NCBI GenBank assembly: GCA_947589285.1
Contig: CANPZV010000003.1
Span: 1-64,000, forward strand
From: an uncultured Clostridia bacterium
Lineage (GTDB): Bacteria > Bacillota > Clostridia > Christensenellales > Borkfalkiaceae
DNA: 64,000 bases
Reading direction: 5' to 3'
The translations under genes were made by a program, and so were the position numbers. Below, one piece after another: positions 1 to 64,000 of the stretch (position 1 is the first letter of the stretch; every line of letters begins with the position of its first letter). The notes under the pieces were generated by a model. It had not been told where the DNA came from, ran no database searches, and worked only from the letters and a program-made list of their open reading frames with translations.

Positions 1-76
1 GACGAAGGGACTTGAACCCCCATGGTCTCCCACAGGAACCTGAAACCTGCGCGTCTGCCAATTTCGCCACGTCCGC
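1..76 (-). tRNA. tRNA-Leu (anticodon CAG), 3' end cut by window edge
   Basis: Read on the minus strand, the gene starts at 76 with GCGGACG, has a D-arm with AAATTGGCAGACGC, an anticodon loop TTCAGGT (anticodon CAG), a long variable arm typical of class II tRNAs, and a T-arm GGGTTCAAGTCCC. The 3' acceptor strand runs off the window after CGTC, so the last acceptor bases and any CCA are missing. It lies 17 bases beyond the stop of the leftward peptidase E gene. The last anticodon-stem pair appears to be a T-T mismatch. Confidence 0.93.
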
Positions 77-93
77 ATGGGGAATTTCCGCAT

Positions 94-801
94 TCAGCGT
101 AAAAATTCCGTCTTTTTCACGGTTTTGCCGTCTCCCCCGTCGAGGAGCCAGACCTTTCCGCCGCTTGAGACCGCCTTTATGGGCACGCCGTCCGCAAATT
201 CGACGGCGGCGTCGTCCTCAACGCCCCAAGCGCAGAATCTATTATACCGTACAATTTCATCAAAGTCAAGCATTCTTTCATTGTAATGGGGAGAAATTTT
301 TCCTTTCAGCCAGCCGAGGCCGCGGTACATCGCATACTCCCCCTCGATGACCGAATCGGAGTACATGTCCTCAAACCAGCAGATCGCGCCCGCAGACAGC
401 CCCGCAAGGAAAACTCCCCTCTCATACGCCTCCCGAATGAGGCCGAGAAGCCCCGTCCTCCTCCACTCCCCGAGCATGAACACGGTATTCCCGCCGCCGA
501 CATAGATGAAGTCAGCCTTTTCGAACTTCTCCCTCATCTTTTCAGCGTCAAAGGGGCGGCCGACGGTGAGGGCGACGTCCGTCTTGATGTTGAATTTGCC
601 CGTAAAGACTTTGTGGAAGGTGTTGTAATAGGGCATGCAGTCGTGGCTGGCTGTCGGGATAAAGAGACCCGCGGGGCGTCTGTCCCCCGCGATCCTGTGT
701 GCCTCGGCGGCGATGTAGGCGTCGATCGTGAGCTTTTCGGGGGGAAGGGTCTCGCGCCCCTTTCCCTGTCCCCCGCCGATCGCCAAAACGCGCTTAATCA
801 T
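94..801 (-). CDS. Peptidase E-like (family S51) serine peptidase
   Basis: A 235-residue cytoplasmic protein of the class I glutamine amidotransferase-like fold used by family S51 (peptidase E, cyanophycinase). The N-terminus begins with a short strand and GGG. GGGNT at residues 102-106 and GLSAG with predicted nucleophile Ser136 are the family signatures; known members cleave Asp-X dipeptides or related substrates. The ATG at 801 was chosen over an upstream in-frame start because GGAGACGAGG precedes it and the protein then begins directly with the core fold. It overlaps the preceding P-II-like gene by 8 bases, so the two are probably co-translated. The substrate is unknown. Confidence 0.85.
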   Translation of the reverse strand: MIKRVLAIGGGQGKGRETLPPEKLTIDAYIAAEAHRIAGDRRPAGLFIPTASHDCMPYYNTFHKVFTGKFNIKTDVALTVGRPFDAEKMREKFEKADFIYVGGGNTVFMLGEWRRTGLLGLIREAYERGVFLAGLSAGAICWFEDMYSDSVIEGEYAMYRGLGWLKGKISPHYNERMLDFDEIVRYNRFCAWGVEDDAAVEFADGVPIKAVSSGGKVWLLDGGDGKTVKKTEFLR

Positions 802-1594
802 CCTCGTCTCCCTTCGGCGGCTCCTCCTGCACTTCCGCCTCGTCTGCGGCGGAGATGCCCGCCGTCCTGTCAACGGGGAGGGCGCAGATGACCCCGCAGG
901 CGGGCGTCTTTAACCCGACGCTCTCCGAGAGGGCGTCCATGATCTCCTGCGTGCGCTCTTTTTTGGTGAGAATGAGCAAGATCTCCTGTTCGGGGACGAG
1001 CGTGATGCCGACGAATTGTTCGGATTTTTGGTTGTCCGTCGCCCTTGCGCGGATGACCGTCCCGCCCGAAGCTCCCGCGGCGCGGGCCGCCTCCATGGCG
1101 GCGTCCGCGTTCCCCGCACGCATCGAGGTGATGACGAGATTGTATTTTCTGTCCTCTTGTTTCATGATCTTTTCCTCCTCCTGCGTCTTGTTGACGGCGG
1201 CCGCGAGAATGCCATCCGCGACCTTCTTCGACGATCCCGAAAGCGGGACGGTGAACGCGATCCCATTCCCCGCGAGGAACAGGGACATCTGCGTGCGGAG
1301 TTCCCTGATGATGAGTGCCTCGTCCCCCTCGGAGATGAGGGAGAACACGATCGTCTTTTCCGTCCTGCCGATCCCGAGATAGTCGAGAAGGGAGGAATGG
1401 GCGGTGCCGTACCCCGTGAAAGTGACGCTGAGCGCGACGGAGATCTCGTTCAAGATCTCCTTGACCTTCTTCCCGTTCCCCCTGTTGACGATGCTGATGA
1501 GCAGTTTCGGGCGGGCGGGACGCTCGCGCTTTTCCCCCTTTCTGCGGCTCTTCGCCGCCGTCCCCTTGGCGGGGTCCGATTTTTTCTTTTCCAT
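794..1594 (-). CDS. Tandem P-II-like signalling protein, partner of DUF1538 protein
   Basis: A 266-residue protein with a basic N-terminal tail (about 1-28), then two P-II-like ferredoxin-fold modules at about 29-125 and 145-235, and an acidic C-terminus. The first module has ISIVNRGNGKKVKEIL and an FTGYGTAHS loop region; the second has ITSMRAGNADAAMEAA and GTVIRARATDNQ, recalling P-II T-loop layouts. P-II proteins sense nucleotides or 2-oxoglutarate and dock on membrane partners. Here the stop of the DUF1538 membrane gene lies one base upstream of the start, which supports a sensor-transporter pair. Two P-II units in one chain is unusual. The ligand is not predictable. Confidence 0.75.
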   Translation of the reverse strand: MEKKKSDPAKGTAAKSRRKGEKRERPARPKLLISIVNRGNGKKVKEILNEISVALSVTFTGYGTAHSSLLDYLGIGRTEKTIVFSLISEGDEALIIRELRTQMSLFLAGNGIAFTVPLSGSSKKVADGILAAAVNKTQEEEKIMKQEDRKYNLVITSMRAGNADAAMEAARAAGASGGTVIRARATDNQKSEQFVGITLVPEQEILLILTKKERTQEIMDALSESVGLKTPACGVICALPVDRTAGISAADEAEVQEEPPKGDEDD

Positions 1595-1595
1595 A

Positions 1596-3122
1596 TCAGT
1601 CCACCTCGTACATCAGGATCCTGTCGTTCACGGCAAGGAAGGCGCGCTCGATCTTCTTGCGCTTGCGTTTGTAGAGAATGCCGAGGATCTGTATGGAGAT
1701 CAGGGGCGTCAGGGCGACGAAGGCGACGCAGCCGAAGGCGTCCGTCATGATCGCCTCGGGGCGAAGGACGTTGCACGCCCCGATCGCCAGAGGAAGGACG
1801 AAGGAAGAGACGAGCGCGCCGCTCGCGACGCCGCCCGAGTCGAAGGCGATGCCCGTGAACATGGGGTGCGTGAAGAAGGTCAGAATGAGCGCGAGCGCGT
1901 AGCCGGGGATGAGGATCCACATGATGTTGATCCCCGTCAGGATCCTCATCATGGCAAGCCCGAGGGAGACGCACACGCCGATGCAGAGGCCCGTCTTCAT
2001 CGCGCCCGCGCGGATCGCCCCGACAGAGAGCCGTTCGACCTGCTTATTGAGGACGTGGACGGCGGGTTCTGCGGCGACGATGAAGTAGCCGAGGAGCATG
2101 CCGACGGGGATCAGGAGCCACCCGCCCCACTTTGAGGCGAGGGTCTTTCCGATCTCCATGCCGACGGGCATGAAGCCGACGTTCGCGCCCGTCAGGAAGA
2201 GGACGAGGCCGATGAACGTGTACAAAAATCCGATGAAGATCCTGACGAGCTGACGCTTATAGATGGAGCGCGTGATGAGCTGGAAGAGCAGGAAAAAGAC
2301 GGCGATCGGCGCGATGGCGATGCCGACTTCGCCGCAATAGCTGCCGAAGCCGCGGAGGTATTCCATGACTGCGCCCTGCGTCGTCGCCACCGACACGGGA
2401 TCCGTCACCGTATAAGCAACGTTCTCTATCTTAAAGATGATGGCGAGAATGAGGACGGCGATGATGGGTCCCACGCTCGAGAGGGCGACAAGGCCGAAGG
2501 AGTCGCTCGCGCCGTCCTTGCGGATGGACGAGACGCCGACGCCGAGGGAGATGATGAAGGGCACGGTCATGGGGCCTGTCGTCACGCCGCCCGCGTCAAA
2601 GGAGACTGCCCAAAAGTCCTTTGAGACGAAGAAACTCAGGACGAATGCGGCGATATAGAAGGCGATGAGGAGCCACGAGAGCGGGATCCTGAACACGATC
2701 CTGAGCATCGCGATGAGCAGGAAAAAGCCCACCCCCACCGCGACGGTGAGAATGAGGAGATAGTTCCCGAGCGGCGTCGCATGGGCGAGCGAAGGCACCT
2801 GCGCCGCAAGGATCTGCAGATCGGGTTCGGCGATCGTCACGATGATGCCGATGATGAAGGACAAAAGGGAAATGATCCAGACGTTGCGGGAGCGCGTCAT
2901 GGCGGTACCGATGTTCTCGCCGATGACGAGGAGGGACATATCCGCGCCCAGCGTGAACATGCCTGTGCCGACGATGAGGAGGACGACCCCTGCGAGGAAC
3001 AGCACAAAAGTCCCCGCGTCAAGGGGGGCCACGGTTGCCGATAAGATCAGAATGATGAGAGCAATGGGCAGGATGGATGTAAGCGATTCGACGATCTTAT
3101 CCCGCAGAGCTTTGACCTTCAT
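1596..3122 (-). CDS. DUF1538 multi-pass membrane protein
   Basis: A 508-residue, very hydrophobic protein with about twelve predicted membrane segments in two homologous halves; FDSGGVASGALVSSF near residue 430 and FDAGGVTTGPMTVPF near 180 mark the repeat. This is the DUF1538 arrangement, a transporter-like family of unknown substrate often found beside P-II-like genes. The next gene on the strand is a P-II-like protein separated by one base, so a nucleotide-regulated transporter is a reasonable inference. The start ATG at 3122 follows AGAGGAGAACACAA, a good ribosome binding site. No substrate-specific residues can be named. Confidence 0.8.
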   Translation of the reverse strand: MKVKALRDKIVESLTSILPIALIILILSATVAPLDAGTFVLFLAGVVLLIVGTGMFTLGADMSLLVIGENIGTAMTRSRNVWIISLLSFIIGIIVTIAEPDLQILAAQVPSLAHATPLGNYLLILTVAVGVGFFLLIAMLRIVFRIPLSWLLIAFYIAAFVLSFFVSKDFWAVSFDAGGVTTGPMTVPFIISLGVGVSSIRKDGASDSFGLVALSSVGPIIAVLILAIIFKIENVAYTVTDPVSVATTQGAVMEYLRGFGSYCGEVGIAIAPIAVFFLLFQLITRSIYKRQLVRIFIGFLYTFIGLVLFLTGANVGFMPVGMEIGKTLASKWGGWLLIPVGMLLGYFIVAAEPAVHVLNKQVERLSVGAIRAGAMKTGLCIGVCVSLGLAMMRILTGINIMWILIPGYALALILTFFTHPMFTGIAFDSGGVASGALVSSFVLPLAIGACNVLRPEAIMTDAFGCVAFVALTPLISIQILGILYKRKRKKIERAFLAVNDRILMYEVD

Positions 3123-3151
3123 TTGTGTTCTCCTCTTCTTGGGTCAAAAGA

Positions 3152-3604
3152 TCATTTCATATACTTTTCTTCGATGAGGGCGATCTTGCCGATGCGCCGA
3201 CTGTGCTTTTCGAGGCCCGAAAATTCGGTCGTGAGGAAGGTCTCAACGATGTCGAGGGCGAGGTTGACGCCCACGATCCCCCCGCCGAGGGCGAGGACGT
3301 TCGCGTCGTTGTGTTCGCGCGTCAGACGTGCGCAGGTCGCGTCCGTGCAGAGGGCACAGCGGATCCCGCGGACCTTGTTGGCGGCGATCGAGATGCCGAT
3401 GCCCGTCGTGCAGACGAAGATCCCCCGCTCGCACGCGCCGCTTGCGACGGCCTCCGCGCCCTTCAGGGCGAAGTCGGGATAGTCGCAGGAGTCGGACGTT
3501 GTTGTTCCGAAATCTTCGACTTCATAGTTGTTTTCATTGAGATACTCGACGATCGCCGTCTTTAAGGCAAGCCCGCCGTGATCGCATGCAACTGCTATTT
3601 TCAT
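3152..3604 (-). CDS. rpiB: Ribose-5-phosphate isomerase B
   Basis: A 150-residue cytoplasmic enzyme that interconverts ribose 5-phosphate and ribulose 5-phosphate in the pentose phosphate pathway; some relatives act on allose 6-phosphate. It starts with IAVACDHGG, the substrate-binding loop. The predicted catalytic Cys65 lies in FVCTTGIG, the anion-hole loop is TGIG, and His98 sits in REHND. Length and motif order fit RpiB/LacAB. A G-rich site (GGTGGGGGAAAG) precedes the start. It lies between the tyrosine phosphatase and the DUF1538 gene on the same strand, with an AT-rich repeat upstream. Confidence 0.93.
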   Translation of the reverse strand: MKIAVACDHGGLALKTAIVEYLNENNYEVEDFGTTTSDSCDYPDFALKGAEAVASGACERGIFVCTTGIGISIAANKVRGIRCALCTDATCARLTREHNDANVLALGGGIVGVNLALDIVETFLTTEFSGLEKHSRRIGKIALIEEKYMK

Positions 3605-3624
3605 AGTATTCTTTCCCCCACCTC

Positions 3625-3660
3625 AATTTTTAATTTTTAATTTTCAATTTTTAATTTTTG
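3625..3660. repeat. AT-rich short repeat, second copy near 31.07 kb
   Basis: The gap between the tyrosine phosphatase and rpiB is almost only A and T, built from AATTTTTAATTTTC-type units. Most of it recurs at 31062-31093 between repeat-rich DNA and the 2028-residue lipoprotein gene. The two copies share a run of about 28 bases. In a GC-rich genome this composition stands out; it may act as a weak terminator, a bent-DNA element or the end of a mobile repeat. Confidence 0.6.
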
Positions 3661-3662
3661 AT

Positions 3663-4118
3663 TTATTCCATGCACCATGTTTTGACGATGAGCGGAATGA
3701 CCTCGCGGATGGCGCGGAGGGTCGCGCGGTAGACGTCGATGCCCTGCCCGTAGGGGTCGGGGATCTCCTTCCCCGCGATCGCATAAAAGCTCGTCGCGTT
3801 TTTACAGTTGAGCCGCGCCGTCTGCGCCTCGGTCATGCAGATGACGACGTACGCCTCGCGGAGCATCTTCTCCGTGAGCTGGCGGGGCTTGAAGGTCTTG
3901 TTGACGGGGATCCCCGCCTCGGCGAGGGCCTGCGCGCTGTTGGGGCTGAGAACGCTCCCCTGTTCGACGGCGATGCCCGCGGAGGAAACGGAATAGCCCG
4001 AGATCTTCTTCTTGCGGAGTTCCCTCCGCAGCGCGGCCTCGGCCATCGGGGAGCGGCAGGTGTTCCCCGTGCAGACAAAGAGTATTTTCTTTTTCGGTTC
4101 AGTTTTCTTCCGTTCCAT
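3663..4118 (-). CDS. Low-molecular-weight protein-tyrosine/arginine phosphatase
   Basis: A 151-residue cytoplasmic phosphatase. The P-loop is C16-TGNTC-R22-S (CX5R), placed at the N-terminus as in the low-molecular-weight family, and DPYG near residue 122 supplies the general acid Asp. Firmicute members such as YwlE remove phosphate from protein tyrosine or arginine; which one applies cannot be decided here. It begins inside the last 20 bases of the tsaC/sua5 gene. The same sua5-phosphatase-rpiB order is common in Firmicutes, which supports both calls. Confidence 0.9.
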   Translation of the reverse strand: MERKKTEPKKKILFVCTGNTCRSPMAEAALRRELRKKKISGYSVSSAGIAVEQGSVLSPNSAQALAEAGIPVNKTFKPRQLTEKMLREAYVVICMTEAQTARLNCKNATSFYAIAGKEIPDPYGQGIDVYRATLRAIREVIPLIVKTWCME

Positions 4119-5112
4119 GTTCCACTCCGAAGGCGCGGTGCAATCTGTTGAGTACGCCCGCCATCACGCCGCCCTTCTCCCTCGGTTCGACGCCGATGAG
4201 GAGGGTCGCGGTCTTTTCTCCCCTGCGGAGAAGGTCGTAGAGCCGCCGCGCCATCGTCTCCCCCGTCCCGCCGAGGTCGAGGGTGCGGAAGGAGGACAGC
4301 GCGGCACAGGCTTCGCTCTCGCAAAGGAAACAGGGCGTCTCCCCCGCTTTTTCGGCCTCCCTGTAGCACGCGACGGCCGCTTCCAGCTCATTTTCTCTGA
4401 AAAATGCCGTCCTGCATCGGGGCGAGTAGTGCTTGTACGCCATGCCGGGGCTTTTGGGCCTCTCTCCCCTCTGCATCCGATAGACGCCGCAATCCCCCGC
4501 GACGGCGGCGATCATCTCCCGCGTCACGAGGCCCTCGCGCAGGATCTGGGGAATTTCCCCCGTACAGTCGAGGACGGTGCTTTCTATGCCGCCGCTGCAT
4601 GCCCCGCCGTCGAGAATGAGCGGGATCTTGCCGTTGAAATCTTCAAAGACGTGCCTCGCGGTGACGGGAGAGACGTGCTTGGAGAGGTTCGCGCTCGGCG
4701 CGGCGATGGGAAGGCCGACGCACTTCAAAAACTCCTGCGCGGTCGGCGAGGACGGCACGCGGACGGCGAGCGTATCGAGGCCGCAGGAGACGTACTTCGA
4801 GACCTTGCCCGTGGAAGGGTACACCATCGTGAGCGGCCCCGGGAGAAACGCGCCGCGGAGTGCCGCCGCATAGGGCGGTTCACCGTCGATGAGGGGCGAA
4901 ATGTCGTAGTCCCTATGCACATGGACGATGAGCGGGTTGTCTGCAGGGCGGCCCTTGAGTTCGAAAATTTTGAGGACGGCCTCGTCGGAAAAGGCGTTCG
5001 CGCCCAAACCGTACACCGTCTCCGTGTGGAAGGCGACGGCTTCCCCCTCTTCAATGTATTTTTTTGCGCGTTCGAGCCATCCGCGGGAACAGTTTACGAT
5101 CTGCGTCTCCAT
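4099..5112 (-). CDS. L-threonylcarbamoyladenylate synthase (Sua5/YwlC type)
   Basis: A 337-residue protein that makes threonylcarbamoyl-AMP from threonine, bicarbonate and ATP, the first step of the tRNA t6A37 modification. The YrdC domain covers about residues 10-205 (HTETVYGLGANA, KGRPADNPLIVH, RVPSSP, APSANLS) and the C-terminal Sua5 domain follows at about 230-337 after the SPGMAYKHYSP linker. Its partner tsaD lies 41 kb away in the same window. The start is one base past the dnaB stop, and the end overlaps the phosphatase gene by 20 bases. Confidence 0.93.
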   Translation of the reverse strand: METQIVNCSRGWLERAKKYIEEGEAVAFHTETVYGLGANAFSDEAVLKIFELKGRPADNPLIVHVHRDYDISPLIDGEPPYAAALRGAFLPGPLTMVYPSTGKVSKYVSCGLDTLAVRVPSSPTAQEFLKCVGLPIAAPSANLSKHVSPVTARHVFEDFNGKIPLILDGGACSGGIESTVLDCTGEIPQILREGLVTREMIAAVAGDCGVYRMQRGERPKSPGMAYKHYSPRCRTAFFRENELEAAVACYREAEKAGETPCFLCESEACAALSSFRTLDLGGTGETMARRLYDLLRRGEKTATLLIGVEPREKGGVMAGVLNRLHRAFGVEHGTEEN

Positions 5113-5113
5113 A

Positions 5114-6577
5114 TCAATCGTCGGTGGGAATGTCGGTCTCCCCGCCGAAGGCCTCCCCGGCGGAGGGATTTTCGCCGAAGTCGCTCCGCTTGCGGGAAGG
5201 CTCCTCCGCGGGTTCGCCCTGCGCCTCGACGTCGATGAACTTGGTCAGCTCGCCGAGGAAGCGGAGCTGGATGCGCCCCGTCTCGCCGTTCCTGTGCTTG
5301 GCGATGACGAGTTCGGCCGCGCCCTTGACGATGTTGCCCTTGACAAGCTCTTCGGGCGTCGCACCCGCGTCGGGACGGTTGATGAACATAACGATGTCTG
5401 CGTCCTGCTCGATCGCGCCCGATTCGCGCAGGTCGGAGAGCTGTGCCTCCTTGGTCTGGATGCGGCGGAGCTGGGAGAGGGCGATGACGGGAACGTTGAG
5501 TTCCTTGGCCATGATCTTGAGGTCGCGGGTGATGGACGCGATCTCCTGCTGTCTGTTTTCGGGGGAGTTCCTGTAACTTCCCTTCGGCTTGTCCGTCCCC
5601 TCTCCCCCCATGAGCTGGATATAGTCGATCATGATGAGGTCAAGCCCCCCCTCGGCGGTCGCGAGGCGGCGGCACTTCGAAAGGATCTCCGCGGGCGTCA
5701 CGCGGGAGCTGTCGTCGATGAAGAGTTTGCTCTTGCGGAGACGGTCGCTCGCACGCATGAGGTTCTTCCAATCCTTGCCGTTGAGCTTGCCCGATAGGGC
5801 CGCGGACATGCTCACGCCCGCATATGAGCAGAGCAGCCTCTGCACGATCTGTACGCGGGGCATTTCGAGGGAAAAGACGGCCGCGACCTTGCCCTTTTTG
5901 AGGCAGGCGTTTTCGACGATGTTCATCGCAAGCGACGTCTTGCCCATGCCGGGGCGGGCGGCGATGACGATGAGGTCGGACTTTTGCAGGCCGTTCGTGA
6001 TCCTGTCGAGGTGGCGGAAGCCCGTCTCAAGCCCGCGGCAGGAGGAGGGATCGTTCTGGATCATCTCGAACTTGGAGATGACCTCCTCGATGACGTCCCC
6101 CTCGGCAAGCCCCGCAAGGCTCCCCGAATCCTCCCGCTTGGAGATGTCATAGACGAGCTTTTCGGCATAGCCGATCGCGTCGCGGTCATCGGGGCTTCCC
6201 GCGCTGTTCTGAATGATGTCGCTCGCCGCACGGATGAGGGCGCGGTTGACGGAATCCCTCCTCACGATCTCGAGATATTGCCTGTAATTGGCGGCGGAGG
6301 GAATGAGCGCGGTGAGTTCGGTGACGGCCTGAAGCCCCCCCGCCCTCTCGAGCTTGCCCTCGCGGTCGAGTTCGTCGGTGAGCGTAACGACGTCCACCGT
6401 CTTGTGCCCCGCATAGATGACTTTCATCGCGGCGAGGATCAGCCTATGGCCCTCGTCATAGAGATCCTCCTCTCTGACGCGCTCCAAGATCTCGGACTGG
6501 ACGCTCTCGTCGATGAGAACGCACCCGAGGAGCGCGCGCTCCGCGTCGGTGTTGTGCGGCATCTGATTGTTCGGCAT
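5114..6577 (-). CDS. dnaB: Replicative DNA helicase DnaB
   Basis: A 487-residue hexameric helicase that unwinds DNA at the replication fork. The N-terminal primase-interaction domain begins at NTDAERALLGCVL. The RecA-like domain has Walker A ARPGMGKTSLA near residue 205, Walker B LIMIDYIQLM, ALSQL and a late DIVMFINRP segment. The ATG at 6577 was chosen because the DnaB family starts here and AGAGG lies 11 bases upstream; the longer in-frame extension crosses repeat DNA. It heads a tight block with sua5, the phosphatase and rpiB. Its usual loader partner DnaC is not intact in this window. Confidence 0.95.
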   Translation of the reverse strand: MPNNQMPHNTDAERALLGCVLIDESVQSEILERVREEDLYDEGHRLILAAMKVIYAGHKTVDVVTLTDELDREGKLERAGGLQAVTELTALIPSAANYRQYLEIVRRDSVNRALIRAASDIIQNSAGSPDDRDAIGYAEKLVYDISKREDSGSLAGLAEGDVIEEVISKFEMIQNDPSSCRGLETGFRHLDRITNGLQKSDLIVIAARPGMGKTSLAMNIVENACLKKGKVAAVFSLEMPRVQIVQRLLCSYAGVSMSAALSGKLNGKDWKNLMRASDRLRKSKLFIDDSSRVTPAEILSKCRRLATAEGGLDLIMIDYIQLMGGEGTDKPKGSYRNSPENRQQEIASITRDLKIMAKELNVPVIALSQLRRIQTKEAQLSDLRESGAIEQDADIVMFINRPDAGATPEELVKGNIVKGAAELVIAKHRNGETGRIQLRFLGELTKFIDVEAQGEPAEEPSRKRSDFGENPSAGEAFGGETDIPTDD

Positions 6578-6599
6578 ATGGTTTTTACCTCTGTGATAA

Positions 6600-6715
6600 T
6601 TTTGGGGACCTTTCGCGTATTTTTCAGGGGATTCTTCGGGCTTCGCCCTCAGAATGAGCGTCGTTCCCTCGCTGCCCCTTTTAGGGGCGATGAGGATATG
6701 GCGACATTGCACTGA
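6600..6715. repeat. Short mosaic intergenic repeat fragment
   Basis: The 140-base gap between pepF and dnaB holds the module TTCTTCGGGCTTCGCC followed by TCAGAATGAGCG, and a CCTCGCTGCCCCTTTTAGG module. Both recur in the long intergenic stretches at 19.8-20.4, 30.7-31.2, 37.6-38.8 and 43.2-43.5 kb. No clear dnaB promoter is visible within it. Confidence 0.7.
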
Positions 6716-6717
6716 AA

Positions 6718-8487
6718 TCAGGACAGTTTTTCGAATTGCTCCAAGGCGTCCTTGAATTCGGCCATTGCGGCGGCGAAGGTCTCCTCCTTGGTGAGATCCG
6801 CGCCCGCGATCTTGAGCAGGGACACGGGGTCGGACGAACAGCCGCCCGAGAGGAACTTCTTGTATTCCTTCACGGCCGCCTCCCCCTCCTTCAGGATCCT
6901 GTTGGCGATGCAGATCGCGGCGGTGATGCCCGTCGCATACTTGTAGACGTAGAAGGAGCGGTAGAAGTGCGGGATCCTCGCCCACTCGATGGCGATGTTT
7001 TCGTCATGGACGACGGCGGGACCGTAATAACTGCGGTTGAGGTCCAGATAGAGTGCGGAGAGGTTGTCCTTGTTGAGCGGTTCTCCCCCCTCTGCCATCT
7101 CGTGCGCCTTCTCCTCGAACTCCGCAAACTGCGTCTGGCGGAAGAGCGTCGTGCGCACCATGTCCATAAAGTAGTTGAGGAGGTACTTTTTGAGCGTCTT
7201 GTCCTCGGTGGTCTTGAGGAGATATTTGAGGAGCAATACCTCATTGACGGTGGAGGCGACCTCCGCGACGAAGATCGTGTAATCGGACTTCACGAAGGGC
7301 TGGTTCTTGTTGGAATAGTAGGAGTGGAGGGAGTGCCCCATCTCGTGCGCGATCGTAAAGACGTCGTGCGTGGTCTTTTGATAGTTCAGAAGCACATAGG
7401 GATGACAGCCGTACATGCCGATGGAGTACGCGCCGCTCCGCTTGCCCTCCGTCTCCATGACGTCGATCCATCCCTCGTCCCTGCCCTTTTTGAGGAGGGA
7501 AATGTACTCTTCCCCGAGGGGAGAAAGCCCCTTGAGGACGAGGTCCCACGCCTCCTCATAGGAGAGTTTCAGCTCGGCGTCCTCGACGAGGGAGGGATAG
7601 ATGTCGTACATGTACATCTCTCCAAGGCCCATGACCTTCTTTCTCACCTCCATGTAGCGGTGCATGAGGGGCATGCCCTTGTGGACGCAGGCGACGAGAT
7701 TGTCATAGACGGCGCGATCGACGTCCTCTTCGAACATCGAACGCCCGATACAGCTGTCGAAGCCGCGGGCCTCCTTGTAGAAGATGTCCTTTTTGACGTT
7801 GCCCGCATAGGTCACGGCGAGCGTGCCGAGGATCTTGCGGTAGGCCGAATAGTACTTTTTGTATGCCTCCTCCCGCTTTGCCCTGTCCTTTCCGCTCATG
7901 ATGACCGAATACAGCCCGTGAGAGAGGGCGATCTCCCTCCCCTCATATTCGATGGAGGGAAGGTCAAGCTCGGCATTGTCGAGCATCTCGAATACGTCGT
8001 TCGGGACGTCCAACGCCTCCCCCGAGAGGGCGAGGATCCGCTCTTCCCGCTCGGAGAGGACGTACTTCTTCCGCGCGATGAGGCGTTTTAACATGTAGTC
8101 ATAGTCCTTGAACCGCTTGTCCGCGAGGAAGCCTTTGAGGGTCTCGTCGGGGAGGGCGGTGAGTTCGGGGGTCACGAAGGCGGTCTCTGCCGCAAGGCGG
8201 GTGTTGAGGCTCATGACCTTGCCGAGGTAGGAACTGTACTTCGTGTCCCGCACGTCCTCGTCGTGTTTGAGGAAGGCATAGAGGTAGATCTTGAGGAATC
8301 TGAGCGTGAAGTCCTCCTCCGCCTTGAAGTAGGCGAGGATATTCTCCGCGGTGTTGAGGGTCCCGCGGTACTGCGCGAGGGCAAGGGAGCCTTCAAGGGC
8401 GGCAAACGCCTCCTCCCACGCCCCGTCGCTCTCAAAGATGTCGCTCGTGCGCCATTTGTAATTTTCGGGTACGTCTTTTCTTTCCAT
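6718..8487 (-). CDS. pepF: Oligoendopeptidase F (M3 metallopeptidase)
   Basis: A 589-residue cytoplasmic zinc metallopeptidase that degrades peptides of about 7-17 residues. The HEXXH zinc motif is H381-E-M-G-H385 within FTIAHEMGHSLHSYYS, and the downstream zinc ligand glutamate is expected in VAEVASTVNEVLL. The N-terminal region (NYKWRTSDIF) is the characteristic PepF start. Length is normal for the family. A 7-base gap separates it from the upstream small membrane protein gene, so it probably belongs to the sbcD-lepB-degV transcription unit. Confidence 0.95.
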   Translation of the reverse strand: MERKDVPENYKWRTSDIFESDGAWEEAFAALEGSLALAQYRGTLNTAENILAYFKAEEDFTLRFLKIYLYAFLKHDEDVRDTKYSSYLGKVMSLNTRLAAETAFVTPELTALPDETLKGFLADKRFKDYDYMLKRLIARKKYVLSEREERILALSGEALDVPNDVFEMLDNAELDLPSIEYEGREIALSHGLYSVIMSGKDRAKREEAYKKYYSAYRKILGTLAVTYAGNVKKDIFYKEARGFDSCIGRSMFEEDVDRAVYDNLVACVHKGMPLMHRYMEVRKKVMGLGEMYMYDIYPSLVEDAELKLSYEEAWDLVLKGLSPLGEEYISLLKKGRDEGWIDVMETEGKRSGAYSIGMYGCHPYVLLNYQKTTHDVFTIAHEMGHSLHSYYSNKNQPFVKSDYTIFVAEVASTVNEVLLLKYLLKTTEDKTLKKYLLNYFMDMVRTTLFRQTQFAEFEEKAHEMAEGGEPLNKDNLSALYLDLNRSYYGPAVVHDENIAIEWARIPHFYRSFYVYKYATGITAAICIANRILKEGEAAVKEYKKFLSGGCSSDPVSLLKIAGADLTKEETFAAAMAEFKDALEQFEKLS

Positions 8488-8494
8488 ATTATTT

Positions 8495-9031
8495 TTACTC
8501 CTTATTTTGCTCCTTTTGGTCTTTTAAGATCTCATACGCGATCATGAGGTTGCCCTGCGAGACGAAGCGGACGACGTCCCCCTCCTCAAAGGGCGGGAAG
8601 TCCTTTTCGCCGTCCACATAGATCTGGCGGATCATGGTCTCCTCCCGTTTGATGTTCTTCACCTCGAAGGCGGCGACGTTCACGTCCACGCCGTCATGCA
8701 CCGTCCAATCCTCCACCCCGACGAAGGGGGCGCAGTTGTTCTCTTTCAGCCCCGCGGAGATGAAGTTCAGCATCTTGCAATAGCTGTTGACCCGCTTGTA
8801 GCAGATCCCCATGAAGGGAAAGCAGAAGATGATGTAGAGCGCGGCGATGACACAGGTCACCGCGATCATCCACGGCCCGTTGGGGTCACGGTAGGCGAGC
8901 TGCGAATACAGCACGATAAAGGTCAGCATTCCTGCGAGGACGGCCGCCGTCACGCCGAGAAAGACGGCGAGATACTTCCTCCGCTGCATCACGGCGTCAT
9001 AGAGGTCACTGTCACGATACAGATATGTCAT
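8495..9031 (-). CDS. Hypothetical two-helix membrane protein
   Basis: A 178-residue protein I do not recognise. It has two predicted membrane helices at about 20-42 and 54-75, joined by a short loop (LAYRDPNGPW), then a soluble C-terminal domain of about 100 residues that looks like a small beta-rich module (FEVKNIKREETMIRQIYVDG, EEGDVVRFVSQGNL) and a charged tail. It is packed between degV (3-base gap) and pepF (7-base gap), so it is co-expressed with them. The domain could be an OB- or SH3-like fold, but this is inference only. Confidence 0.65.
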   Translation of the reverse strand: MTYLYRDSDLYDAVMQRRKYLAVFLGVTAAVLAGMLTFIVLYSQLAYRDPNGPWMIAVTCVIAALYIIFCFPFMGICYKRVNSYCKMLNFISAGLKENNCAPFVGVEDWTVHDGVDVNVAAFEVKNIKREETMIRQIYVDGEKDFPPFEEGDVVRFVSQGNLMIAYEILKDQKEQNKE

Positions 9032-9034
9032 TGT

Positions 9035-9874
9035 TTACTCCGCGATGAAGAGGACGCCGAGGGTGTTCCTGCCGCAGTGGCCCGTGACGACGCCCCCTGC
9101 GACCGTTTCAAGCACGGAATCGAAGGTGAAGAGTTCCCCCACCAGCTGTTTGGCATGTTCCACGAGGGAAGCGTCCGCACTGCTGTGCGTGATGAAGCAC
9201 CTCGTCTTGTCATAGTCGGGATAGCGGGCGGCGAGGTCGCGGATATAGGCGTTGATACACTTGTCCATATTGCCGCGGTACTTCTTCCCGGGGACGAGCT
9301 GGCCGTCGTCCATATAGATGAGCGGGTGGATCTTGAGCAGGTTCGCCGCGTACATCGTCATGCGGGAACATCTGCCTCCCTTGTAGAGATAGTCAAGCCT
9401 GTCGGGGATAAAGGAAGTGTTGACCTTGGGGCGCAGGCCGTTCACGACGTCGGCGATCCGGGCCGCCTCCATGCCCTGCTCTGCGAGGTCGCACGCCTTC
9501 ATGACGAGAAGCCCCTGCCCCGAGGAGAGAGCCTTGGTGTCGATGACAAAGACCTTCCCGCCGAACTTTTGGGCCGCGACGGCCGCATGCGCGTGCGAGG
9601 AGGACGCCTTCTCCGAGATGTTGAAGTGAATGACGGTGTCCCCCGCCGAGACGAACTTCCCGAAGAAGTCCTCATAGTCCCCGACGCTCGGGGCGGACGT
9701 CTTGGGGAGCGTGCCCGTCTTTGCAACGTAGTCGAAGATCTCCTGCGGGGTGATGGTCACGCCGTCGCGGAAAGAATTCTCGCCGAGGATGACAGAAAGA
9801 GGCATGATCTCGATGCCGCGTTCCGCCGCATAGGGGCCGAGATCGCATGTGCTGTCTGCTGTGACTTTGATCAT
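9035..9874 (-). CDS. DegV family fatty-acid-binding protein
   Basis: A 279-residue DegV protein. The family binds a fatty acid and, as FakB, presents it to the kinase FakA for phosphorylation and phospholipid synthesis. Signatures seen: the N-terminal VTADSTCDL, TSAPSVGDYEDFF near residue 85, the acyl-contacting FNISEKASSSHAHA region and RLDYLYKGGRCS in the second domain. The ATG at 9874 was chosen because AAGGAG lies 8 bases upstream; an earlier in-frame start lacks this. No fakA is present here. Confidence 0.9.
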   Translation of the reverse strand: MIKVTADSTCDLGPYAAERGIEIMPLSVILGENSFRDGVTITPQEIFDYVAKTGTLPKTSAPSVGDYEDFFGKFVSAGDTVIHFNISEKASSSHAHAAVAAQKFGGKVFVIDTKALSSGQGLLVMKACDLAEQGMEAARIADVVNGLRPKVNTSFIPDRLDYLYKGGRCSRMTMYAANLLKIHPLIYMDDGQLVPGKKYRGNMDKCINAYIRDLAARYPDYDKTRCFITHSSADASLVEHAKQLVGELFTFDSVLETVAGGVVTGHCGRNTLGVLFIAE

Positions 9875-9910
9875 ATCGTTTTCTCCTTTTCCCAATGAAA
9901 TGAATAAATT

Positions 9911-10546
9911 TTATTGAAACAACCCGCGGAACCGTTCGCGGAAGTTTTCCCAGCCTGTGATGGCCCCCTTCATGCTCACCGCCCACCCGGGGACGACGCC
10001 CGTGACCGAGCGCAGATAGAGCGGACCCGTCTCGGTGGAATCGTAGCTCACCTGACGGTTGTCGCCGAGGAGAAAGACTTCCCCCTCCCCGATCGTGTAA
10101 GTGGCGAAGTCGGGCGTGCTGCCGTATGCGTATGGCTCGCTGAGGCGGGAAAATTCCCCTTCGCCCGCCTTTTTGAGCCAGACGACGTGCCCGCGGCAGT
10201 AGATCTCGTCCCCCTCGAGCGCGATGACGCGCTTGATGATGTAGGAGATCGGTTTCCCGCCGCTCTGGAAGAGCGCGTGGCCGTACTCGTCCTCATACTC
10301 CCTGACGTCCACGATAACGATGTCCCCCCGCTCGGGCGTATCGCCCGTATCGGCATACAGCCAATCTCCGCTTTCGAGGGTCATCATCATGGACGTCCCG
10401 TCCACGCAGACGGGGGTGAACCGTTGCAGGAACCACATCTCAAAGAGGAGAAAGAGGAGGACGATGAGGACAAGCACGCTGAAAACGGCGGATAGGGGGG
10501 AAGCCTTCTCCCCCTCCCTCCCCCGAAGGAGTTCGGGGCGGGTCAT
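9911..10546 (-). CDS. lepB: Signal peptidase I
   Basis: A 211-residue membrane-anchored protease that removes Sec signal peptides. One N-terminal membrane helix (about 19-40) is followed by the catalytic domain. Ser52 lies in DGTSM and Lys105 in YIIKRVIAL, forming the Ser-Lys dyad of bacterial type I enzymes, and LGDNR is the conserved box E. This is distinct from the SipW-type enzyme encoded 8 kb away. The start overlaps the DUF951 stop by 4 bases, so translation is coupled. Confidence 0.94.
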   Translation of the reverse strand: MTRPELLRGREGEKASPLSAVFSVLVLIVLLFLLFEMWFLQRFTPVCVDGTSMMMTLESGDWLYADTGDTPERGDIVIVDVREYEDEYGHALFQSGGKPISYIIKRVIALEGDEIYCRGHVVWLKKAGEGEFSRLSEPYAYGSTPDFATYTIGEGEVFLLGDNRQVSYDSTETGPLYLRSVTGVVPGWAVSMKGAITGWENFRERFRGLFQ

Positions 10547-10734
10547 CCTTTGCCCCCCACGCGGCGCGTCCTCTTCAAAAGCTCATCGGGGAGCAGGACC
10601 AAGATCCTGCCGCAGGTGAGGCACTTGATCGTCCTGTCCGCCCCCGTGCGGAGGATCTCCCACGTCCGCCCGCCGCAGGCATGGGGTTTTTTTGTCTCTA
10701 TCACGGCTCCCGCCGCAAGATCGCTCAATACCAT
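10543..10734 (-). CDS. DUF951 small zinc-ribbon-like protein
   Basis: A 63-residue protein of the DUF951 family found across Clostridia and Bacilli. It has the family pattern: a short strand (SDLAAGAVIETKKPHACGG), WEILRTGADRTIKC, then CLTCGR giving a C-X2-C pair together with the earlier HAC. Function is unknown; nucleic acid binding has been supposed from the fold. The ATG at 10734 overlaps the end of the alpha/beta hydrolase gene by 10 bases, and its stop overlaps lepB by 4. Confidence 0.85.
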   Translation of the reverse strand: MVLSDLAAGAVIETKKPHACGGRTWEILRTGADRTIKCLTCGRILVLLPDELLKRTRRVGGKG

Positions 10735-12404
10735 AGCACGTTGTTGATCAATACCCGTTCCTCGCTCACGAACATGACGGAGTGGACGCCCTCGAAGTCG
10801 TCGAGCGAGGGGCCGCCCTCCTGCTTGAAATCGCTCGCGTCGAGGAGGATGTTCTTCCACTTCCCGCCGCCGTCGATGTGGATCTCGCAGGTGTAACCCT
10901 TTTCGTCGTCGCTCAAAAAGAAGGTGACGCGGAGGGTACTCTTCTCGGGACACCATGCGTCAAAGCCGAAAGAGGCGGAGGGCGGTGCGCCGTAACCGTG
11001 TTCGCCGACGCGGTAGGAGATCATGCCGAAGTCGGAGGTGATGCCCTCGATCCCGCCGTACCCGGGGAGGAGTTTGACGTCCGTCTCGCTCTCGGCGTGG
11101 AAACAGTCGGCGACGGTCTTTGCGCCGAGGCAATACCCCGTGAACCCGTTGCAACCCTCGGCGTTCGTATAGATGACGCGGGAGGCGAGGCGGGTGTTGG
11201 GGTACTCCTTCTCCACGGTGAAATCGCAGATCTTGGAGGTCATGGAGAAGTTGTTGGAATAGTTGACGAAGGCGTAGACGAGCGCGCGCTTGCACCCCTT
11301 GTAGAGGGTGAGCGGGACCGTCCCAACGTTGTCTTTGAGGTCCTCCCTCTTCCCGAGGACGCGCGTCCAGTCGCGGGCGCGGCTCCCCTCCACCTTCTCG
11401 GTGTAGAAGATGCCGAAGTCCTTGATCTCCCCCTCGTCGTCGAAGATGCCGTTTGCGACGAGCCGCCCCTCGCCGTCCTCGCCGATCGTGACGTCAACGG
11501 GCTTGGAGACGAACACGGACCGCCCTTTCAGGTATTTGTCGAGGAACAGCTCGATGTCGAGCAGGGAGTGCGACCCCATGAGGCCGTTGCCGTGCGCGGA
11601 GAAGAGGATGGCCTTCTCGATGTCGGGACGGAGCTGGCGGAAGGTGTCATAGACGCGCTCATAGTTGTACTTTTTGTCGTTGATCGTCGCGAGCAAGAGC
11701 GCGGGGCAGGTGATATAGGGCGCGTAGCTCTGGGAATCGACGCCCGCGATGAAGCGGTGCCGCTCGTCGTCAAAGCCGCGCGGGCGGACCTCCCCGAAGC
11801 GTTCCATGCCGTCGTAGGCGAGCCACCCTGCCGCACAGACGGAGACAAAGCAGGAGACGGGCACAAAGGGCACGACCTTGAAGAGGACCTCCCCGCCCGT
11901 TCTCAACCCGATCGCCCCCACCGAGGTGACCGCAGGGCGGGTGGAGAGATATTTATAGGCGTAGCGGGCGACCGCCGCCCATTCGTACCAGCTCGTCTCG
12001 CTCGCGTCCGTATCGACGTGGGTCATGCGCCTGTCCGCGCGGAGGAAGTTCCCGTAATCCACGTCGGAAGGATAGACGGTGCAAGGCTCCTGCGTGCCCT
12101 TGTCGCCGCAGTAATCGACGCAGAGGACGCCGTAGCCCTTGTCCGTGAAGCGGCGGACGAACTCCCTGTCGAAGGGGGTCCCCGCCTCGAACAAGATCAT
12201 GACGGCGGGAAATTTCTCCTCTTCGGGAGAGTAGAGTTCGGCGTAGATCCTGACCCTCCCCTCCTTGGTCTGTCTGCCCGAGAAGAAAACCTGCTGTTTG
12301 ATCACGTTCTCTTCGCGCATTTCGAAGATCATCTCCTCGTCGAGAGGGAGATCGTCGTTGAAATCCCGCCATAGCGTCACGGGCGTCAAAATAGCATTAC
12401 TCAT
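10725..12404 (-). CDS. Alpha/beta-hydrolase-like protein with altered nucleophile elbow and extra C-terminal domain
   Basis: A 559-residue protein. Residues about 40-310 look like an acetyl-xylan-esterase or dienelactone-hydrolase type alpha/beta hydrolase (FPAVMILFEAGTP, GYGVLCVDYCGDKG, YITCPALLLATINDKKYN, FSAHGNGLMGSHS with a possible catalytic His). The expected G-X-S-X-G elbow reads G166-L-R-T-G170, placing Arg where the serine should be. Residues about 330-559 form a second beta-rich region of unknown family. It sits 5 bases after sbcC and overlaps the DUF951 gene. It may be a non-catalytic or repurposed hydrolase. Confidence 0.65.
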   Translation of the reverse strand: MSNAILTPVTLWRDFNDDLPLDEEMIFEMREENVIKQQVFFSGRQTKEGRVRIYAELYSPEEEKFPAVMILFEAGTPFDREFVRRFTDKGYGVLCVDYCGDKGTQEPCTVYPSDVDYGNFLRADRRMTHVDTDASETSWYEWAAVARYAYKYLSTRPAVTSVGAIGLRTGGEVLFKVVPFVPVSCFVSVCAAGWLAYDGMERFGEVRPRGFDDERHRFIAGVDSQSYAPYITCPALLLATINDKKYNYERVYDTFRQLRPDIEKAILFSAHGNGLMGSHSLLDIELFLDKYLKGRSVFVSKPVDVTIGEDGEGRLVANGIFDDEGEIKDFGIFYTEKVEGSRARDWTRVLGKREDLKDNVGTVPLTLYKGCKRALVYAFVNYSNNFSMTSKICDFTVEKEYPNTRLASRVIYTNAEGCNGFTGYCLGAKTVADCFHAESETDVKLLPGYGGIEGITSDFGMISYRVGEHGYGAPPSASFGFDAWCPEKSTLRVTFFLSDDEKGYTCEIHIDGGGKWKNILLDASDFKQEGGPSLDDFEGVHSVMFVSEERVLINNVLWY

Positions 12405-12409
12405 AAAAT

Positions 12410-14983
12410 TTACTCCGCTGCGATCCTCGATCCGCGCTCCTCCGTCGCCTTTTGGACGAGAAGTTTGCGCTCGATCCTATGTTTTAACTCCTCTACATGG
12501 GAGATGATGCCGATGCTGAAACTCTTGCTCCTGAGCTTTTCGAGACTGTCCATCACGGTATCGACGAGTTTCTCGTCGAGCGTCCCGAACCCCTCGTCGA
12601 GGAAGAAAAACTCGATGGGACGGGAGGATCGCGCACAGATCTCCGAACTCAGGGCAAGGGCGAGGGAGAGAGAGACGAGGAAGGTCTCGCCCCCCGAGAG
12701 GGTGCCGACCGACCGAAGTTCCCCGCCGTTGAAATTGTCCCCGACGCTGAACCCGCCCGAAAGATAGCGGAGGAAGTACCTCCCGCCCGACAGGGAGAGG
12801 AGCTGGACGCTCGCGTTCAGGGCGACCGTCTGCAAATACTCCTCTGCCACGAACTCCATGAATTTCCCGCCGCGGAGGAGCGAAAGCAGCCTCTGCGCGG
12901 TCTCCGATTCCCTCTGCTTTTTCTCATATTCTTCGGCGAGAGCCTTTTCCTCGCCGAGCATGCCGACGGATCTCTTTTCGTCCTCACAGAGGACGGCGAG
13001 AGCGGCGGCGTTTGCGGACCGCTCCTCCTCGAGGGAGGCAAGTTCCCCCTGTACCGCGGCAAGCCCCTCCGCCGTTGCCGCGGAGTAATCCGTCGCGGCA
13101 AGCTCCTCGTACTTGGAGGAGACTGCGGCCGACCTGTCGCGGTAGCGGCCGAGCCGTTCCTTCGCCGCGGCGGCGTCGCCGTAGCGGGAGACGAGGGCGG
13201 CGGCCTCTTCCGCGTCCGCAAAGTCCCCCTTCAGCTGCGCGAGCCGGTCGGTCGCCCTCTGAAGGGCCTCGGAGCGGGCGGCCTCGTCCGCGGAGGAGGA
13301 GGCGAGCAGGAGTTCCGCGCTACCGCGCTCCCTCTCCGCTTTTGCCTTGGCGGCGAGGTAGTCCTCCCGCGCCCTCTTTTTCGCGGCGATCTCTTCTTCG
13401 ATCTTTTTCAGATCGGGCGCGCCGCCGATGCGCTCGCCGCACTTTGCGATGCTCTCGCGGAGGGCGGCGATCCTCTCGTTCAGGGAAGAAAGGGCGTTTT
13501 GGTTGATGCGGAATCGGCTGTTGGCCCTTTCAAGATCGAGGCGTGCGGTCTCCGCCGCCCGTTTTGCCCGCTCCCGTGCCTCAAATGCCCCCTTCAAATC
13601 GGAAAATTCCAGCGTCTCCCCCTCGGAGAGGGCGGTGTACCGTTCGATGAGGGGGCCGCCGTCGGGCGCGATGACGGGATATTTTCCCTGCAAGCGGGAA
13701 AGTTCGGCGGCGAACCGCCTGTATTCGCCCCGATAGAGGGCGTCCTTCTTCGAAGCGAGGAAGGCGTACAGATCCCCCGCCCCGAGATCTTCTTCGAGGG
13801 CGAGGAGAGCTTTCAGTTGATTTTCATAATCGGGATCGGCCGTCTCCCTGCGGAGTGCCTCTGCCTTTTGCATGCAGGCGGCAAGTTCCCTCTCCGCGGC
13901 GGCCTTCTCCTGTTCGGCGCGCGCCTTGAGTTCGGCCTTCCCCCTTGCAAGGGTCAGCTCCTCGATGGCGCGGGCGCAGGCCTCCTCGTCGAAGGCGGGC
14001 AGGGAGGCTCTCAGCCGTTCGGCCTCCTCCATCTGCCGCGCGGCATAGTCATGACGGCGGCGGGCGTCGAGATACAGCTTTTCGCATTCGGCCCGCTCCT
14101 TTTCGGCGGACAGGAAGGCCTTTGCCGTCTCGAGGCGGCCAAGCTCCCCTTCGAGCTTTTCCATCTCCTCCCTGCCCCTGTCGAGCGCGGCCTTCTCGGC
14201 GCAGACCCGTTCATATTCCCTGCGCCTGTCAACGAGCGCGTGAAGTTTCTTCTCGCTCTCCCGCTTTGAGGCGATCACGGCGGAAAGTCTCCCCTCCGCG
14301 GCCGTGCGCACGGCGATCTCCTCCCGCATGGACGAGATCCTCTCCTCCGAGACGTCGGCATACCGCTCCATGCGGGCAGACAGGATCTGCGTCTCCTGCG
14401 TGAGGGCGGCACTGCGGGCGGAGGCCCTGCGGGAGAGGTCGTTGCCGAACCGCTCCAGATCGAAGAGGCGGGAGACGATCTCGAGCCGTTTCCCCGGGGC
14501 CTCCTTGATGAAGCGGGCAAATTCCCCCTGCGGCAGGGCGATGCACTTTTCAAAGTCGTCCTGTTTGAGGCCGATGACGCCGAGGAGGAAGGCGTTCCCC
14601 TCCCTGACGCCGCTCTCCCTGATGAGGAGCTTCCCGTCTATGCTCTCATAGACGCAGAGGCTCTGGACGGTCGAACCGTCCTTCTTGCGCCGTATCTCCC
14701 GCTCGACGCGGAAGGTGCGGCGTTCGCCCTCATAGAAGATCTCAAAGACGAACTCGACGGTCCCCTTTTCACAGCGGAAGTTGATGACGTCCGCGGCGTT
14801 CGTGCCGCTGCGGGAGACGTTCCCGTACAGCGCGAAGCCGATGCAATCGAGAATGGTACTCTTCCCCGACCCCGTATCCCCGAAGATCCCGAACACGCCT
14901 TGGTCGAGGAGGGCGGAGAAGTCCACCTCGGCAGGCTCGGAGAAGGAGTTGATCCCGCACAGTTTCAAAAAGATCGGCCTCAT
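12410..14983 (-). CDS. sbcC: SbcC nuclease ATPase subunit (Rad50-like SMC protein)
   Basis: An 857-residue ATPase that forms the SbcCD DNA-end-processing nuclease with SbcD. The N-terminal Walker A is G35-DTGSGKST43; a Q-loop-like LPQGEFARF follows near residue 150. Two long alanine, arginine and glutamate-rich coiled-coil arms span about 175-700. The C-terminal signature LSGGETFLVSLSLALAL and Walker B FFLDEGFGTLD close the head. It is shorter than typical SbcC (about 1000-1150), and I find no C-X-X-C zinc hook between the arms. It overlaps sbcD by 4 bases. Confidence 0.92.
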   Translation of the reverse strand: MRPIFLKLCGINSFSEPAEVDFSALLDQGVFGIFGDTGSGKSTILDCIGFALYGNVSRSGTNAADVINFRCEKGTVEFVFEIFYEGERRTFRVEREIRRKKDGSTVQSLCVYESIDGKLLIRESGVREGNAFLLGVIGLKQDDFEKCIALPQGEFARFIKEAPGKRLEIVSRLFDLERFGNDLSRRASARSAALTQETQILSARMERYADVSEERISSMREEIAVRTAAEGRLSAVIASKRESEKKLHALVDRRREYERVCAEKAALDRGREEMEKLEGELGRLETAKAFLSAEKERAECEKLYLDARRRHDYAARQMEEAERLRASLPAFDEEACARAIEELTLARGKAELKARAEQEKAAAERELAACMQKAEALRRETADPDYENQLKALLALEEDLGAGDLYAFLASKKDALYRGEYRRFAAELSRLQGKYPVIAPDGGPLIERYTALSEGETLEFSDLKGAFEARERAKRAAETARLDLERANSRFRINQNALSSLNERIAALRESIAKCGERIGGAPDLKKIEEEIAAKKRAREDYLAAKAKAERERGSAELLLASSSADEAARSEALQRATDRLAQLKGDFADAEEAAALVSRYGDAAAAKERLGRYRDRSAAVSSKYEELAATDYSAATAEGLAAVQGELASLEEERSANAAALAVLCEDEKRSVGMLGEEKALAEEYEKKQRESETAQRLLSLLRGGKFMEFVAEEYLQTVALNASVQLLSLSGGRYFLRYLSGGFSVGDNFNGGELRSVGTLSGGETFLVSLSLALALSSEICARSSRPIEFFFLDEGFGTLDEKLVDTVMDSLEKLRSKSFSIGIISHVEELKHRIERKLLVQKATEERGSRIAAE

Positions 14984-16131
14984 GTTTCCTCCGCGAGCAG
15001 CTTCAAAAAGGCCGCTTTGAGTTCGTCGTCGGGATCCTTTGCGTATCTCGAGCGGTAGTATTCGGCGAAGAGTTCCCCGTCCGTCATGCGGGAGCGCGTC
15101 CGCACGGGGGAACCGTCCGCCGCGGCCGAGACGTCGGGCACGACGGAGACAAGCCCCCTGTGCGCCTCTTTGAGGCGGGCAAGGTCGTCCCGCACGAGGG
15201 GACGGCTGAGGTGCAGGGTGAGTTCGATGAGGTACTCCTCCCCATACCGCCCGAGGAGCGCGGCACCGTCCTCGGGGCTGTTGGCCTCGAGGCGGATGAG
15301 CTGTTTCCCGCCCTCAACGGGGATCTGTTCGGCGATCTTTATCTTATCTCCCTCCGTCTCGAGCAGATAGACGCTCTTGTCGGGGTTCTCGTCAAAGGAA
15401 TATTGGAGGAGCGAACCGCTGTAATGGGCGTTCCCGATGCTCTGCCGCCTGTGCAGATGCCCGAGGGCGACATAACAATTTTCGGGGAACACGGAGGCAG
15501 GCACGGCGCGCGCCCCGCCGAGTTCGATGCTTCGCTCGCTGTCACTGACCTGCCCCCCCGCGACAAACAGGTGGGTCAAAAGGATGTGCGGGCCGCCCGT
15601 GTAGCCCTCGTCCCCCTTGGCGATCCAGCGGGAGACGCGCTCGGGGTAACTCTCTTCGCTCTTTTCCTCCTTGAGCCGCGCCTCGTTGGGGTAGGGAAGG
15701 GCGTTGATGTACACCCTCTCCCCCGCGGCGTTTTGGATGACGATATAGTCCTCCCCCGCTTCCACGGCCCTGACGGGGCGGGAGGAAGGGGCAGACAGCG
15801 AAAACGCCCTCCCTCCGAAGAGGTAAACGCCGTCGCTCTCCGCGAGCGGGGCGGAGGAGGCGAGCCGCACGCCGTCGTCATGGTTCCCGCTGACGATGAC
15901 GACCGCCCGCGTCCCCCCCGCAAGTTTTTTGACGGCGCGGAAAAAGAGTTCCTCCGCCTCCGCAGGGGGGAGGAAAGTGTCGAACACGTCCCCTGCGACG
16001 AGGATGAGTTCGACCCCCTTTTCCTCGCAGACGTTTGCGAGAAAATCGAGCGCGGCCGCCTGTTCGGGGAGCCGTTCGCGGTCGATGAGGCGTTTCCCGA
16101 GGTGCCAATCGGATGTGTGCAGAATGCGCAT
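14980..16131 (-). CDS. sbcD: SbcD exonuclease subunit (Mre11-like)
   Basis: A 383-residue manganese-dependent nuclease subunit of SbcCD. Metallophosphoesterase motifs are in order: HTSDWHLGK near the start, VAGDVFDTF, VSGNHDDGVR and LGHLHRRQ. A capping domain follows at about 260-383. It is the first gene of the leftward block and has a good promoter (see 16206-16234), giving a 5' leader of about 70 bases. Its stop overlaps the sbcC start (ATGA). Confidence 0.95.
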   Translation of the reverse strand: MRILHTSDWHLGKRLIDRERLPEQAAALDFLANVCEEKGVELILVAGDVFDTFLPPAEAEELFFRAVKKLAGGTRAVVIVSGNHDDGVRLASSAPLAESDGVYLFGGRAFSLSAPSSRPVRAVEAGEDYIVIQNAAGERVYINALPYPNEARLKEEKSEESYPERVSRWIAKGDEGYTGGPHILLTHLFVAGGQVSDSERSIELGGARAVPASVFPENCYVALGHLHRRQSIGNAHYSGSLLQYSFDENPDKSVYLLETEGDKIKIAEQIPVEGGKQLIRLEANSPEDGAALLGRYGEEYLIELTLHLSRPLVRDDLARLKEAHRGLVSVVPDVSAAADGSPVRTRSRMTDGELFAEYYRSRYAKDPDDELKAAFLKLLAEET

Positions 16132-16176
16132 GACAGACTGAAAAAAAGAAATTTTTGCGCCGGACGGAAAAAGACA

Positions 16177-16205
16177 TTGCCTTTCGGCGCAGTTTATGAT
16201 ATACT
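16177..16205 (+). promoter_or_regulatory. SigA-type promoter for the DnaD-like gene
   Basis: TTGCCT (16177-16182), 17-base spacer, TATACT (16200-16205), with a TG one base before the -10 (extended -10). It points right towards the gene starting at 16272. Its -10 directly abuts the -10 of the leftward sbcD promoter. Confidence 0.6.
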
Positions 16206-16234
16206 ATTATACAACCTTGATTGGAAAAAAGCAA
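16206..16234 (-). promoter_or_regulatory. SigA-type promoter for sbcD-sbcC block
   Basis: On the minus strand TTGCTT (16234-16229), 17-base spacer, TATAAT (16211-16206). Transcription would start near 16199 and reach the sbcD ATG at 16131 after about 70 bases. The -10 hexamer is immediately next to that of the opposite-facing promoter, so both cannot be bound at once. Confidence 0.65.
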
Positions 16235-16271
16235 GCGTTATCGGGGAAAAACGAAAGAAAGAGAGGAAGAG

Positions 16272-17978
16272 ATGTCGTTTTGCACTTATTCAGGCGAGAT
16301 CACCGCCAACATGTTTACAAGTGTGGAGAACCGCTTCATCACAAAATACCTGCCGCAGGCCGACGGCGACGCCGTGCGCGTCTACCTCTATGGGCTGTAT
16401 CTGTGCCAATGTGCGCAGGATTTTGATGCGGAGAGCGCGTCAAAGCTCCTTCGGATCCCCATGGACAGGCTCCGCGAGATCTTCGCCTTTTGGGAGGAGT
16501 GCGACCTCGTGCAGATCCTCTCCAAGGATCCCCTCTTCGTGCAGTATCTCCCCGTCAGCAACGCCGTCGGCAAGCCCAAGGCCATCCGCCCCGAAAAGTA
16601 CGCCGATTTCAACCGCGCCTTCTACAAGATCTTGCAAAAGGCGGGCAAGGACTTCAAGCCCTACGAGATGCAGCGCATCTTTGAATTTCTCGAAAACCAG
16701 CCGATGGAACAGCAGGCCTTCCTCCTCGTCGCGGAGTACTGTGCGCGGAAGAACGGGAACGCCCTCTCCTGCAACCACATCCTCAACAAGGCAAAGAACC
16801 TCTGCACCGAGCAGATCTTTACATACGAACAGGCAGAGAATTACTTTTCCGACTACAACGTCCACGAGAAGGACCTTTTACACATCTTCACCCTCCTCGG
16901 CGTCTACAAAAAGCCGCGGGACGAGGACTATGCCCTCCTCGAAAAGTGGCTCTCCCGCGGGGCGGAAATGAAGGCCGTCTTTGCGGCCGCGGAATACCTC
17001 AAAAAGGGCACGCTTCAGACCCTCGACGCCGTTATGGGCGAACTCTTCGAGAAGGAGGCCTTGACCGAGGAGGCGGCGAAGGAATACCTCGCCCGCAGGG
17101 CAGAGGTCACCGACGTCGTATACAAAGTCGCCCGCAAGCTCGGCGTCAAAGTCCAGAATCCCCGCCCCTATGCCGACGAATACTGCGAAAAGTGGCTGGA
17201 ACGAGGCTACGACGGGGAGAGCCTTCTCCCCCTCGCCTCCGTCTGCATGCGCATGGGGTACGGTTTTGCCGAAATGGACGCCGTGCTTGACGCGCTCTAC
17301 CGCGACGGGATCGTGGAGGAACAGGGCGTAAAGGCCTATTGCGCCGCCCGCGACAGGGAGATGAAACTCCTCCAGCGCATCCAGGGCGAATGCGGCGTCA
17401 TCAAAAAGACGCAATCCGCGCTCGACATGATCGAGGCGTGGCGGGGGTGGAATTTCTCCGACGAGATGATCGTCGAGGCGGCAAAGCGGAGCGCGAGCGC
17501 GTCCCATCCCCTCTCCTACATGAACAAACTCCTCTCCGAATGGAAGAGGGCGGGTGCTTTCGCCCCCTCCGAGATCCCCGAGCGCGCAGCGACGCCTGCG
17601 GCGACGTACAAGAGCGAGGCCGCGATCGCGGCGGACAAGCGGACGGAGCGGGAGCAGTTCTATGCGGCGCGGCGGCAGAGAGCCATCTCCCTCGCGGAGG
17701 AGGCGAGAAAACGCGCCGAGGCGAACGCGGAATACAAGGAGGCGGACGCGGCCTGCCGCAAGGGAGAGATCGACCTCGCCCGCGCGGAGATCTACGCCCC
17801 CCGGCAGGCGCAGGGCTTGGGGGAAGCCCTCAGGCTGGCGCAAAAGAGAAGGGCGGACGCCCTTGCCCGCCTCGGCCTCACAGACGCCGACCTCACCCCG
17901 AAGTTTGTCTGCCCGAAGTGTTCGGACACGGGCTTCCTCCCCGACGGAAGGGCTTGCGATTGCTACCAAATCAAATAG
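16272..17978 (+). CDS. DnaD-domain primosome protein with DnaC-like N-terminal tail but no ATPase
   Basis: A 568-residue protein. The N-terminal winged-helix part (about 1-110) and following helical modules resemble DnaD/DnaB replication-initiation proteins (FAFWEECDLVQIL; a second module around 340-420 with WRGWNFSDEMI). From about residue 450 it changes to the helical N-terminal region and cysteine cluster typical of Firmicute DnaC/DnaI helicase loaders: C547-X2-C550 and C562-X-C564 in a CPKCSDTGF context. The protein stops just where the loader AAA+ domain should start, and no ATPase gene follows. The ATG at 16272 has AGAGGAAGAG before it. Confidence 0.75.
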   Translation: MSFCTYSGEITANMFTSVENRFITKYLPQADGDAVRVYLYGLYLCQCAQDFDAESASKLLRIPMDRLREIFAFWEECDLVQILSKDPLFVQYLPVSNAVGKPKAIRPEKYADFNRAFYKILQKAGKDFKPYEMQRIFEFLENQPMEQQAFLLVAEYCARKNGNALSCNHILNKAKNLCTEQIFTYEQAENYFSDYNVHEKDLLHIFTLLGVYKKPRDEDYALLEKWLSRGAEMKAVFAAAEYLKKGTLQTLDAVMGELFEKEALTEEAAKEYLARRAEVTDVVYKVARKLGVKVQNPRPYADEYCEKWLERGYDGESLLPLASVCMRMGYGFAEMDAVLDALYRDGIVEEQGVKAYCAARDREMKLLQRIQGECGVIKKTQSALDMIEAWRGWNFSDEMIVEAAKRSASASHPLSYMNKLLSEWKRAGAFAPSEIPERAATPAATYKSEAAIAADKRTEREQFYAARRQRAISLAEEARKRAEANAEYKEADAACRKGEIDLARAEIYAPRQAQGLGEALRLAQKRRADALARLGLTDADLTPKFVCPKCSDTGFLPDGRACDCYQIK

Positions 17979-18035
17979 TATGTCTGGCATACTTCTCAAA
18001 AATCGTTGGTTAAAATAGTATTATGTCTGACATAA
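17977..18035. promoter_or_regulatory. Two copies of a TATGTCTGRCATA palindrome
   Basis: AGTATG-TCTGG-CATACT at 17977-17993 and the perfect palindrome TTATGTCTGACATAA at 18021-18035 share TATGTCTG(G/A)CATA. The first overlaps the stop codon of the DnaD-like gene; the second lies 22 bases before the terminator hairpin. They look like operator half-site pairs, but lie between two convergent gene ends. Confidence 0.4.
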
Positions 18036-18057
18036 ATCGGTAAAATCAAAAAGATAT

Positions 18058-18090
18058 CGGCCTGAAATGTTGCTTTCAGGCCGATTTTTT
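18058..18090 (+). terminator. Intrinsic terminator after the DnaD-like gene
   Basis: A 10-bp stem CGGCCTGAAA / TTTCAGGCCG with a 6-base loop, followed by ATTTTTTG. The T-run is on the plus strand; the opposite side has only a weak A-rich run, so it may also stop the convergent ylmC-like gene less efficiently. Confidence 0.9.
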
Positions 18091-18091
18091 G

Positions 18092-18433
18092 TTACTCGTA
18101 TTCTCCGTAGTCCCTTCTGTCGCCGTAGCGCGGCGGCATGGGTGGAGGCGGGGGCGGAGGCGGCGGCGCGTCCCATCTCCCCCTCTTCTTTTCCGATTTG
18201 GGGGGTGCCTTGATGTCCACGAGAACGACGTCCACGCCGACCTTTTTGACGCACTTGAGATCGATGAAGAGGTCTGCCCTTCCCCAGCGAAAACCCTTTC
18301 CGCCGGGGACGACGATCCCCTGCACTCTCCCCTCGGGAAAGCTGATCACGATGTCGCAAACTTTCCCGAGCTGCTTGCCGTCAGAGAGGTTCACCGTCTC
18401 CATTTTTTTCAATTCCGAAAAACCGATGTCCAC
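18092..18433 (-). CDS. YlmC/YmxH family sporulation protein (PRC-barrel) with polyproline tail
   Basis: A 113-residue protein. Residues 1-80 match the YlmC/YmxH small PRC-barrel family of sporulating Firmicutes (FSELKKMETVNLSDGKQLGKVCDIVI). The C-terminus adds a run of nine prolines and an Arg/Tyr/Asp-rich tail. The start is a GTG at 18433: the next Met would remove the conserved first strand. No Shine-Dalgarno sequence precedes it. A CATACAAT box sits only five bases upstream, suggesting a leaderless message from a SigE-type promoter. Confidence 0.75.
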   Translation of the reverse strand: MDIGFSELKKMETVNLSDGKQLGKVCDIVISFPEGRVQGIVVPGGKGFRWGRADLFIDLKCVKKVGVDVVLVDIKAPPKSEKKRGRWDAPPPPPPPPPMPPRYGDRRDYGEYE

Positions 18434-18438
18434 GCTTT

Positions 18439-18446
18439 ATTGTATG
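18439..18446 (-). promoter_or_regulatory. SigE-like -10 element upstream of ylmC-like gene
   Basis: On the minus strand CATACAAT matches the sporulation SigE -10 consensus (CATACAmT). A looser -35 candidate TCAATTT lies about 14 bases upstream. It is five bases from the GTG start, so a transcript would begin at or next to the initiation codon. Confidence 0.4.
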
Positions 18447-18450
18447 CGCC

Positions 18451-18468
18451 TTTTGCCGAAAATTGACA
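18451..18468 (+). promoter_or_regulatory. Extended Spo0A box followed by TTGACA
   Basis: TTTTGCCGAAAA at 18451-18462 contains a full 0A box (TGNCGAA) with the A/T flanks preferred by Spo0A, and is followed at once by TTGACA. I see no matching -10 at 16-18 bases, so the promoter call is weak. The site lies between the divergent ylmC-like gene and the SipW-TasA fusion. Confidence 0.4.
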
Positions 18469-18552
18469 TTCCCTGCGAAATGCCCTCTCACCTTCGGGCA
18501 GGTAACGCATATATTGTATTGGGGGGACTTTCGCGAAAGAGGAACATTCACA

Positions 18553-19794
18553 ATGGGAAAAACAAAAGAAGGGCGTTCAAAGATCCCAAAGATCCTTCTG
18601 ATCGTCACTGCCGCCCTCCTCTTCGTCTGTGCGGCGGCCGCAGTGCTTTGGGGCTGCCTCGGGCTGTTCGGCTACGGCGTTCGGATCGTCATGTCCTCGT
18701 CGATGGAGAGCGGGACAAACGTCTCCGACGGCGGACGTATACGGGAGATCCGCAGGGGGAGCCTCATCGTCATGGAGCTTCTTCCGAGCGATGAGACCGC
18801 GCGGGAGGCCTTTTATTCGCAGATCCGCACGGGCGACGTTCTGACCTTTGAGTACAAGATCGCGGGCAAGAACGTTGAGGTCACGCACAGGGTGAAGGAG
18901 ATCGGCCGAAGCGGGGAGGGGTACCTCTTCGTCATGCAAGGCGACAACGGGCAACTCGCGGGGACGCAGACGATCGACACGGCCGCAGGCGGGGACCGCA
19001 TCGTCGGCAAGGTCGTCTATTGCAGTTTCGCGCTCGGCGTCCTCGTCTGTATTCTGCGCGATCCCCTCTTTCTCATCGGCATATGCGCCGTCTTTCTGTG
19101 CGCGGCGGCGTTCAAAAGGCGTCAAAAGAGGCCGCCAAAGGCGCGAAAGTCCCTCCGCGGTGGAGGGAAAATGAAAAAAAGGATAGTTGCAGTTCTTCTC
19201 GTGCTTGTCATCTGCTGTTTTGCGTTCACCGTCGGCGCAACGTACGCCCTGCTTGACGAGATGATCCCCATGCGGAGCCACCTCACCGCGGGTTCGCTCA
19301 AAGTGACCCTCGTGCGGCAGAGGCTCACCACAGTCAACATCGATGACAGCGGGGTCCTGAAAAGCATTGTGGACGAGGCAGACAAGGATTTTACCGCAGA
19401 CACGCAGGAGAATATTTTCGGGCTTGCAGATGGGATGACCGTCGTCCCCGGCAGCAGTTTTACCGCAGAAATGAACATCAAAAACGACGGCGACGTGGCG
19501 TTTTTTTACTATGTTGAAGTGTATTTCAACGCGATCGTGAGCGATACGACCTTTGCGTCGATGCTCAAACTCACGGCGGAATCGGAAAAGAACGTCAGAC
19601 AGGAGACGCTCATCAGGGACGGGCTGACATTGGGCGACGACGGGACGGGACTTGGCACGGTCGAAGCGGGCGGCGAAGAGAACTTTACCGTCAGGCTCGA
19701 ATTTCTCAGCGATGAAAACAACAACAAAGCGGAAGGAAAGTTCGTCCTGTTCGACCTCCGCGTCCATGCCGTCCAGATGATCGGTACGGAATAG
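18553..19794 (+). CDS. SipW-type signal peptidase fused to a TasA/camelysin-like secreted protein
   Basis: One 413-residue frame holding two normally separate proteins. Residues 1-206: N-terminal helix (about 12-35), ER-type signal peptidase core with Ser50 (SSSMESG) and His112 (VTHRV), a GDN motif and a second membrane segment (about 163-190), as in SipW. Residues 207-413: a new start with Lys-rich signal region, hydrophobic stretch, GATYALLDE and a beta-rich body (PGSSFTAEMNIKNDGDVAFFYYVEVYFN) typical of TasA/CalY fibre proteins that SipW processes. An in-frame ATG at 19171 is preceded by GGAGGG, so the second half may also be made alone. Confidence 0.8.
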   Translation: MGKTKEGRSKIPKILLIVTAALLFVCAAAAVLWGCLGLFGYGVRIVMSSSMESGTNVSDGGRIREIRRGSLIVMELLPSDETAREAFYSQIRTGDVLTFEYKIAGKNVEVTHRVKEIGRSGEGYLFVMQGDNGQLAGTQTIDTAAGGDRIVGKVVYCSFALGVLVCILRDPLFLIGICAVFLCAAAFKRRQKRPPKARKSLRGGGKMKKRIVAVLLVLVICCFAFTVGATYALLDEMIPMRSHLTAGSLKVTLVRQRLTTVNIDDSGVLKSIVDEADKDFTADTQENIFGLADGMTVVPGSSFTAEMNIKNDGDVAFFYYVEVYFNAIVSDTTFASMLKLTAESEKNVRQETLIRDGLTLGDDGTGLGTVEAGGEENFTVRLEFLSDENNNKAEGKFVLFDLRVHAVQMIGTE

Positions 19795-19804
19795 AGTTTC
19801 CGCA

Positions 19805-19837
19805 GTGCGGCGGGGCCTCGCCCCGCCGTGCTTTTTT
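19805..19837 (+). terminator. Intrinsic terminator after the SipW-TasA fusion
   Basis: GC-rich stem around GCGGCGGGGC / GCCCCGCCG with a CTC loop, followed by TTTTTT. It starts 10 bases past the stop codon. Confidence 0.9.
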
Positions 19838-20383
19838 ATGGACTTCGTTCACGGGATTCTTCCCCTTCGGCAAGCTCAGGGTCAGAATGACGCGGGGTCC
19901 CCTCGCTGCCCCATGTTTCTGTGTCGCGTCATGTTGAGGCGAAGCCGAAACATCCCGAAGAACGAAGTCCGTACCTTCCTCTTCGGGATTCTTCGCTCCG
20001 CTCTGAATGACGCGGGAAGATGCAAACACCCCCTTCCCTACCCTCCCCCCTCAAGTATAAGGGGGGAGGCGCGGTTCCGCGCTTTCCCGCCTGCCCCCTT
20101 TTCAAGGGGGCGGGGTAGGGGTGGGGGTGCCTCGCTGCCCCTTTTAGGGGAAGTCCCGAGCTTGCGAGGGAAAGGGGTTTTGAAACCCCTCTGTCTCTTC
20201 GTGACATCTCCCCTAAGAGGTGCGACAAGGGGACTCCGTTCAGGGGATCCTTCGCTTCGCTCAGGATGAGCGGTTTTCGGCTCTCGCTCATTCTGAGGGT
20301 CCCCCCGAAGAATCCCCTTGGTCGATGCCCCCCCACCACCGCCTTCGGCGGAGCCTCCCCCCCAAGGGGTAGGCTTTTTATCA
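19838..20383. repeat. Mosaic intergenic repeat block
   Basis: About 550 bases without a gene, built from modules shared with the other intergenic blocks: ATTCTTCCCCTTCGGCAAGC with CAGGGTCAGAATGA; CCTCCCCCCTCAAGTATAAG; CTGCCCCCTTTTCAAGG; CCTCGCTGCCCCTTTTAGG; TTCTGAGGGT with CGAAGAATCC; CCGCCTTCGGCGGA. Many modules are short inverted repeats that could fold in RNA. No ORF here has credible coding character. Confidence 0.8.
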
Positions 20384-20438
20384 CAAAGAAAAGGCAACCC
20401 TGTGGGGTTGCCCTCTCTTTGGTGCGCCGTAAGGAACT
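20384..20438. repeat. 55-bp duplicate of tRNA-Arg 3' end plus its terminator
   Basis: This segment matches 20534-20588 with a single mismatch. It contains the last 19 bases of the tRNA-Arg gene (including CCA) and the downstream GGGCAACC / GGTTGCC terminator. The rest of a second tRNA is absent. The copies are 150 bases apart, as expected for an att-like duplication or a decayed tandem tRNA. Confidence 0.85.
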
Positions 20439-20455
20439 ACTTCGTCGCTTCGCTC

Positions 20456-20498
20456 CTCGTGCCGCCCTTCGACGCCATAAAGAACGTGCGGGCGGGGC
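20456..20498. repeat. 43-bp exact repeat, inverted copy at 43120-43162
   Basis: A 43-base block beginning CTCGTGCCGCCCTTCGACG and ending GTGCGGGCGGGGC recurs exactly, in inverted orientation, just upstream of spoVAE at 43120-43162. Here it lies between the two copies of the tRNA-Arg 3' end. Confidence 0.85.
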
Positions 20499-20534
20499 GA
20501 ATCCCGAAGGGATCCTCGCCCTTCGCAACACACC

Positions 20535-20562
20535 AAAGAAAAGGCAACCTTGTGGGGTTGCC
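20535..20562 (-). terminator. Intrinsic terminator of tRNA-Arg
   Basis: On the minus strand, stem GGCAACC / GGTTGCC with a 6-base loop is followed by TTTTCTTT directly after the tRNA 3' end. The same hairpin is present in the upstream duplicate. Confidence 0.8.
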
Positions 20563-20569
20563 CTCTCTT

Positions 20570-20646
20570 TGGTGCGCCGTAAGGAACTCGAATCCCTAGC
20601 CTTTGGTTCCGTAGACCAACGCTCTATCCAATTGAGCTAACGGCGC
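20570..20646 (-). tRNA. tRNA-Arg (anticodon ACG)
   Basis: A 77-base tRNA on the minus strand. Acceptor stem GCGCCGT / ACGGCGC, D-arm TAGCTCAATTGGATAGAGC, anticodon loop CTACGGA (ACG, read with A34 normally modified to inosine), T-arm GGGATTCGAGTTCC, discriminator A and encoded CCA. It is transcribed away from spoIIGA. Confidence 0.96.
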
Positions 20647-20782
20647 GTATCTTCAATTACCCGACTATTATATCCCTATCCATGCGATTTGTCAACGATT
20701 TTTGCGGCTCCTTCAAAGATTTTTTCGCCGCTTTCGTGAAAGCACATTGCGTCCTTTCCCTCGATGATCCCAATCGCCCTTT

Positions 20783-20837
20783 TTCGGCGTTTTTCGACAA
20801 AATCAGACCTTTTTCTGCCCTCTGCGCCCTTTATAAT
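20783..20837 (+). promoter_or_regulatory. spoIIGA promoter with tandem Spo0A boxes
   Basis: TTCGGCG (20783-20789, one mismatch) and TTCGACA (20793-20799, perfect) are 0A boxes spaced exactly 10 bases apart; a further near match, TTCGCCG, lies at 20724. A TATAAT (20832-20837) lies 33 bases downstream with no good -35, as in the B. subtilis spoIIG promoter, which is SigA-dependent and activated by phosphorylated Spo0A. The spoIIGA start follows 18 bases after the -10. Confidence 0.7.
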
Positions 20838-20855
20838 GAGCCTACGGAGCGGCAA

Positions 20856-21692
20856 ATGGAAGTCTATGTGGAATATGCCTTTGCGGAAAATTTCATCCTC
20901 GACCTTCTCCTTATATTCCTCTCCGTAAAGTGTGCGCGGGCGGAGAGCGGCGCGTTCCGTCTCCCCCTCTCCGCGGCGGTGGGTGCAGCCGAAGCCGTCG
21001 CCTTTCCCCTCCTCCCCCTGCCCGTCTGGGCGGCCTATCTCGTCAAGTTCTTCGGCGGAGCCATTCTCCCCGTCCTTGCCGTGAAAAAGGGGACAAAAAA
21101 GACGTATTTCGTGGCCCTTGTCTCCTTTTTCGGCCTGACCTTCGCCCTCGGGGGGCTGCTGACGGCCGCCTATTCTTTCTTCAACGCGCCCTATGCGGAG
21201 GGGAACGGGTATCTCGTGGAGGCGGCTCCCGTCGGGCTTGTCTTGGGGCTTGCGGGGCTGTTCGGCGTCGCGGTGTTCTACCTCTCCCGCAGTCTCTACC
21301 GATACAGAAAACTCAAACGGTGTCTCTTTGCGGCGGAGCTGAGCAGCGGCGGCAGGACGGTGCATTGCAAGGCCTTGGCGGACACGGGGAACTGTCTCTC
21401 CTTCCGCGGCCGCCCCGTGAACGTCATCGCCCCGACGGCCGCCCTCGCCCTCTTCCGCGAAGAAAGATCTCCCCTCGGCAGGATCGCCCTCTCGACCGTG
21501 AGCGGGACGCGGGAAGCTCCCGTCTTTGCCTGCCGCCTCAAACTCGGCGACGCCCTCTTTGAGGAAGCCCTCTTTGCCGTGGGCGACGTCCTTTCCAAGG
21601 AATATCAGATCGTCCTGCATACATCCTATCTGGAGGAAAACCATGAAGCTCCTGAAAGCTCTGCAAAACTTGTTGCGGAAGATAAAAGGTGA
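20856..21692 (+). CDS. spoIIGA: Sigma-E processing peptidase SpoIIGA
   Basis: A 278-residue membrane aspartic protease that removes the pro-peptide of SigE in the mother cell once signalled by SpoIIR. The N-terminal half has about five hydrophobic segments (residues 8-150). The C-terminal domain carries D176-T-G178 in [10 protein letters not shown], the single catalytic motif of this family, followed by the RPVNVI segment. The ATG at 20856 (CGGAG upstream) gives the usual length. Its last 50 bases overlap sigE, the canonical spoIIG arrangement. Confidence 0.94.
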
Positions 21693-22350
21693 GAACGTCG
21701 TCCACTATCTGTGCGGGAGCGAGGCACTGCCCCTCCCCCTCTCGCAGGAGGAGGAGAGCGAAATGCTCGCAAAGCTCGAGAGCGGAACGGACGCCGAGCA
21801 GGTCCGCGCAAGTCTCATCGAACACAACCTGCGCCTCGTCGTATACATCTCCCGCAAGTTCGAAAACACGGGCGTGGAGGCCGACGACCTCATCTCTATC
21901 GGGACGATCGGTCTCATCAAGGCCATCAACTCCTTCCGCACGGACAAGAACATCAAACTCGCGACGTATGCCTCGCGCTGTATCGAGAACGAGATCCTGA
22001 TGTATCTGCGCCGCACGGTGAAACTAAAGAGCGAGATCTCCTTCGACGAACCCCTCAACACCGATTTCGAGGGGAATGAACTGCTCCTCTCCGACGTCCT
22101 CGGCACGGACAGCGACACCGTTTACGGGGGCGTGGAGTCGAGCGTCGAGAAGGAACTCCTCAAAGAGGCCCTGATGAAGCTCCCCGACAGGGAGAGGAAG
22201 ATCATGTACATGCGGTTCGGCCTCGGCGGGCAGGAGGAGATGACGCAGAAGGACGTGGCCGACGCGCTCGGCATCTCGCAGAGCTACATCTCCCGCCTCG
22301 AAAAGAAGATCATCGAGCGGCTGAAAAAGGAGATCTCCAAACTCGTATAA
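21643..22350 (+). CDS. sigE: Sporulation sigma factor SigE precursor
   Basis: A 235-residue sigma-70 family factor controlling early mother-cell genes. The first about 22 residues form the basic, amphipathic pro-peptide removed by SpoIIGA; the conserved [15 protein letters not shown] context marks the cleavage region. Region 2 ([33 protein letters not shown]) and region 4 ([21 protein letters not shown]) follow. TGGAGG lies 6 bases before the ATG, inside spoIIGA. The sigG gene follows after a 74-base gap. Confidence 0.95.
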
Positions 22351-22424
22351 TTTTTTCGGGAAATACAGATACTTTTGTCTCCGAACGGTCTACATAGGGA
22401 CTGAGGTCCTTACGGAGGTGAAAG

Positions 22425-23198
22425 ATGTTAAGTAAAGTCGTGATCTGCGGCGTCGATACGACGGGTCTGCCCAAGCTCTCCGCAAAGGAGATGAGCGAGC
22501 TGATGATCCAGCTCAAGGCGGGCGACGAGGCCGCGCGGGAGAAGTTCATCATCGGGAATATGCGCCTTGTCCTCTCCCTCGTCAAACGGTTCTGGGCGAA
22601 GAATGCCAACGCCGACGACGTGTTTCAGGCGGGCTGCGTGGGGCTGATCAAGGCCATCGACAACTTCAATTTGGATTTCAACGTGAAGTTCTCCACCTAC
22701 GCCGTCCCCATGATCCTCGGCGAGATCAAGCGGTACCTGCGGGACGGGAATTCTCTCCGCGTCTCCCGCTCCATCCGTGATACGGCCTACCGCATCCTCA
22801 AAGTCAGGGAGAGCATCGAGGAGCGGGACGAGGAGGCCACGATCGAGAAGATCGCCGCCGAAATGCAGGTGAAGGAGAGTGAGGTCGTCTACGCGCTCGA
22901 CGCCATCTCCGATCCCGTCTCCCTCTATGAGCCGATCTACAACAAGTCGGGCGACACGCTCGAGCTTTTGGACCAGCTCTATGACGAGACGCAGAGCGAC
23001 GAGATCTGGACGGAGCATGTCGCCCTGCGCGAGGCCATCAACCGCCTGACAGACAGGGAGAAAAAGATCCTCATGCTCCGCTACTACGAGGGCAAGACGC
23101 AGACGGAGATCTCTGCGGAGGTCGGTATCTCGCAGGCGCAGGTCTCCCGCCTCGAAAAGAACGCCCTCGCGTCGGTCAGGAAGGAGATCTCGCTGTAA
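22425..23198 (+). CDS. sigG: Sporulation sigma factor SigG
   Basis: A 257-residue late forespore sigma factor. The family-specific N-terminus (SKVVICGVDTTGLPKLS) precedes region 2 (NMRLVLSLVKRFWAKNANADDVFQAGCVGLIKAIDNF), region 3 and region 4 (QTEISAEVGISQAQVSRLEKNA). A strong site ACGGAGGTGAAAG precedes the ATG. Order spoIIGA-sigE-sigG is the standard Firmicute cluster. I could not identify a convincing SigF or SigG promoter in the 74-base gap, so read-through from spoIIGA is possible. Confidence 0.95.
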   Translation: MLSKVVICGVDTTGLPKLSAKEMSELMIQLKAGDEAAREKFIIGNMRLVLSLVKRFWAKNANADDVFQAGCVGLIKAIDNFNLDFNVKFSTYAVPMILGEIKRYLRDGNSLRVSRSIRDTAYRILKVRESIEERDEEATIEKIAAEMQVKESEVVYALDAISDPVSLYEPIYNKSGDTLELLDQLYDETQSDEIWTEHVALREAINRLTDREKKILMLRYYEGKTQTEISAEVGISQAQVSRLEKNALASVRKEISL

Positions 23199-23225
23199 AG
23201 CAAACGCAGTTCGGCAAATATCAAG

Positions 23226-23263
23226 TGCGCCCGCGGACAATCTGTCCGCGGGCGCAGATTTTA
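23226..23263 (+). terminator. Intrinsic terminator after sigG
   Basis: A perfect 14-bp stem TGCGCCCGCGGACA / TGTCCGCGGGCGCA with a 3-base loop, followed by GATTTTAT. Nearly the same hairpin recurs at 24686-24715 after the HxlR gene. Confidence 0.85.
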
Positions 23264-23278
23264 TATCGGCTCACAAAG

Positions 23279-24145
23279 TCAATTCCGAAGCGCGTTCAGT
23301 ACGTCGTCAATGTCGGCGTCGATGAGGAGAGAGCGGGACGCGATCTCCTGCGGGGCGTAGACCTCCCCCATGTTGACGCAGGCGTAGACGGCCTTCGGGT
23401 TTTCCGCCGCCATCCTCCAAAAGGGATATTTGATGATGACGGGCGTATTGTACCCCACGCCGAGTTCCAAAAAGAGGGAATTTTTGCCGCGCGCCCCCGC
23501 CAAAAATTCCCGATACCGCCCGCATGCGGCGTGCCAGCCGCCGTCCTCGACGAACGTATCGTCGGCGCGCAAATTCATCGCCATGGGCTTTCCGCAGACG
23601 GGACAGCGCGGAATGAGTTCGGACGGGATCTTCATATCCCGTTGCTCCGCTACCATGCGGCGGATAGCTTCCTCGTTGTCGTACGTCTTATTATGGCAAG
23701 GCACGGAGCATTGGAACAGCCCGTAGTCCCCCTGCGTATAGAAGAGCCGCCTCTTATCAAAGCCCGCCTTCTGAAAGCAGTGATCCACATTGGTGGTGAT
23801 GACGAAGTAGTCCTTGTCCTTCACAAGGTCAAAAAGTTCTCGGTAGACAGGCTTAGGCGGGTCCATATAGCGGTTGACGAGGATATACCGCGACCAATAC
23901 GCCCAATGTTCTTCGGGCGTTTTGTAGGGATAGAAGCCGCCCGCATACATATCGCGGAAGCCGTACTTTTTTCCGAAGTCGGAGAAATATTTTTCAAAGC
24001 GTTCGCCCGAATAGGTAAATCCCGCTGCCGTGGAAAGTCCCGCTCCCGCGCCGATCACAACAAAATCGGCAGAGAAAATCGCCGCTTTCAAGCGTTCGAT
24101 ACCCGACGCAAAGTCTTTCTTGTCTTTTATTTTACTTGAAATCAT
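23279..24145 (-). CDS. SIR2-family protein resembling class M sirtuins (protein ADP-ribosyltransferase)
   Basis: A 288-residue NAD-dependent sirtuin. The Rossmann motif is GAGAGLSTAAGFTYSG; the NAD pocket has TTNVDHCFQKAGF. Zinc ligands are likely CSVPC and CPVC. Where classical deacetylases have catalytic HG, this protein reads TQGDYG, a feature I recall for class M sirtuins (SirTM), which ADP-ribosylate lipoylated GcvH-like proteins. The usual SirTM neighbours (macrodomain, GcvH-L, lipoate ligase) are absent. An HxlR regulator is transcribed divergently, 200 bases away, and may control it. Confidence 0.75.
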   Translation of the reverse strand: MISSKIKDKKDFASGIERLKAAIFSADFVVIGAGAGLSTAAGFTYSGERFEKYFSDFGKKYGFRDMYAGGFYPYKTPEEHWAYWSRYILVNRYMDPPKPVYRELFDLVKDKDYFVITTNVDHCFQKAGFDKRRLFYTQGDYGLFQCSVPCHNKTYDNEEAIRRMVAEQRDMKIPSELIPRCPVCGKPMAMNLRADDTFVEDGGWHAACGRYREFLAGARGKNSLFLELGVGYNTPVIIKYPFWRMAAENPKAVYACVNMGEVYAPQEIASRSLLIDADIDDVLNALRN

Positions 24146-24292
24146 ATTCTCGCCTTTATTATTTAATTTCGTTCTTTGAACGAGTATTGTAACACATATT
24201 TTGCCCGACGTCCCGATTCATACAAATCTATTAGACTGTAATAAAAAAGTGACCAACAATACTTTCTTTTTTGCTGTTACATCGTTTTTTGC

Positions 24293-24321
24293 TTGCAAAA
24301 GTCTTTTTTGTATGTTATAAT
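24293..24321 (+). promoter_or_regulatory. SigA promoter of the HxlR gene
   Basis: TTGCAA (24293-24298), 17-base spacer, TATAAT (24316-24321), followed by AAGGAGG and the HxlR start. The 200-base region shared with the divergent sirtuin gene is AT-rich and could hold HxlR operator sites; I see no clear palindrome. Confidence 0.8.
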
Positions 24322-24344
24322 CTATAAAAAAGGAGGAAATCATC

Positions 24345-24665
24345 ATGCTGACCAGAGAAGAACTTCCCGATTGCCCCGTGGCGACCACGGTACAGCTCAT
24401 CGGCAACAAGTGGAAACTGCTCATCATCCGCAATCTGCTCACCTCGCCGCAACGCTTTACGGAAATGCTGAAAACGATACCGATCAGCCAAAAGGTCCTG
24501 ACGGACAATTTACGCGCATTGGAGGAGGACGGTCTCGTCGAACGGGAGGTCTTTGCCGAAGTTCCCCCGCGCGTCGTGTATTCCCTCTCCCCGCTCGGAA
24601 TGACCCTGAAACCTATCCTCGACGAAATGAGGGATTGGGGCCTCGCCTATAAAACGAACAATTAG
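24345..24665 (+). CDS. HxlR-family transcriptional regulator
   Basis: A 106-residue winged-helix DNA-binding protein. The HxlR signature is complete: Cys10 in the N-terminal arm (LPDCPVATTVQLIGNKWKLL), the helix-turn-helix around residues 37-62 (FTEMLKTIPISQKVLTDNLRALEEDGLV) and the wing (PPRVVYSLSPLG). Many HxlR proteins respond to electrophiles or redox stress through the N-terminal Cys. AAGGAGG sits 8 bases before the ATG. It is divergent from the sirtuin gene, the most likely target, though this is inference. Confidence 0.9.
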   Translation: MLTREELPDCPVATTVQLIGNKWKLLIIRNLLTSPQRFTEMLKTIPISQKVLTDNLRALEEDGLVEREVFAEVPPRVVYSLSPLGMTLKPILDEMRDWGLAYKTNN

Positions 24666-24685
24666 AAAAACTTCATTTTTGTCAC

Positions 24686-24715
24686 TGCGTCCGCGGATCG
24701 TTGTCCGCGGGCGCA
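24686..24715. terminator. Hairpin after the HxlR gene, near-copy of the sigG terminator
   Basis: TGCGTCCGCGGA / TCCGCGGGCGCA stem with a 6-base loop and one wobble pair. It lacks a strong T-run (AGAATTGT follows), so termination may rely on the second hairpin at 24773-24803. Confidence 0.5.
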
Positions 24716-24772
24716 GAATTGTATTCCGACCATTTTGGCATATCTGCGGGGAGCGGAGCATAGGATAATAAA

Positions 24773-24888
24773 TTATCCACAGAACGATGGCTTCTGTGGA
24801 TAACTTTTTTTGATTCTTTGTCGAAAAATGTCGAACGAACATTCGGAATGTGGAAATCAACAGAGTTTTTCACATGAATTGTGGATAA
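24773..24888. other. Cluster of DnaA boxes with tandem Spo0A boxes (candidate replication-control site)
   Basis: Within 116 bases of the gap between the convergent HxlR and TetR genes: perfect DnaA boxes (TTATCCACA) at 24773-24781 (+), 24795-24803 (-) and 24880-24888 (-), and a one-mismatch box TTTTTCACA at 24866-24874. Two perfect 0A boxes TGTCGAA start at 24819 and 24829, exactly 10 bases apart, the first in the ideal context TTTGTCGAAAAA. The first two DnaA boxes also form a 12-bp hairpin followed by eight T, so a terminator role is possible. The DNA downstream to 24930 is AT-rich. Confidence 0.6.
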
Positions 24889-24973
24889 CTTTTCTGTATT
24901 TATTTATCGGTTATGAATTTTTGTAGACCTTATGCCGTTTTGTCTACAACGTTCCACAAACAAATTTTCAGTC

Positions 24974-25489
24974 TTATACGTCGTGCAGAATGTAGGGCAT
25001 GAGCCGCTTGATCATGCTCAAAACTTCCTCTTCCGTCTCGGTGCAGCCGTTCTTCAGCCAGACCATCATGGTCTCGTTGATGAGCCATGTGAGAATATTG
25101 ACTGCATACTCCATCTCCTTCGCGTCGACGGCGATCTTCGCCTCAGACGCATTCGCAAGGTACAGCTCCTTGATACGGCTCCTGTGGTAGAAGCCGATGG
25201 AGTTGATGTCGTTGGAGAGGAAGGCGTTGTAGACGACCTCGGGGGAGCGGCGGAAGGCAGAAAGGCTCCCTTTTACGAACTCCTCCCACGAGGTGACGTC
25301 CTTCAGTTCCCGATAGAATTTGGACTCGAACACATGCACGACGAGGTCGTACTTGTCCTGATAATACTTATAGAAAGTCCCCTTGCAGATGCCAAGTTCG
25401 GCGATGATATCCTTGACATGGATGCTGTCGATCGACTTCTCCTTCAAGAGGTCCATCAGCGTATTTTCCAAAAAGAATTCGATCTTCAT
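24974..25489 (-). CDS. TetR-family transcriptional regulator
   Basis: A 171-residue regulator with an N-terminal helix-turn-helix (about residues 20-45: IHVKDIIAELGICKGTFYKYYQDK) and an all-helical ligand-binding C-terminal domain of the short TetR type. Its start lies 9 bases after the stop of the GH5 lipoprotein gene on the same strand, so the two are co-transcribed and it may autoregulate the carbohydrate genes. The ligand is unknown. Confidence 0.88.
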   Translation of the reverse strand: MKIEFFLENTLMDLLKEKSIDSIHVKDIIAELGICKGTFYKYYQDKYDLVVHVFESKFYRELKDVTSWEEFVKGSLSAFRRSPEVVYNAFLSNDINSIGFYHRSRIKELYLANASEAKIAVDAKEMEYAVNILTWLINETMMVWLKNGCTETEEEVLSMIKRLMPYILHDV

Positions 25490-25498
25490 TCGTTCTCC

Positions 25499-27223
25499 TC
25501 ACCAATCAAAGGTAAAAATCGCGCAGTCGTCGAGCGTCTTTCCGTCGGCATGCAGTTTTCCCTCCCCGTCGAGCCGCAGATAGCGGCAGGTCGTAAAGGA
25601 GATGAAGGTGTAGCCGTATTCCGTCTGAACGGGATAGAACCGCGCCGCAGGGCCTTTCTCGCCGAGGAGGACGTCGTTCCCCGAAACGGTGAAATATTTG
25701 CCCGCCAAGGCGAGATAGACGGTGCCATCCTGCGCGGAATGGTATGTGACGGTGATCTGCTGCCCCGCATTGCGGTCGGGCGCGAGCCTCGGGACAATGC
25801 CGTCGGCATAGTAGGGATAGCTCGTTGCCGCGTCGAAGAACACATATCCCCTTGCCGCGAGGGGCGTCTGCGGAGGCACGGTGAGATAGTCCTTCATGAC
25901 GCTCTCGAGCGTCTTTTCGCCGAGGTCCACCTTGTGGATGTCCTCCGTCGTCCTGAGGCCCTCGAACTTTTTCAGAATGGTCTCATAGCTGTCGGTATGG
26001 GCGTTTACCTTGTCCACGGCGGGGATCGTGTAGATGCCCCATGCCGAGTTGCTCCAGGTATTGTTGATCTTATAGGTCCAGCTGTTCCAATGCCAGCCCT
26101 CGCGGTTCAGGAGGTCGAGGACATACGTCCACTGTTCGGGGTCGTTGTAGTTGTTGAATTCCCCCATGTGGATCGGCACGCCGAAGTTTTGGGAGGTGAT
26201 CCCCTCGATCTTCTCGTTCCAGCTCCGCCCATGCTCCGTGAACTGTCCCCCCTCTGCCATGCTCGTGTAGTGGTGGAAGGAGTACATGCAGTTCTCCCAG
26301 CCGTACTCTTCGGGGCGGGGAAGGTCCTTCCCGTCCCAGCATGCCTCAAAAATGACCATATGATCCCTGTCCTTCTCGCGGACGGCGTCATACAGCGCGT
26401 CAAAGACTTCGAAGTGGGTCTCGTTGGTGGTCCCCGCCTTCTCCCCGGGTTCGTTCAGAAGGTCGTACCCCGCCACGGCGGGATTGTCCTTATAGCGATC
26501 GGCGAGCGCGCGCCAGAGGTCGGCGGTGAGGCCGATCATGCGGGTGTTTTTGTAGAAGTTCACCTCCCATGCCGAATCAAAGGTCTGCCCGCTGTGGTCC
26601 TGCCCGTTCTGCGAGCCGTAGGCCCCGTGCATGTCGAGGATGGTATAGATGCCGTAGGAGGCGGCCTTCTCGATAAAGTTGTCGAGGGGCGTAAAGTCGT
26701 AATCCCCCGCGTTGTCGTAGCTGACGATGCTGTCAAAGTCCACCGTCATATAGGTAAAGGGCAGGCGGATGCAGTTCATCCCCATGGCGGCGCAGTTCTC
26801 GAAATCGACGTCGCTCCACCAGTCGTTTTGATAGGCTGTCCACAGCTTTTCTGCATCCTCCAGCCCGAACCGCTGAATAAAAACCTGCGAAATGGTCCGA
26901 AAATCACGGGTACGGATCCCGATCTCGTCGGTCGGGCCGCTGCTCGCGAAGCCGTTCATCCAATTTTCGGTGACGAACAGGCCGCCCGCGTTCACGCCGC
27001 GGAGCATGACCTCCTCCCCCCTCTTGTTCTTGACGACAGCCCCGTCCGCACGAAGAAAATCGTCGCTTTCAAGTGCGCGGACGACAGACCCGTCGTCCTT
27101 ATCCTTGTCCTCGTCGCCGCCCTGCAGATGCAGGCCGCCGCAAGCGGCAAGAAAAAGTGCCATGACGAAACCCATCGCCACGGCAAAGATGGACCGAATA
27201 CCCCCTCGGTTCGGATAACTCAT
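25499..27223 (-). CDS. Glycoside hydrolase family 5 lipoprotein (cellulase/endoglucanase-like)
   Basis: A 574-residue secreted enzyme. Signal peptide with lipobox LAAC (Cys28) gives lipid anchoring. The (beta/alpha)8 domain spans about 55-420, with acid/base Glu258 in LLNEPG and nucleophile Glu355 in HMGEFN, as in GH5; MNCIRLPFTY and LDMHGAYGSQNG are further family segments. Residues about 440-574 form a beta-rich module resembling a beta-trefoil or fascin-like fold, possibly carbohydrate binding. The ATG at 27223 was chosen for AAGGGG upstream and the correct signal peptide. It is divergent from the GH3 gene. Confidence 0.9.
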   Translation of the reverse strand: MSYPNRGGIRSIFAVAMGFVMALFLAACGGLHLQGGDEDKDKDDGSVVRALESDDFLRADGAVVKNKRGEEVMLRGVNAGGLFVTENWMNGFASSGPTDEIGIRTRDFRTISQVFIQRFGLEDAEKLWTAYQNDWWSDVDFENCAAMGMNCIRLPFTYMTVDFDSIVSYDNAGDYDFTPLDNFIEKAASYGIYTILDMHGAYGSQNGQDHSGQTFDSAWEVNFYKNTRMIGLTADLWRALADRYKDNPAVAGYDLLNEPGEKAGTTNETHFEVFDALYDAVREKDRDHMVIFEACWDGKDLPRPEEYGWENCMYSFHHYTSMAEGGQFTEHGRSWNEKIEGITSQNFGVPIHMGEFNNYNDPEQWTYVLDLLNREGWHWNSWTYKINNTWSNSAWGIYTIPAVDKVNAHTDSYETILKKFEGLRTTEDIHKVDLGEKTLESVMKDYLTVPPQTPLAARGYVFFDAATSYPYYADGIVPRLAPDRNAGQQITVTYHSAQDGTVYLALAGKYFTVSGNDVLLGEKGPAARFYPVQTEYGYTFISFTTCRYLRLDGEGKLHADGKTLDDCAIFTFDW

Positions 27224-27352
27224 ATGTATTTTTCCCCTTTTCTCTATCATATCACATATTTCTCGAATTGAAATAGACACTAAGAATAAAGTGTATATTT
27301 ATCAACCAAATTATCATAGGTTCATTTTCGCCATACTTACAGTGAATGACCA

Positions 27353-27381
27353 TTGACATCATATTGAATCTATTGTATGGT
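27353..27381 (+). promoter_or_regulatory. Candidate promoter for the GH3 gene
   Basis: TTGACA (27353-27358), 17-base spacer, TATGGT (27376-27381). It sits in the 294-base divergent region between the GH5 and GH3 genes, which also holds TGTACACGTTGTAAAC near 27417 and an AAAAACGTTAAAATTTAAC stretch near 27477. These could be regulator sites but cannot be assigned. Confidence 0.45.
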
Positions 27382-27517
27382 TAATTTATAACATAAACAG
27401 TTCCAAACAAACATTGTACACGTTGTAAACATGAAATTTTTTTTGATTTCGCGCACATTGGCGCAACATAACGTGGAAAAACGTTAAAATTTAACAAGGA
27501 ACTGCAAGGAGGAAAAA

Positions 27518-30500
27518 ATGAAGGCAAAAACATTTCGGATCCTGACGTTTTCCGTCGTCGGCTTTCTGCTCGCGGTGGTCATCGCGGTGAACGTCGCGGC
27601 GGGCATCTGGGGAGGCGATCTGATCCGCATCATGAGCGGCTCCGATCTCGACGACGCATCCCGCGCGGCGGGTGCCGCGCTTGCCGAGCAGATCGTGGAA
27701 GAGGGCACCGTCCTCGTGAAGAACGACGGCAACGTCCTTCCCCTCGACGCGGAGAACGAGGAAGAGACGAAAGTCAACGTGTTCGGGTGGTCGTCCGTCT
27801 ATTGGGTCTCCTCGGGCAGCGGCTCGGGCAGATCGACGAACAACGGCGATTCTTCGCTCGAAAAGACGCAGGTGAAGTTCCTTGACGCCCTCACGAGTTT
27901 GGGTGTGGAATACAACACCGAACTTTCGGAAATGTACAAAAAATATGCCACGCGCAACGGTTACGCGTGGGATACCCTCCACGGCTACGACTATGAGTCC
28001 TGCCGCCTCGTCGAACCGAAGATGTCCGATTATTCTGAAACTCTTCTCGCAAACGCAGAGGCCTATTCGGACGTCGCGATCGTGGTCCTGAGCCGCGTTT
28101 CGGGCGAAAGCACGGACGCTCCCCTCGTCCAATACAAGGGCGCGAGCGTCAGCTCCACCCCCGCAACGGGCGACGACGCGGCCCTCACCTATCTCGACGC
28201 CTCGTCGGAAGAGCGTGAACTCCTCGCATATGTGGGCGAAAAGTTCGAGAAAGTCATCGTCCTCATCAACGCCACGAATGCGATGAATCTCAGCTTCATG
28301 GACGACGTTGCAGGGCTTGACGCTTGCCTTGTGACGGGCGGCACGGGCGACGTTGGCACGACGGGGATCGTCAACCTGCTCTACGGGCAGGTCATGGGCG
28401 AAAATCCCAAGAACGGCCAAACGGGCGACCTCATCAGCCCCTCGGGAAAGCTCACGGACACCTATCCTTACGATTTCCGCACCAATTCCTCTTGGGCGAA
28501 CACGGGCAACCTCGGCGTCGGCAAGTACACGGGCGCGGAAGGCCTCTATCCCCTCGGCGTATCAAACGGCAACTTCCACGGCAACCCCGCCTTCACGCAG
28601 GTCAGCTATCTCGACTATGTGGAGGACATCTATGTCGGCTACAAGTGGTACGAGACGGCGGACGCGGACGGCTTCTGGGATTCGAACTTCGCAAAGACGA
28701 CGTTCGGCATCAATAACGGGTATGAGGACGTCGTGCAGTACCCCTTCGGCTACGGCATGACCTACACCAAATTTGACTGGGCGGTGACCGAATCGGTCAA
28801 GGACAGGTCGATCACCCGCGACAACGTGAATCAAGAGATCTCCATCACCGTCAACGTCAAGAATACGGGCGACCACCCCGCACAGGAGGTCGTGGAACTC
28901 TACTACACCCCTCCCTACACCAAGGGCGGGATCGAGAAAGCGGCGGTCAACCTGCTCGCCTTCGCCAAGACGCCCGTTGCGGTCGAACCGGGAGAGTCGC
29001 AGAACCTGACGCTCACCTTCTCCCCTGCCGACATGGGTTCCTATGACGCCTACGGCAAGAGGATCGTCGGCGGCGGCTGGATCCTTGAAAAGGGCGACTA
29101 CACCCTCTCCCTCCGCACCGACGCGCACACCGTGAAGGACATGAACGGCGCAGAGATCAAACTGACCGTCGGAAGCGACATCATGAATTATGACGAGGAA
29201 CAGGCGTTCAACCTCTTCACGGGCGACGACGCGGCCGACTACGGCATCTCCCTCGACGGAAGCAACACGGGCGCGAACATCAAGTATCTCACGAGAAACG
29301 ACTTCGAAGGCACCTTCCCCACCGTTGCCGCAAATACCGACAGGACCATGAGTACCAAGACCCGCGCGATGAACCAAAAGGTCAAGGACCACAACCTCTA
29401 TGACGTGAGCGACGTCGTCGCATGGGAAACTGCGCAGGTAGCCGCAAACGGCGACCAGCCCATTGAAATGCCCGCCATGGAGAAAAAGAACGGTCTCACT
29501 CTGTTCGATGAATCGGGCAAAGTTGCCAACGAACTCGGCAAAGAGCTGGGTGCGAATTATGACGACGAACGGTGGGAGGACGTTCTCGACCAGCTCTCCT
29601 TCACTGAAATGAGCAATCTCGCCCTGCACGGCTATATCCATGAGGAAAAGGTCGATTCCGTCGGCAAGGCGGAGACCGCTTCCCTCGACGGCCCCTCGCA
29701 GTTCGCCTCCTTCAACGTGAGTAACGGCGTCGGCACGGGCTACCCGAACCCCTCTGTGCTTGCACAGACGTGGAATCCCGAGCTTGCGAAGAGCTTCGGC
29801 CTCTCCGTCGGCGCGGAAGCCGTGACGTCCGGCCGCCAGGGTTGGTATGCCCCCGGCCTGAATCTCCACCGCTCGGCCTTTGGCGGAAGAAATTATGAGT
29901 ACTTCTCCGAAGATTCCCTCTTCACGGGGATCATGGGTGCGGAGATCGTCGAAGGTTCCCTCGACGCGGGCGTCTACGTCTACGTCAAGCACATCATCGG
30001 CTACGATCAGGAGACGGCGCGTGACTCCATCTACTGCTGGATGACCGAACAGGCCCTCCGCGAGACATATGTACGTCCCTTCAAGATCCTGATCGACAGG
30101 GTCGAGAAGAACGTCGGCGGTACCCCCGGTCTCATGTCCTCCTACGGCCGCATCGGCGCGATCTGGGCGGGCGGCAGCGAAGCCCTCCTCACCAAGCTCC
30201 TCCGCGAGGAATGGGGCTACAACGGTGCGATCCTCACCGACTACGCCGATCACAAGGACTTCATGAACGGCGACCAGATGATCCGCGCGGGCGGCGACAT
30301 GTGGATGGACGGCGTTGACAAGGGCAGCTTCAGGAGCAACCTGCACAGCACGAAGGACAATGCCGCGTTCGTCTCCAAACTCCGCGAGAGTGCGCACCAT
30401 GTGCTGTACATGATCTGCAATGCGGGCTATGTCAACTCCAATTACAATGCCGACGCAGACAATCCCATCGTCAACAAGGGCGGCAAATCATTCCCGCTCT

Positions 30501-30604
30501 GGACGTACATCGGGATCATCGACGCCGTCGTTGGCGCAGGCTGTGCCGTCTGGGTCGTGTTTGCGATCCTCAAGAAGGATAAGATCGCTCCGGACGTCAT
30601 CTAA
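27518..30604 (+). CDS. Domain-permuted glycoside hydrolase family 3 membrane protein
   Basis: A 1028-residue protein with domains in an order opposite to most GH3 enzymes. After an N-terminal membrane helix (about 8-29), the GH3 C-terminal alpha/beta sandwich comes first (about 45-420, starting AAGAALAEQIVEEGTVLVKN), then a fibronectin-III-like domain (about 435-555), then the TIM-barrel catalytic domain (about 690-970) with GLNLHRSAFGGRNYEYFSED and predicted nucleophile Asp908 in ILTDYADHKD. A second membrane helix lies at about 1000-1020. Likely substrates are beta-glucosides or xylosides. AAGGAGG precedes the start. Confidence 0.88.
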   Translation: MKAKTFRILTFSVVGFLLAVVIAVNVAAGIWGGDLIRIMSGSDLDDASRAAGAALAEQIVEEGTVLVKNDGNVLPLDAENEEETKVNVFGWSSVYWVSSGSGSGRSTNNGDSSLEKTQVKFLDALTSLGVEYNTELSEMYKKYATRNGYAWDTLHGYDYESCRLVEPKMSDYSETLLANAEAYSDVAIVVLSRVSGESTDAPLVQYKGASVSSTPATGDDAALTYLDASSEERELLAYVGEKFEKVIVLINATNAMNLSFMDDVAGLDACLVTGGTGDVGTTGIVNLLYGQVMGENPKNGQTGDLISPSGKLTDTYPYDFRTNSSWANTGNLGVGKYTGAEGLYPLGVSNGNFHGNPAFTQVSYLDYVEDIYVGYKWYETADADGFWDSNFAKTTFGINNGYEDVVQYPFGYGMTYTKFDWAVTESVKDRSITRDNVNQEISITVNVKNTGDHPAQEVVELYYTPPYTKGGIEKAAVNLLAFAKTPVAVEPGESQNLTLTFSPADMGSYDAYGKRIVGGGWILEKGDYTLSLRTDAHTVKDMNGAEIKLTVGSDIMNYDEEQAFNLFTGDDAADYGISLDGSNTGANIKYLTRNDFEGTFPTVAANTDRTMSTKTRAMNQKVKDHNLYDVSDVVAWETAQVAANGDQPIEMPAMEKKNGLTLFDESGKVANELGKELGANYDDERWEDVLDQLSFTEMSNLALHGYIHEEKVDSVGKAETASLDGPSQFASFNVSNGVGTGYPNPSVLAQTWNPELAKSFGLSVGAEAVTSGRQGWYAPGLNLHRSAFGGRNYEYFSEDSLFTGIMGAEIVEGSLDAGVYVYVKHIIGYDQETARDSIYCWMTEQALRETYVRPFKILIDRVEKNVGGTPGLMSSYGRIGAIWAGGSEALLTKLLREEWGYNGAILTDYADHKDFMNGDQMIRAGGDMWMDGVDKGSFRSNLHSTKDNAAFVSKLRESAHHVLYMICNAGYVNSNYNADADNPIVNKGGKSFPLWTYIGIIDAVVGAGCAVWVVFAILKKDKIAPDVI

Positions 30605-30627
30605 GGCAACACAATTTCACAGGATAG

Positions 30628-30662
30628 AAAAAGTCTGCGGCGTTCCGCCGCAGACTTTTTTT
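30628..30662 (+). terminator. Intrinsic terminator after the GH3 gene
   Basis: A 15-bp stem AAAAAGTCTGCGGCG / CGCCGCAGACTTTTT with a 3-base loop and seven T in total; the A-run on the other side makes it symmetrical. Confidence 0.93.
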
Positions 30663-31250
30663 GTTGGACTTTTCCGATCACGCTGCCCCTCGCTGCCCCT
30701 TTTAGAGGAAAGGGGTTTCAAAACCCCTCTGTCACTCGCTTCGCTCGTGACATCTCCCCTATGAGGGGCGACAAGAATAAGGTGATGGTTCGGCAAGCTC
30801 ACCATGACGGAATCAGTACGACACCCCCTCAGTCACGCAAGGGCGCGTGACAGCTTCTCATGCGGGTAGAGACCCGCATTTGGTCACCGTTCGCGCAGAT
30901 AATGCGCTCACTCACCGCAAAACGCAGCGCACAGCACACTGTGCTGTTGCGCAAGAATTGCGTTTTGCGACCCTCAAGGGGGAGCCGAGACCCTTGCCCA
31001 CCCCTCGAGGGGTGGGTGTCACGAAGTGACGGAAGGGGTGTCATTCCTATCCCCCTACCACAATTTTTAATTTTCAATTTTTAATTTTTAATTAAAATGC
31101 GGTGACCCACCCCCCTACCCCCCCTCCCATGGAGGGGGTAGGGGGGGCACTCCCATGGAGGGGGTAAAGAGGGGCATCCCCATGGAGGCGGCGAGGCCGC
31201 GGCTCCCCAATAAGGGGCGACGAAAGAAACCGCGTCACAAGGAAAAATGA
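30663..31250. repeat. Mosaic intergenic repeat block
   Basis: About 590 bases without a gene. Modules shared with other blocks: CCTCGCTGCCCCTTTTAG; TTTCAAAACCCCTCTGTC with GTGACATCTCCCC; GTGACCCACCCCCCTACC; three repeats of CCCATGGAGG. A segment at 30840-31020 (CATGCGGGTAGAGACCCGCA, AACGCAGCGCACAGCACAC) is not seen elsewhere in the window. The AT-rich 31062-31093 copy of the repeat near 3.6 kb lies inside it. Confidence 0.75.
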
Positions 31251-31346
31251 AAATAATGTTCAAAATTCACAAAATCGTGCTGTAAGTTTTCATTTTTATA
31301 ATCACGGGATTATTATGCGAAAAAAGGTGTATTTATTCTATTGTTA

Positions 31347-31355
31347 TGATATAAT
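31347..31355 (+). promoter_or_regulatory. Extended -10 promoter for the 2028-residue lipoprotein
   Basis: TGATATAAT (TG-n-TATAAT) at 31347-31355 with a weak -35 (GTGTAT at 17 bases). It lies 42 bases before the start codon in AT-rich DNA. Confidence 0.6.
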
Positions 31356-31397
31356 ATAAAGAACTAAATTTATATTTCTATATTTTTGGAGGACGGT

Positions 31398-34300
31398 ATG
31401 AAAAAATCCATACGCAACTACCTGTTGTCCGTCTTGATCGGCATTCTGGCCCTGCTCTCTGCGGTCGGAATGGCGGCTTGCGGCGACAGCGGCGCAAAGA
31501 AGCACACGTTGAAATTCAACGCGGGCGACGGGATCGACATTCCCGACATCGTTGCCGCCGCGGGCGAATCGATTACCCCCCCCGCAGATCCGACGAAAGA
31601 AGGATTCGAATTTGACGGGTGGTATCTCGACGCCGACGGTACGGGCGAGAAACAGACGCTCCCCACCGTCATGCCCGAAGAGGACGTCACCTACTACGGC
31701 AAGTGGACGGGGCTTCCCAAGCTCACCCTCTCGCTCGGCGGCGGGTCCCTTTCCGACGGAAGCGAATTCTATTTGAAGGCAGGCACCGATCTGTTCGCCT
31801 TCGTGAAGGACTTCGCCCCCGTGTTGGAGGGGCATGAATTCGGCAAATGGACGCTCGAAGGCGTTGACCTCAAAGAGGGCGACGTGATGCCCGAAGGCGG
31901 CGCGACGCTCACGGCGGTCTGGAAGGTCCCCTTCTCCGTCAAGCTCTACAAGCTCGATTTCGCCTCCTACGACGAATATACGGCGGAGACGGGCGAGACC
32001 AAGGGCTTTGGCTATGCGGGCGAGACCGTTGACCTCACCCCCTTCGTTCCCGAACATTACACTCTGAACACCGTCAAGACGGGAGCCGTCAAACTCTCCG
32101 AGGAGGGCGGCGACGTTCTCTCCGTCTATGTCGATCCCAAATACACGCGCTTTACCGATGTATTCGAGGGCACTGACCTCCTCTATGAGCTTGAGACAGA
32201 GAGCGGCGTCCTCTATCTCGACCGCGTCGGCATGGAGGAAGGCAGGAAGAAGAGTACAAGCTATAATAAGGAAACGGGTGCGTTTTCCTTTGAGACGGGC
32301 GAGGACGACGGCGACTTTGTCCTGAGCGGCATGATCTCGGGTGAGAGGTTCTACTACTTCCGCGACACCGTTTTCCGCACTTTCAGCGACTATCTCGGCT
32401 CGGCCGCGACGCTTGAGATCGGCTCGCCGACCGATGTCGAATTCACGCCCGCAAGCGGCTCCCCCGTGAGCGGCGGCTATTCCGTGAATGCAGAGACAGG
32501 CAGGTACGTCTTTACCCCGACGACGGGCGATCCCTTTGAATTTGTCCTCATCGAGGAAGCGGGCGTCCTCTACTTCCGCCTGAGCGATGGCATCGGCGGC
32601 TGGTACGCCTACGGCGGCGAGCTTACGGGCGGCGGCTGGTCCATTCTCGGCTTTGACGGCTTCGGCGTCGCGACAAGTTTGGACGACGAAGGTGCGGAAG
32701 TCGAATTCGATTACATCGTGAGAGACGCCGAAAAGCGCGTCATCGACCTTCCCGAACTTGGCCGCATCATGCTTACAGACGGCACGCACGAGGATCTCGG
32801 CGGCCACAAGATCGACGGTACCTTCAGCCAGTCCGACGGCTTTGAGGGCGACTATCTGTATCAAACTACTTCCTCTCGCAGGATCGACGTCCTCACGCTC
32901 GACGGTTTCGGCGGCGCGGTCCGCAGCTATCATACCGATGAGGATCCCACGGTACACCCTATCTCGGACGGCACTTACAAGGTCGAAAAGGATGAGACCT
33001 GGCTGATTCGCAGCGGCGGCTCCATCGGGAACTACGGCGGCGTCAACCAATGGCTCCGCTATACGGCAGTCCATAAAGAAGATGACGTTACAGACCCCCG
33101 TTTTGAGAAAGGAAACGGTTCGGGTACAAGCGTCATTACCACGTCCACGGATGAGGAAGGAAATACGGTAAATCACTTCTCACCCTATTATGTGAGCGAC
33201 GACGGAACGATCAGCTTCGGAAACGATTATCTCAGCGTCCTTCCCGGTGCCTACGATGTGACGAACAGCTTTGTGTACCAGGGCACAGACTACCCCGTAG
33301 ACGATACGCACAAGGCATTCCTCTATTTCAACAATCATCAATTCGGAGACAGCAGCTATCAGGAAGTCGATCTTTGGTACGGCACATATTCCGAAACGAG
33401 AAAAGACTTCATCTATGAGCTTGTCGTTTGGGCGGGTTGGTTCGCAGACGACAATGAGATCTTTGATTTGGATGAGGGGTCTTACTACAACGGCATGTAC
33501 TTTAAGGACATGACCGACGACGGCACCTTTGAATTCGACTATGAGGATTGGGACGGAGATCCCGAGATCTACAAGCTCTTTGACGATGCAAACGGCAAAC
33601 TCGAGATCGACGCAAGGGGCGTTGCCCGCTTCTATCCCAAGTCGGACGATCCCGAGGCAAAGGGCGGCTACGGCGACCCCGTCGTGGTGAGCTATAAGGA
33701 AGTCGCCACGGGCCTGATCTCCGTGCTGGAATTCACCTTCCCTGCAAGCGTCCCCGCAAGCGTACACACGAAGTACGCCATCTACAGCAATTACTATGAC
33801 ATCACGGCGGACGAGGAATCGATCGTCATCATCGATCTTCAGGGCAACGACGTCAAGTATCTCTCGATCGTCTATGCGGACGGATCGACGGGCGGCGACG
33901 TCATCATCGTCATGAACGGCGAACTCTCCTTCGTCGGTCTGCTCTATTCGGACGAAGAGAGCGGCGTGATCGCGCTGGAGTTCCTTCTTACGGGTACGAT
34001 CGTTCCTGCGGGGACTTCCGACGATGAGTTCATCTTCACCAACAACGACGACGTTTATTACGAATACCTCGATTACTATGAGGACGTTGATATCATCCTC
34101 GGCACCTTCTCAGAGTTTCAGTTCAAAGTGGGCGAAGAGGACGCCTTCCTCTACTTCGACGGGTACGTCTTAGACCTTGCAAACGGTCAGGACACGCTGA
34201 AAACGGACGGCTACGGCAGCGCGACCCTCACCGTCGGCGGGACGGCGACAAGGGGTTCCTACTATGTGGAATACAACATTCTGACCTTTACGCCCGAAAC

Positions 34301-37300
34301 TGCGGCGGACGAAGAGGTCGCCCGCTCCTACTACCGCATCGACGAAGAGAAGAAAACCTTCACCCCCATCGATCAGAACGAGGACGAAGGCCTTGTGCTT
34401 GGCCCCTACTACGGTGCATCGGTCAATGAGAACGGCCTTCCCGAAAGCATCCTCCTCTCCACCCTCTTCCTCGACGGCGTTGATACGTTCACCTATGAAT
34501 ACCTCGGCGAAGATCTGGAAAGCATCGTGACCGAGACGGGCAAATATGAGGTCCTCAGCAAGAACATCGCCATAACAGGCAGGCTCCGCGGCTCCTTCAC
34601 CATTCAGCTCACCTTCGACAAGGCGAATGCGACCGACGCGGACGATGTGCGCGAGGCAAAACTCTTTCTCTACGACCTGTACGACGACAACGGATTCTAT
34701 CCCCTCTTCGCCATTCAAAACGACGCCCAAATGGGCACATACAACGCCTATGCGGAAGATAGTGAGGCCGCGGACGGCAAGTCCCCGCTCGGCGTTCTCG
34801 AGGGCGGCGACGGCTATTACAGGGAGAGCGCGTCGTTCACAGGCACTGACAGGGACGGTGACTTCGACTACACGGGCTACATGGCCCGCGGGAACATCGA
34901 GGACCTGTATTACGACAGCATGCCCATGTTCAGTGAGGACAAGAACGGCAGCGTCGTCGTGTTCGTCACTTACATCGACGGGAAAATGGTCCAATATGTG
35001 TTCGATATCGACAAGACCGACCCCACCAAGATCCTCTACCGTGATAAGTTCTATGGTACGGTCGCGGAGTACAGGACGCAGGGCGGCACGACGGGCAACT
35101 ACCTCCACCTCGACGGCCACAGCGTAGCGATCCTCTACAACGAGAACGACGAAGTTGTAATGTCCGGCACCTATGAGACTGTCCCGACCATGAAGGATAC
35201 CTACGCCTTCAAGGCAAACGGCAAGACGGAATTCCTCTTCACGCCTTCGTCGACCTCCTACGGCGGCGGCGTCCTCTACATCTATAAGGTCTATGCCGAG
35301 GAAGATGAGTTCGTCTGCGTCAACGACGACTGGTCTATCCTCGCCATGGACGGCTTCGGCAACGGCGTCTATATCGACAAGTACGGCGTGTCCTATTCGG
35401 GCGAGTACTCCACGGTCATCGAGGACGAGGGCGTCTACTGCCTCAACGTGACGGGTACCACCAAACGCATCTACTATCAGATCCACAGCGACGACAACAC
35501 GTTCACCCTCTGCCAAGGGGAATTCCTCACGAGCGAGGACGGCGGGACGCTCTACGTCTACTTCGGCACCGACGAATCGATCAGGATCCCCGACGGCGTC
35601 CATACGATCGCGGGACGCGCGTTCGTGCTTTCGGGCGCGAGCAACATCAAGCACATCGACTTCAACCAGGTCCAAACGCTCGAGGAATACGCCCTCAACG
35701 GCATGTGGGCACTCGAAGAGGTCGTCTCCGACTCTATCATCACCGTCGGCCCGTCGGCATTCATCGACACAAAGACGATCGTCAAGGTAGAGCTTCCCAA
35801 CTGCACGGAGATCGGCGAGAAGGCGTTCTACAACTGCAACGGCATCGAATCGGTCAAGCTCGGGAAGATCCAAAAGATCGGGGCGTACGCCTTCTCGAGG
35901 GACATCAACTGGTGCCCCGCGTGGACGCTCGATCTCACGGAAGTGGAAGACCTCAGCAAAGTCGAGATCGACTTTACCGCCTTCCTCGCCCTGAAGGGCT
36001 ACTTCAAGATCGTCAACGATACGATCATGGTAGACGGAAGCAAGATCCTTGTGAGCGGCGGCGTGGACGGCCTCAACGCGGCGGCCACGAAGCTCAAGGG
36101 CAAGACGGCCTCTATCAGCTATCACGATCTGGCAGGCGCGGCGGATGCCGACAACAAGACGGGCGAACTCGATGTAGACCTCTCCCCCTATGTCACCCTC
36201 GCTGCTCCGTCCGACGACCCCGCCTCAGGCCTCGCCTTCTATAGCTTGGCAAGCGATACGGTGCTTCTCTTCGACGGCGGCCTCGCAACCGTTTATGAGA
36301 AAGACTACTACTCCTATGAAATGAGTAAGGCCTACCCTTATTACATTGATGACGACGGAAAAGCGGTTCTCTTCTCTTATGATGCAACAGAGGGCTACAA
36401 GCAGGATCTTTCGGTTGACCTCAGCGCGACGACCCTTACGCTTGACGGGATTACTTATCTGAAGTCTGGGGAAACGGCTACACTTACTGCGACTGTAAGC
36501 GGAAAGACGGTCACCGTCACCTACAAATCCGAGGTCACGAGCAGTCTCTTCGTCAGCGTAAGCGTTACAGGTGTGACATACGACGGAACTCCTTTGGACA
36601 CAGACGACTATTATTTCAGCTACGACATGGTCCTTGAATTTTCAGCGGGTGGCCACTATTTCACTGCCGAGCTTGAAAATGGCGAATTTATCTTCACCGA
36701 CCACGGCGAAGAGATCGTTTTAGAGGATAAGTCGCAGGCTATATGGTTCCGCATTACCTTGTTGAAATCCGCCGATGACACATATACCTTGAAAACGATT
36801 GAGTATAATGAACGCGGCGCAAGCTCGCCTGACTATTACATCGACGGCACAATTTACTGCACGGAAAAGGCTGACGAAGAGAATACGTGGTCTTTCACGC
36901 GGAATCCCAACCACTACACGTTACATCTCAATGCTTCCGCACAAGGCGACCTCACGCTTACGGTGATAAACGAGGGTAGCGTGTTTACGTCGAACGGCTT
37001 TACGATAACGATTAAGGTGAAAACCGATCTTACAATTGAGGAGATCATCGAAATCAAATCGGATAGTGAGACGGTCGATCTTCAGAAACTGACATATTCC
37101 GAAGATAAAAAATCTGCGACATTTACTCTTAATGACAACACTTATATCATCAAGGTATCTTCCTATGAATACTCCCCTTACTTCACTGTTACGGCAATGC
37201 AAATCAACTATGATTTAACTGGCTCAGGTTTGGCATTTGACGATGATTATAACATGTTCCTCATTGCCGCCAAAGTCCACATCGATGAACAGGGAAATTT

Positions 37301-37484
37301 GCAAATCATGGAAGTGACAACATTCCAAGATTATTTTGATGATACCGATATTGAATATTCTTCCGCAACGAAGAATAATGACGGGAGCATAACGCTCCAC
37401 CTCAACGACGGAAAACATGCTAAAATCTCGGCATCGATGGGTAGTTCTGGTATTGATTTCTCTATCGAATGGGTAGAAGCGTAA
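31398..37484 (+). CDS. Very large repeat-containing surface lipoprotein
   Basis: A 2028-residue extracellular protein. The signal peptide ends in the lipobox MAAC. Residues about 32-105 form an InlB-type B-repeat (FDGWYLDADGTGE). The body is low in Cys and rich in Asp, Gly and Tyr, with a recurring D-G-[FY]-G motif near residues 420, 500, 935 and 1315, each beginning a beta-rich unit. Residues about 1395-1510 carry BspA-type leucine-rich repeats (RIPDGVHTIAGRAF, KVELPNCTEIGEKAF). The last about 400 residues are more AT-rich in codon use. Adhesion or polymer binding is likely; no catalytic motif is seen. GGAGG lies 5 bases before the ATG. Confidence 0.8.
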   Translation: MKKSIRNYLLSVLIGILALLSAVGMAACGDSGAKKHTLKFNAGDGIDIPDIVAAAGESITPPADPTKEGFEFDGWYLDADGTGEKQTLPTVMPEEDVTYYGKWTGLPKLTLSLGGGSLSDGSEFYLKAGTDLFAFVKDFAPVLEGHEFGKWTLEGVDLKEGDVMPEGGATLTAVWKVPFSVKLYKLDFASYDEYTAETGETKGFGYAGETVDLTPFVPEHYTLNTVKTGAVKLSEEGGDVLSVYVDPKYTRFTDVFEGTDLLYELETESGVLYLDRVGMEEGRKKSTSYNKETGAFSFETGEDDGDFVLSGMISGERFYYFRDTVFRTFSDYLGSAATLEIGSPTDVEFTPASGSPVSGGYSVNAETGRYVFTPTTGDPFEFVLIEEAGVLYFRLSDGIGGWYAYGGELTGGGWSILGFDGFGVATSLDDEGAEVEFDYIVRDAEKRVIDLPELGRIMLTDGTHEDLGGHKIDGTFSQSDGFEGDYLYQTTSSRRIDVLTLDGFGGAVRSYHTDEDPTVHPISDGTYKVEKDETWLIRSGGSIGNYGGVNQWLRYTAVHKEDDVTDPRFEKGNGSGTSVITTSTDEEGNTVNHFSPYYVSDDGTISFGNDYLSVLPGAYDVTNSFVYQGTDYPVDDTHKAFLYFNNHQFGDSSYQEVDLWYGTYSETRKDFIYELVVWAGWFADDNEIFDLDEGSYYNGMYFKDMTDDGTFEFDYEDWDGDPEIYKLFDDANGKLEIDARGVARFYPKSDDPEAKGGYGDPVVVSYKEVATGLISVLEFTFPASVPASVHTKYAIYSNYYDITADEESIVIIDLQGNDVKYLSIVYADGSTGGDVIIVMNGELSFVGLLYSDEESGVIALEFLLTGTIVPAGTSDDEFIFTNNDDVYYEYLDYYEDVDIILGTFSEFQFKVGEEDAFLYFDGYVLDLANGQDTLKTDGYGSATLTVGGTATRGSYYVEYNILTFTPETAADEEVARSYYRIDEEKKTFTPIDQNEDEGLVLGPYYGASVNENGLPESILLSTLFLDGVDTFTYEYLGEDLESIVTETGKYEVLSKNIAITGRLRGSFTIQLTFDKANATDADDVREAKLFLYDLYDDNGFYPLFAIQNDAQMGTYNAYAEDSEAADGKSPLGVLEGGDGYYRESASFTGTDRDGDFDYTGYMARGNIEDLYYDSMPMFSEDKNGSVVVFVTYIDGKMVQYVFDIDKTDPTKILYRDKFYGTVAEYRTQGGTTGNYLHLDGHSVAILYNENDEVVMSGTYETVPTMKDTYAFKANGKTEFLFTPSSTSYGGGVLYIYKVYAEEDEFVCVNDDWSILAMDGFGNGVYIDKYGVSYSGEYSTVIEDEGVYCLNVTGTTKRIYYQIHSDDNTFTLCQGEFLTSEDGGTLYVYFGTDESIRIPDGVHTIAGRAFVLSGASNIKHIDFNQVQTLEEYALNGMWALEEVVSDSIITVGPSAFIDTKTIVKVELPNCTEIGEKAFYNCNGIESVKLGKIQKIGAYAFSRDINWCPAWTLDLTEVEDLSKVEIDFTAFLALKGYFKIVNDTIMVDGSKILVSGGVDGLNAAATKLKGKTASISYHDLAGAADADNKTGELDVDLSPYVTLAAPSDDPASGLAFYSLASDTVLLFDGGLATVYEKDYYSYEMSKAYPYYIDDDGKAVLFSYDATEGYKQDLSVDLSATTLTLDGITYLKSGETATLTATVSGKTVTVTYKSEVTSSLFVSVSVTGVTYDGTPLDTDDYYFSYDMVLEFSAGGHYFTAELENGEFIFTDHGEEIVLEDKSQAIWFRITLLKSADDTYTLKTIEYNERGASSPDYYIDGTIYCTEKADEENTWSFTRNPNHYTLHLNASAQGDLTLTVINEGSVFTSNGFTITIKVKTDLTIEEIIEIKSDSETVDLQKLTYSEDKKSATFTLNDNTYIIKVSSYEYSPYFTVTAMQINYDLTGSGLAFDDDYNMFLIAAKVHIDEQGNLQIMEVTTFQDYFDDTDIEYSSATKNNDGSITLHLNDGKHAKISASMGSSGIDFSIEWVEA

Positions 37485-37508
37485 CGGAATGTGCAAAGCA
37501 CAAAATGG

Positions 37509-37540
37509 GCGGCGGGCGCAAATTAGCCCGCCGCTTTTTT
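37509..37540 (+). terminator. Intrinsic terminator after the 2028-residue gene
   Basis: Stem GCGGCGGGC / GCCCGCCGC with an 8-base loop, followed by TTTTTT. A second strong hairpin (AAAGGCT / AGCCTTT) at 37549-37575 has no T-run. Confidence 0.92.
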
Positions 37541-37612
37541 GTGTCTAAAAAGGCTCCTCCCAAGGAGAAGCCTTTCCCGCAGGTGACTGAGGCGGGCATG
37601 AATCAGAATGCG

Positions 37613-38790
37613 TTACCCCACCCCCTTCCCTACCCTCCCCCCTCAAGTATAAGGGGGGGAGGCGCGGTTTCGCGCTTTCTTGCCTGCCCCCTTTTTAAGG
37701 GGGCGGGGTAGGTAGGGGTGGGGGTTCCGCCGAAGGCGGTGGTGGGGGGGCTTTGCTCATTCTGAGGCGAAGCCGAAGAATCCCCTGAACGAAGTCCGTA
37801 GGTTTATGAGATCCTTCGCCTACGGCTCAGGATGAGCGTACGGTGACCCACCCCCTTCCCTACCCTCCCCCCTCAAGTATAAGGGGGGAGGCGCGGTTTC
37901 GCGCTTTCTTGCCTGCCCCCTTTTTAAGGGGGCGGGGTAGGGGTGGGGGTTCCGCCGAAGGCGGTGGTGGGGGGCTTTGCTCATTCTGAGGCGAAGCCGA
38001 AGAATCCCCTGAACGAAGTCCGTAGGTTTATGAGATCCTTCGCCTACGGCTCAGGATGAGCGTACGGTGACCCACCCCCTTCCCTACCCTCCCCCCTCAA
38101 GTATAAGGGGGGAGGCGCGGTTTCGCGCTTTCTTGCCTGCCCCCTTTTTAAGGGGGCGGGGTAGGGGTGGGGGTTCCGCCGAAGGCGGTGGTGGGGGGCT
38201 TTGCTCATTCTGAGGCGAAGCCGAAGAATCCCCTGAACGAAGTCCGTAGGTTTATGAGATCCTTCGCCTACGGCTCAGGATGAGCGTACGGTGACCCACC
38301 CCCTACCCTACCCTCCCCCCTCAAGTATAAGGGGGGAGGCGCGGTTTCGCGCTTTCTTGCCTGTCCCCTTTTTAAGGGGGCGGGGTAGGGGTGGGGGTTC
38401 CGCCGAAGGCGGTGGTGGGGGGACTTTGCTCATTCTGAGGCGAAGCCGAAGAATCCCCTGAACGAAGTCCGTAGGTTTATGAAATCCTTCGCCTACGGCT
38501 CAGGATGAGCGTACGGTGACCCACCCCCCTACCCCCCTCCCACGGAGGGGGCAAGGGCCTACCCCTTGGGGGGGAGGCTCCGCCGAAGGTGGTGGTGGGG
38601 GGGCTTTGCTCATTCTGAGGCGAAGCCGAAGAATCCCCTGAACGAAGTCCGTAGGTTTATGAGATCCTTCGCCTACGGCTCAGGATGAGCGTACGGTGAC
38701 CCACCCCCCTACCCCCCTCCCACGGAGGGGGGAACAGCGGCACCCCAACGGGGCAGCCAAGAATAGTGTCCACATGAGGGGCAAAAGATA
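37613..38790. repeat. Tandem array of about 224-bp units
   Basis: Units begin with CGTACGGTGACCCACCCCCT. Starts are at about 37613, 37837, 38061, 38285, 38510 and 38690, giving periods 224, 224, 224, 225 and 180; the last unit is partial. Units 2 and 3 look identical, unit 4 differs at a few bases, and unit 5 has a different CCCACGGAGGGGGCAAGG core. Each unit contains the modules found singly in other gaps (CCTCAAGTATAAGG, CCGCCGAAGGCGGTGG, TTCTGAGGCGAAGCC, ATCCTTCGCCTACGGCTC). No spacers and no coding signal. Confidence 0.9.
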
Positions 38791-38813
38791 AGGGCGGCGC
38801 ATTCGCGCCGCCC
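38783..38813 (-). terminator. Intrinsic terminator of the 1226-residue lipoprotein gene
   Basis: On the minus strand, stem GGGCGGCGC / GCGCCGCCC with loop GAAT, followed by TTATCTTTT. It lies 28 bases past the stop codon and borders the tandem repeat array. Confidence 0.8.
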
Positions 38814-38840
38814 CCCTTTCGTTCTTCGTTTGTCCTTCGA

Positions 38841-41800
38841 TTATTCGCCGTCCGAAGATACAAGGATCTGCGTTATCCAAAACGTCCCATCGTTCGCCTG
38901 CAAATCGTACGTCTTCCCATTGAGGGTAACAGGTTTCTTATCGGGATCCGCATAGATGTTGCCGTTCTCCGAGCCAGGATAGCCCGCACCGTTGATGTAG
39001 AGATGCGTCCACAATGTGTTCGACAAATCTGTCACATCGAAGTAGAGCTTGAAATAGACGCCGTTGCCGCTTGCAACAACCTTGGAGCAAACTGTTGCGT
39101 TGGCTTCACCGTCACCCATCTTCGAAGTCTTGAACGTATCTGCCGTGGAACCGGGTGCCCTGACTGTAAGCACGAAATACACTTTGTTGTTATCGATTTC
39201 CAAATCGGCAGACATGGTTTCGATTTTTGTTGCGGTCGATTCGATGATCTCAAAGCCGACGCCGCCCCAGAATCTCTTTCCTGCGCTGGAACCTTCGGCA
39301 TGGACGATGATGAACTTCTTCCCGCTGAGTTCCTGCGCGGCTTCCGTCACATTGGTAACACTCAGGTTGGAAGAATTCCCGTCAGCTGCGCTTTCCCCCG
39401 CCTTCGCAGTCGTGAGTTTGCAGGTATAGGAACCGACAGCAACGCCCGTCACATCAACTTTTAATGTCCATGCGCCGTTGGTTACGGTCAAAGTCTGAGT
39501 TTCGGGAGTAACATAGTCCCAACCCTGTTTATCGATGTTGTTATTGTGCTGAAGCGTGAGCCTGATAGCTCCCAACGCCGTCGTGAGATCTGCGTCAGTG
39601 TAGTTCTGCGAGGTCCCGCTAATGGTGATATAGAGCTTATCAGTGGTCTTTTCAAGCACAATGCCCGTTGCGGTGTACTTGGGTTCGGTGTCATCGACGA
39701 CAACGATCGTGACCATATGGCGGGACCACATTCCCGTGATGCCCAGCGTATAGGTCTTTTGGTTTGCGGAAACTGTGAACAGGTCGTCACCGTCCTTTTT
39801 GCCAAACAAAGTGAGAGCGGCCGCGTCGAGTTCGAGGTCCATTGTCTTGCCATGCGAGTCATGGACAACTTTATCGTCTACTTTCTTGTAATTGTTGCCG
39901 TCAAACACGGGTTTGAGTTCGATGTGCATCAAATAGTGTTTGTCCGCGGCATTCGTTGCGACCGACGACAGGTCAACGGAGATCGTGAAATTCCCCTGCG
40001 CATCAACAGTCGCTACATCTTTGAAGATAATATACGACCAGTTGTCGTCAGCCTGAAGGTCAAAGACGATATCCGAAGCACTGAAACCTTCCACGGTGCC
40101 CTTAATGGTGAGCATAGGCTTTCCGCTGACAAGTTCAAGTTTGGAAGTCGCATAATTGACCACAAGCTCGAATTTAGCCACATAGGCGGGATTGTTTTCA
40201 GGCGGGTTGGTATCGGTTGCCTCGGCGTCTGTGCAGACAAGGTTGGAGCTGTTGTAGGTGTTGTTCTTGAACTCACCCTCCGCATCGTTGTTCGCCGCAG
40301 TGGTGCAAAGGATCGTGTACTTCTTGCCGCCTACGACCGCATACAGGCCGTTGGTGGAGCAGTCACTGTCCTTGATCTCGAGGATCTTATCGTAGGTGGG
40401 ATCCCCGCCCTCTGCCGTGGGAGCATTCTCGAAGTAGAGGTTGGACCAAAGCATGGTCTTGCCGGCATGCGCCGTGACGTCGAACCAAAGCTTAAAGGTC
40501 CTATCCTCGCCTTCGACAGCGGCAAACCTTGCGGTATCCTGCTTGTAGACGACCACACCGCCGTCGGTGTTACCGAAGACAATGGTCTTGAGTTTGGCTT
40601 CATCGTAGCCCACTCTGCCGCCGACTTTCACGGTCACGACATAGTAGACCTTGGTGGGTTCCGTCATGCTGTCGACTTTCAGAGCGACGTCGCCGACGAC
40701 CTCGAGGGAAGCATTTTCGTTATAGCCATAGGCGATGATGCCGTCCCACTTGCCGGGACCGATGTAGAACACTCTCGTAAAGTCTGCATTGCACACCATG
40801 ATCGTTCCGTTTGTAAGAAGGTTACCATTGCTGCCGTCGGGGGCTTTCTCGCCATTGTCCTCAAAGTCGGTCTTGCAGTCATTGTTGACAAGGTTGTACT
40901 CGCCGCTCTTCGGGAAGAGTTTGGTGGTATCTTCCTGCGATTCGATGATGCTGAAGTGCGCGTAGGCAATGGTGGTAAGAGGCCAATCGGACGTATCGAC
41001 CGTGATCTCAAACTTGCCGTCGGCACCGATCGCGCCATAGTAAGCCTTGGTGGAACCGACATAGAAGTCGATGACAGCCGTCTTGTTGTAGAAGATCTCC
41101 TCGTTGACGGTGCCGTTGAACTTGAATTCGAGCTTGCCTGCGTTCTCCTGTGCCGCGATGGTGTATTCCATGCTCACATATTCCGCCGCAACTGCCTTGA
41201 GCGTCGTAACTCCGCCATAGGTGTACGTTGTGAAATAATAGCGATAACCGTCAAGATTAACTCGATCATCATCTTTATAGAAATCGGTAACGTCTGCATA
41301 GTCGGCGACGTTGATCTCCTGCGTGTCTTTCACGCCGTCGGATTCAGCGACGAACTTGATGTCCATCCACTTGCCGACGTAGCCCTTCTTGACGACTTCT
41401 CTCATGTCGAAGGTGAGCTTGAAGTCGTCGCCGCGGTTGGCCTCGCCCGTCGCGGGGATCGTGGGTCCCTTCAATTCGACCTGATCGTTGCCCTCATAGA
41501 GGAACAGATACGCCGATTTCGCTGCACGGAACTTGCCTTCGACGATGAGCTGAGGCACCTTTTCGCTGCCCGTCGTGTCCAAATTGTAATAGATCTTCGT
41601 GAGGTCAAGAAGATGCACTTTCCATACTGCCTTGTACTCTACGCTGACCGCAGTCTCCGCAGGGACTTTCGCAGTGGCGGCAGAACCGCCGTTCCATGCC
41701 TGGAATTCATAGTCGCTCTGCGCGGCGCCCTCACCGCGGGTCATCATCGCAGCGGTGGGAAGCTCGATATCCTTGACGAGCTGGCTCGCGAAGGTAAAGG

Positions 41801-42521
41801 TCATGGCATGGGTGGTGGCGTCAACGGCGATATTGTCGATGCCGTACTCGGCCTTCTTGCCTTCAAGGAAAGTCTTATACCCGTCAGCGATCTGACCTCC
41901 CTGCGTATCGAGCGTGACTTTGCCGACGACCGTCGCGTCGAGCGCGACCGCCGCTGACGTCTTGCCGCCGTAGGTGACCGTGAACGACGTATCGCCCAAC
42001 GCGAAATATGCGGCACCCTCCGTGGGATAGTTGATCGTGTATGCGGTAACGGTCTCGTCATTGCCGACTTCGTACTTCGCAGTGACGACCATGCCCGCGG
42101 GATCAAGCTCTTCACCCGCAAAATAGGTCATTTTGGTGGGCTTTGTGCTGACTTCCACGCTCTTGAGGGTCCTCGTCACGGTGATGGTGATCACGGTCGA
42201 ATTCCCTGTTACGGCATAGGTATAGACGCCGTCCTTTGCGGTGAGCGTCTGCCCCCTGCTGCCGACCTTGACGGTAACTTCGTACCCTGTCTTGGGCGTG
42301 ACCTTGAATTTAAGCTCTTCGCCGACCGCAAACGTTTCGGGAAGTTGCTCTGTGCCGTCCTCCAAGGTGACCGTCACATTTTCCTTGTCGTCGATGTTCC
42401 ACGTCACGCTCGACATCGTTTTGTCGCCGCCCTTATCGCCGCCACAGGCGACCGCGAACGACAAGCAGAGAGCAATGATGAGGCCCAACACAACGGCAAG
42501 GATCGTTCTTCTCTTTGTCAT
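38841..42521 (-). CDS. Large surface lipoprotein with Ig-like and repeated beta domains
   Basis: A 1226-residue extracellular protein. The signal peptide ends with lipobox AVAC followed by GGDKGGDK. A bacterial Ig-like group 3 domain lies at about 115-200 (STKPTKMTYFAGEELDP, FTVTYGGKTSA). The rest is made of several related beta-rich units: paired segments such as TKVYYVVTVKVGGR with FKLWFDVTAHAGKTMLWSNL, and NKVYFVLTVRAPG with FKLYFDVTDLSNTLWTHL, show internal duplication. AGGAGG lies 6 bases before the ATG at 42521. It may bind polysaccharide or host glycan; no enzyme motif is seen. Confidence 0.8.
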   Translation of the reverse strand: MTKRRTILAVVLGLIIALCLSFAVACGGDKGGDKTMSSVTWNIDDKENVTVTLEDGTEQLPETFAVGEELKFKVTPKTGYEVTVKVGSRGQTLTAKDGVYTYAVTGNSTVITITVTRTLKSVEVSTKPTKMTYFAGEELDPAGMVVTAKYEVGNDETVTAYTINYPTEGAAYFALGDTSFTVTYGGKTSAAVALDATVVGKVTLDTQGGQIADGYKTFLEGKKAEYGIDNIAVDATTHAMTFTFASQLVKDIELPTAAMMTRGEGAAQSDYEFQAWNGGSAATAKVPAETAVSVEYKAVWKVHLLDLTKIYYNLDTTGSEKVPQLIVEGKFRAAKSAYLFLYEGNDQVELKGPTIPATGEANRGDDFKLTFDMREVVKKGYVGKWMDIKFVAESDGVKDTQEINVADYADVTDFYKDDDRVNLDGYRYYFTTYTYGGVTTLKAVAAEYVSMEYTIAAQENAGKLEFKFNGTVNEEIFYNKTAVIDFYVGSTKAYYGAIGADGKFEITVDTSDWPLTTIAYAHFSIIESQEDTTKLFPKSGEYNLVNNDCKTDFEDNGEKAPDGSNGNLLTNGTIMVCNADFTRVFYIGPGKWDGIIAYGYNENASLEVVGDVALKVDSMTEPTKVYYVVTVKVGGRVGYDEAKLKTIVFGNTDGGVVVYKQDTARFAAVEGEDRTFKLWFDVTAHAGKTMLWSNLYFENAPTAEGGDPTYDKILEIKDSDCSTNGLYAVVGGKKYTILCTTAANNDAEGEFKNNTYNSSNLVCTDAEATDTNPPENNPAYVAKFELVVNYATSKLELVSGKPMLTIKGTVEGFSASDIVFDLQADDNWSYIIFKDVATVDAQGNFTISVDLSSVATNAADKHYLMHIELKPVFDGNNYKKVDDKVVHDSHGKTMDLELDAAALTLFGKKDGDDLFTVSANQKTYTLGITGMWSRHMVTIVVVDDTEPKYTATGIVLEKTTDKLYITISGTSQNYTDADLTTALGAIRLTLQHNNNIDKQGWDYVTPETQTLTVTNGAWTLKVDVTGVAVGSYTCKLTTAKAGESAADGNSSNLSVTNVTEAAQELSGKKFIIVHAEGSSAGKRFWGGVGFEIIESTATKIETMSADLEIDNNKVYFVLTVRAPGSTADTFKTSKMGDGEANATVCSKVVASGNGVYFKLYFDVTDLSNTLWTHLYINGAGYPGSENGNIYADPDKKPVTLNGKTYDLQANDGTFWITQILVSSDGE

Positions 42522-42593
42522 CTTTTTCCTCCTGAAAAAATTTTTTTCGAATGCGGCGGGATGACGCTCTGCCGCATTCTTTGCCATAATGCA

Positions 42594-42622
42594 ATTATAT
42601 AACATCCCATGTGAATGGTAAA
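42594..42622 (-). promoter_or_regulatory. SigA promoter of the 1226-residue lipoprotein
   Basis: On the minus strand TTTACC (42622-42617), 17-base spacer, TATAAT (42599-42594), giving a leader of about 65 bases. Confidence 0.65.
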
Positions 42623-42721
42623 TATACACTGTTATAAAATGGTCTATTTTTGACTACTTTTGTTACTTTGAATACAAAAAAATGATATGAACAATCAAAT
42701 TTCGGATTCAAAATGAACAAT

Positions 42722-43099
42722 TCAATTATATTTTGTGTGGGATTTGAAAATCAATGCCATGAGAAATGAAAAAACCACAGCGGCAGAGACGCCCGCGCTT
42801 GCGGCCGCCAAGGGGCCTGTGAGAGCCTGGAAGAGGCCCTTCTCCGCGCCGCGCATCGCGCCGTTTGCGAGAAGGTACCCGAAGCCCGAGATGGGGACGG
42901 TCGCCCCCGCGCCCGCGAACTCGACGAGGGGCTGATAGAGGCCGAGGGCCGTGAGCGCGACCCCGCCGAGCATGAAGAGGACGAGGATCTTGCCCGCGGT
43001 GAGGTCCGTAAAGTTGATGACGAGCTGTGCAACTGCGCAGATCAGTCCCCCCACCGCAAAGGCTTTGAGAAACATCAGAAGAATTTCAAGGTATTCCAT
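42722..43099 (-). CDS. spoVAE: Stage V sporulation protein AE (SpoVAEb type)
   Basis: A 125-residue membrane protein, part of the SpoVA channel that moves dipicolinic acid into the forespore and out at germination. About four hydrophobic segments; the conserved GLYQPLVEFAGAGATVPISGFG lies at residues 53-74. The ATG at 43099 gives the family N-terminus; a longer reading frame would enter repeat DNA. No Shine-Dalgarno sequence is visible upstream on this strand; the upstream DNA is the 43-bp repeat, which seems to have replaced the native leader. Confidence 0.88.
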   Translation of the reverse strand: MEYLEILLMFLKAFAVGGLICAVAQLVINFTDLTAGKILVLFMLGGVALTALGLYQPLVEFAGAGATVPISGFGYLLANGAMRGAEKGLFQALTGPLAAASAGVSAAVVFSFLMALIFKSHTKYN

Positions 43100-43119
43100 A
43101 TGTAAGGAGGCGTCGTTAT

Positions 43120-43547
43120 GCCCCGCCCGCACGTTCTTTATGGCGTCGAAGGGCGGCACGAGCGTGTAACGCGAAATAGCGTTAGCGAAGGCATCTCATA
43201 GACCCACGGAACAGCCCCGCGTCATTCTGAGAAACGGGGGTGAAACGAAGTCCGAGGTGTTGGACCGAAGAATCTCGCGGGACATCTGTAAAGCAGTGGC
43301 GAGATACTTCGGGTCCGCTCTTTCTGACTTCGTTCAGCTTCCATTCTCAGCATGACGCCGCTTCCTACGGACTTCGTTCAGGGGATTCTTCCCCTTCGGC
43401 AAGCTCAGGGTCAGAATGAGCGCGGAGGAGCGGGTCAGAATGAGCGATGTTCCCCCCACCCCCTTCCCTGCCCTCCCCCCTCAGGTATAAGGGGGGAGGC
43501 AAAGTCAAAGGGGGGCGAGAGAAGGCGCGGAATGACGGCGTTCGGCG
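43120..43547. repeat. Mosaic repeat block inserted between spoVAD and spoVAE
   Basis: About 430 bases. 43120-43162 is the inverted exact copy of 20456-20498. The rest has modules of the dispersed family (ACGGACTTCGTTCAGG, ATTCTTCCCCTTCGGCAAGC, CAGGGTCAGAATGAGCG, CCTCCCCCCTCAGGTATAAG). Two genes that are normally adjacent are separated here. Confidence 0.8.
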
Positions 43548-44540
43548 TCAACGCTCGAGGACGACGGCGTGGGCGATGCAGGGAATGGACTCTCCCTGCC
43601 CCGAGGAGACCGTGGAAAGTAACGCTCCCGTCGCAACGAACAGGATCTTTTTCAGGCTCCCTGCCATCATCTTACTATATAAATAGGAATTGAGGACCAC
43701 CGCCGAACAGCCCGCGCCGCTCCCGCCCTGATACTCATCCTCGATGACGTTGTAGATGATCTCCCCGCAGTCCACATGGTTCTGATTGATGTTGAGGCCC
43801 TTTTCCCACGTCAGGTCCTTGAGAATACGGCTCCCGAGTGCGCCCAAGTCCCCCGTGACGATGAGATCGTAGTCCTCCGCCTCCTCGCGCGTGCCGCGGA
43901 AGTGGGCGAGAATGGTGTCCGCCGCCGCAGGGGCCATTGCCGCGCCCATGTTGTTGACGTCGGTGATGCCGAAATCGACGACTTTGCCGAGGGTCGCGGC
44001 CGTGATCTTCACCCCGTCGCCGCTGTCGGCAAGAAGCGCGCCGCCCGCGCCCGTGACCGTCCACTGCGACTGGGGCGGACGGGTACAGCCGAGTTCCAGG
44101 GGATAGCGGTACTGCCTTTCGGCCGAGGCGAAGTGGCTGCCCGTCGCCGCGACGACCCGCTTGCACAGGCCGCCGTTGATGAATGCCGCGCCCACGGCGA
44201 GCGATTCCGCCATCGTGGAACAGGCCCCGTACACGCCCAAAAACGGGACCGAGAAATCGCGGGCGGCGAAACTTGCCGAGATGATCTGGTTGAGGAGGTC
44301 GCCCGAGACGATGAGGTCGATCTCGTCGCGCTTGAAGCCGCCATTGGAGATCGCGCCGTCGATGACTGTAGAGAGCATCTTGCATTCCGCCTTCTCATAT
44401 GTGCTTTCGCCGAACATATCGTCCGCAAGGGCCGTCTCGACGTAGCGGCCGATGACCCCTTCGCACTCCTTCGGCCCCGCAATGGTGCTTGTCGCGACGA
44501 TGCGCGGCTGATTTTTGAAATAGATCGTCTGATTCCCCAT
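43548..44540 (-). CDS. spoVAD: Stage V sporulation protein AD
   Basis: A 330-residue thiolase-fold protein that binds dipicolinic acid in the SpoVA complex. Family features: QPRIVATSTIAGPKECEGV at the N-terminus, Cys107 in VYGACSTMAES, TRPPQSQWTVTGAGG, and NQNHVDCGEIIYN near the C-terminal third. The ATG at 44540 is preceded immediately by a T-run and a terminator-like hairpin whose 3' arm (GGGGA) is the only ribosome-binding candidate. spoVAC, usually upstream, is not here; a Wzz-like gene takes that place. Confidence 0.93.
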   Translation of the reverse strand: MGNQTIYFKNQPRIVATSTIAGPKECEGVIGRYVETALADDMFGESTYEKAECKMLSTVIDGAISNGGFKRDEIDLIVSGDLLNQIISASFAARDFSVPFLGVYGACSTMAESLAVGAAFINGGLCKRVVAATGSHFASAERQYRYPLELGCTRPPQSQWTVTGAGGALLADSGDGVKITAATLGKVVDFGITDVNNMGAAMAPAAADTILAHFRGTREEAEDYDLIVTGDLGALGSRILKDLTWEKGLNINQNHVDCGEIIYNVIEDEYQGGSGAGCSAVVLNSYLYSKMMAGSLKKILFVATGALLSTVSSGQGESIPCIAHAVVLER

Positions 44541-44574
44541 AAAAAATCCCCGATCACAGTGTCTGCAATCGGGG
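44541..44574 (-). terminator. Terminator between the Wzz-like gene and spoVAD, abutting the spoVAD start
   Basis: On the minus strand, CCCCGAT / ATCGGGG stem with a 13-base loop that can itself form CAG/CTG pairs, then ATTTTTT and directly the ATG of spoVAD. Its 3' arm supplies the GGGGA before the start. Confidence 0.8.
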
Positions 44575-44593
44575 AGAAAGTTATTCGGTATCT

Positions 44594-45955
44594 CTATTCG
44601 CGGGGGGCCTCTTCTGAGCCTTTGTCCTGCGCCCCTTCTTGGGGCTGTGCCGCGCGCTTCCCGCGGCGGGAGACGACGACGTAGCACACGGCCGACGCGA
44701 TCACGAACACGAGGACGGCAACGACGAGCGTCACCAGCACGGTGTTCGCGCCGCCCGAACTTTCGATGCTTTCGATGGTCGCATAGGATTCCCTCCCCGC
44801 GATCTCTTCCGCGATGGACGCGATGTCCTGCGACTGCGCCGTCAATCCGTCATAGATCTTTTGGAGGGAGGCCTCGAATTTGTTTTCGCGCTCCACATAA
44901 TCCTGTTTGGTCGTCTCGTCGCCGAGCAGCTTTTCGATCGTATCGATCTTCTTCTGAATGTCGGCATTCTCCTCGGTGAGTGCGGCGATGCGGGAGTGGA
45001 ACTCCCCGAACTGCGGCATGAGCGAGGAGGCGGTCCCATCGACGTTTTTATACTGCTCAACGAGTTTGGAAAGCTCCTCGTTCAAATTGGCCAATTTCCT
45101 CTTATTCAAATCGAGCTGTTCGCGATAGGTATTGAGCCTCGATTGCAAAACCGTGCTGTCCTCACTGCTGGGGACGTATGCGTTCGCGCGGAGTTCGGCC
45201 GTAAGTTCGTCGTATTGCGTGTCGCTGAAGGAGAGTTGGACCATTTCGCGCAGGTCCATCAGCGACTTGTTCACGGACTGTGCCTGATACAGGTTGCCGT
45301 ATTCGTTGATCCAACGGTTATAGAGATCGATCAAATAGTTGCGCTGTGCCAAAAGGATCGAGAGCTTTTCTTCATAGGTCGAGGCGTCCTGATAGCCCCT
45401 CAGCTGGGCCTGATAGCCGTTGAAACCCGTCTCGTCCTTTGCGGCGAGTGCCTTCGCATCCTCGACCGCCCTGCTCTTGACCGATTCGACGACCGCCCTG
45501 ACGAACTCCTTTGCAACTCTCTTGTTGGAAAACACCTTTTCGCTGACAGAGAATGTATAGTACGATTCAATGATGTCGTCTTCCGTCTTTGTGAATTCCT
45601 GCTTGACCGTGACGGGATATTTCCCGTCGGGGAGCATGTTTTTGACGTCCACGCCCGAGAAACGCTCGTCAGAGTTCTTCACGCTGCTCAGAGTATCTTC
45701 GTCGATAAAGAACTGCCCGCTGGTAAAGTATTCGGCAGAGGAAGCCGTCTGCACCATTTCGAAATTGAACTGCGCCGTGTAGCTTGTATTTTGAGGTTCG
45801 ATAGACAATTTGAAGACGACAAACGTTGCAACGGCGGCGACGATCGTGGCCGCAAGGATCGCCAGGAGCCGCTTCCACTGAAAGATCACACGGCATATCG
45901 CGCCGAGGGTAACGCCGCCCTCTTCCCGCACATTCTGATTTGCGTTTTCTTCCAT
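44594..45955 (-). CDS. Wzz/chain-length-determinant-like membrane protein
   Basis: A 453-residue protein with the polysaccharide co-polymerase layout: cytoplasmic N-terminus, membrane helix at about 29-50, a long extracytoplasmic region rich in coiled coil (about 150-390, with VLQSRLNTYREQLDLNKRKL and IAALTEENADIQKKI), a second helix at about 402-428 and a basic cytoplasmic tail. Such proteins set polysaccharide chain length with a polymerase or kinase, neither of which is nearby. It has a strong promoter with three upstream 0A-type boxes and a terminator after it, so it is monocistronic. Confidence 0.75.
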   Translation of the reverse strand: MEENANQNVREEGGVTLGAICRVIFQWKRLLAILAATIVAAVATFVVFKLSIEPQNTSYTAQFNFEMVQTASSAEYFTSGQFFIDEDTLSSVKNSDERFSGVDVKNMLPDGKYPVTVKQEFTKTEDDIIESYYTFSVSEKVFSNKRVAKEFVRAVVESVKSRAVEDAKALAAKDETGFNGYQAQLRGYQDASTYEEKLSILLAQRNYLIDLYNRWINEYGNLYQAQSVNKSLMDLREMVQLSFSDTQYDELTAELRANAYVPSSEDSTVLQSRLNTYREQLDLNKRKLANLNEELSKLVEQYKNVDGTASSLMPQFGEFHSRIAALTEENADIQKKIDTIEKLLGDETTKQDYVERENKFEASLQKIYDGLTAQSQDIASIAEEIAGRESYATIESIESSGGANTVLVTLVVAVLVFVIASAVCYVVVSRRGKRAAQPQEGAQDKGSEEAPRE

Positions 45956-46026
45956 TGATACCTCCCAAAGTTCAGCTGTAACCAGACCGAATAAAAACAG
46001 TATGGCTGTTTGCCTGCTAAAAATAT

Positions 46027-46087
46027 ATTATACGCACCGCAGAAAAAATGTCAAGCCAAATGCGACATATTTCGGCAAAATTCGACA
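46027..46087 (-). promoter_or_regulatory. Strong SigA promoter with three tandem Spo0A boxes for the Wzz-like gene
   Basis: On the minus strand TTGACA (46054-46049), 16-base spacer, TATAAT (46032-46027). Upstream are three TGNCGAA-type boxes in exact 10-base steps: TGTCGAA (46087-46081), TGCCGAA (46077-46071) and TGTCGCA (46067-46061, one mismatch), all in one orientation and ending 6 bases before the -35. Two are perfect to the Spo0A consensus. This suggests direct activation or repression by phosphorylated Spo0A. Confidence 0.75.
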
Positions 46088-46125
46088 AAGGGAGCCGAAA
46101 CGGCGGCCTGTACGGCCGCAAAACG

Positions 46126-47130
46126 TCACCGAAGCGGAATGCTGGCGCAGGCGTTGAGAGAGAGCGGAGCAAAATCGCCCGCCTCGTAGCGGATCAGCCC
46201 CTCCGCCGCGATCATTGCCGCATTGTCGGTGCAATGTTTTTTTGCGGGGAGGACGAGTTTTAATCCCGCTTCCCTGCACACTGTCTGCAATTTTTCACGC
46301 AAGTACCCGTTCGCGACGACCCCGCCGCCCGCGGTCACGGTGCCGACATGCCGTTCCAAGGCCCCCTCTACCGTCTTTTCGGCGAGAATGTCGAGCGCGG
46401 CGGACTGGAAGGAGGCGGCGACGTCGGCCTTGGACCATGCCTCCCCCTGCTCTTTCGTGTGGACATAGTTGATGATGTGCGTCTTGAGGCCGCTGTACGA
46501 AAAGTCGTACCCGCCGAGGCCCTTGAGCATCTTGGGCATGGGAACGACGGCCCTCCCCTCCCGCGCGAGCCTTTCGACATGCGGGCCGCCGGGATAGGGC
46601 AGACCGAGGACGCGGGCGACCTTGTCGAACGCCTCCCCCGCCGCATCGTCGAGCGTGCCGCCGAGGACTTCGAAGTCCGTCTTTGTCTTTGCATAGAGAA
46701 TGGCCGTGTGGCCGCCGCTTGCGAGCAGGGTGACAAAGGGCGGCGCGAGGGTCTCGTCCTCGAGATAGCTCGCGGCAAGGTGCCCGCGGATATGGTTGAC
46801 GCCGATGAGCGGGATATCCAACCCATAGGCAAGCCCCTTGGCGAAGGAAAGCCCCACGAGGAGCGCGCCCAAAAGTCCCGCCCCGTAGGTGACGGCAACG
46901 GCGTCAAGCTCCTCTTTTTTGACGTTCGCACGTCCGAGTGCGCGGAGAACGACCTCGTCCACGGCGTCGCTGTGGATGCGGGAGGCGATCTCTGGGACGA
47001 CGCCGCCAAACTTCGCCTGCACGGACGCGGAGGAGACGATCTCGTCGGACAAGAGCGTGCGGCCGCGGATGACTGCCGCGGCCGTTTCGTCACATGAGGA
47101 TTCAATTCCCAAAATCAGCGGTTGTGCCAT
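46126..47130 (-). CDS. tsaD: tRNA t6A37 threonylcarbamoyltransferase TsaD
   Basis: A 334-residue ASKHA-fold enzyme that transfers threonylcarbamoyl from its AMP ester (made by the Sua5 protein encoded at 4.1-5.1 kb) to A37 of tRNAs. It starts LILGIESSCDETAAAV; metal ligands His113 and His117 are in VNHIRGHLAAS, and TVTAGGGVVANGYLR marks the late nucleotide-binding segment. The final Asp-containing KHCTDNAAMIA is intact. It follows prfB with a 10-base gap and no clear Shine-Dalgarno. Confidence 0.95.
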   Translation of the reverse strand: MAQPLILGIESSCDETAAAVIRGRTLLSDEIVSSASVQAKFGGVVPEIASRIHSDAVDEVVLRALGRANVKKEELDAVAVTYGAGLLGALLVGLSFAKGLAYGLDIPLIGVNHIRGHLAASYLEDETLAPPFVTLLASGGHTAILYAKTKTDFEVLGGTLDDAAGEAFDKVARVLGLPYPGGPHVERLAREGRAVVPMPKMLKGLGGYDFSYSGLKTHIINYVHTKEQGEAWSKADVAASFQSAALDILAEKTVEGALERHVGTVTAGGGVVANGYLREKLQTVCREAGLKLVLPAKKHCTDNAAMIAAEGLIRYEAGDFAPLSLNACASIPLR

Positions 47131-47140
47131 AGGACAAAAA

Positions 47141-48238
47141 TCAGGTCTTTTTGAGATAATCGATGATAAAGCCTTGGATATTGCCGTCCATCACGGCCTG
47201 CACGTCCCCCATTTCAAAGCCCGTGCGGTGATCCTTGACGAGGGTGTACGGGCAGAACACATAGGAGCGGATCTGCGAACCCCACTCGATCTTCTTGGTC
47301 TCGCCCTTGAGGGCGGCCTCGTGCGCCAAACGCTCCTCGATCTGCTTTTCGAGCAGGCGGGAACGGAGATATTTGAAGGCCATCTCCTTGTTCTGGAGCT
47401 GGGATCTCTCGTTTTGGCAGGTGACGACGATGCCCGTGGGGAAGTGCGTGATGCGGATGGCCGTCTCGGTCTTGTTGACCTTCTGCCCGCCCGCACCCGA
47501 ACTGCGGTAGACGTCGATGCGGATGTCCTCGTCCCTGATCTCGATCTCGTTGTCGTCATCGACCTCGGGCATGACTTCGACGGAGGCAAAGGAGGTCTGC
47601 CGACGCTTGTTCGCGTCGAAGGGAGAGATCCTGACGAGCCTGTGTACGCCGATCTCCGCCTTCAGATAGCCGTAGGCGTTTTCCCCCTCCACCTTAAAAT
47701 CCACCGATTTGAGACCCGCGGAATCCCCGGGGAGACGATCGATCTCGGTGACTTTATAGCCCTGCATGTCGGCATAGCGGCAATACATGCGGTAGAGCAT
47801 GGAGACCCAATCGCAGGCCTCCGTCCCCCCCGCGCCCGCATGGATGGAGAGGAGGGCGTCCGAGCTGTCGTATTTGCCGCGGAGGAGTGCCTTGACGCGC
47901 ATCTCCTCGATGTCCGCCTCGGCGGCGGTGAGCATCTTGTCAAGCTCGGGGACGAGGTCCTCTTCCTGCGTCTCTTCGATGAGGTCGATGATCTCGTTGG
48001 CGTCGTCGAGGGCCTTCCTGCCCTTTTCATAGGACGCGATCTTATTCTCGATCGAAGAGATCTCCCGCCCGATCTTCGCCGAACGCTCGAGATCCTGCCA
48101 GACCTCGGGTTTTTCCTGCTCCTCGCGCAGGGTCTTGAGCTGGAGATAGCGGTTGTCAATGTCGAGCGCGTACTTCGCCTCGCCGAGCGTCTCTTCAAGC
48201 CCCTTGATCTTAAGTCTGTAATCGTCTGCTTTGAACAT
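47141..48238 (-). CDS. prfB: Peptide chain release factor 2
   Basis: A 365-residue release factor that recognises UGA and UAA stop codons. The SPGD-type tripeptide region (LPGDSAGLKS) is a bit upstream of the GGQ loop, which reads SSGAGGQKVNKTETAIR and hydrolyses peptidyl-tRNA. The frame is open from the ATG at 48238 with AGGT before it, so the programmed +1 frameshift used by many bacteria to autoregulate RF2 is absent. It normally follows secA directly; here a two-gene cassette intervenes. Confidence 0.95.
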   Translation of the reverse strand: MFKADDYRLKIKGLEETLGEAKYALDIDNRYLQLKTLREEQEKPEVWQDLERSAKIGREISSIENKIASYEKGRKALDDANEIIDLIEETQEEDLVPELDKMLTAAEADIEEMRVKALLRGKYDSSDALLSIHAGAGGTEACDWVSMLYRMYCRYADMQGYKVTEIDRLPGDSAGLKSVDFKVEGENAYGYLKAEIGVHRLVRISPFDANKRRQTSFASVEVMPEVDDDNEIEIRDEDIRIDVYRSSGAGGQKVNKTETAIRITHFPTGIVVTCQNERSQLQNKEMAFKYLRSRLLEKQIEERLAHEAALKGETKKIEWGSQIRSYVFCPYTLVKDHRTGFEMGDVQAVMDGNIQGFIIDYLKKT

Positions 48239-48291
48239 AGTTACCTGATAATTTTTTGTTGAAAATCTCCGAGCGTCGCCCGGAGAGATCA

Positions 48292-48531
48292 TTAGCGGAG
48301 AAAACCTGCGTAATACTGCTTGAGGTTCAGATTCTCTGTTTCCTCGATCAACCGCATCATGTGTTCTCTATCCAATTTGCGCAAAAGAGCTTCGCGCTTG
48401 GTGCGATACTCTTTTTTGTCAGAGACCTTGCCCTCGCAAAATTCTTTATGAAGCATCTGGAGTTTATGAAGATACAGTTCTTGTTCGTTTATCACAGGGA
48501 TCGCTCCGCCCGCTGCAGGAACAGCTTTCAT
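48292..48531 (-). CDS. Small hypothetical protein of a two-gene cassette
   Basis: A 79-residue soluble, highly charged, helical protein (QELYLHKLQMLHKEFCEG, KREALLRKLDREHMMRLIEE). I do not recognise a family. It overlaps the upstream 122-residue gene by 4 bases and uses more A/T-ending codons than secA and prfB around it. Together they separate secA from prfB. A toxin-antitoxin-like or other accessory pair is possible but unsupported. Confidence 0.55.
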   Translation of the reverse strand: MKAVPAAGGAIPVINEQELYLHKLQMLHKEFCEGKVSDKKEYRTKREALLRKLDREHMMRLIEETENLNLKQYYAGFLR

Positions 48532-48896
48532 ATATTTTTCCTCCTCTGCAAGTAATATTGATGCTCAACGGTATCGCATGCTTCCCAATCAAAATAGGAA
48601 TCCTGATGAAATTCGATCGCGATATCCAATGCCGTCAATTCGTCGGCCGTATAAAAGGAAAGCTCCGTTTGCCCCTGATAGACGCCGGCATACACTTTTG
48701 AACCTGTGTAATCTTTGATACAGTCCACCAAAGAATTATAGAAAGGTTCCGTGTATTCGACGCTTTTCCTCTGTTGAAATGTGACTTGATAGCCTTCGGA
48801 AAAATTCACTGCCCGCATATCGCTGACGTCATAAGTTCCGTCTTTGATCTTGCGGTCGAGGCTCCCGAACTCTTTTGCCTTCGCGTAATAATTCAT
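48528..48896 (-). CDS. Hypothetical protein of a two-gene cassette
   Basis: A 122-residue soluble alpha/beta-looking protein (NFSEGYQVTFQQRKSVEYTE, LVDCIKDYTGSKVYAGVYQG, ALDIAIEFHQDSYFDWE) with no family I can name. Base composition is clearly lower in GC than the flanking housekeeping genes, which suggests acquisition. Its downstream partner overlaps by 4 bases. No catalytic motif stands out; the QGQTELSFYTADE segment suggests an exposed beta hairpin. Confidence 0.55.
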   Translation of the reverse strand: MNYYAKAKEFGSLDRKIKDGTYDVSDMRAVNFSEGYQVTFQQRKSVEYTEPFYNSLVDCIKDYTGSKVYAGVYQGQTELSFYTADELTALDIAIEFHQDSYFDWEACDTVEHQYYLQRRKNI

Positions 48897-48950
48897 ACCT
48901 GTTACGTCTCCATTCTAACACAGAGCCGAAGGATTGTCAATACCTTGAAA

Positions 48951-51881
<2,931 letters not shown>

Positions 51882-51896
51882 GCTGTTCCTCGTTCG

Positions 51897-51914
51897 GCTC
51901 TTTTGGAAAAGAGC
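51897..51914. promoter_or_regulatory. Palindrome in the secA leader
   Basis: GCTCTTTTGGAAAAGAGC is a perfect 18-base palindrome lying about 15-33 bases before the secA ATG and after the predicted start site. It could be an operator or a translation-control hairpin. Role unknown. Confidence 0.4.
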
Positions 51915-51930
51915 ATGATTTCACCAAACT

Positions 51931-51958
51931 ATTTTACTATATTTTCCCAAAATTTCAA
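51931..51958 (-). promoter_or_regulatory. Candidate secA promoter
   Basis: On the minus strand TTGAAA (51958-51953), 16-base spacer, TAAAAT (51936-51931), placing the start about 45 bases before the secA ATG. Confidence 0.5.
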
Positions 51959-52067
51959 AGCGTTTTGGGGGCATTTTCGAGAATTTCATGCGATCGACAA
52001 AGAAAGTCATCTTCTTTTCCCCGCGGACGCGCCGCAGAACGGGGAAGGCTGACTGAAGCGCGGCCCG

Positions 52068-53783
52068 TCAAGGGCCGACGGGGAAGGTCAGATCGGCGAG
52101 GACGGTCCATTTCTGCCCCTCCGCCCCGCCGACGCTCTCGAGGACGTAGAGAACAAAGCCCTTTTTGCCGCTCTCTTCGTCAAACGTCCGTATGTAGTAG
52201 TCGCCGGCCTGCGCGTCTTGGATATTTTTCGGCTCCTCCGACCCGTGAAAGATGAGCGTTCCGCGCTTGCCGCCGACGGAGAGGCCGTCGATCGCCTCCC
52301 ATTCCTCCCCGCCGTACCGAAAGATCTGCCCCGAGCGGGTATCGAGGTACATGTCGCCCTCTGCGCAGGGGAACGTCACCGTGTCTGCGGGCGACCCCTC
52401 GCCCGAGAACCACTTGTTCCCGCGCATGGTGAAGATCCTTTCCCAATCCGTACTCTTCCCCAGCCCGTCGGGAGACGAGCCACTGTTGACGTAGACGTCC
52501 CCCGTCTCGGTGTTGAGGTAATAGTCGCCCCGAAAGCCCGCGGCTCCCTCCTCCGAGGGAGGTCTCTTCCCGTGATACCACTGTGTGACGTACAGCCCCG
52601 TGCTTCTGCCGTTGATCTTCCACTCGTTGCCGTCAAGCTCGAACGGGACCTCGGTGAGCGGTTTCCAGCCGTCCTCGAAGTTGCGGTAGATCCTGCCGCT
52701 GCCCGTGTCGATATAGAAATCGCCGACGGCCGCGCCCAAGACGTGGAAATCTCCGCCTGAGTTCTCTATTTTCGGCTCTCCCGAACCCGAAAACCACCGC
52801 GTGCCGTCCTCCCCGTCCTTTCCGTCCCTGCCGTTTTCGCCCGTTGCGGGAATGTGCGTATTGATCTGCCCGATCCACCAGACGCCCTCCTTGATCGCGG
52901 GGACGGGCGCGTCGGCCCCCGTTGCGGGGACGTCGGTAAGGACCCCGCCGATGACCCAATTTCCCGTCTCCTTGTCGATCGTGGGCGTCTTGCCGTCCGC
53001 ACCCGTTGCGCCGCGGGCGGGGAAATCCGTCTCCTGTCCGTTGAGGATCCAAAACCCGTCCTCGGAGATCGTGGGAATGTCCCCCGCCGCCCTCACGTCC
53101 GTCCTCTTGCCGTTGACGACCCAATAGCCGTCGTCACCGATCTCGGGCGTGACGCCATCGCCGCCCGCGGCCTTGACGTCCGTACACGTCTCGCCGACGT
53201 ACCAATAGCCCTCCTTCTCGCCGTCGGCCGCGCTTCCGATGTGGGGAACGACGGTCGCCGTCCACGCGGGTTCGCCGTCGATGTACCACTTGCCCTCCCT
53301 GATCTCGAAGGAGTGCCACGCCCGCTCGTCGGACTTCTTGTCGCCGATGTACCAATATCCGTCCTCGCCGATGTGGGGCGTGAGGCCGTCCGTTGCGGCG
53401 GCGCGGACGTCCGTACATGTCCCGCCGACGTACCAATATCCGTCCTTCTCGCCGCTGTCCGCCCGTCCGATGTGCGGAATGACCGTCGTCCCGACGCCCT
53501 TGATGTTGAGGCCGAACGTCCAGCCCGCCTCCGTCCTCTCATAGACGTCGCCGCTCTCCTTGTCGATGTAAAAATCGCCGACCGAGCCGAGATCTGCCGC
53601 GGGATCCCCCGTTCCCGAATACCACCGTGCGCCGGCGGGTCCCTGTTCCGCGGCGTCCGTAACTTCGGCTCCGCCCGCCGCGATCAGCACGCCCACGATG
53701 GCGGCCAAAAAGCAGATGCAAAACACGATGAGTGCGATGAGCGGGGCCAACGCCCTGTCCTTTCTCCCGAATGCAGTCCTCAT
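52068..53783 (-). CDS. Membrane-anchored surface protein built from two short repeat types
   Basis: A 571-residue protein with a basic N-terminus, one membrane helix (about 13-38) and an extracellular body made of repeats. Type A, about eight copies at about 85-325, follows P-x-I-x-x-(D/E)-G-x-W-x-x-x-G-x-x-T-D-V-x-A (for example PEIGDDGYWVVNGKRTDV). Type B, about five copies at about 55-80 and 340-520, follows G-D-F-Y-I-D-x-x-(S/T)-G-x-V-Y (GDFYIDKESGDVYE). Type B resembles phage tail-fibre and collagen-like exosporium repeats. GGAGG precedes the ATG at 53783. Likely a stalk or fibre. Confidence 0.7.
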   Translation of the reverse strand: MRTAFGRKDRALAPLIALIVFCICFLAAIVGVLIAAGGAEVTDAAEQGPAGARWYSGTGDPAADLGSVGDFYIDKESGDVYERTEAGWTFGLNIKGVGTTVIPHIGRADSGEKDGYWYVGGTCTDVRAAATDGLTPHIGEDGYWYIGDKKSDERAWHSFEIREGKWYIDGEPAWTATVVPHIGSAADGEKEGYWYVGETCTDVKAAGGDGVTPEIGDDGYWVVNGKRTDVRAAGDIPTISEDGFWILNGQETDFPARGATGADGKTPTIDKETGNWVIGGVLTDVPATGADAPVPAIKEGVWWIGQINTHIPATGENGRDGKDGEDGTRWFSGSGEPKIENSGGDFHVLGAAVGDFYIDTGSGRIYRNFEDGWKPLTEVPFELDGNEWKINGRSTGLYVTQWYHGKRPPSEEGAAGFRGDYYLNTETGDVYVNSGSSPDGLGKSTDWERIFTMRGNKWFSGEGSPADTVTFPCAEGDMYLDTRSGQIFRYGGEEWEAIDGLSVGGKRGTLIFHGSEEPKNIQDAQAGDYYIRTFDEESGKKGFVLYVLESVGGAEGQKWTVLADLTFPVGP

Positions 53784-53920
53784 TTCCGTCTCCTCCCGAC
53801 GGTCTCTTCCTTTGCAAGGGGATCCCCCTTCTGTCTGTCTGCGGCCGTCCGATCGGAGCATACCGCAAAACAGCCCTGCCGCACAGCGGCGCGGGAGCGG
53901 TCCTCCGAATCATGAAAATT

Positions 53921-53947
53921 AAAAAATTTCTCTCCGAAAACTTCGGA
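53921..53947 (-). terminator. Weak terminator after the DeoC-like gene
   Basis: On the minus strand, TCCGAA / TTCGGA stem with a 3-base loop, then GAGAAATTTTTT. The DNA from 53784 to 53920, upstream of the repeat protein, shows no other clear signal. Confidence 0.4.
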
Positions 53948-53981
53948 AAAATTCAAAAAATTTTTAACGGTGAAAAAATGC

Positions 53982-54734
53982 TTAAAATGGCTTTCCGTCC
54001 CTTTCGAGAGAGGCAAAAAGCTCCTCCGCGATCTTTTCGGGGCAGGGCGTGACAAGGCGGAGCGCGCCAAGCCCCTGCAGGGTGCGGAGCTGTTCGGCGT
54101 TCTCCACGCAGGAGCAGTCCACGGAGATCTTGCCCGCCCCGACCTCCGTCGCAACGAGAAGAAGGGGCGTCTCCCCCCGCACGCAGACGCCGCCGATGCC
54201 GCTCTCGCAGGCCGCACGCGTCCCGAGCGCGACGTCCTCCTCGCCGAGGCTGTGGTCCTCGAGCGATAGCACGACCCCACACCCCTTGGCGGCCCGCCTG
54301 ACTTTTTTGATCTCCTTTTTGAGGTAGGACAGATTCCCCGAGACGAGGGCGGAATAGCAGGGGACGAGGCGGAACTCCTCCGCGCCCGCCTTTGCCGCCC
54401 GCTTCGCCTCATATTTTTTGACGGCGGGAAGGGTCTCGCCGTTCCCGCCGACGACGCACACGACGCGGACGCCGCTCCCCGAGAGGAGTTTCCGCGCGGC
54501 CGCGGCATGGACGGGAGAGACGAGGACCCCTCCCGCGTGCGACTTCACCGCAAACGCGCAGATCTTTTTGAGAAGTGCCTTGTCCGTCTCTCGGCGGGAC
54601 GCGTCCGCGATGAGCTTTTTCAGGGTGAGGAGGGCCTCTGCCTCCCGCCTCTCGCGCTTGAACTCCGTAAATGCCGCCGCCTCGTCGAGCGACAGGATCT
54701 TTTGCTCCTCTCCTTCCGTCATGCTCCGTTCCAT
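53982..54734 (-). CDS. DeoC-like TIM-barrel protein lacking catalytic residues
   Basis: A 250-residue protein whose core follows deoxyribose-phosphate aldolase: LKKICAFAVKSHAGGVLVSP, LLSGSGVRVVCVVGGNGETL, KKYEAKRAAKAGAEEFRLVP, LKKEIKKVRRAAKGCGVVLS. The Schiff-base lysine motif (KTSTG in DeoC) is replaced by GVCVRGE, and the substrate-activating Asp position (usually EIDMV) reads EFRLV. So the aldolase reaction is unlikely. The ATG at 54734 is favoured; another ATG 12 bases on is possible. It is divergent from a small membrane protein gene. Confidence 0.6.
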   Translation of the reverse strand: MERSMTEGEEQKILSLDEAAAFTEFKRERREAEALLTLKKLIADASRRETDKALLKKICAFAVKSHAGGVLVSPVHAAAARKLLSGSGVRVVCVVGGNGETLPAVKKYEAKRAAKAGAEEFRLVPCYSALVSGNLSYLKKEIKKVRRAAKGCGVVLSLEDHSLGEEDVALGTRAACESGIGGVCVRGETPLLLVATEVGAGKISVDCSCVENAEQLRTLQGLGALRLVTPCPEKIAEELFASLERDGKPF

Positions 54735-54815
54735 GGGCACATTTTTCCCGAAAAAGACAGGATATATCCCAACTTTTTTCAGGAAATGACAGGACACAGA
54801 ATGTAAAATCGGGGC

Positions 54816-55064
54816 ATGCAACTTCTCTCGATCCAAGCGTTCGGCATTCTCTATACCGTCATCTTATTCCTGCTCTGCCTCTTCATCGTCCATGCGGTGC
54901 GGCTCGCCGTCATCGGCTATAAATCCGTGAAAAACAAACCCGCCGAAAAGAAGCCCGCCGCGGCGCAGGAGCAGCAGGGAGAGCCTGTCTATTACATCGT
55001 CGAGCGCAAAAAAAAGCGTCCGAAGTCCGAATACTCGGACCCCAAGCGCATTCAGTTCAAATAG
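54816..55064 (+). CDS. Small membrane protein with basic cytoplasmic tail
   Basis: An 82-residue protein with one N-terminal membrane helix (about 8-34), an Ala/Glu/Gln linker and a conserved-looking tail YYIVERKKKRPKSEYSDP. I recognise no named family, but the tail looks under selection. The start is 81 bases from the divergent DeoC-like start, and the gene end is one base from the rsfS stop on the other strand. GGGG before the ATG is the only ribosome-binding candidate. Confidence 0.6.
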   Translation: MQLLSIQAFGILYTVILFLLCLFIVHAVRLAVIGYKSVKNKPAEKKPAAAQEQQGEPVYYIVERKKKRPKSEYSDPKRIQFK

Positions 55065-55065
55065 T

Positions 55066-55413
55066 TCAGCCTGTGTAGTGTTCCAGATTCCGCCCGCTGT
55101 CCCAAAGCCGTTCGAGATAGTAGAAGAGGCGGGATTCCTCATTGAACACATGGACGATGACGTCGCCGTAGTCGAGGACGCCCCATCTCCCCTCGCGCAC
55201 GCCCTCCGTGCGGACGGGTTCGACGCCGAGCTTCGAGAGCTGTTCCTCCACATTCTCGCAGAGGGCCTTCACCTGCGTGGCGGACCTCCCGCTTGCGATG
55301 ACGAAGTAGGAGCAGACCACCGTCTGATCGCTGACATTCAGGATCACGATGTCCTCCCCCTTCTTGTCGGAAATGGCCTTGCATGCCGTTCTCGCGAGTT
55401 CGTAGCTTTCCAT
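55066..55413 (-). CDS. rsfS: Ribosomal silencing factor RsfS
   Basis: A 115-residue protein that binds ribosomal protein uL14 and blocks subunit joining in poor conditions. Family features: the start SYELARTACKAISDKKGEDI, ILNVSDQTVVCSYFVIASGRSATQV and GVLDYGDVIVHVFNEESRLFYYLERLW. The ATG at 55413 is preceded by AGGGGG. It follows nadD-yqeK by 17 bases; the nadD-yqeK-rsfS order is conserved in Firmicutes. Confidence 0.95.
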   Translation of the reverse strand: MESYELARTACKAISDKKGEDIVILNVSDQTVVCSYFVIASGRSATQVKALCENVEEQLSKLGVEPVRTEGVREGRWGVLDYGDVIVHVFNEESRLFYYLERLWDSGRNLEHYTG

Positions 55414-55430
55414 ATGGTTCCCCCTGTTGT

Positions 55431-56567
55431 TTATTCGAAACGCGTGTGCGTTTTCAGCCAATCGAATGCCTGTTGCGTGAGGCGGTAGACGGGCGCGTCC
55501 TGCGCCGAGAGATAGGCGAGCTGGTGCTTCAATGAGAGATAGAGGCAGAGGTCGAGATCCCTCCAAAAGGCCTCCCTGAGGGGGGCGATCCCCTCAAAGG
55601 AACGGCCCTCCTCGAGCATGTCCGAGAGGAAGAGGAGCTTTTCGAGCTTGGTCATATCCTCCCTGCCGCTCGTGTGATAGCGGACGGCGTTCAGGATCTC
55701 CTCATCGGTGACGCCGAACACATGCTCCGCAAGATAGGCCCCCGTATATTGGTGCAGGACGGGATCGGGAACGTCCTCGGGCGGGCAAAATCCCCGCAGC
55801 ATGGGGTCGTCCCTTCCGACGTACTTCCCGCAGTCGTGCAGCATGGAGGCGGCAAGGGCCTTCTCCTCGGGGATCGCAAGGCTCCTCGCGCGGGCGCACG
55901 CCATGCGCGCTACCCGTTCACTGTGCGCCCTCCTGCTCTCGGTCAGAAGGCCGAGCGCGCCCTCGATCTGCGGATAGCGGTAGAGGCCCTTTTTTTCTAT
56001 CTCTTCGAGGACGGCGGGCGGGAGACCAAGCTCCGCCGCCTCCCTGTCCCCGAAAGCGAGGGCGACGCGCAGATCGGTGGAGGAGACCTCCTCGCCCGAA
56101 AAGGCAAGTTCGAGAAAGTCCTTCCCGAAGCGGGAGCGGAAGCGGCCGTGAAGCCCCCCCACGCGCTCCTCCCCCCTGCCGCAGGCGACAAGGGTGACGT
56201 TTTCCAAGATGTCCTCGGGTTCCCGCCAGCTGAAGAAGTTTTCGAGCATGTCCGCCCCGACGAGAAAATAAAGCTCTGCGCCCTGAAACTTCTCCCTGAA
56301 GGCGCGGCAGGTCAAATAGGTGTAGCTCGTCCCGCCCGCCCGAAGTTCGATATCGCTCACCTCGGCAAAGGTGCCGCGGCAGGCGGAAAGGAGAAGCTCC
56401 ATGCGGTCCGCCCCGCTCGCGACCGCCCCCAACGCCTTGTGCGGCGCACGGTAGGAGGGGATGAAAAAGAGCCTGTCAAGCCCCAATTCCTCACGGGCTT
56501 TTGCGGCGAGGCGCATGTGTTCCCTGTGGACGGGGTCGAACGACCCTCCGAAGAGCGCGATCTTCAT
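55431..56567 (-). CDS. nadD: Fused NadD adenylyltransferase and YqeK HD hydrolase
   Basis: A 378-residue bifunctional protein. Residues 1-190: nicotinate mononucleotide adenylyltransferase (GGSFDPVHREH, with HREH where HxGH is usual; SSTDLR near the end), making deamido-NAD. Residues about 200-378: YqeK-type HD domain (RAHSERVARMA, LHDCGK, AVRYHTSG), which in relatives hydrolyses Ap4A. The two are normally neighbours; here they share one frame. The ATG at 56567 has no Shine-Dalgarno, but a consensus promoter ends 6 bases upstream, so the message is probably leaderless. Confidence 0.9.
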   Translation of the reverse strand: MKIALFGGSFDPVHREHMRLAAKAREELGLDRLFFIPSYRAPHKALGAVASGADRMELLLSACRGTFAEVSDIELRAGGTSYTYLTCRAFREKFQGAELYFLVGADMLENFFSWREPEDILENVTLVACGRGEERVGGLHGRFRSRFGKDFLELAFSGEEVSSTDLRVALAFGDREAAELGLPPAVLEEIEKKGLYRYPQIEGALGLLTESRRAHSERVARMACARARSLAIPEEKALAASMLHDCGKYVGRDDPMLRGFCPPEDVPDPVLHQYTGAYLAEHVFGVTDEEILNAVRYHTSGREDMTKLEKLLFLSDMLEEGRSFEGIAPLREAFWRDLDLCLYLSLKHQLAYLSAQDAPVYRLTQQAFDWLKTHTRFE

Positions 56568-56573
56568 AGTTTG

Positions 56574-56602
56574 ATTATACAACACTTTGGCGGTGTTTGC
56601 AA
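56574..56602 (-). promoter_or_regulatory. Consensus promoter giving a leaderless nadD-yqeK transcript
   Basis: On the minus strand TTGCAA (56602-56597), 17-base spacer, TATAAT (56579-56574). Six bases follow before the ATG, so the seventh base, a normal start position, is the A of the start codon. Confidence 0.7.
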
Positions 56603-56639
56603 GTTTAATTTGAGAAATTCAGGGCAAAAATTACCGCAT

Positions 56640-57404
56640 ATGAAGCGTTTTTCCCTTGCGGACGTCCTCGACGTCCTCTTTTATTCCCTCTCCGCCTGTT
56701 TTATCGCCTTCGGCGTCCTCCGATATTTCCGCCTCAAAGTCTGGCTCTGCCTCCTCTTTGCCCTGCTCTTTGCCGCCGTCACCTGCGCGGGGACTGCCCT
56801 TCTGCTCTCGGGGAACCGCCGCAAAAAGATCAACGGCAAGCGGGAAAAGGAGGAGCGGGACGCCCTCCTTCTGCATCTCGCCCTCGAGCGGGAGGAGCGG
56901 GTGCGGGCGGAACTTCTGACCGCGCTCGTCGCCGCGGGGAGGGCCGCCAACCTTCGGGATGACGTCCTCGAGGAAGAGGGCGTCCTCCTCGTCCCCCTCT
57001 TTACAATGGAACCCCTCTCCGCGGACGCCGTCGCAGTTCTCCTGAAAAAATACGGCGAAACGCCCTTCACCGTCGCATGCAGCGAAGTCTCGCCCGAGGC
57101 CGAAAGGCTCCTTTTTCGCTTCGGAAAGGGGGTCATGAAAGGGGACGCCGTCTATTCGCTGTTCGCTTCGACTTCCACGTTCCCCGACCCGCTCATCTGC
57201 GGACAGCTCCCAAAACGCTCCGTAAAGGCCAATCTCAGGCGTTCCTTTTCAAAGAAAAACGCCCGCCCATTCTTCGTGAGCGGGCTGTTACTGCTCGTCA
57301 TGAGCCTCTTCACCCTTTTTCCCCTCTATTACCTCATCACGGGGTGCGTGCTTCTCGTCACCGCCGTCCTCGTCCGCGCGGTCGGATTCAGCGAGACGCC
57401 GTGA
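56640..57404 (+). CDS. Hypothetical membrane protein with two helix pairs
   Basis: A 254-residue protein. Two helices near the N-terminus (about 10-58), a central soluble domain of about 130 residues (LLLHLALEREERVRAELL, FTMEPLSADAVAVLLKKYGETP, SEVSPEAERLLFRFGKGV) and two helices near the C-terminus (about 205-250). The central part might be a degenerate nuclease-like alpha/beta domain, but I cannot name it. It is divergent from nadD-yqeK and its last 17 bases overlap the convergent nnr gene. No good ribosome binding site precedes the ATG. Confidence 0.65.
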   Translation: MKRFSLADVLDVLFYSLSACFIAFGVLRYFRLKVWLCLLFALLFAAVTCAGTALLLSGNRRKKINGKREKEERDALLLHLALEREERVRAELLTALVAAGRAANLRDDVLEEEGVLLVPLFTMEPLSADAVAVLLKKYGETPFTVACSEVSPEAERLLFRFGKGVMKGDAVYSLFASTSTFPDPLICGQLPKRSVKANLRRSFSKKNARPFFVSGLLLLVMSLFTLFPLYYLITGCVLLVTAVLVRAVGFSETP

Positions 57405-58851
57405 CGGACGCGATCGCCCGCGAAAGACAGGCGATGACGTCCTCCGCGTCGGGGGAATATTCGTCAAACGCCGCGGCGATCTCCCCCGCGCGGCCGTGGA
57501 CGTAAGAGGCGCAGACGGCGGCCTCGAACGGGGGAACGCCACGCGCGGCCGTCCCCGCGAGGAAGCCCGCAAGGACGTCCCCGCTCCCCCCTTTGGCGAG
57601 CGCGGGACAGCCCGTGGGGTTGATCGCGGCCCTGTCCCCTTCGGCGATGACGGTGCGGTTGTTCTTGAACACGACGGTGACGCCGTACTCCTTGGAAAAG
57701 GCCTTTGCCGCCCCGACGGGGTCGGAGAGGAGCTGTCCGACGCTCTTGCCCGTGAGGCGGGAAAACTCCTTGGGGTGTGGGGTGATGACGACGGGACATC
57801 TCCTGTCTTTGAGCAGGTCCACCGCGTGATAGGCGGCGAGCGTGTTCAAGGCGTCCGCGTCGAGGACGAGCGTGCCGCCCTCGTAGCTCAAAAGGAGTTT
57901 TTCGACCGTCTCCCGCTGAACAGGTCCCACGCCCGCGCCCATGCCGAACGCGACCGCGCTCGCGTGAAGGATCTCGCCGCCGTAAAAGTGAAAGAGCATC
58001 GCGGGATATTTTGCGGTGAGGACGGTGCGGTGCATCTCGTCCTCCTCCCTGCTCTCCGCGGGCGGGATCCACAGCTCCGTGTAGCCCGCTCCCGATTTTA
58101 ATGCCGCGCCGACGGCCAAAAGGGGCGCGCCGAGAGGCCCCTGCCCCGCGAGAATGGCGACAGAGCCATAGTCCCCCTTGTTGGAGTTGGACTTTTTCTT
58201 CGGGAAGCATGCCGCTATGTCGGCGTCCTCCCAGACTTCGGCTCCCCCCTCTGCGGGAATGCCGATGTCCGCGACGGAGATCTTCCCCGCTACATCCGCC
58301 CCGTCCGAGAGGATGAGGGCGGTTTTCAGCTGTCCCATGCAGACCGTCTCATCCGCCCTGACGCAGGGAGAAAGCGCGACGCCGCCCTCGGCAAGGCCCG
58401 TGGGGACGTCGCAGGCGATCACATATCTGCCGCTGTTGATGAACTGCACGAGGTCGGCATTTTCCCCCTCGGGAGGGCGGGAAAGGCCCGTCCCGAAGAG
58501 ACAGTCCACCGTCACGGAGTAGACGCGGCGGGGGACGCGTTTCAAAATTTCGCCCCCATATGCCATTTTCGCCGTGCGGCAGGCGTCCGAAACCCTCTCC
58601 GCGAGGCAGAGAACGGCGACCTCATACCCCTCCTTCCTAAGGCACTCCGCGGCGGCAAAGCCGTCCCCGCCGTTGTTCCCTCCGCCGCAGACGAACACGG
58701 CGTCGCGCTGTCCGAGCCTTATAAGGGCCTCCCTCACCGCCGAGGCGAGCGAACGCCCCGCACGCTCCATCAGAGCGGAGACGGGCGTGCCTCCCGAAAT
58801 CTCTCTTTCGTCAAATTTGCGCATCTGCGCATAGGAATAGGCGAATTTCAT
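57388..58851 (-). CDS. nnr: Bifunctional NAD(P)H-hydrate repair enzyme
   Basis: A 487-residue protein repairing hydrated NAD(P)H. The N-terminal epimerase domain (about 1-205, YjeF_N) has VFVCGGGNNGGDGFAAAECL and DCLFGTGL; the C-terminal ADP-dependent dehydratase domain (about 215-487, ribokinase-like) has NKGDYGSVAILAGQ, DADALNTLA, TPHPKEFSRL and AKGGSGDVLAG with catalytic Asp. GGGGAG precedes the ATG. It overlaps birA by 4 bases. Confidence 0.94.
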   Translation of the reverse strand: MKFAYSYAQMRKFDEREISGGTPVSALMERAGRSLASAVREALIRLGQRDAVFVCGGGNNGGDGFAAAECLRKEGYEVAVLCLAERVSDACRTAKMAYGGEILKRVPRRVYSVTVDCLFGTGLSRPPEGENADLVQFINSGRYVIACDVPTGLAEGGVALSPCVRADETVCMGQLKTALILSDGADVAGKISVADIGIPAEGGAEVWEDADIAACFPKKKSNSNKGDYGSVAILAGQGPLGAPLLAVGAALKSGAGYTELWIPPAESREEDEMHRTVLTAKYPAMLFHFYGGEILHASAVAFGMGAGVGPVQRETVEKLLLSYEGGTLVLDADALNTLAAYHAVDLLKDRRCPVVITPHPKEFSRLTGKSVGQLLSDPVGAAKAFSKEYGVTVVFKNNRTVIAEGDRAAINPTGCPALAKGGSGDVLAGFLAGTAARGVPPFEAAVCASYVHGRAGEIAAAFDEYSPDAEDVIACLSRAIASVTASR

Positions 58852-59534
58852 TGCTCCCCCCTGTCCAAAAAGATCTCCGCGGCCGAGAGCGTGCATATCT
58901 CCCCCTCCCGCTCCACGACAAGTCTCCCGTCGTCGAGAATGGCGCGGGCGACGGCAGTAAACCTCCTTCCTCCCTCCTCTACGCCGATCGTCCGTCCCAA
59001 AAAACGGGCGCGGGCGCGGTACTCCCCGAAGTCGGAGGGGGCGAGAAAGTTCTCGATGAGTTTTTGCCGCACGGCCTCGGCGGGGGGCGGGGCGACAAGC
59101 TCCCGCATGCTCACCGCGATGCCGCCGAGGGAGGAAACGTCGTTTTGGACGTTTAACCCGACGCCGACGATGCTGTGATCGACGCGGTCCCCTTTGAGGC
59201 CGTTTTCGATGAGAATGCCCGCGATCTTCCTGCCCGCCGCTCTCACGTCGTTGGGCCACTTGATCTCGGGCAGTATGCCGTATTCTTCCAAAGTTTTGCA
59301 GACGGAGACGGCGGCATGCGCCATGATGCGGAAGGATTTTGCCGCCACCATGTCCGCGGGAAAGGTGAGGAAAGAGAGAAATACCCCACCCATGTCCGAG
59401 AGGAAGCTCCTCCCCTTTGTGCCCCGCCCGCCCGTCTGCATGTCGGCGGAGACTGCGACGTTTTCCCTGTTCGGGATATACCGTTTGATGTACTCGTTGG
59501 TGGAATCCACCGAATGCAGATGCTCAATCCTCAT
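58848..59534 (-). CDS. birA: Biotin-protein ligase (class I, no DNA-binding domain)
   Basis: A 228-residue enzyme that attaches biotin to carboxylase carrier domains. The biotinyl-AMP loop reads TGGRGTKGRSF, and EIKWPNDVRAAGRKIAGILIE holds the catalytic lysine region. It begins directly at STNEYIKR, so the helix-turn-helix repressor domain of group II enzymes is absent. It overlaps recX by 11 bases and nnr by 4, forming recX-birA-nnr. Confidence 0.93.
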   Translation of the reverse strand: MRIEHLHSVDSTNEYIKRYIPNRENVAVSADMQTGGRGTKGRSFLSDMGGVFLSFLTFPADMVAAKSFRIMAHAAVSVCKTLEEYGILPEIKWPNDVRAAGRKIAGILIENGLKGDRVDHSIVGVGLNVQNDVSSLGGIAVSMRELVAPPPAEAVRQKLIENFLAPSDFGEYRARARFLGRTIGVEEGGRRFTAVARAILDDGRLVVEREGEICTLSAAEIFLDRGEQ

Positions 59535-60144
59535 CGTCGTCCCTCAAATCCTCCAAAGCCCGCTTTGCCGTCTCATAGTCAAAGCCCTTGGAGAGCAGGT
59601 TGGCATACGCCCGCTGAAGGACCTTTCTGTCCGTCACGTCCTTGCCGCGGAGGAACTTTTTGAGGACGCTCTTCGCCGCCTCGTCCTCCCCCGTAAGGCC
59701 CGCAAGAGCCTCTGCAATGGCTTCGTCGGAGACGCCCTTGCGCCTGAGTTCGGCCTCGATGAGGCGCGGCCCCTTCTTCTTCGCCATGCTCTCCATATAG
59801 GCGCGGGCGTACGCGGCGTCGTCGAGGAATCCGTACTCGCGCATGCGCGAAATCACGTCGTCCTGCACGTCCTCCAAGTACCCCTTCTTTTTGAGAAAGT
59901 CGCGGATCTCGCGCTCGGTTTTCATCGTCGCCGTGATGTGGAAGAGGGCCTTGTCGAGGGCGGTCTCCTTCTCGCTCTCGAGCTGGATCTTCGCAAGCTC
60001 CCCCTCGGCGATCTCCATGCCCGCTTTCAGGCGATGTTGCATGACCGTGACGAGGCTCATTCCGCAGAAAAATCTGCCGTCCACCTCGATGTTACAGCGG
60101 GTCTTGTCCTTTTTTTGCGGCGTGATGGCGGTGATCTCAGACAT
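59524..60144 (-). CDS. recX: RecA regulator RecX
   Basis: A 206-residue helical protein of three-helix repeats that modulates RecA filaments. Family segments: ALDKALFHITATMKTEREIRDFLKKKGY, MREYGFLDDAAYARAYME, KKGPRLIEAELRRKGVSDEAI and FDYETAKRALEDL. An N-terminal extension of about 60 residues is normal for Firmicute RecX. It follows the metallo-beta-lactamase gene by 12 bases. recA is not in the window. Confidence 0.93.
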   Translation of the reverse strand: MSEITAITPQKKDKTRCNIEVDGRFFCGMSLVTVMQHRLKAGMEIAEGELAKIQLESEKETALDKALFHITATMKTEREIRDFLKKKGYLEDVQDDVISRMREYGFLDDAAYARAYMESMAKKKGPRLIEAELRRKGVSDEAIAEALAGLTGEDEAAKSVLKKFLRGKDVTDRKVLQRAYANLLSKGFDYETAKRALEDLRDDDED

Positions 60145-60156
60145 AGCCTTTCTTCC

Positions 60157-61332
60157 CTACTGCACGCCGTCGCTCGGCCAGGTGCGGTTTGCCTTGAACC
60201 ATTCGGTGTCCTTGAGGATCGTCGAATTGTTACTGCCCGTCACGGTAAAATCGGTCCCGTCCGAGCGGACGGTGATGTCCCCGTTCATCGAAGTGAAGTT
60301 CGTCGTCGATTTGTCGAGGGAGAGCGTCGTGACGTAGATGTTCTTGGTGTACTTCGCGATGCGGTCAATGGCCTCCTGCGTCGGGAAGGTGTTGTCGTTC
60401 ACGGTCGTATATTCCGTGGAACCCGCACAGCAGCACACGCAGACGTATTCGGGCTGAATGACGGAGAGAAGTTCCTCGTTTGAGGAGGTCTTGCTCCCGT
60501 GGTGGCCCGCCTTGAAGAGCTTGCAGTGCGGAAGGTCGTTGCTCTCGACGAGGCTGGCCTCCCCCTCCTTTTCAAGGTCGCCCGTGAAGAGGTAGTGTTC
60601 GCTCCCCTGCGTAAAGAGTACGCAGACGGAGTAATTGTTCTCATCCGAGGATTTTTGTTCGTAAAATTTTTGGTACAGGATCTCGAACTTGATCCCCTCG
60701 GCGATCGCGTACTCCTTCTTCGCGCCGTCCGTCTCATTCCAGCATTGGAGGGCGTTATAATGGGTCGCCCCATCCTCGGAGACCTCTTTGTCTCGGTAGT
60801 TGATGTAATCGGAACTGATCTTTGAAGTGGTGTTTTTGCGCGTGAAGTCGATGATCGTGCCGCACTTGAAATTCGCAAAAACCCCGTCCGAGCCGTTGTT
60901 GCCCACGAAGGCGGCGATGTGATCCTCGTGCGCGTGGGTCACGATCACATAGTCAAGGACGCCGTCCGTGCAGTACTCCTTGATCTTCGGCACGAGCGTC
61001 GCGGCCGAATTCCTCTTTGAACCCGCGTCGATGAGGACCTCGGTATCGCCCGTCTTGATGAGCGTGCAATCGCCCGCGTTGCCGTTGCCGAGTTCGAGGA
61101 AGTGAATGGAGAGTTCCCCGAGTGTGCCGCCCTGCGAGGGGCTGTCCTGCGAGGGACCGTCCAGCGAGGGACCGTCGGCGGGGGCCTTCTTGTAGATGAA
61201 GAAGTACCAATACAGACCGACGCCGATCGCGATCAGAAGGACGATCACAAGGAGCGCGATCCAGAGGCGGGGACGCTTCGCAAGGGTCTCCCCTGCCTTT
61301 TTTACTGCTTTTTTCTGCTTTTTTGATGCCAT
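60157..61332 (-). CDS. Membrane-anchored ComEC-type metallo-beta-lactamase protein
   Basis: A 391-residue protein. A Lys-rich N-terminus and one membrane helix (about 22-46) are followed by a Pro/Ser/Asp/Gly linker with three DGPSxDxPSQ-like repeats, then a metallo-beta-lactamase domain with H133-A-H135-E-D137-H138, FTGDLEKEGE and AGHHGSKTSS, as in the nuclease domain of ComEC. There is no ComEC channel. It may be an extracellular nuclease or hydrolase. Later residues (about 350-391) are beta-rich. Confidence 0.82.
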   Translation of the reverse strand: MASKKQKKAVKKAGETLAKRPRLWIALLVIVLLIAIGVGLYWYFFIYKKAPADGPSLDGPSQDSPSQGGTLGELSIHFLELGNGNAGDCTLIKTGDTEVLIDAGSKRNSAATLVPKIKEYCTDGVLDYVIVTHAHEDHIAAFVGNNGSDGVFANFKCGTIIDFTRKNTTSKISSDYINYRDKEVSEDGATHYNALQCWNETDGAKKEYAIAEGIKFEILYQKFYEQKSSDENNYSVCVLFTQGSEHYLFTGDLEKEGEASLVESNDLPHCKLFKAGHHGSKTSSNEELLSVIQPEYVCVCCCAGSTEYTTVNDNTFPTQEAIDRIAKYTKNIYVTTLSLDKSTTNFTSMNGDITVRSDGTDFTVTGSNNSTILKDTEWFKANRTWPSDGVQ

Positions 61333-61354
61333 TTTTCTTCCTCAATGATAAAAT

Positions 61355-61378
61355 AACATATATTATATAACATATGTT
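61355..61378. promoter_or_regulatory. AACATATRTT operator-like pair upstream of the metallo-beta-lactamase gene
   Basis: AACATATATT at 61355-61364 and the perfect palindrome AACATATGTT at 61369-61378 flank and overlap a minus-strand TATAAT (61367-61362). The arrangement suggests a repressor site over a -10, but no matching -35 is present. Confidence 0.35.
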
Positions 61379-61396
61379 ATTTGTGGTTTTTCTGCG

Positions 61397-61741
61397 TCAG
61401 ACGAGGCCGAGCGCGGCGGCGATGTTGACGACGGCTTCGTCGATGTTATGGAGGAACTTGTTGAGCGCGGTCTGCGCTCCCCTGTCGATGTCGCCCTCCT
61501 CGGTCGTGCGGAGGACGGCGATGATCATGTCGAAGTTGCCGTAGATGACGCCGCATTCGACGTCGAGGGCCTTCATCACGGGGTCCGCGCTCCCGTGCTG
61601 GATGCGGTAGAGTTCCTTGATCTCGGCGTTCATCTCCGTGAGCAGAGAGACGTCCCCCCGCTCGAAGAGGGACTTCATCGTCTGGTTCAGGGAATAGAGT
61701 GCGCGGATAAATTCTTCGTGCGTTCCGTTTGCTTCCGTCAC
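61397..61741 (-). CDS. Hypothetical small helical protein
   Basis: A 114-residue acidic, helical protein (FIRALYSLNQTMKSLFERGD, CGVIYGNFDMIIAVLRTTEE, ALNKFLHNIDEAVVNIAAAL) with no family I recognise. It overlaps the pyrophosphorylase gene by 4 bases, so the two are translationally coupled; it may be an accessory subunit or adaptor. No cysteine cluster, membrane segment or catalytic motif is seen. Confidence 0.6.
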   Translation of the reverse strand: MTEANGTHEEFIRALYSLNQTMKSLFERGDVSLLTEMNAEIKELYRIQHGSADPVMKALDVECGVIYGNFDMIIAVLRTTEEGDIDRGAQTALNKFLHNIDEAVVNIAAALGLV

Positions 61742-62952
61742 AGCGTCACCCCGTTCTCTTGAAGGAGTTTCCTCGCGCTCTCCACGCTGTCCACCCCCTC
61801 CTTATTCTTGATGGGAGCGAACTCCCTCTCCCGCACGACTTCGAAGGGGAGGCAGCTCCCCATGAGGCGGATCATGTCGAGGATCAGCGTCTCGAACTTA
61901 TAGCCGTTCTCCCTGTCGGGACGGACGAAAGTGCCGTCCTCCGCAAGGTGCGGGATCTTCTTCTTGACGACGTGTACGGGAATGCGCTCCCGCGCGATCT
62001 CCTCGAGCCTCCTCGCCGAGAGGAGGTAGTTCAAAATGACGCCAAAGGAGTAGGCGAGGTTGCCGTCCGCCCCCCTCTCCGAGGCCCTTTCCTCGGTCAT
62101 TTCATAGTATTCAATGACGGAGGGCTTTCCGTCCTCGAGGCAGAGGACCCCCACTTTTTCATGCGGCTCCGTCTTTCTGACGACCTTTGCCCCGCTGTTC
62201 ATGCCGCTCGCGATCGTCGCCCCGATGAACACGGGGTCCGCGCTCTTTTGCAGGACGTTATCGACGCCATAGACGTTATACCATTCGATCGCGGGGAAAT
62301 CGCCGTCCGCGCCGGCGCGTTTGAGGGAGGAGTACCACCCGCCGTTGCCGTTGGGCGAGAGGGCGAGCTTCCCCCTGTCCTCGAGGAGGAGTTTGCCGCC
62401 GAAGTCCACGCTCGGGGCCATTTCCTGTCTGAAAAAGCGGACAAATTCCTCGGGATAGCCAAAGTAGGAATGCGCCTTGAAGAAGGCCTTGGTCGCGGCG
62501 TCGTTCTTGTCGCTCGTCATGATGAAGAGGGGCACGCTCGCCCCGCACGCCTTGCAGACGGAAAGAAGGTTTCTGATCTGCATCTCGAAGATGTAGAGCG
62601 GGTGCGTGACGCCGACGTCGTACATGCCCTTGGGGGCGTCCGAGCCGAGCCGCGTGCCCTGCCCGCCCGCAAGCAAGACGCAGGCGACTTTCCCTTTCCG
62701 GATCGCCTCCGCGCCGAGCGCGAAGAATTCCTCCCGCCTTCTTTCGATCTCCCCGAGGGAGAGGCCTTCGATCGGCTCGATCTTCCCCTTTCCGCTGAGA
62801 TCTTCGGGCTGTTTCCAGAGGGCGACGGTCGCCCAATCGATGTTCTCTATCTCGGCGATGAAGCGTGCCTGCTCCTCCGCGGAGAGGTCGTCAAAGCCCT
62901 GTAAAATGTGGGTCTGTCCCTTTTCCGAGAGCAGACTGTTGAGTTCTTTCAT
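61738..62952 (-). CDS. UDP-sugar pyrophosphorylase (UDPGP family)
   Basis: A 404-residue nucleotidyltransferase that makes a UDP-sugar from UTP and a sugar 1-phosphate. The nucleotide loop LLAGGQGTRLGSDAPKGM covers residues 93-110. FIMTSDKNDAATKAFF, LALSPNGNGGWYSSL and EWYNVYGVDNVL match the UDP-GlcNAc/UDP-glucose pyrophosphorylase pattern seen in eukaryote-like enzymes. It lies one codon boundary from the GH36 galactosidase, which suggests entry of released galactose or glucose into UDP-sugar metabolism. The sugar is not certain. Confidence 0.88.
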   Translation of the reverse strand: MKELNSLLSEKGQTHILQGFDDLSAEEQARFIAEIENIDWATVALWKQPEDLSGKGKIEPIEGLSLGEIERRREEFFALGAEAIRKGKVACVLLAGGQGTRLGSDAPKGMYDVGVTHPLYIFEMQIRNLLSVCKACGASVPLFIMTSDKNDAATKAFFKAHSYFGYPEEFVRFFRQEMAPSVDFGGKLLLEDRGKLALSPNGNGGWYSSLKRAGADGDFPAIEWYNVYGVDNVLQKSADPVFIGATIASGMNSGAKVVRKTEPHEKVGVLCLEDGKPSVIEYYEMTEERASERGADGNLAYSFGVILNYLLSARRLEEIARERIPVHVVKKKIPHLAEDGTFVRPDRENGYKFETLILDMIRLMGSCLPFEVVREREFAPIKNKEGVDSVESARKLLQENGVTL

Positions 62953-64000
62953 TCAATTCTCCTTTTCAAAGAGCCATGCGCCCGCATGGAACGGCTCACC
63001 GCGCACAGAGAGTTTCCCGTCCGCCTCATAGCAGAGATCGGTGAAGCATGCGGCAAGGCGTTCCCCCTTTATGGGGAGGGTCACCTCGCTTGCGTCGTCG
63101 AGGAAATGCACGATGACGAGCCTCTTGGCTCCGTATTTTTTTATGTAGACCTGCCTGCCCTTGGGGGCGCGGTAGTATTCCACAGTGTTGTCGATCTTGG
63201 CGATGTCGCCGAAGCGGACGACGTCCTTGATCTTTTCATAGAAGGAAAGTCCCCGCTGTATGAGGCCGATCTTTTCTTCGGACAGCTTCAAAATGTCGCC
63301 CGAGAGACAGATCCTCCCCATCATGGCGGCGCAGAGGGAATAGATCGTGCGGCTGTTGCTCTCCCCCTCGCGCAGGACCGCCCAGATCTGTTCCTGGCGG
63401 GCGGGGATCACGCGGGAGACGTTGGCGGCGACGAGCGGGATCTCGGGACACTCGTGCGCGTCCGAGAAGGAACACATGGAGACCATGCCCATGCGCCTCG
63501 GCTCGATGCGGCTCCCGCCCGACGAACAGTTCTCGATGACAAGGCCCTGAATGCCGTCCCGAAGTTTTTGCAGCCATTCGAGGCTCGCCTCCGTGACCTG
63601 CCTGCCCCCCTCGCCGAAGGCCGCGCCGTCCTCGCTGTCACAGCCCATGCCGATGTTGTCGTTATAGTCGATCTTGATGTACTCAAAGCCGCTGTCTTTG
63701 AGCTGTCTGAGGAGTTTTTCTTGAAGGAAGGCCTCGGCCTCCTCCGTCCTCAGGTCGAGGAAGCGGCGGTTCTTGCTCGTGAGGACGTGCCCGTCGCGGT
63801 GAAGGAGCATGTCCTCGCGGTAAAACGTTTCGCTGTCCCGCCCCGCGACTTCATACTCATACCAGATGCCCGCCTTCATGCCGAGGGACTTGGCCTTCTT
63901 GGAAATTTGGGTGAGGTCGGGGAAGATCGTGCGGTTGACCTCCCAATCGCCGATGGCGTTACACCAGCCCCTGTCCTCGGGCTTATACCACCCGCTGTCG
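62953..64000 (-). CDS. Alpha-galactosidase, GH36-like (5' part beyond the window)
   Basis: The last 348 codons of a larger gene. The first visible residues DSGWYKPEDRG and GDWEVN with FPDLTQISKKAKSLG are the GH36 barrel. The nucleophile Asp is in YIKIDYND, the acid/base Asp region is in CSFSDAHECPE, and ENCSSGGSRI is the family motif before it. The C-terminal about 80 residues form the beta-sandwich. It is cytoplasmic as far as can be seen, and directly precedes the UDP-sugar pyrophosphorylase gene with no gap. Confidence 0.9.
   Translation of the reverse strand, partial: DSGWYKPEDRGWCNAIGDWEVNRTIFPDLTQISKKAKSLGMKAGIWYEYEVAGRDSETFYREDMLLHRDGHVLTSKNRRFLDLRTEEAEAFLQEKLLRQLKDSGFEYIKIDYNDNIGMGCDSEDGAAFGEGGRQVTEASLEWLQKLRDGIQGLVIENCSSGGSRIEPRRMGMVSMCSFSDAHECPEIPLVAANVSRVIPARQEQIWAVLREGESNSRTIYSLCAAMMGRICLSGDILKLSEEKIGLIQRGLSFYEKIKDVVRFGDIAKIDNTVEYYRAPKGRQVYIKKYGAKRLVIVHFLDDASEVTLPIKGERLAACFTDLCYEADGKLSVRGEPFHAGAWLFEKEN

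Follow-up and report, generated by a model that had tools for sequence, protein, structure and literature searches.

Positions 46027-46087 of the window, the 64,000-nucleotide stretch of DNA analysed here, probably hold an array of Spo0A-type regulatory sites, set at the sigma-A promoter from which a gene for a Wzz-like polysaccharide co-polymerase is expected to be transcribed on its own. On the minus strand, TGTCGAA-TTT-TGCCGAA-ATA-TGTCGCA (46087-46061) is followed by TTGACA-16-TATAAT (46054-46027), so that array and promoter can be written as one stretch, TTTGTCGAATTTTGCCGAAATATGTCGCATTTGGC leading into TTGACA-16-TATAAT. The three boxes are spaced in exact 10-bp steps, the promoter hexamers match the consensus at 12 of 12 positions, and the ATG of the gene lies 71 bases downstream of TATAAT (Table 1). 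The array carries the 0A core TGNCGAA with G2, C4 and G5, the bases of the box that are contacted by Spo0A (PMC3485338), and the mismatch of box 3 falls outside these contacts. The arrangement recorded in the initial annotation, of three phased TGNCGAA-type boxes, two of them perfect, before a near-consensus promoter, is therefore exact down to its coordinates, and Spo0A-type control is well supported as a binding-site prediction.

Table 1. Features of the window, with the Spo0A loci of related genomes in the last row
Feature	Position	Strand	Remarks
spoVAD	43548..44540	(-)	separate transcription expected
Intrinsic terminator	44547..44575	(-)	13-pair stem and T run; its end is immediately ahead of the spoVAD ATG
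Wzz-like (polysaccharide co-polymerase) gene, 453 aa	44594..45955	(-)	two predicted membrane helices flank a coiled coil
-10 hexamer TATAAT	46027..46032	(-)	16-bp spacer; kept in orthologues
-35 hexamer TTGACA	46049..46054	(-)	
0A box 3, TGTCGCA	46061..46067	(-)	one mismatch; G2, C4, G5 retained
0A box 2, TGCCGAA	46071..46077	(-)	perfect; aligned TTTGNCGAA invariant in all five orthologues
0A box 1, TGTCGAA	46081..46087	(-)	perfect; kept in G175
Phased 0A-box array, spoIIGA promoter	20773..20799	(-)	reads away from spoIIGA
Spo0A loci of relatives	L036-L040, L169-L198, L203-L220		

Four orthologues of the gene (66, 64, 60 and 43% identical) were found in MAGs of uncultured Clostridia bacterium; a scan of named genomes for further ones returned only the same four, and five are thus known including the window gene. 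In 5/5 of them a perfect TTTGNCGAA precedes the -35 hexamer by 22-24 bp; it is retained even in the 43% identical orthologue of genome G153, whose gene neighbourhood is different. A second box, or its remnant, is found 10 bp beyond TTTGNCGAA in the orthologues, and counterparts of box 3 are degenerate and follow at the same 10-bp step; tandem phasing beside a sigma-A promoter is accordingly kept. Boxes 1 and 2 both occupy matching places in G175, and G186 and G177 have a single perfect box each, retained beside weaker -10 and -35 hexamers. Little else of the spacer has been conserved, other than between G186 and G177, which are close to each other; of the five arrays, that of this genome is preserved best.

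The same syntax recurs at spoIIG, a classic Spo0A target. The window contains a spoIIGA-sigE-sigG group (20856-23198; so named from sequence resemblance), and one or more perfect boxes occur in 23 of the 26 genus spoIIG promoters examined, phased at 10 bp with weaker boxes and oriented away from the gene. The spoIIG array of G175, TGTCGAA-AAA-TGCCGAA-AAA-GGTCGTT, is nearly that of the Wzz-like gene promoter. Moreover, a perfect 0A box near -130 is seen in roughly one in two of the regions upstream of spo0A that were examined. Because of these spoIIG and spo0A boxes, the presence of the Spo0A_C domain and the recognition helix described below, it is very probable that TGNCGAA serves as a 0A box in this genus, and the original assignment of the sites to Spo0A is upheld both by this shared syntax and by conservation in the five orthologues.

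Single TGNCGAA words are frequent (69 in the window, against 46 expected), so that one box alone means little. The triple pattern TGNCGAAN3TGNCGAAN3TGNCGNA, with up to 3 mismatches, occurs at 2 places in the 64-kb window against 0.27 expected; the array at 46087-46061 has 0 mismatches to it, a figure that alone overstates significance because the pattern was drawn up after the site had been seen. The sole other place is the spoIIGA promoter, a classic target of Spo0A, which was found without being sought and is a strong internal positive control. A genome-wide motif scan (1.29 Mb) gave 3 perfect tandem pairs and 0 for a reversed control pattern; across the 103 genomes of the genus the corresponding figures are 97 and 25, and the excess is raised artificially by sites within the coding sequence of a single HTH gene family (~13 of the 97). 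As background, a forward box 8-42 bp before a -35 hexamer was seen at 5 of 122 promoter-like sites drawn from loci chosen independently of the motif, and two of these five are spoIIG arrays read in reverse.

Other arrangements of 0A boxes were noted in passing. In three genus genomes (L041, L051, L076) tandem forward boxes stand right before the -35 of an xpt-like gene, in the layout seen here, and in G225, from whose assembly Spo0A_C is absent, a clpB-like gene (L096) is preceded by four perfect boxes at 10-bp intervals. In the window itself, the only three perfect DnaA boxes (24773-24888) lie around two perfect 0A boxes in tandem (24819-24835), in a region of which ~200 non-coding bases are near-identical in G232; the layout resembles an element of origin type that carries Spo0A sites, but the GC skew keeps its sign there.

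The protein is modelled by AlphaFold2 (mean pLDDT 83) with a helix at residues 27-56, an extracytoplasmic helical domain and a helix at 405-435, that is, with the membrane helix - coiled coil - membrane helix arrangement of the PCP fold. Wzc, WzzE, KpsE and WzzB are among its first Foldseek matches, with E-values down to 2e-5 and low TM-scores (0.13-0.34). Whereas 14 of 30 homologues match the Pfam Wzz model PF02706 (E up to 0.1, best 2e-7), the window protein has no match to it above the cut-off, and sequence searches of Pfam or the PDB with the protein or its profile returned no Wzz match. Wzz-like is a fair name, judged by modelled fold and wider family, and the description of the product as chain-length-determinant-like is borne out by Foldseek and by PF02706 in the homologues; the protein may have a role in a surface or spore glycan. 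A polysaccharide locus finds no support, as the neighbours are tsaD, prfB-like, secA-like, spoVAD and spoVAE, with no glycan genes adjoining. Among distant Wzz-like homologues (L008-L032) the -35 hexamer is TTGACG in 18 of 22, compared with 4 of 58 other promoters, and seven of these TTGACG promoters read TTGACGAA, containing a perfect 0A box; a 0A core inside the -35 is a lead only, since these promoters are related by descent and have no consistent second phased box.

Downstream, the 13-pair terminator hairpin recurs in G186, G177 and G175, hence in four species in all (the G175 stretch that was folded had been cut inside the stem and gives no evidence against the terminator there). Since this terminator is conserved between the two genes, the Wzz-like gene is expected to be monocistronic and its adjacency to spoVAD to be without regulatory meaning; co-transcription with spoVAD is unlikely and was rejected, and the link to spoVAD that had been drawn from adjacency is left unsupported. 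Within 44540-44575 the hairpin covers part of the stretch where the ribosome-binding site of spoVAD should be, with the T run ending at the ATG, and an Rfam search of the region gave no match.

Several explanations compete with binding of the array by Spo0A. The frequency of single TGNCGAA words in the genome, and the many tandem pairs that lie within coding sequence in related genomes, would suit 0A-like words standing accidentally upstream of an ordinary promoter; this is highly improbable given that all five orthologues conserve the spacing between box and -35 and that the array is rare (2 places against 0.27 expected; background 5/122). A difficulty is that no Spo0A_C domain was found in the assembly of this genome (G000), formally the outcome that the initial annotation had named as refuting its reading; this assembly is, however, only 85.6% complete. 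The domain is present in 89 of the 103 genus genomes, among them that of the nearest relative, G232 (SpoIIGA 91% identical), and in 141/151 of the family. In G232, G177 and G175, spo0A forms a block with a 226-aa gene and a lipid-kinase-like gene. From in and around this block, the lipid-kinase-like gene and the adjoining U32 peptidase gene were sought in G000, with no orthologue found for either; the matches obtained were rejected as distant paralogues (28% and 38%), and a counterpart of G177's MurG-like spo0A neighbour is present, but in a different context. With the assembly incomplete, spo0A present in G232 and its neighbours missing too, an assembly gap is more likely than true loss. That spo0A was nevertheless lost in this species, the array being a decaying remnant from Spo0A-bearing ancestors, would agree with the joint absence of spo0A and the neighbours sought, as well as with the lack of spo0A in 5 of the 60 assemblies of good quality from this genus; it is improbable in view of the incompleteness of the assembly, the spo0A block of G232, the retention of spoIIGA-sigE-sigG, spoVAD, spoVAE and a perfect array, and the superior preservation of this array over those of the orthologues. 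The missing gene could also point to another regulator of TGNCGAA-like direct repeats, for instance one of OmpR type with 10-11 bp repeats, and several response-regulator families do bind phased direct repeats upstream of -35. Considering the exact 0A core including G2, C4 and G5, the identical syntax at the known Spo0A target spoIIG within the genus, and the fact that most of the genus has a Spo0A, such a regulator is a distinctly improbable occupant of the array.

We infer, then, that this species has a Spo0A and that it binds here. It would occupy the two perfect boxes and the weaker third next to one another along a single face of the helix, with a footprint directly upstream of -35, at roughly -41 to -67 relative to the predicted start; boxes at this distance beside -35 take the place of an activator, and transcription would change as cells enter the Spo0A programme. 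The effect is presumably positive, activation through contact with sigma-A being more likely than repression. Were Spo0A instead to bind and shut down vegetative assembly of surface polysaccharide at the onset of sporulation, this would fit a promoter that, matching the consensus throughout, should need no activator and could be strong even without Spo0A, as well as a box orientation opposite to that at spoIIG. In the genus, spoIIG boxes face away from the gene and the -35 is weak, whereas the boxes of the Wzz-like gene face it upstream of a full -35, and the mode of action may therefore differ. However, the boxes lie upstream of -35 and not over the promoter, and in G186 and G177 the box is retained beside weaker hexamers, as expected for an activator; repression is thus rather unlikely.

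The Spo0A proteins of relatives have a DNA-recognition helix like that of the solved Spo0A domain, combined with an altered receiver. In the 32 own-genus receivers aligned with the relevant column, Ser replaces the phospho-accepting Asp in all 32, and G232 likewise has Ser at this position; the acidic pair is changed and the Lys retained. The Asp, mark of classical phosphorylation-activated Spo0A, is hence absent from the genus receivers aligned, as read from relatives' sequences; across the family, 5 of the 18 genera compared retain it (one genome per genus). The reference receiver row of the alignment is consistent with the PDB alignment. A search of the open-access literature found no report of a Spo0A without phospho-acceptor. 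Since the receiver is without this Asp, Spo0A control of the Wzz-like gene, if real, would probably bypass normal phosphorylation. More tentatively, this gut Clostridia lineage may possess a Spo0A regulon in which a co-polymerase gene for surface polysaccharide is under direct control and whose Spo0A cannot be phosphorylated in the usual manner, with sporulation and surface change set by another signal, such as the level of Spo0A or a ligand of the pseudo-receiver. If true, a sporulation trigger without Spo0A phosphorylation becomes a directly testable question across the genus.

The array shares the 7-bp TGNCGAA core, the 10-bp phasing and the adjoining sigma-A promoter with B. subtilis spoIIG and abrB and C. 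difficile spo0A and sigH (PMC3485338). Unlike at these known promoters, the target is a Wzz-like gene, the boxes are directed at that gene and precede a -35 of full consensus, and the regulator, as represented in relatives, has a degenerate receiver. With Wzz and other PCPs (PF02706; Wzc, WzzE and KpsE structures) the product shares a membrane helix, a long extracytoplasmic coiled-coil domain and a second membrane helix, but it differs from them in having neither a Pfam Wzz match nor glycan genes alongside. Finally, Spo0A is also linked to matrix genes in B. subtilis, where, according to PMC10134886, control is indirect, via SinI/SinR, whereas here the predicted sites lie at the gene itself. 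If the proposed control is real, Spo0A would directly set a surface-polysaccharide step in uncultured gut spore-formers, where B. subtilis uses intermediaries for its matrix genes.
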